Shown: one piece after another, positions 1 to 14,593 of the stretch
Position numbering within the stretch: the first letter of the stretch is position 1
How the letters are laid out: each line of letters opens with the position of its first letter
Assembly (NCBI GenBank): GCA_944358685.1
Contig: CALVRQ010000102.1
Coordinates: 1 to 14,593 of the forward strand
DNA: 14,593 nt
Reading direction: 5' to 3'
Source of the DNA: an uncultured Bacilli bacterium
GTDB lineage: Bacteria > Bacillota_I > Bacilli_A > RF39 > UBA660
Position numbers and translations under genes: made by a program
The notes under the pieces: generated by a model
The model's database searches: none
What the model saw: the letters and a program-made list of their open reading frames with translations, nothing else
What the model was told of the DNA's origin: nothing

Positions 1-1
1 A

Positions 2-409
2 GGAACGTATTATGCAGGTGCAGTAACTGATGATAATAATGATATGCAAGATCAAATAAGTGATGAAAAAGTAACGACATCAAAAGTAAAAGTAGCCTTA
101 CCAACGGTAAGTGAATATATAAGAGCCAATTCAAATAAAGAACAGTGTGGAACATTTAGTTTAAATCATTATAATTATAGTACATGTAAAAATTCAGATT
201 GGATGTTTGATTCAACTTTAAGTTGGTGGACTTTGTCGCCTTATTCTGGCCACTCTAGCGGCGTGTTCCGCGTGTACAACGATGGCACCGTCTACGGCAA
301 CAATGCGAGCTATGCAAACAATGCGGTCAGGCCCGCTATAACTCTTTCTTCTGAAGTCAAAATTACTGGAGGAGATGGCAGTCAGTCTAATCCATATACA
401 ATTGAATAG
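2..409 (+). CDS. C-terminal part of a surface/secreted protein with a C-type-lectin-like variable domain (5' partial)
   Basis: The reading frame is open from the first bases of the window to TAG at 407-409, so only the last 135 residues or so are present and the true start lies upstream. The visible part contains a WWTLSP motif, then a Gly/Ser/Asn/Tyr-rich stretch, then AVRPAITL, and ends in a Gly/Ser/Asp-rich tail (ITGGDGSQSNPY). I recognise WTLSP...VRPAI/V.L from repeated modules in surface or pilin-like proteins of uncultured gut Bacilli, which resemble formylglycine-enzyme/C-type-lectin display domains. Two Cys residues (in KEQCGTF and YSTCKN) could form a disulphide outside the cell. Base composition changes sharply inside the gene (see the cassette at 229-340). 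A hairpin terminator overlaps the stop codon. Ligand and exact localisation cannot be read from this fragment. Confidence 0.75.
   Translation, partial: GTYYAGAVTDDNNDMQDQISDEKVTTSKVKVALPTVSEYIRANSNKEQCGTFSLNHYNYSTCKNSDWMFDSTLSWWTLSPYSGHSSGVFRVYNDGTVYGNNASYANNAVRPAITLSSEVKITGGDGSQSNPYTIE
229..340 (+). other. Putative DGR-type variable region (GC-rich cassette inside the surface gene)
   Basis: Bases 251-340 contain 51 G/C out of 90, against about 25% at 121-180 and 35% at 181-240. Many codons in the cassette are NNC or NNT (GGC, CAC, AGC, TTC, CGC, TAC, AAC, ACC). This is the pattern expected if AAC/AAT codons of a template repeat were randomised at adenines. The segment lies just before the VRPAITL strand, where retroelement variable regions usually sit in lectin-fold targets, and ends in a GC-rich stretch (gcggtcaggcccgct) that could act as the homing initiation site. 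No reverse transcriptase or template repeat is in this window, so this is an inference from composition and position. Gene conversion with paralogous copies is the main alternative. The boundaries are approximate. Confidence 0.5.
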
Positions 410-433
410 ACCTTGCTTATAGTAAGGTCTTTT
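408..433 (+). terminator. Rho-independent terminator of the surface-protein gene
   Basis: The arms AGACCTT (408-414) and AAGGTCT (424-430) pair perfectly. The stem can extend inward through G-U, C-G and T-A pairs to a three-base TAT loop, and TTTT follows. The hairpin includes the last two bases of the stop codon. Confidence 0.85.
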
Positions 434-441
434 GCTATACT
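413..441 (+). promoter_or_regulatory. SigA-type promoter with extended -10, upstream of the ApbE-like gene
   Basis: TTGCTT (413-418), a 17-base spacer and TATACT (436-441), with TG at 433-434 making an extended -10. The -35 lies inside the preceding terminator hairpin. The predicted transcript starts near 448, leaving almost no leader before the ATG at 457. Confidence 0.55.
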
Positions 442-456
442 TTAAGTGGTGATAAT

Positions 457-1332
457 ATGCTTAAAAAGATAGTTGATAAAAGAAATTATATTATTTTATT
501 TGTGATAATTATTTTGATTATTTGGGTTATGTGGTCTTTGTTTTTTGGTAAGAATAAACCATATATTGAATCATTTAATTATTATGGTGAGACTATTACT
601 TTTATGGTTTATGATGATGTTGATCATAAAAAGTTAACCGATGAAATAAATAATATATATAAAAAGTATGAAGATATGGATTTTGATGGTGAACTTTCGG
701 AAGATGAGAAGTCTTTAATAGAGTATGGGAAAATACTTTATTATAAAACAGATGGTTATATTGATGTTACTGATGGTGAGTTAATTTCTAATTTAAAAGA
801 TGGTAAGGAATATGATTTTAAAAGTGATATAGAGAAGTTAGATAGTGATAATCTTAGTGATGATATTTCTTTAAATTTTGATAGTATTATTGGCAGTTAT
901 GCGACTAATGAGGTTTTGTATTATTTTAAACAAAATGATATAAAAAAATATGTTGTTAATGAAAATGGTGATATTGCAGCTGGTGATTATTATGATGATG
1001 GTAAATATGCAATTAGTATTAATAAGCCTAATAGTGATGAAGTAATGGATATTGTTTATTTAGAAAATAAGGCGATGGCAACTAGGAGTAAGAGTGATGA
1101 GTTTGGAAGTTATATGGTGAGTCCTAAGAGTAGTAAGAAAGAAAATAAGTATGATAGTGTTATTGTGATTGCGAATGATAGTTTGACGGCAAATATGCTT
1201 GTAAATAGTTTATATATAATGGATAAGGATGAAGGTGAAAAGCTTGTTTTAGATTATAATGGTGAAGCGATGTGGGTAAATGGTGATGATGTTGATATGA
1301 CAGATGGTTTTGTTTCATATTTGAAAAAATAA
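457..1332 (+). CDS. Membrane-anchored ApbE-like (FAD:protein FMN transferase family) protein, probably degenerate
   Basis: The protein has 291 residues. Residues 11-30 form a membrane segment with no lipobox Cys; Bacillota ApbE proteins are usually lipoproteins. The rest follows the ApbE pattern: a YGETITFMVY strand near residue 43, a DxxxGxYAxxxV-like block at 142-153, VNENGDIAAG at 167-176 (VNxGGDIxxxG in the family), and ENKAMATR at 203-210. ApbE enzymes move FMN from FAD onto Thr/Ser of secreted electron-transfer proteins and bind Mg2+. Two conserved sites look altered. The H-x-x-[DN]-P block reads YMVSP, without the His, and the AD-A-L-S-T block reads ANMLVN, so the Asp and Thr that bind metal are both Asn. 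The fold assignment is from my recall of the family, and activity is doubtful. Start ATG at 457 has the SD GGTGAT (448-453). It appears to be a single-gene transcript between two promoters. Confidence 0.7.
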   Translation: MLKKIVDKRNYIILFVIIILIIWVMWSLFFGKNKPYIESFNYYGETITFMVYDDVDHKKLTDEINNIYKKYEDMDFDGELSEDEKSLIEYGKILYYKTDGYIDVTDGELISNLKDGKEYDFKSDIEKLDSDNLSDDISLNFDSIIGSYATNEVLYYFKQNDIKKYVVNENGDIAAGDYYDDGKYAISINKPNSDEVMDIVYLENKAMATRSKSDEFGSYMVSPKSSKKENKYDSVIVIANDSLTANMLVNSLYIMDKDEGEKLVLDYNGEAMWVNGDDVDMTDGFVSYLKK

Positions 1333-1361
1333 TTGCAGAAAATTGTTAGATAGGATATAAT
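1333..1361 (+). promoter_or_regulatory. SigA-type promoter for the zinc-ribbon gene pair
   Basis: TTGCAG (1333-1338), a 17-base spacer and TATAAT (1356-1361). It lies directly after the preceding stop codon. A start near 1368 puts the ATG at 1363 upstream of the transcript, which supports the ATG at 1387 as the true start of the next gene. Confidence 0.6.
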
Positions 1362-1386
1362 TATGGTTGGAAAGGAGTCTTGGTTT

Positions 1387-2574
1387 ATGTTTTGTCCTAA
1401 GTGTGGTAAAAAGAATACTGAAGGCGCTAAATTTTGTGAATTTTGTGGTGCAGAGATAAAGAGTGAAGAAAAGGTTGTTTTGCCTAAAAAACCTAGAAAA
1501 AAGCTGAATAAAAAACATATAATTATTATAGCTGTAGCTATTATTTTAGTTTTATTATTTGTGATTGTTGGTGTAATTTTAAGTAACAGTTTTAAGCCTT
1601 CAAAAGTGGCTAGTGAATATTTTTTAGCGCTTGTTGATGACGATAGTGATAAGGTATATGATTTTATAAATATTCCAAAAAATGAATTTACAACTAAGGA
1701 AGTGTTTGAGAAGGTTAATAAAGAAGATGATTCTGATTTAGATTTGGTAAATTGGGAAGTTGTTTCTGAAGAAGTTTCATCTGATGGTTTGTCAGCTCAG
1801 GTTGAGATTAATTATACAGTTGAAGGAAGGCAAACACCTTTATCAACAACTATTTATTTAGTTAAAGATAGTAAAAATAAGTTTTTGATTTTTGATAATT
1901 GGAAAATTAGTGAAGGAAGTTCGCTTGTTAGAGAAAATTATAAGATTAAAACTTTTAAAGATTCAACTTTAAAATTAGAGGGAATAGATGTTGATAAAAA
2001 GTATTTGGAAGAAAATGATGATGATACTTATGATACATATGTGATTCCTGCTTTATTTAAGGGTGAATATGATGCGGAGATTACTTTGAAAAATGGCCTT
2101 AAAGCTAGTAGCAAAATAGAAGTTAATAATAGCAATTTTAGTTTTGAAAATTTTGAATTAAGTGATAAAGATTCAGATGATTTAGAATCAGCAATTACTA
2201 GTAATTTGGATAAGTTATATGAGTATGCACTTGACGATAAAAGTTTTGATGATATAAAAGCAGATTATGAATATGATGGAGCAGATTTAGGTGATTTGGA
2301 AGATGCTTATAAACAATTTTTACTTTTTATTAAATCTAGTGGGCTTAGAAAATATGAATTGAAGGATGTTAATGTAGAAAAAATAACGGTTACAGAAAGA
2401 GGATATATATATGTAACAGTTGTGGCTGATTATGATTATGCGGCTAAAGCTTATTTATCTGATGATGATATTGAGAAATCAGATGAAGATACATGTTATT
2501 TAACATTTGATTATAAGGATGGTTTTAAATTAGTAGATATGTCTAGTTTAGCAACTACTTTTTCGAGATTTTAA
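1387..2574 (+). CDS. Zinc-ribbon, single-pass membrane protein of TcaA/YvbJ type
   Basis: The protein has 395 residues. It begins with a zinc ribbon of two CxxC pairs (CPKC at 3-6, CEFC at 17-20). A basic stretch and a membrane helix at about 44-66 follow, then an acidic extracellular part of about 325 residues. This architecture and the second-domain-like segment ending in EYDAEITLKNG match TcaA/YvbJ proteins, which in staphylococci are linked to glycopeptide response. I infer family resemblance only. The residues after the helix (KVASEYFLALVDDDSDKVYDFI) resemble NTF2-like domains. The ATG at 1387 is chosen over the in-frame ATG at 1363 because AAAGGAG (1371-1377) precedes it and the -10 box at 1356-1361 runs almost up to 1363. 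The next zinc-ribbon gene follows after 12 bases, so the two are probably co-transcribed. Confidence 0.7.
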   Translation: MFCPKCGKKNTEGAKFCEFCGAEIKSEEKVVLPKKPRKKLNKKHIIIIAVAIILVLLFVIVGVILSNSFKPSKVASEYFLALVDDDSDKVYDFINIPKNEFTTKEVFEKVNKEDDSDLDLVNWEVVSEEVSSDGLSAQVEINYTVEGRQTPLSTTIYLVKDSKNKFLIFDNWKISEGSSLVRENYKIKTFKDSTLKLEGIDVDKKYLEENDDDTYDTYVIPALFKGEYDAEITLKNGLKASSKIEVNNSNFSFENFELSDKDSDDLESAITSNLDKLYEYALDDKSFDDIKADYEYDGADLGDLEDAYKQFLLFIKSSGLRKYELKDVNVEKITVTERGYIYVTVVADYDYAAKAYLSDDDIEKSDEDTCYLTFDYKDGFKLVDMSSLATTFSRF

Positions 2575-2586
2575 GGAGGCGATATA

Positions 2587-3375
2587 ATGGCAAAGTTTTG
2601 TATACATTGCGGAAGGAAATTAGAAGATGGTGAGGTTTGTACTTGTCAGATTGAAAAACAAGTTAACACTCATAATATTGGTGCGGATATTCTTGATGTA
2701 ATAAAGGGAATGTTCGTTAAACCTGTCGATACAATTAAGAAATATACTGACGAAAAAAACTTTAGTTTAGCATTGATTTTTGTCTTAATTTTAACTTTAG
2801 TTTCAGGAATATTTATGATGTCATTTGTAAGTAATGTGTCATTTAGTTTGTTTGGAGCGAGTGCTTATTTAATTTCATATCATATTCCATATTTACAGAT
2901 ATTTTTTGCAAGTTTATTTGGAATTATTATATATAGTTTTGTTTATGTGGGATTTTTATATCTTGTTAATTCTATTATTTTTAAAGGTGGTAGTAGTTTT
3001 AAAAAAATATTTACAATGTATGGAATTAATTCTGTTATTTTGACGGCCGCACTTTTTATATCAATGATTTTAATGTTTATAAATAGTACTTTAGGATTAG
3101 TTGTTTTAATACTTGGTAGTACTTTAAATATGTTATATATATTTAAAGGCATCGAATATTTAGGGGTTAAAGATAAAAATAAACATGGATATATTTATTT
3201 ACTTGTTATGGTATTTTGTTTAGTTTTATTCATAATAGTATCATTATTTGTAAATGCAATTTCTGGTAGTCGTTATAATAATTCTAATAATTTGACAAAT
3301 GGACAATATAGATGGGTTCAAGATAATAACTTTAATACTTACGATACTTCAAATGGATATAGATACCATCATTAA
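2587..3375 (+). CDS. Zinc-ribbon polytopic membrane protein (Yip1-like)
   Basis: The protein has 262 residues. Residues 5-20 hold a short zinc ribbon (CIHC, then CTC). After an amphipathic segment with VKPVDTIKKY near residue 45, about five hydrophobic helices follow: roughly 60-83, 103-132, 146-166, 167-188 and 202-224. The hydrophilic C-terminal tail of about 38 residues is rich in Asn and Tyr. The layout of an N-terminal zinc ribbon, a short cytosolic linker and a five-helix Yip1-type domain is common in Bacillota, where the function is unknown. The linker phrase 'VKPVDTIKKY' is typical of that group as I recall it. The SD AAGGAGG overlaps the stop codon of the upstream zinc-ribbon gene, so translation is probably coupled and the products may act in one envelope complex. 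A hairpin follows the stop. Confidence 0.65.
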   Translation: MAKFCIHCGRKLEDGEVCTCQIEKQVNTHNIGADILDVIKGMFVKPVDTIKKYTDEKNFSLALIFVLILTLVSGIFMMSFVSNVSFSLFGASAYLISYHIPYLQIFFASLFGIIIYSFVYVGFLYLVNSIIFKGGSSFKKIFTMYGINSVILTAALFISMILMFINSTLGLVVLILGSTLNMLYIFKGIEYLGVKDKNKHGYIYLLVMVFCLVLFIIVSLFVNAISGSRYNNSNNLTNGQYRWVQDNNFNTYDTSNGYRYHH

Positions 3376-3403
3376 TAAAAATATATTATTTTGATTTATA
3401 TTG

Positions 3404-3429
3404 AAACATCATAAATTTGATGTTTTAAT
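3404..3429 (+). terminator. Probable terminator after the zinc-ribbon pair
   Basis: AAACATC (3404-3410) pairs with GATGTTT (3419-3425) across an eight-base AT loop, and the downstream side is T-rich (TTTTAATTTTG). The stem is AT-rich, so it is weaker than the other terminators in the window. Confidence 0.5.
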
Positions 3430-3442
3430 TTTGTCAATTTAA

Positions 3443-3471
3443 TTGAAACTTGATATGAAAATATGTATAAT
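3443..3471 (+). promoter_or_regulatory. SigA-type promoter of the B3/B4 gene
   Basis: TTGAAA (3443-3448), a 17-base spacer and TATAAT (3466-3471), followed by the ATG at 3500 with the SD AAGGGGGA. A short inverted repeat, TCAATT-T-AATTGA (3434-3446), overlaps the -35 and could be an operator, but chance is plausible in such AT-rich DNA. Confidence 0.6.
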
Positions 3472-3499
3472 GATTATGTGATAAAAATAAGGGGGATTT

Positions 3500-4162
3500 A
3501 TGAAATTTAATGTTGAACGTGAAGTTTTAGATTTAGGTTTAAAATTTGTTGTCGTGACCATTAATAATATTGATATATGTAATGAAAATCAAGAATTTTT
3601 AAATTTTAAAGATTCGGCATATAGAGCATTAAAAAAGAAATATAATAATTTTGATATTGAAACAGATTTAATATTAAGAGGATTTAATCAAATACACAAA
3701 AAAATTGGAGTAAAAAGGAAAAGACATGCACCGATTAGTGAATTTATTTTAAAAAGATTTTTAAAAGGTGAACGGTTATCTTCTGAAAATAAGTTAATGC
3801 ATTTATATAATATTGTTGTTTTGGATTCTAGATTACCTATATTTATTCATGATATAGATAAAATAGAAGGTGACGTAACTTTAGGCATTGCAGATGATAA
3901 TGATTATTATATAAATAAAAATAATGAGGAGAAAAACACAAATAAAGGCGAATATATCTATAAAGATAAACAAGGGATTATTCAAAGATTAGAAATTGAG
4001 CAAAATATAAATACAACGATAAATAAAGATACAAAAAATATTTTAATTACTATAGAAGGTAATGAAGATACGAGTGCTGAATATCTTATAGATGTGGCTA
4101 GTGAAGTTATTGATTTAATTACAACTTATTGTGGTGGTACGGCGCAAATTATTTATAAGTAA
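3500..4162 (+). CDS. Stand-alone B3/B4 (phenylalanyl-tRNA synthetase beta-type) domain protein
   Basis: The protein has 220 residues and no membrane segment. The middle follows the B3/B4 pattern known from the PheT beta subunit and from free-standing COG3382-type proteins. It reads PISEFILKRFLKGERLSSEN (78-97), where the family has S-x-E-x-L-x-x-R-x-x-x-G, then LYNIVVLDSRLPIFIHDIDKIEGDVTLGIA (family: D-x-x-N-x-x-S-L-x-x-x-x-P-x-x-x-x-D-x-D-x-I-x-G-x-I). A GEYIYKDKQGII segment follows at 150-161, and LITIEG near 182 matches the F-x-I-E strand after the substrate pocket. In PheT this domain removes mischarged tyrosine. The free versions are thought to edit or bind amino acids, but their substrate is mostly unknown. 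The highly conserved Ser-Ser before the Glu is replaced by Pro-Ile-Ser here. It is flanked by its own promoter and appears monocistronic. Confidence 0.7.
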   Translation: MKFNVEREVLDLGLKFVVVTINNIDICNENQEFLNFKDSAYRALKKKYNNFDIETDLILRGFNQIHKKIGVKRKRHAPISEFILKRFLKGERLSSENKLMHLYNIVVLDSRLPIFIHDIDKIEGDVTLGIADDNDYYINKNNEEKNTNKGEYIYKDKQGIIQRLEIEQNINTTINKDTKNILITIEGNEDTSAEYLIDVASEVIDLITTYCGGTAQIIYK

Positions 4163-4265
4163 TTTTGACAAAATATTTAATAAATTAAGATTTATAATAT
4201 TTTAGTATTAATTTTATAAAATTGTTTCAAAATAAATATAGAAAAAATGTTAAAAATAGTAAAGT

Positions 4266-4289
4266 ATTTGACAAAAGAAGTTGTCAAAT
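4266..4289 (+). repeat. Perfect 9-bp inverted repeat overlapping a promoter -35 (candidate operator)
   Basis: ATTTGACAA (4266-4274) and TTGTCAAAT (4281-4289) are exact reverse complements separated by AAGAAG. The right arm contains the -35 hexamer TTGTCA. Position and symmetry suggest a binding site for a dimeric repressor. No T-tract follows, so it is not a terminator. Confidence 0.55.
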
Positions 4290-4309
4290 GAAAAAGCGTT
4301 TGTTATAAT
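4281..4309 (+). promoter_or_regulatory. Strong SigA promoter with extended -10 for the DUF1292/coiled-coil operon
   Basis: TTGTCA (4281-4286), a 17-base spacer and TATAAT (4304-4309), with TGT immediately before giving an extended -10. The ATG follows at 4334, preceded by the SD GGAGGGG. The other sequence between 4163 and 4265 is AT-rich with no clear element. Confidence 0.75.
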
Positions 4310-4333
4310 TAATAATAGAATGGAGGGGTTTGT

Positions 4334-4597
4334 ATGGATAAATTACAAATACTTAAAGTCAAAAAATCCAATGGGGAAGAAGTTGAAGCAGAAGTATTGC
4401 TATGTTTTGAACTAGAAAAAACAGGAAAAAAATACATCTTATATACGTTTAATGAAATAGATGAAAAAGACATGGAAACAATTCATGCAGCTGTTTTAAA
4501 TGAAAACGATGAAGGATATCAGTTGGATAAAATTCCAGCTGATGAATGGAAAGATGTTAAAGAAGTAATGCGTGAAATTATTAGAAATGAGGAGTGA
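4334..4597 (+). CDS. DUF1292 family protein (YrzB-like)
   Basis: The protein has 87 residues, is acidic and has no membrane segment. It follows the DUF1292 pattern of a short beta-rich domain: 'EVEAEVLLCFELEKTGKKYI' (15-34) gives the paired strands and the G-K-x-Y-I-x-Y/F-T motif. The C-terminal part, IPADEWKDVKEVMREII, matches the conserved I-x-x-x-E-W-x-x-V-x-x-V helix. The family is widespread in Bacillota and uncharacterised; B. subtilis YrzB lies beside yrrK-yrzL, which is not the context here. It is the first gene after the promoter with the inverted repeat. Its stop TGA (4595-4597) lies six bases before the next ATG, so it is probably translationally coupled to the coiled-coil gene. 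Confidence 0.8.
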   Translation: MDKLQILKVKKSNGEEVEAEVLLCFELEKTGKKYILYTFNEIDEKDMETIHAAVLNENDEGYQLDKIPADEWKDVKEVMREIIRNEE

Positions 4598-4602
4598 TTA
4601 TA

Positions 4603-6297
4603 ATGGATAAAAATAAAGAAATACAAGCAGAGTTAAATGAAGACAACTTAATAAAATTAAATCATAAGAGAATTGGCGTTTTGAAAAAACTTTTTCAAAA
4701 AGTTATAGATGGAACTGTTACGGTTGTTTCTCATGCTCCTGGTGCTAAGTTTTTTGTTCCTAAAATACTTGATAAAATTAATGAAAGAGAAATGCAAACT
4801 GTTGAACCCGAAAAAGCACTTGATCCTCAGATTCCAAACGTAACTTTGACTCCAGAACCAGTTAAAACTGTTGAGCCAGTTACAATTGTAGAAGAACCTA
4901 AAAAGGTGGTTGAACCAACTGTAGCACCGACAATTTTTGGAAGTCCAGCACCTGTGGAGATGGAGCCTGTTGCTGTGACTGCAGTGCCTGAAAGTACTCA
5001 GGAGCCTGAAGTTGAGAAAAAAACTATAAAAACAATCTTCCCTAAGAAAATATTTGCTAGTAATCAAAGTACAGAGGTTATACCTACTGTAGAGCCGAAG
5101 GTTAAGAAGGATGAATCAATAGTTGTTCCGACGTCAACTCCAATTGATTTAGATATTAATATACCTAGTCTTAATAATGGTTATGCAGAAGATGCTGTTA
5201 AAGAAGAAACAAAGCCTAAAGTTTCAGATAATGATCACTTAAAAGAATCTAGAAAACAGTATGGTGATTTAATCAGATTTAATACATGGCAAGAATATTT
5301 CCATTCATTTTCTAAAGAAGAAGTTGAAAAGAAAAATGAAGATGGTACTATGCTTAAAGGTACAGATTTTGCTAGTATTAGATTAGATCAAGCTGAGACT
5401 ATTAAGAGAATAACTCAAGCTGAGGAGGCTGAACGTCAAGCAACAATAAGTAATTTAAGAATAGAGATTGAGGATAGGAATACAAGAATTAAACTAAACC
5501 GTGATAAAGTTGCTGAGTTAAAACAAGAAATTACAGAACGCAATAAGGAAACAGCAACATTAAATACTGAAAATAAAAAGGCTCGTATTCAAGTAAATTC
5601 TTTAAATAATGAAAGTAAAGAGGCTAATGATAAAATTGATGAAATGGATGATATTATTGGGCAGTTGACAGATCCAGATTATCAACCAAAAAGAAAAACG
5701 GAAACAAAAAAAGTAGATTCTAAAACATTAGCTGCTAGAAAAAGAATAGATGAAATTACTAAAGAATTAGAAAAAGAATTTGAAGATAAAAAAGCAGATG
5801 CGAAGAAAAAATCTGAAATGGCTAAAGCTTCTGCAAAAAAAGAAGTTGCGAAGGCAAAAAAAGAAGTTGCTAAAGCTAAAAATACTTCTAATCAAGCAGA
5901 AGAGGAAACACCAAAGGAGAAAAAAACAACTGTTACTAGAGCAATTAAACCAAAGGTAGTTATACCACAAACTCAAGAATCTTCATTAGCTGATGAGCTT
6001 GCAGATTTTGATAGTGAACAAGTTAAAACTCCAAAAGAAGAATCTGTAGTTTTAGAATCAACTAATCCAGATTATCCAGGAACATTTACAGTTGGAGATA
6101 ATGGATTAAATGCTAGTTGGAAAAATTCACCTATGACTAATGAGGACTTTAATATGGGTTTTGATAATGATACTAGAGCAAAAATTGGACAAGAGGCTTA
6201 TGAAAAATTTTTAAATAGCAATGGGTCATTATCATTTGATGATGCTAAAGATCAAGTCGCTGAACAATACACTCAATCTAAAGGAAGAACAAGATAA
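4603..6297 (+). CDS. Proline-rich, coiled-coil protein of unknown function
   Basis: The protein has 564 residues with no signal peptide or membrane helix. The ATG at 4603 is preferred over the GTG at 4594 because AGGAG (4590-4594) sits eight bases upstream. Residues 1-62 are a basic amphipathic head with a small hydrophobic patch (VIDGTVTVVSH at 34-44). Residues 65-200 are low-complexity, rich in Pro, Glu, Val and Thr. Residues about 262-356 form a long heptad-like coiled coil. Residues 380-427 are charged Lys/Ala/Glu-rich helix, including a tandem KKEVAKA repeat. The end is acidic and partly globular (EDFNMGFDNDTRAKIGQEAYEKFL). I do not recognise the family. The layout suits a cytosolic scaffold or a protein that binds the membrane or nucleoid through its head. 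It is co-transcribed with the DUF1292 gene and followed by a terminator. Confidence 0.65.
   Translation: MDKNKEIQAELNEDNLIKLNHKRIGVLKKLFQKVIDGTVTVVSHAPGAKFFVPKILDKINEREMQTVEPEKALDPQIPNVTLTPEPVKTVEPVTIVEEPKKVVEPTVAPTIFGSPAPVEMEPVAVTAVPESTQEPEVEKKTIKTIFPKKIFASNQSTEVIPTVEPKVKKDESIVVPTSTPIDLDINIPSLNNGYAEDAVKEETKPKVSDNDHLKESRKQYGDLIRFNTWQEYFHSFSKEEVEKKNEDGTMLKGTDFASIRLDQAETIKRITQAEEAERQATISNLRIEIEDRNTRIKLNRDKVAELKQEITERNKETATLNTENKKARIQVNSLNNESKEANDKIDEMDDIIGQLTDPDYQPKRKTETKKVDSKTLAARKRIDEITKELEKEFEDKKADAKKKSEMAKASAKKEVAKAKKEVAKAKNTSNQAEEETPKEKKTTVTRAIKPKVVIPQTQESSLADELADFDSEQVKTPKEESVVLESTNPDYPGTFTVGDNGLNASWKNSPMTNEDFNMGFDNDTRAKIGQEAYEKFLNSNGSLSFDDAKDQVAEQYTQSKGRTR
5833..5874 (+). repeat. Two tandem 21-bp copies inside the coiled-coil gene
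   Basis: Two consecutive seven-codon units (AKKEVAK) differ only at third bases near the end (gcgaag against gctaaa). The repeat extends the Lys/Ala-rich helix and is a likely site of slippage. Confidence 0.8.
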
Positions 6298-6319
6298 ATA
6301 ATTTTACGTAAAAACTTTT

Positions 6320-6350
6320 AAAGCACCGAAAAGTATTTGGTGCTTTTATT
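6320..6350 (+). terminator. Rho-independent terminator of the coiled-coil operon
   Basis: AAAGCACC (6320-6327) pairs with GGTGCTTT (6339-6346). Further inner pairing is possible (G-U, A-T, A-T), and TTTTATT ends the element. Confidence 0.85.
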
Positions 6351-6377
6351 GTAATTTCATTGGCACTATGCTATACT
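6349..6377 (+). promoter_or_regulatory. SigA-type promoter with extended -10 for the NfeD/SPFH pair
   Basis: TTGTAA (6349-6354), a 17-base spacer and TATACT (6372-6377), with TG at 6369-6370. The -35 overlaps the end of the terminator T-tract. The predicted start near 6384 leaves a leader of about 16 nt before the TTG start codon. Confidence 0.6.
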
Positions 6378-6399
6378 ATATAAGTAGGAGGAGATAAGT

Positions 6400-6825
6400 T
6401 TGGAACAATGGGTAGTATGGTTAATTATCGTTATTTTACTTGCTTTAATAGAAATCACAACAATTAATTTAACAACCATTTGGTTTGTTGCCAGTGGTAT
6501 TTTATCACTTATAGTCTCGCTATATGTCGATAATTATATACTTCAGTTTGGCATTTTTGTCATAGCTGGTGTCATATTATTAATTACCACCAAGCCATTT
6601 TTAACCAAATTTATAAAACAACACAAAGTTAGAACCAACATTGATAGAATTATTGGCATGAAAGGTGTTGTTACTGAAAAAATTGGTAAAAATGAAGATG
6701 GCGAAGTTAAGGTTGATGGAAAAAAATGGACTGCTTATGCTGACAAAGCCATCAAAAAAGGTGATTTAGTTAAAGTATTAGAAATAAAAGGGGTAAAAAT
6801 AAAAGTTGAAAAGATAGGAGAGTAA
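6400..6825 (+). CDS. Short NfeD-family membrane protein (OB-fold)
   Basis: The protein has 141 residues and starts with TTG at 6400; AGGAGGAG (6386-6393) lies six bases upstream, and no in-frame ATG lies close by. Hydrophobic helices cover about 5-21, 24-42 and 46-64. The C-terminal part from about residue 84 follows the NfeD OB-fold: GMKGVVTEKIGKNEDGEVKV, then DGKKWTAYADKAIKKGDLVKV, matching G-x-x-G-x-V, G-x-V-x-V-x-G-x-x-W-x-A and I-x-x-G-x-x-V-x-V. This is the short form, without the ClpP-like protease domain found in long NfeD proteins. NfeD proteins work with SPFH/stomatin-like partners in membrane microdomains, and that partner follows one base after the stop codon. Confidence 0.85.
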   Translation: MEQWVVWLIIVILLALIEITTINLTTIWFVASGILSLIVSLYVDNYILQFGIFVIAGVILLITTKPFLTKFIKQHKVRTNIDRIIGMKGVVTEKIGKNEDGEVKVDGKKWTAYADKAIKKGDLVKVLEIKGVKIKVEKIGE

Positions 6826-6826
6826 T

Positions 6827-7714
6827 ATGTCAGTACTTATTGTTATTTTAGTTTTAGTTTTAGTAATTGTTATACCAAATATTAAAGTTGTGCCACAATC
6901 TATGTGTTATATCATCGAACGCTTAGGGTCTTATTATGCAACTTGGACAAATGGCCTTCACGTTAAAATTCCATTTGTTGATAGAGTAGCTGGAGTTATC
7001 AGTTTAAAAGAAAAGGTTAAAGATTTCCCACCACAACCAGTTATCACTAAAGATAATGTAACTATGCAAATAGATACTGTTGTCTATTTTCAAATAACCG
7101 ATCCCAAACTATACACATACGGTGTTGAAAATCCAATTAGTGCTATTGAAAATTTAACAGCTACTACTCTTAGAAATATTATTGGTGAATTAGAATTAGA
7201 CCAAACTTTAACATCTAGAGATATTATTAACTCTAAAATGCGTTCTATTTTAGATGAAGCAACTGATCCTTGGGGAATTAAAATAAATCGTGTCGAAGTT
7301 AAAAATATTCTACCACCTCATGATATTCAAGAAGCTATGGAAAAACAAATGCGAGCTGAAAGAGAAAGAAGAGAAAAAATCTTACAAGCAGAAGGTGAAA
7401 AGAAATCAAGTGTCTTAATTGCTGAAGGTAATAAAGAAAGCTTAATTTTACAAGCTGAAGCAGCTAAAGAAGCTCAAATTAAAAAAGCCGAAGGTGAAGC
7501 TGAAGCTATACTAAAAAGAAGTGAAGCAGAAGCAACAGCTATTAGAAATTTAAAAGAAGCTGGAGCTGATAAGTCAGTTCTAACCCTAAGAAGTTTTGAT
7601 GCCCTAGCTAATATGGCTAATGGTCAAGCAACCAAAATAATTGTTCCTTCTAATTTGCAAGATTTAGCAACCCTAGGAACAACTATTTCTGAAATGTTCA
7701 AAGATAAAAAATAA
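6827..7714 (+). CDS. qmcA: SPFH/Band 7 membrane scaffold protein, QmcA/stomatin-like
   Basis: The protein has 295 residues. An N-terminal membrane helix (2-17) is followed by the SPFH domain (about 20-175) with the recognisable blocks VPQSMCYIIERLGSY, NGLHVKIPFVDRV and WGIKINRVEVKNILPP. Residues about 176-235 form a charged Glu/Ala/Lys coiled coil used for ring assembly. The end is Ala/Leu-rich (SNLQDLATLGTTISEMF). The sequence resembles E. coli QmcA much more than FloA, which I remember at the matching place in B. subtilis, where yqeZ is also an NfeD gene. Such proteins form large multimers that organise membrane domains and often regulate FtsH-type proteases. It is coupled to nfeD (one-base gap, SD AGGAG inside nfeD) and ends at a terminator. 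Confidence 0.85.
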   Translation: MSVLIVILVLVLVIVIPNIKVVPQSMCYIIERLGSYYATWTNGLHVKIPFVDRVAGVISLKEKVKDFPPQPVITKDNVTMQIDTVVYFQITDPKLYTYGVENPISAIENLTATTLRNIIGELELDQTLTSRDIINSKMRSILDEATDPWGIKINRVEVKNILPPHDIQEAMEKQMRAERERREKILQAEGEKKSSVLIAEGNKESLILQAEAAKEAQIKKAEGEAEAILKRSEAEATAIRNLKEAGADKSVLTLRSFDALANMANGQATKIIVPSNLQDLATLGTTISEMFKDKK

Positions 7715-7730
7715 AATATAATTTGGTAAG

Positions 7731-7761
7731 AAAAGCAAAAAATTACATTTGCTTTTTTTTT
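7731..7761 (+). terminator. Rho-independent terminator of the NfeD/SPFH operon
   Basis: AAAAGCAAA (7731-7739) pairs with TTTGCTTTT (7748-7756) across an eight-base loop, followed by an uninterrupted T-run to 7761. Confidence 0.85.
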
Positions 7762-7790
7762 GACAATTTTTTAAATAGATTTTTTTTAAA
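7760..7790 (+). promoter_or_regulatory. Weak candidate promoter upstream of yqfC
   Basis: TTGACA (7760-7765) is a perfect -35 at the end of the terminator T-run. The only -10-like sequence at acceptable distance is TTTTAA or TTTAAA (7784-7790), 18-19 bases downstream. B. subtilis yqfC-yqfD are read by the sporulation factor SigE; I saw no convincing SigE site here. Confidence 0.3.
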
Positions 7791-7809
7791 ATATATTTAG
7801 GTGATAAAA

Positions 7810-7857
7810 ATGACTTATAAATATCATGTATATGATGAAGTAATAACTATTTATTAG
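7810..7857 (+). CDS. Possible 15-codon leader ORF upstream of yqfC
   Basis: ATG at 7810 to TAG at 7857 encodes MTYKYHVYDEVITIY. It has the SD GGTGAT (7800-7805) four bases before the ATG, the same SD and spacing used by several real genes here. The stop lies 11 bases before the strong hairpin that covers the yqfC ribosome-binding site, so translation of the leader could affect the hairpin. It carries four Tyr codons but no run of a single amino acid. It may be chance in AT-rich DNA. Confidence 0.3.
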   Translation: MTYKYHVYDEVITIY

Positions 7858-7868
7858 TATATTTAAAA

Positions 7869-7900
7869 GGTATCACCCATAAAATTATATGGGTGATATC
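7869..7900 (+). promoter_or_regulatory. RBS-sequestering hairpin immediately before yqfC
   Basis: A 13-pair stem (7869-7881 with 7888-7900, one G-U pair) has a six-base loop. The core ATCACCCAT pairs with ATGGGTGAT. The right arm contains the SD GGGTGAT (7891-7897), and the start codon ATG at 7901 follows at once. No T-run follows, so it is not a terminator; translational control is the simplest reading. An ATG at 7889 inside the stem is in frame but has no SD of its own. Confidence 0.7.
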
Positions 7901-8134
7901 ATGCTAAATCATTTGCGCAATTATATTTTAGAAAATGAATTTAAAATAACAATTTTTACGAATAAAATAGATATTGTAAATTATTTAGAAATTGACCACT
8001 TTGATGATGTTAAAATTATAGTCAGATTTACAAACGGTCTTGTAATCATTAAAGGTGAAGATCTAACAATCTCAAAACTACTCAATGATGAACTTTTAAT
8101 TTTTGGACATATTAAAAACATTGAATTTCAATGA
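7901..8134 (+). CDS. yqfC: Sporulation protein YqfC (YabP/YqfC family)
   Basis: The protein has 77 residues and is beta-rich with no signal peptide. The C-terminal half reads TNGLVIIKGEDLTISKLLNDELLIFGHIKNIEF, matching the family pattern G-x-x-x-I-x-G-x-x-L-x-I-x-x-L-x-x-x-E-L-x-I-x-G-x-I-x-x-I-x-F. YqfC is made in the mother cell during sporulation, under SigE in B. subtilis, and its biochemical role is not known. The start is placed at 7901 on the SD GGTGAT (7892-7897), not at 7889. The end overlaps the start of yqfD as ATGA (8131-8134). The gene follows a hairpin that hides its SD, and it begins the cluster running to recO. Confidence 0.85.
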   Translation: MLNHLRNYILENEFKITIFTNKIDIVNYLEIDHFDDVKIIVRFTNGLVIIKGEDLTISKLLNDELLIFGHIKNIEFQ

Positions 8135-9279
8135 TTGATAAGTTAATTAGTAAAATTTCCTTAAATATAAAAGGAAAAAACATCAATAGGTTCATCAAAA
8201 AACTAAGACACAAAAAAATAGAAATTTTATCCTTAAAGTATAAAGACTCAAATCAAGCTGATATCATCATTTATAAAAAAGACTATGAAACAGTTTTAAA
8301 AGTCAAAAGCATTTACGAAATAACTGAACTAGATGTTTTTGGTTTAATTAAAATAAAAAGAAAACTAAAATTGTCTAAGCACATAATAATCATTACTATA
8401 ATTGCCTTTATTTTATTTTTAATCTCTACCCATGTAATTTTTAATGTTGAAATTATTCATTCGAATAAAGAACTTAGAAATCTTCTATTAAACGAATTAA
8501 AACAAGATGGCATCAAAACATTCTCCTTTAAAAAATCATATAATGAAATAAATAAAATAAAAGAAAAAATCTTAAATAAGTATCCAGATAAAATAGAATG
8601 GCTAGAAATTGAAGAAAATGGTACCAAATATACCGTAAGAGTTGAAGAAAGAACCATCGTCACTAAAGATGATAATAGCACACCAAGAAACATAATTGCT
8701 AAAAAAGATGGAGTTTTAAAAAAAGTCATTGCTGAAAAAGGTGATATTGTCAAAGATATGAATGACTATGTCAAAAAAGGTGACTTAATTGTAAATGGTG
8801 AGCTCATCTTTAATGATGAAGTAAAAGGCAAAGTTAGAGCTGAAGGGAAAGCTTTTGCCGAAGTTTGGTATGTTACTAAAACCGAATATCCAATGTTCAC
8901 TTTTAAAGAAGAAGAAACTAATAACACTAAAAACGTTTATGCTATCAAATTTTTAAATCATACATTTGAAATAACCTTTAATAAATTTAAAACAAAAAAA
9001 ATAGAAGAAAAAGAAATATTAAAACATAATCTAATTCCATTTAAAATAGTTAAACAAAAACAAAAAGAAACTAAAGTAACCGATGAAATTCTAACAGTTG
9101 AAGAAGCTATCTCTAAAGCTAAACAAAAAGCCGAAGAAGATATCAAGAACAACCTTTCTAAAGAAGAATACATCATCCGCAGTAAATATTTGAAAAGTAC
9201 TGTAAAAGAGAGTATAGTAGAAGTAGAAATGTTTTTCGCTGTTTATGAAAACATTACTGACTATGCAGAAATTGGGTGA
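8131..9279 (+). CDS. yqfD: Sporulation protein YqfD
   Basis: The protein has 382 residues, close to the usual YqfD length. The N-terminal cytosolic part has about 80 residues, including LKYKDSNQADIIIYKKDYETV. A single membrane helix at about 84-105 is followed by an external part in which WLEIEENGTKYTVRVEERT, DGVLKKVIAEKGDIVKDMNDYVKKGDLIVNGE and the following beta-rich segment form the conserved YqfD core. The C-terminal region is Lys/Glu-rich and helical (EEAISKAKQKAEEDIKNNLSKEEYI). In B. subtilis, yqfD is a SigE-dependent gene needed for efficient sporulation, and its product sits in the mother-cell membrane. It overlaps yqfC by four bases, so the pair is translationally coupled. Its TGA lies five bases before the VanZ-family gene and overlaps that gene's SD. 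Confidence 0.9.
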   Translation: MIDKLISKISLNIKGKNINRFIKKLRHKKIEILSLKYKDSNQADIIIYKKDYETVLKVKSIYEITELDVFGLIKIKRKLKLSKHIIIITIIAFILFLISTHVIFNVEIIHSNKELRNLLLNELKQDGIKTFSFKKSYNEINKIKEKILNKYPDKIEWLEIEENGTKYTVRVEERTIVTKDDNSTPRNIIAKKDGVLKKVIAEKGDIVKDMNDYVKKGDLIVNGELIFNDEVKGKVRAEGKAFAEVWYVTKTEYPMFTFKEEETNNTKNVYAIKFLNHTFEITFNKFKTKKIEEKEILKHNLIPFKIVKQKQKETKVTDEILTVEEAISKAKQKAEEDIKNNLSKEEYIIRSKYLKSTVKESIVEVEMFFAVYENITDYAEIG

Positions 9280-9284
9280 TGTAA

Positions 9285-9896
9285 ATGATTAGAAGAAGTT
9301 TGCTTGAAATATTAGGCCAAGTATGGCCAACCATTCTAATTAGTAGTGTTATTGTCATCAGTATGCGTCTAGTCTATTTAATTAAAAATAAGCAAAAAAT
9401 TGTATTTTATAAAGAATTACTTTCTTTAATATTTATAATTTATGTTTTATGTCTATTCTATGTTGTTACCTTCCAAGATGTCGGTTGGTCTAGTTCTAAT
9501 TTCATTCCATTTAAAGAAATGTTTAGATACAACTTTGGTAGTAATTTATTCATAAAAAATGTCTTAGGTAATATCATCATGTTTATTCCATACGGATTCT
9601 TTGTATCATATTACTTAAATTTAAAAAAGCCTTGGTCTACATTTTTCCTAATTCTCCTAGTATCTGCTTCAATTGAAACTACTCAATTATTAATTGGTAG
9701 AGTATTTGATATTGACGATATCATCTTAAATATCATTGGTGGAATGCTTGGATTTGGAATTTATAAACTTTTAGACATCATAAATAACCATCTTCCAGCA
9801 GTATTGAAAAATCCTATAGTTTATAATATAATTATAGTGTTATGTAGTATTTTAATGGCTATGTATATGTTTAATTTAATAGAATTAGGAGTATAA
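9285..9896 (+). CDS. VanZ-family membrane protein
   Basis: The protein has 203 residues. Hydrophobic helices lie at about 15-33, 43-62, 95-110, 118-134, 144-165 and 178-198. It carries the VanZ signature: NVLGNIIMFIPYGFF (92-106), an Glu in SASIETTQLLIGRVFDIDD (127-145), then ILNIIGGMLGFGIYK. VanZ gives low-level teicoplanin resistance in enterococci, but most family members have no known role and this one has no resistance context. The gene occupies the place where B. subtilis has phoH and yqfF between yqfD and ybeY. The SD GGTGAT (9275-9280) overlaps the yqfD stop. The next gene, ybeY, starts two bases after its stop codon. Confidence 0.85.
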   Translation: MIRRSLLEILGQVWPTILISSVIVISMRLVYLIKNKQKIVFYKELLSLIFIIYVLCLFYVVTFQDVGWSSSNFIPFKEMFRYNFGSNLFIKNVLGNIIMFIPYGFFVSYYLNLKKPWSTFFLILLVSASIETTQLLIGRVFDIDDIILNIIGGMLGFGIYKLLDIINNHLPAVLKNPIVYNIIIVLCSILMAMYMFNLIELGV

Positions 9897-9898
9897 TC

Positions 9899-10345
9899 AT
9901 GAATAATTATGAAGTATTTAATGAAACAGATGAAAATATAGATATTGATGAAGAAAAGAAAATAATTAATTTTGCTTTAAAACACGAAAATTTAAACAAT
10001 GTAATATTTAATGTAATCTTTGTCGATAGAGAAAAAATAACTGAATTAAATAGAGATTACCGTGGTATTGATAGGGAAACTGACGTTATTAGCTTTGCCT
10101 TAGAAGATGGTGAAGCTAATATTAACTTTGAATTTGGTAGACTTTTAGGTGATATATATATATGTGTTCCAAAAATGAAAGCTCAAGCTCAGGAGTATGG
10201 GCATAGCGAAACAAGAGAGATGGGCTTTTTAACTATTCATGGACTACTTCATTTATTAGGTTATGATCATATGACAAAAGAAGAAGAAAAAATTATGTTC
10301 GCAAAGCAGGAGGAGATTTTAAATGCCTACGGTCTCAAGAGATGA
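9899..10345 (+). CDS. ybeY: Endoribonuclease YbeY
   Basis: The protein has 148 residues, the usual length. The zinc site H-x3-H-x5-H is intact as HGLLHLLGYDH (His114, His118, His124). Upstream it has LNRDYRGIDRETDVISFAL, the family's N-x-x-Y/F-R-x-x-D-x-x-T-D-V-L-S-F block, and GDIYIC near residue 84. YbeY is a single-strand-specific metal-dependent RNase that acts in 16S rRNA 3'-end maturation and 70S ribosome quality control. The SD TAGGAG lies eight bases before the ATG. The 3' end overlaps dgkA by 23 bases, in a different frame, and the dgkA SD AGGAGGAG (10308-10315) lies inside ybeY. Confidence 0.95.
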   Translation: MNNYEVFNETDENIDIDEEKKIINFALKHENLNNVIFNVIFVDREKITELNRDYRGIDRETDVISFALEDGEANINFEFGRLLGDIYICVPKMKAQAQEYGHSETREMGFLTIHGLLHLLGYDHMTKEEEKIMFAKQEEILNAYGLKR

Positions 10346-10724
10346 ATTAAAAAAAAGAGGAATACATAGATTGTTTAAAAGTTTTTCATATGCTATTGAT
10401 GGTTTAAAATATGCTTTTAAATATGAACAAAATATCTTGGTGCACACCCTAGCCACTATATTAGTTATTATTGCAGGTTTTATATTTAAAATATCATTAT
10501 CTGAATGGTTAGTACTAGCTCTTATAATAGGTTTAGTAATTGCTACTGAACTTATTAATACCAGTATTGAAGCTACTATTGATTTAGTAACTAAAGAAAT
10601 TCATCCGCTAGCCAAAATAGCTAAAGATACAGCCGCTGCTGCTGTTCTAGTCTTTGGATTAACTGCCATCGTTATTGGATGTATCATTTTCTTGCCAAAA
10701 ATTTTAGTATTAATAGGAGGATAA
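10323..10724 (+). CDS. dgkA: Diacylglycerol/undecaprenol kinase (DgkA family)
   Basis: The protein has 133 residues, a little longer than typical because of a charged N-terminal tail. Three membrane helices lie at about 37-54, 61-84 and 106-127. The signature ELINTSIEATIDLV (76-89) and KIAKDTAAAAVLV (98-110) carry the catalytic Glu/Asn and the Lys-Asp of the active site; YEQNILVHT (34-42) is the E-x-N-x-x-x-H helix-start motif. Gram-positive members phosphorylate undecaprenol and so feed the lipid carrier used in cell-wall synthesis, and some phosphorylate diacylglycerol. The start overlaps ybeY, with AGGAGGAG seven bases upstream. The ATG of era lies two bases past its stop. The cdd gene found between dgkA and era in B. 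subtilis is missing. Confidence 0.92.
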   Translation: MPTVSRDELKKRGIHRLFKSFSYAIDGLKYAFKYEQNILVHTLATILVIIAGFIFKISLSEWLVLALIIGLVIATELINTSIEATIDLVTKEIHPLAKIAKDTAAAAVLVFGLTAIVIGCIIFLPKILVLIGG

Positions 10725-10726
10725 AT

Positions 10727-11614
10727 ATGCGTAGTGGATTTGTAAGTTTTGTTGGAAGGCCAAATGTTGGGAAATCAACCCTTTTAAATCAAATAATCGG
10801 TAGTAAAATTGCTATCACATCAGATAAACCCCAGACAACTAGAAACATCATTCAAGGAATATATAACGACGATGATACTCAAATTGTCTTTGTCGATACC
10901 CCAGGTATTCATAAACCAACTCATAAACTTGGGCAAATATTAAATAGGGGAGCCTACTACAGCATTGATGATGTTGATGTCGTATGTTTACTTATAGATG
11001 CCAGGGCCGGTTTAGGTAAAGGTGATAAATACATCATTGAAAGACTTAAAGATATCAATAAACCAGTTATCTTAATTATTAATAAAATAGATGGTTTATC
11101 TAAAGATGAAATATTATTAAAAATAAATGAATATAAAGATCTATATAACTTTGCTGAAATCGTTCCAATTTCTGCTTTAAAAAATAAAAACATTGATGAA
11201 TTAATCAAAGTAATTAAAAACTATTTGCCAGATAACATAAAATACTTTGATGAAAATATTAAAACAAATAGAAGCATGCAGTTTATGATTGCTGAAACTG
11301 TCAGAGAAAAAATATTATGGCTAACTAAAGAAGAAGTCCCACATTCAGTAACTTGTGTCGTGGAAAAAGTTATTAAAGATAAAGATAAAAACATTATTAA
11401 CGTTGCTATTATTGTTGATAGAGATTCCCTTAAAAAAATTATCATTGGCAAAGGTGGCAGTATGATTAAAAAAATTGGTACCCTAGCTAGAAAAGAACTT
11501 GAACAAACTCTAGGAACTAAAGTATACCTAGAACTATATGTTAAAACTATTGATAAATGGCGCGATAGAGAAAAGTACTTAAACGAATTTAATTTTAACG
11601 ATTTTACTGAATAA
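10727..11614 (+). CDS. era: GTPase Era
   Basis: The protein has 295 residues, a normal length. The GTPase motifs are in order: G1 GRPNVGKS (10-17), TTR in SDKPQTTRNII (32-42), G3 DTPG (57-60), G4 NKID (119-122) and G5 SAL (149-151). The C-terminal KH domain holds IIIGKGGSMIKKIG (238-251). Era binds 16S rRNA near its 3' end and helps 30S assembly. It works with YbeY, whose gene is two places upstream. The ATG at 10727 is chosen because TAGGAGG (10714-10720) precedes it; an in-frame ATG at 10679 lies within dgkA without an SD. The following gene, yqzL, starts 40 bases beyond the stop. Confidence 0.95.
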   Translation: MRSGFVSFVGRPNVGKSTLLNQIIGSKIAITSDKPQTTRNIIQGIYNDDDTQIVFVDTPGIHKPTHKLGQILNRGAYYSIDDVDVVCLLIDARAGLGKGDKYIIERLKDINKPVILIINKIDGLSKDEILLKINEYKDLYNFAEIVPISALKNKNIDELIKVIKNYLPDNIKYFDENIKTNRSMQFMIAETVREKILWLTKEEVPHSVTCVVEKVIKDKDKNIINVAIIVDRDSLKKIIIGKGGSMIKKIGTLARKELEQTLGTKVYLELYVKTIDKWRDREKYLNEFNFNDFTE

Positions 11615-11654
11615 AAAATATTATAAATCATCAAAATAATAATAGGTGATAAAA

Positions 11655-11777
11655 ATGAATAAAGAGGATTTATGGAATTTATTTAGAGTAACAGGTAAAA
11701 TAGAATATTATTTAAAATATAAAGAAATAGAGGAAAAAGATGAATCTAGAGGAAGTAACAGGAATAATCGTAAATGA
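11655..11777 (+). CDS. yqzL: YqzL-family small protein
   Basis: The protein has 40 residues. The start MNKEDLWNLFRVTGKIEYYL matches the YqzL family pattern of W-x-x-F-x-x-T-G-x-I-x-x-Y-L-x-x-K-E-x-E, and KYKEIEE follows. The position between era and recO is also that of yqzL in Bacillus. The function is not known. The SD is AGGTGAT (11644-11650), four bases before the ATG. The end overlaps recO by 38 bases, so the C-terminal tail (DESRGSNRNNRK) is dictated by the recO start and is not family-like. It is likely translated in coupling with recO. Confidence 0.8.
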   Translation: MNKEDLWNLFRVTGKIEYYLKYKEIEEKDESRGSNRNNRK

Positions 11778-12480
11778 AACAAATTATGGTGAGACAAGTA
11801 AAATTTTAAATATTATTACTAAAGAAAAAGGCTTAATCTCTGTTATGGCTAAAGGGTGTAAAAACATAAAAAGTCCCTTAAGAAGTGTTTCATCAAAACT
11901 AACCTATGGAACATTTATTATCTATTATAAAGAAAATAAAATTTCTACTTTAAAAGAAGTAAGCGTTTTAGATAACTTTAAGAATCTAAAAAAAGACATA
12001 ACTTCAATCAGTTATGCTGCTTATATGTTAGAACTCAGTGAAGGGGTTATCAAACAAAGTAATAATTCTCATATCTTTGATTTGCTAATTCAAAGCTTAA
12101 AAAAAATAAACCAAGGATTTGACCCATTAATAATCATGAATATTCTAGAACTAAAATATTTAGAATATTTAGGAGTAATGCATATCATTGATTCATGTGC
12201 TATATGTGGTAAAAAAACGGGCATTGTAACTCTATCTAGTTATCGTGGCGGTTATGTCTGTAAAGAGTGCTATACAAATGAAAATATGGTATCAGATAAA
12301 ACGATTAAATTAATTAGAATGTTTTACTATGTTGATATTGAAAAAATATCTAAACTTGATATTAGTCCTAAATCTAAAAATGAAATCAATAGGTTCTTAG
12401 ATGATTACTATTCAAGATATACTGGTTTATATTTAAAAAGTAAAAGTTTTATCAAAAATTTACAAAAATTAGTAAACTAA
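11740..12480 (+). CDS. recO: DNA repair protein RecO
   Basis: The protein has 246 residues, normal for the family. The N-terminal OB-fold begins at about residue 5 with GIIVNETNYGETSKILNIITKEKGLISVMAKG, the conserved RecO start. Helices follow, and a zinc-binding site has CAIC at 153-156 and CKEC at 174-177 with the usual spacing of about 20. RecO, with RecR and RecF, loads RecA on SSB-coated DNA in RecFOR repair. The ATG at 11740 overlaps yqzL by 38 bases, and the purine-rich AGGAAAAAG serves as SD. No terminator is visible after the stop; the glyS promoter begins four bases after it. Confidence 0.93.
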   Translation: MNLEEVTGIIVNETNYGETSKILNIITKEKGLISVMAKGCKNIKSPLRSVSSKLTYGTFIIYYKENKISTLKEVSVLDNFKNLKKDITSISYAAYMLELSEGVIKQSNNSHIFDLLIQSLKKINQGFDPLIIMNILELKYLEYLGVMHIIDSCAICGKKTGIVTLSSYRGGYVCKECYTNENMVSDKTIKLIRMFYYVDIEKISKLDISPKSKNEINRFLDDYYSRYTGLYLKSKSFIKNLQKLVN

Positions 12481-12483
12481 CTA

Positions 12484-12512
12484 TTGACTAAATTAAAATA
12501 AAAACATAAAAT
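12484..12512 (+). promoter_or_regulatory. SigA-type promoter of the glyS T-box leader
   Basis: TTGACT (12484-12489), a 17-base spacer and TAAAAT (12507-12512). The predicted start is near 12519, so the whole leader before glyS is only about 135 nt. The AT-rich sequence upstream (12481-12530) folds into nothing obvious. Confidence 0.6.
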
Positions 12513-12518
12513 TAATAT

Positions 12519-12648
12519 GTATATTGAAAGGCGATGACGGGCTTGGAAACCCCGAGTCATATATTTAAAGTGATTCTTCTAGAATAAATAAGGTGGAACC
12601 GCGGCAAAGCCGTCCTTATATATTACTAGGAGTTTTTTATTAGGAGGT
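12519..12648 (+). promoter_or_regulatory. Glycine T-box leader with an unusually short Stem I
   Basis: The T-box core AGGTGGAACCGCGG (12591-12604) is nearly exact. The antiterminator pairs TAAGG (12589-12593) with CCTTA (12614-12618) and CGGC (12602-12605) with GCCG (12609-12612), exposing UGGA (12594-12597). The A of UGGA fits the U discriminator of bacterial tRNA-Gly. Upstream, Stem I seems to be one hairpin: ATGAC (12534-12538) with GTCAT (12556-12560), and GGG with CCC nearer the loop. The loop CTTGGAAA holds GGA, a Gly codon followed by A, as specifier loops normally show. A small hairpin (ATTCT-TCT-AGAAT, 12573-12585) sits where Stem III would. The alternative fold pairs TCCT (12613-12616) with AGGA (12628-12631) before a T6 run (12633-12638), which gives a weak terminator. 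The SD AGGAGG (12642-12647) could also pair with TCCT, so translational control is not excluded. Confidence 0.85.
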
Positions 12649-12653
12649 AACTT

Positions 12654-14024
12654 ATGGAAAAATTAACAATGGAAAAATTAGTGAGCGTTTGTAAACAATA
12701 TGGTTTCATATTTCAAGGAAGTGAAATCTATGGAGGACTAGCTAATACGTGGGATTATGGCCCGCTTGGTGTAGAACTTAAAAACAATTTAAAAAAAGCT
12801 TGGTGGAAAAAATTTATAATGGAAAGTAAACACAGCTATGGTGTAGATGCAGCTATTTTAATGAACCCAAGAGTTTGGGAAGCATCAGGCCATGTTCAAA
12901 ACTTCTCAGACCCACTAATCGACTGTAAAGAATGTAAATCAAGACATAGAGCCGATAAATTAATTGAAGAATATAACCCTGAAATTGATGGCGACTCTAT
13001 GAGTGATGATGAATTATATGATTATATCATCGAGCAAGGTATCAAATGTCCAAAATGTGGTAAATCAAATTGGACTAAAATCAGACAGTTTAATCTACTT
13101 TTTGAAACAAGTAGAGGAGTTATCAAAGATGATTCATCTAAAGTATATCTAAGAGGTGAGACAGCTCAAGGAGAATTTGTCAACTTTTTAAACGTTCAAA
13201 AATCTATGAGAGCTAAACTACCATTTGGTATAGGTCAAGTAGGTAAAGCCTTCCGAAACGAAATTACTCCAGGAAACTTTACCTTTAGAACGATAGAATT
13301 TGAACAGATGGAGCACCAACTATTCTGCAAAGATGAAGATTCCATGAATTTCTATGAAGAATACAAACAAAAAGCGTGGAACTTCTTAATAAGTTTAGGT
13401 ATCAAAGAAGATGATATTAGATTTAAAGAGCACGAAAAATTAGTTTTCTATTGTAAAGCCGCTTGCGATATTCAGTATAGATTCCCATTTGGCTTTGATG
13501 AACTTTGGGGAACTCATCATAGAGGTACATACGACTTATCTAGACACGAAGAATATTCAGGTAATCAAATGCGTTACCTAGACCCAGACACTAATGAAAA
13601 AATATTACCAACCGTTGTTGAATCAAGCGTCGGAGCCGACCGCCTAGCTCTAGCTATTTTATGTAATGCTTATGAAAATCAAACTCTGGAAGATGGAACC
13701 ACAAGAGAAGTTATGCACTTCCATCCTTTCCTAGCACCTTATAAAGCAGCCATCTTATCACTAGTTAAAAAACATCATAAAGAAAAAGCTGAAGAAGTAT
13801 ACGATATGCTTTCTAAAGACTTCATGATAACTTATGATGAAACAGGAAACATTGGTAAAAGATATCGTAGACAGGACATTGCTGGAACTCCATTTTGTAT
13901 AACAGTAGATGATGAAACCATTAATAATGGTACTGTAACAGTAAGAGATAGAGACACCATGAAACAAGATGTAATTAAAGTAGAAAAATTAAAAGACTAC
14001 TTAAATGAAAAAATAAAATTTTAA
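12654..14024 (+). CDS. glyS: Glycyl-tRNA synthetase, single-chain (dimer) type
   Basis: The protein has 456 residues, the length of the alpha2-type glycyl-tRNA synthetase. It is not the separate glyQ/glyS alpha-beta form of B. subtilis. Class II features are present: GSEIYGGLANTWDYGPLGVELKNN (22-45), motif 1 region; RGETAQGEFVNF (167-178); motif 2 GKAFRNEITPGNFTFRTIEFEQME (197-220); and motif 3 SSVGADRLALAIL near residue 325. A zinc-like insertion has CKEC (91-94) and CPKC (132-135). The C-terminal anticodon-binding domain runs from about residue 352, starting at FHPFLAPYKAAIL, to the end. It charges tRNA-Gly with glycine. The start at 12654 follows AGGAGGT (12642-12648) by five bases. A Gly-specifying T-box sits directly upstream, so the gene should be switched on when uncharged tRNA-Gly builds up. 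Confidence 0.95.
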   Translation: MEKLTMEKLVSVCKQYGFIFQGSEIYGGLANTWDYGPLGVELKNNLKKAWWKKFIMESKHSYGVDAAILMNPRVWEASGHVQNFSDPLIDCKECKSRHRADKLIEEYNPEIDGDSMSDDELYDYIIEQGIKCPKCGKSNWTKIRQFNLLFETSRGVIKDDSSKVYLRGETAQGEFVNFLNVQKSMRAKLPFGIGQVGKAFRNEITPGNFTFRTIEFEQMEHQLFCKDEDSMNFYEEYKQKAWNFLISLGIKEDDIRFKEHEKLVFYCKAACDIQYRFPFGFDELWGTHHRGTYDLSRHEEYSGNQMRYLDPDTNEKILPTVVESSVGADRLALAILCNAYENQTLEDGTTREVMHFHPFLAPYKAAILSLVKKHHKEKAEEVYDMLSKDFMITYDETGNIGKRYRRQDIAGTPFCITVDDETINNGTVTVRDRDTMKQDVIKVEKLKDYLNEKIKF

Positions 14025-14052
14025 AACGAAGTATTAGAAACGGAGAGGATTT

Positions 14053-14593
14053 ATGAAGAAAATCATCTTATCAAAAGCTAATATTTTAAAAGCCATATTC
14101 ACTAGTAATATCAGTTTTCATAAATTGTATAAATTATTAAATTATTGTACAAAACAAAACAATACGGCTATATCTAAAAATAGTATTTCTATATTAATTT
14201 TGAATAAAGCTTTAATAGACTTGATTGAAAATAATACATCTAATGAAAGTGATGCAAACACCTTTACAATCATTGGAAAAATAGATTATAAAAAAATAAA
14301 AGAACAAAATAAAATAAAACATCCAAAAGGTATTGATAAAAAAATACCATCTAAAGTCATTGTTTTAAACACTGAAAATAAAGAAAAACCTAAAGAGAAA
14401 ATCAAGCCTAAAGAAATTAAAAATGTAACTCAAAATAAAAAAGTAGAAATTAAACCTGCATCAATAAGAGTTTCCGAGCAAAAAAATCTATTTAGTAAAA
14501 CTATTACCATAACACCAATCATTACTCCCAAAAAGAAAGCCATCATAAATTCGTCAGCTAAAAAGAAAGAAGAAAACATAAATCAACAATTAA
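14053..14593 (+). CDS. Unrecognised lysine-rich protein, 3' partial
   Basis: The frame is open from the ATG at 14053 to the end of the window with no stop, giving about 180 residues of a longer protein. The SD GGAGAGG sits about five bases before the ATG, 28 bases after the glyS stop. Residues 1-40 (start MKKIILSKANILKAIFTSNI) hold some hydrophobic residues but no clean signal peptide or membrane helix. From about residue 80 the sequence is Lys/Glu/Ile-rich and low-complexity, with repeated KEKPKEKIKPKEIK-like runs, so it is probably disordered or linker. I do not recognise it. In many Bacillota dnaG, ccpN or similar genes follow glyS, and this is none of those. Any catalytic domain lies beyond the window, if there is one. 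Confidence 0.6.
   Translation, partial: MKKIILSKANILKAIFTSNISFHKLYKLLNYCTKQNNTAISKNSISILILNKALIDLIENNTSNESDANTFTIIGKIDYKKIKEQNKIKHPKGIDKKIPSKVIVLNTENKEKPKEKIKPKEIKNVTQNKKVEIKPASIRVSEQKNLFSKTITITPIITPKKKAIINSSAKKKEENINQQL

Follow-up and report, generated by a model that had tools for sequence, protein, structure and literature searches.

The glyS leader in the window, the whole 14,593-nt stretch of DNA analysed here, is very probably a transcription-attenuating glycine T-box that has been reduced to its codon and tRNA 3'-end contacts and that switches between Stem III and a terminator, a reading drawn from its sequence and those of its relatives. Beyond this single leader, we think it rather likely that Stem III, and not the antiterminator, is the switch throughout this order: the terminator would invade Stem III, together with part of the RRRxG string in some leaders, while helices A1 and A2 stay folded in both states. 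This would be coupled to a transcriptional T-box with only two tRNA contacts, in which a 7–8-nt U-GGA-A loop mimics an anticodon loop and kisses the tRNA anticodon. The T-box with its ultrashort Stem I lies at 12530–12638 on a low-GC contig, between recO (11740–12480) and glyS (12654–14024), and comprises the following features.

12484..12512, + strand: sigma-70-type promoter TTGACT-17-TAAAAT (sequence match; conserved across short leaders)
12530..12558, + strand: ultrashort Stem I, ~29 nt (covariation)
12530–12532/12556–12558, + strand: C-stem of Stem I (comparative fold)
12533–12535, + strand: GAU bulge of the Stem I kink-turn (K-turn), with G36.A55 and A37.G54 (comparative fold)
12539–12541/12550–12552, + strand: apical stem, 3 bp (covariation)
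12542–12549, + strand: Stem I loop, 8 nt (comparative fold)
12545..12547, + strand: specifier codon GGA, U before and A after (conserved among short leaders)
12568..12572, + strand: AAGUG, consistent with the RRRxG purine string 5' of Stem III (sequence)
12573..12585, + strand: Stem III, AUUCU-UCU-AGAAU, with AA next at 12586–12587 (covariation)
12588..12619, + strand: antiterminator domain (Rfam match, covariation)
12588–12593/12614–12619, + strand: helix A1
12594–12600, + strand: T-box bulge UGGAACC
12601–12605/12609–12613, + strand: helix A2, G-U at its base
12576..12638, + strand: terminator, pairing the Stem III strand 12576–12586 with 12621–12632 (A12625 bulged), U6 at 12633–12638, A1/A2 nested inside (fold, swap test)
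12642..12647, + strand: AGGAGG ribosome-binding site, 3' of the terminator helix (sequence and fold)
12654..14024, + strand: glyS, dimeric-type glycine--tRNA ligase, 456 aa (NF003211, 623.9 bits)

Read 5' to 3', the promoter is followed by the C-stem (GGC/GUC), a K-turn of GAU plus GA/GA, three G-C pairs and the loop CUUGGAAA; then, after a linker of ~9 nt, by AAGUG, Stem III, AA, A1, the UGGAACC bulge and A2; and finally by the strand CUAGGAG, U6, AGGAGG and the glyS start. The Rfam model RF00230 matches 12515–12620 (41.8 bits, E 1.7e-6) while skipping most of its own Stem I, in agreement with an earlier note on this DNA that had placed a T-box core, an antiterminator and a short Stem I here. 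Neither the window leader nor four relatives (34.3–47.1 bits) reach the gathering score of 93, at which short leaders remain unannotated. A below-threshold snoZ247 match in the leader was disregarded. Folding of the whole region 12519–12648 gave a moderate advantage only over shuffles (z −1.96), and support for the structure is comparative. The nearest GlyS relatives come from uncultured Bacilli bins (94, 90 and 88% identity); one further relative, P0004, is 702 aa long, ~250 aa longer than the window's GlyS. Elsewhere in the window, 8131–9279 encodes a YqfD-like sporulation protein and 9285–9896 a VanZ-like protein, both below their family cut-offs.

Ultrashort leaders form a family. Among 80 glyS loci, 40 carried one, one (L046) had a long Stem I, six had other leaders, all in bins labelled Clostridia, Clostridiales or Caccopulliclostridium, and 33 had none that we recognised (31 without a T-box core, two with chance cores). 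When 41 leaders (the 40 plus the window's) were aligned on a 22-pair structure, 95.8% of cells were paired and 106 cells showed changes on both sides, versus 29.4 in shuffles; slid versions of the structure reached at most 54% pairing and at most 22 double changes. Further pair types in this alignment did not go beyond shuffles (34 versus 31.3; 60/500). A covariance model built from the alignment matched 209 of 288 genomes of the nearest relative's order at E 1e-8, bearing out the earlier placement of such a T-box outside the Actinobacteria; class-wide it matched 39 of 395 genomes, every one within that same order. In a phylum sample of 344 genomes, which overlaps the order and class samples, 14 were matched at 1e-7, 10 with a short leader and the rest with longer or other T-boxes. 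These searches used stricter filters, at which weak matches are lost, and a match alone does not establish a short Stem I, since the long L046 matches at 4e-12. The 52 best-scoring new loci (L111–L162) were parsed as short in 50 cases and judged short by eye in two (L148 and L159, which stand outside the counts below), and the short leaders counted number 93, of which 88 are distinct.

Among 52 short leaders parsed in the genome searches, glyS came next in 37 (36 by pattern, L164 by eye) and behind another gene in 12. The leader precedes a prolyl-tRNA synthetase-like gene in L124 and L125 (L124 by its similar start) and a TIM-barrel gene in L111, where no glyS was found within the stretch. In L112 the intervening gene belongs to the Lysine_decarbox family, and similar protein starts occur in L137, L156 and L163; by eye, L064 and L052 seem to have a small ORF with its own ribosome-binding site between terminator and glyS.

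Within Stem I, 91 of the 93 short leaders can form the K-turn stem. The apical hairpin could be folded by script in 89, with loops of 7 nt in 30, 8 nt in 40 and 5, 6 or 9 nt in 19; three apical pairs formed in 87 of these 89, against an average of 28.3 once 3' strands had been exchanged among those 87, and 23 different three-pair combinations were found. The loop codon is GGA in 83 leaders and GGC in 10, followed by A in all 93 and preceded by U in 92 (exception L164); the specifier in L023 and L143, and in L133 the base ahead of it, were read by eye. Exchange of GGA for GGC with the gene unchanged is expected of a glycine specifier. The window's Stem I has two irregularities, a C.C pair adjoining the K-turn and a G-U pair in the C-stem, and is too short for the tRNA-elbow motif. 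Stem I lies ~9 nt from the purine string in the window, and GAUGA lies 52–68 nt from the T-box in short leaders; judged by this spacing, Stem II with its S-turn and the IIA/B pseudoknot are absent from the window leader.

These data sharpen the earlier note, which had drawn Stem I as one hairpin at 12534–12560 with GGA in its loop. The short hairpin and the conserved GGA stand, but the pairing does not: the 5-bp AUGAC/GUCAU stem is possible in only 5 of 93 leaders, and the conserved fold consists of the C-stem, K-turn and 3-bp apical stem. Its proposal of a minimal glycine T-box reading the codon from a hairpin loop agrees with the comparative data, both in covariation and in the loop codon, GGN being conserved in 93 of 93 where the note had allowed that homologues might not keep the GGA. 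The predicted lack of elbow contact also fits, with a Stem I of ~29 nt and a putative promoter directly before it. The K-turn, the leader family and the use of Stem III by the terminator go beyond what the note described.

In the window alone, the promoter match is at chance level (3 found versus 3.7 expected). Across the family, 84 of 92 short leaders have a promoter match at 10 or more of the 12 positions within the 65 nt that precede the K-turn; the corresponding share is 4.5% among shuffles, and 1 of 88 control regions taken 140–200 nt further upstream has one. Among the 90 leaders with at least 9 of 12 matches, the −10 box ends 12–35 nt short of the K-turn, the distance being 13–15 nt in 53. 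We infer a predicted transcript start at ~12519, ~14 nt 5' of the K-turn. With a conserved promoter directly 5' of the K-turn, the 5' strand that a longer Stem I needs would have no space; such a promoter also argues against a start far upstream in recO, which the note had raised as a difficulty for its reading.

The antiterminator domain fits tRNA-Gly as the putative ligand. Helices A1 and A2 covary among the 41 aligned leaders, and AAGUG at 12568–12572 fits the RRRxG purine string that PMC7583486 places before Stem III. The T-box bulge is UGGA in 90 and UGGG in three of the 93 short leaders; in other T-boxes from such genomes, parsed at 40 loci, it is UGGU in 33 and UGGC in seven. The short leaders' bulge fits U73 of tRNA-Gly, and both tRNA-Gly genes observed in the nearest genome have a U-CCA terminus. 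Across 16 genomes examined, tRNA-Gly(UCC) was present in 12 and tRNA-Gly(GCC) in 14; tRNA-Gly(UCC) was not found in four, among which are G002 and G003, two of the three closest relatives; the bins may be incomplete. We rejected the tRNA anticodon as the feature discriminating GGA from GGC leaders, as both anticodons occur in most of the 16.

An ultrashort T-box could act on translation, as the ileS T-boxes of Actinobacteria do, with the helix downstream of the antiterminator masking the ribosome-binding site, and most translational T-boxes are said in PMC7583486 to carry an intermediate or ultrashort Stem I. We regard this as unlikely here. In 82 of 87 distinct leaders nothing separates the helix from the U-run, and in the window AGGAGG (12642–12647) lies, by sequence and predicted fold, downstream of the helix; moreover, the T-box core sits ~100 nt before the glyS start in L012 and L033, and in the 12 of 52 loci noted above glyS lies behind another gene.

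The strand preceding the U-run is complementary to Stem III, not to the antiterminator 3' strand, and the 5' arm of the terminator comprises the Stem III 5' strand and loop. In a swap test on 88 distinct leaders (the long L046 included), a leader's own duplex averaged −10.25 kcal/mol versus −7.19 for swapped partners, with 0 of 20,000 permutations as low (z −15.1), and own pairing was better than the median swapped partner in 72 of the 88. It was also better than shuffled 3' strands in 86 of 87 leaders. Terminator pair types were counted outwards from the U-run and not by aligned columns, and so describe diversity only; the covariation evidence for this helix is the swap test. Lowest-energy folds contained the Stem III terminator in 84 of 87 distinct short leaders, the window's included (exceptions L045, L137 and L138), and A1/A2 are predicted to stay folded inside it. 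The short leader L067 (2886–2964) lacks the Stem III 3' strand but has a perfect terminator helix, GAGAUUCUA/UAGAAUCUC.

In the textbook scheme, as set out in PMC7583486, the 3' strand of A1 and A2 is the 5' strand of the terminator. Such a classical switch, with the Stem III pairing incidental, has that precedent in its favour, and the classical fold does occur in five leaders of other form from Clostridia-labelled bins (L011, L026, L032, L063 and L078); for the short leaders we consider it very unlikely. Their median hairpin is −1.8 kcal/mol on the A-strand side versus −10.5 on the Stem III side, whereas in long T-boxes from across the phylum the order is reversed (−11.6 versus −2.9), in sets that contained some duplicates and one misplaced locus. 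Likewise, strand swapping weakened Stem III complementarity in short leaders but not in the phylum set (4,453 of 5,000 permutations). Lowest-energy folds of the 24 phylum-wide long T-boxes, parsed from 28 best Rfam scorers and thus leaning to canonical forms, gave no Stem III terminator, 18 classical terminators and six of neither kind. Other T-boxes of the same genomes, of which 29 of 45 loci (26 distinct) were parsed, folded with a Stem III terminator in 17 of the 26 and were positive in the swap test (0 of 5,000), suggesting that the platform is wider than glycine. These other T-boxes (L095–L110 and L200–L228) mostly have UGGU bulges, and many have a Stem III terminator. A decayed remnant without function is hardly credible: most of Stem I is gone and the Rfam threshold is not reached, but the leader covaries and its codon, bulge and promoter are conserved.

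The favoured reading, attenuation of transcription through Stem III, suggests a simple sequence of events. Uncharged tRNA-Gly would pair with the loop through its anticodon and with UGGA through its UCCA end, and this pairing would lock the Stem III–A1–A2 discriminator; the nascent strand could then not invade Stem III, and RNA polymerase would read into glyS. With charged tRNA-Gly there would be no lock, and the terminator would zip from A1 through Stem III and stop transcription. The lack of an elbow contact and of Stem II may be offset by strong G-C pairing at the codon. Predicted energies without tRNA favour the OFF fold of the window leader by 9.4 kcal/mol (−20.9 versus −11.5 for ON), in minimum-energy folds that leave co-transcriptional kinetics out.

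The leader combines features of two known systems. It resembles B. subtilis-type glyQS T-boxes (transcriptional, RF00230) in its glycine codon, K-turn, lack of Stem II, Stem III, T-box bulge and U-run terminator, but lacks the distal Stem I that bears their tRNA-elbow motif (double T-loop), presents its codon in a hairpin loop, and draws its terminator from Stem III and not from the 3' strand of A1/A2. With actinobacterial ileS T-boxes, whose ultrashort class is described in PMC7583486 and PMC10651847 as having a short, K-turned Stem I with the codon in its apical loop, it shares the K-turn under a short hairpin and the codon position; unlike them, it has neither Stem II nor a IIA/B pseudoknot, carries a glycine and not an isoleucine codon, belongs to another lineage, and has an apparent terminator in place of a hidden ribosome-binding site. 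Titles and abstract openings of the open-access literature yielded no short-Stem-I glycine T-box beyond Actinobacteria and no Stem III terminator. The role of Stem III is called unclear in a 2018 paper (PMC6197855), and a Stem III terminator may provide one answer; the leader also offers a natural minimal T-box for studies of structure and kinetics.

Longer T-boxes persist in the same genomes. Rfam found 67 T-boxes in six genomes, four of them short glycine forms at 34–47 bits and 63 others at 64–142 bits spanning ~170–250 nt, and missed the glycine T-boxes of two of the six; within these six, the reduced form used for glycine by what appear to be many genomes of this order coexists with higher-scoring longer T-boxes. 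An ad hoc apical-loop motif of long Stem I occurred in 15 of 36 distinct other T-boxes versus 9 of 93 short leaders, making it a weak discriminator. At two glyS loci, L046 and L167, the glycine T-box shares the K-turn and has GGA-A as its codon, close to the 3' side of its Stem I; unlike the window leader, these T-boxes have a full Stem I in the Rfam alignment, with AGUGA and GUGAAA at its apex. The shared K-turn and codon make the short and long forms look homologous. L046 and L167, the long forms, stand apart in the GlyS tree, inside clades that also hold short forms; a single long-to-short loss was rejected, as the tree needs 17 changes of the short label. By eye, L011, L050, L026, L032 and L078, all labelled Clostridia, contain look-alikes of the ultrashort glycine Stem I and an additional hairpin preceding Stem III; L011, L026, L032 and L078 form a classical terminator when folded.
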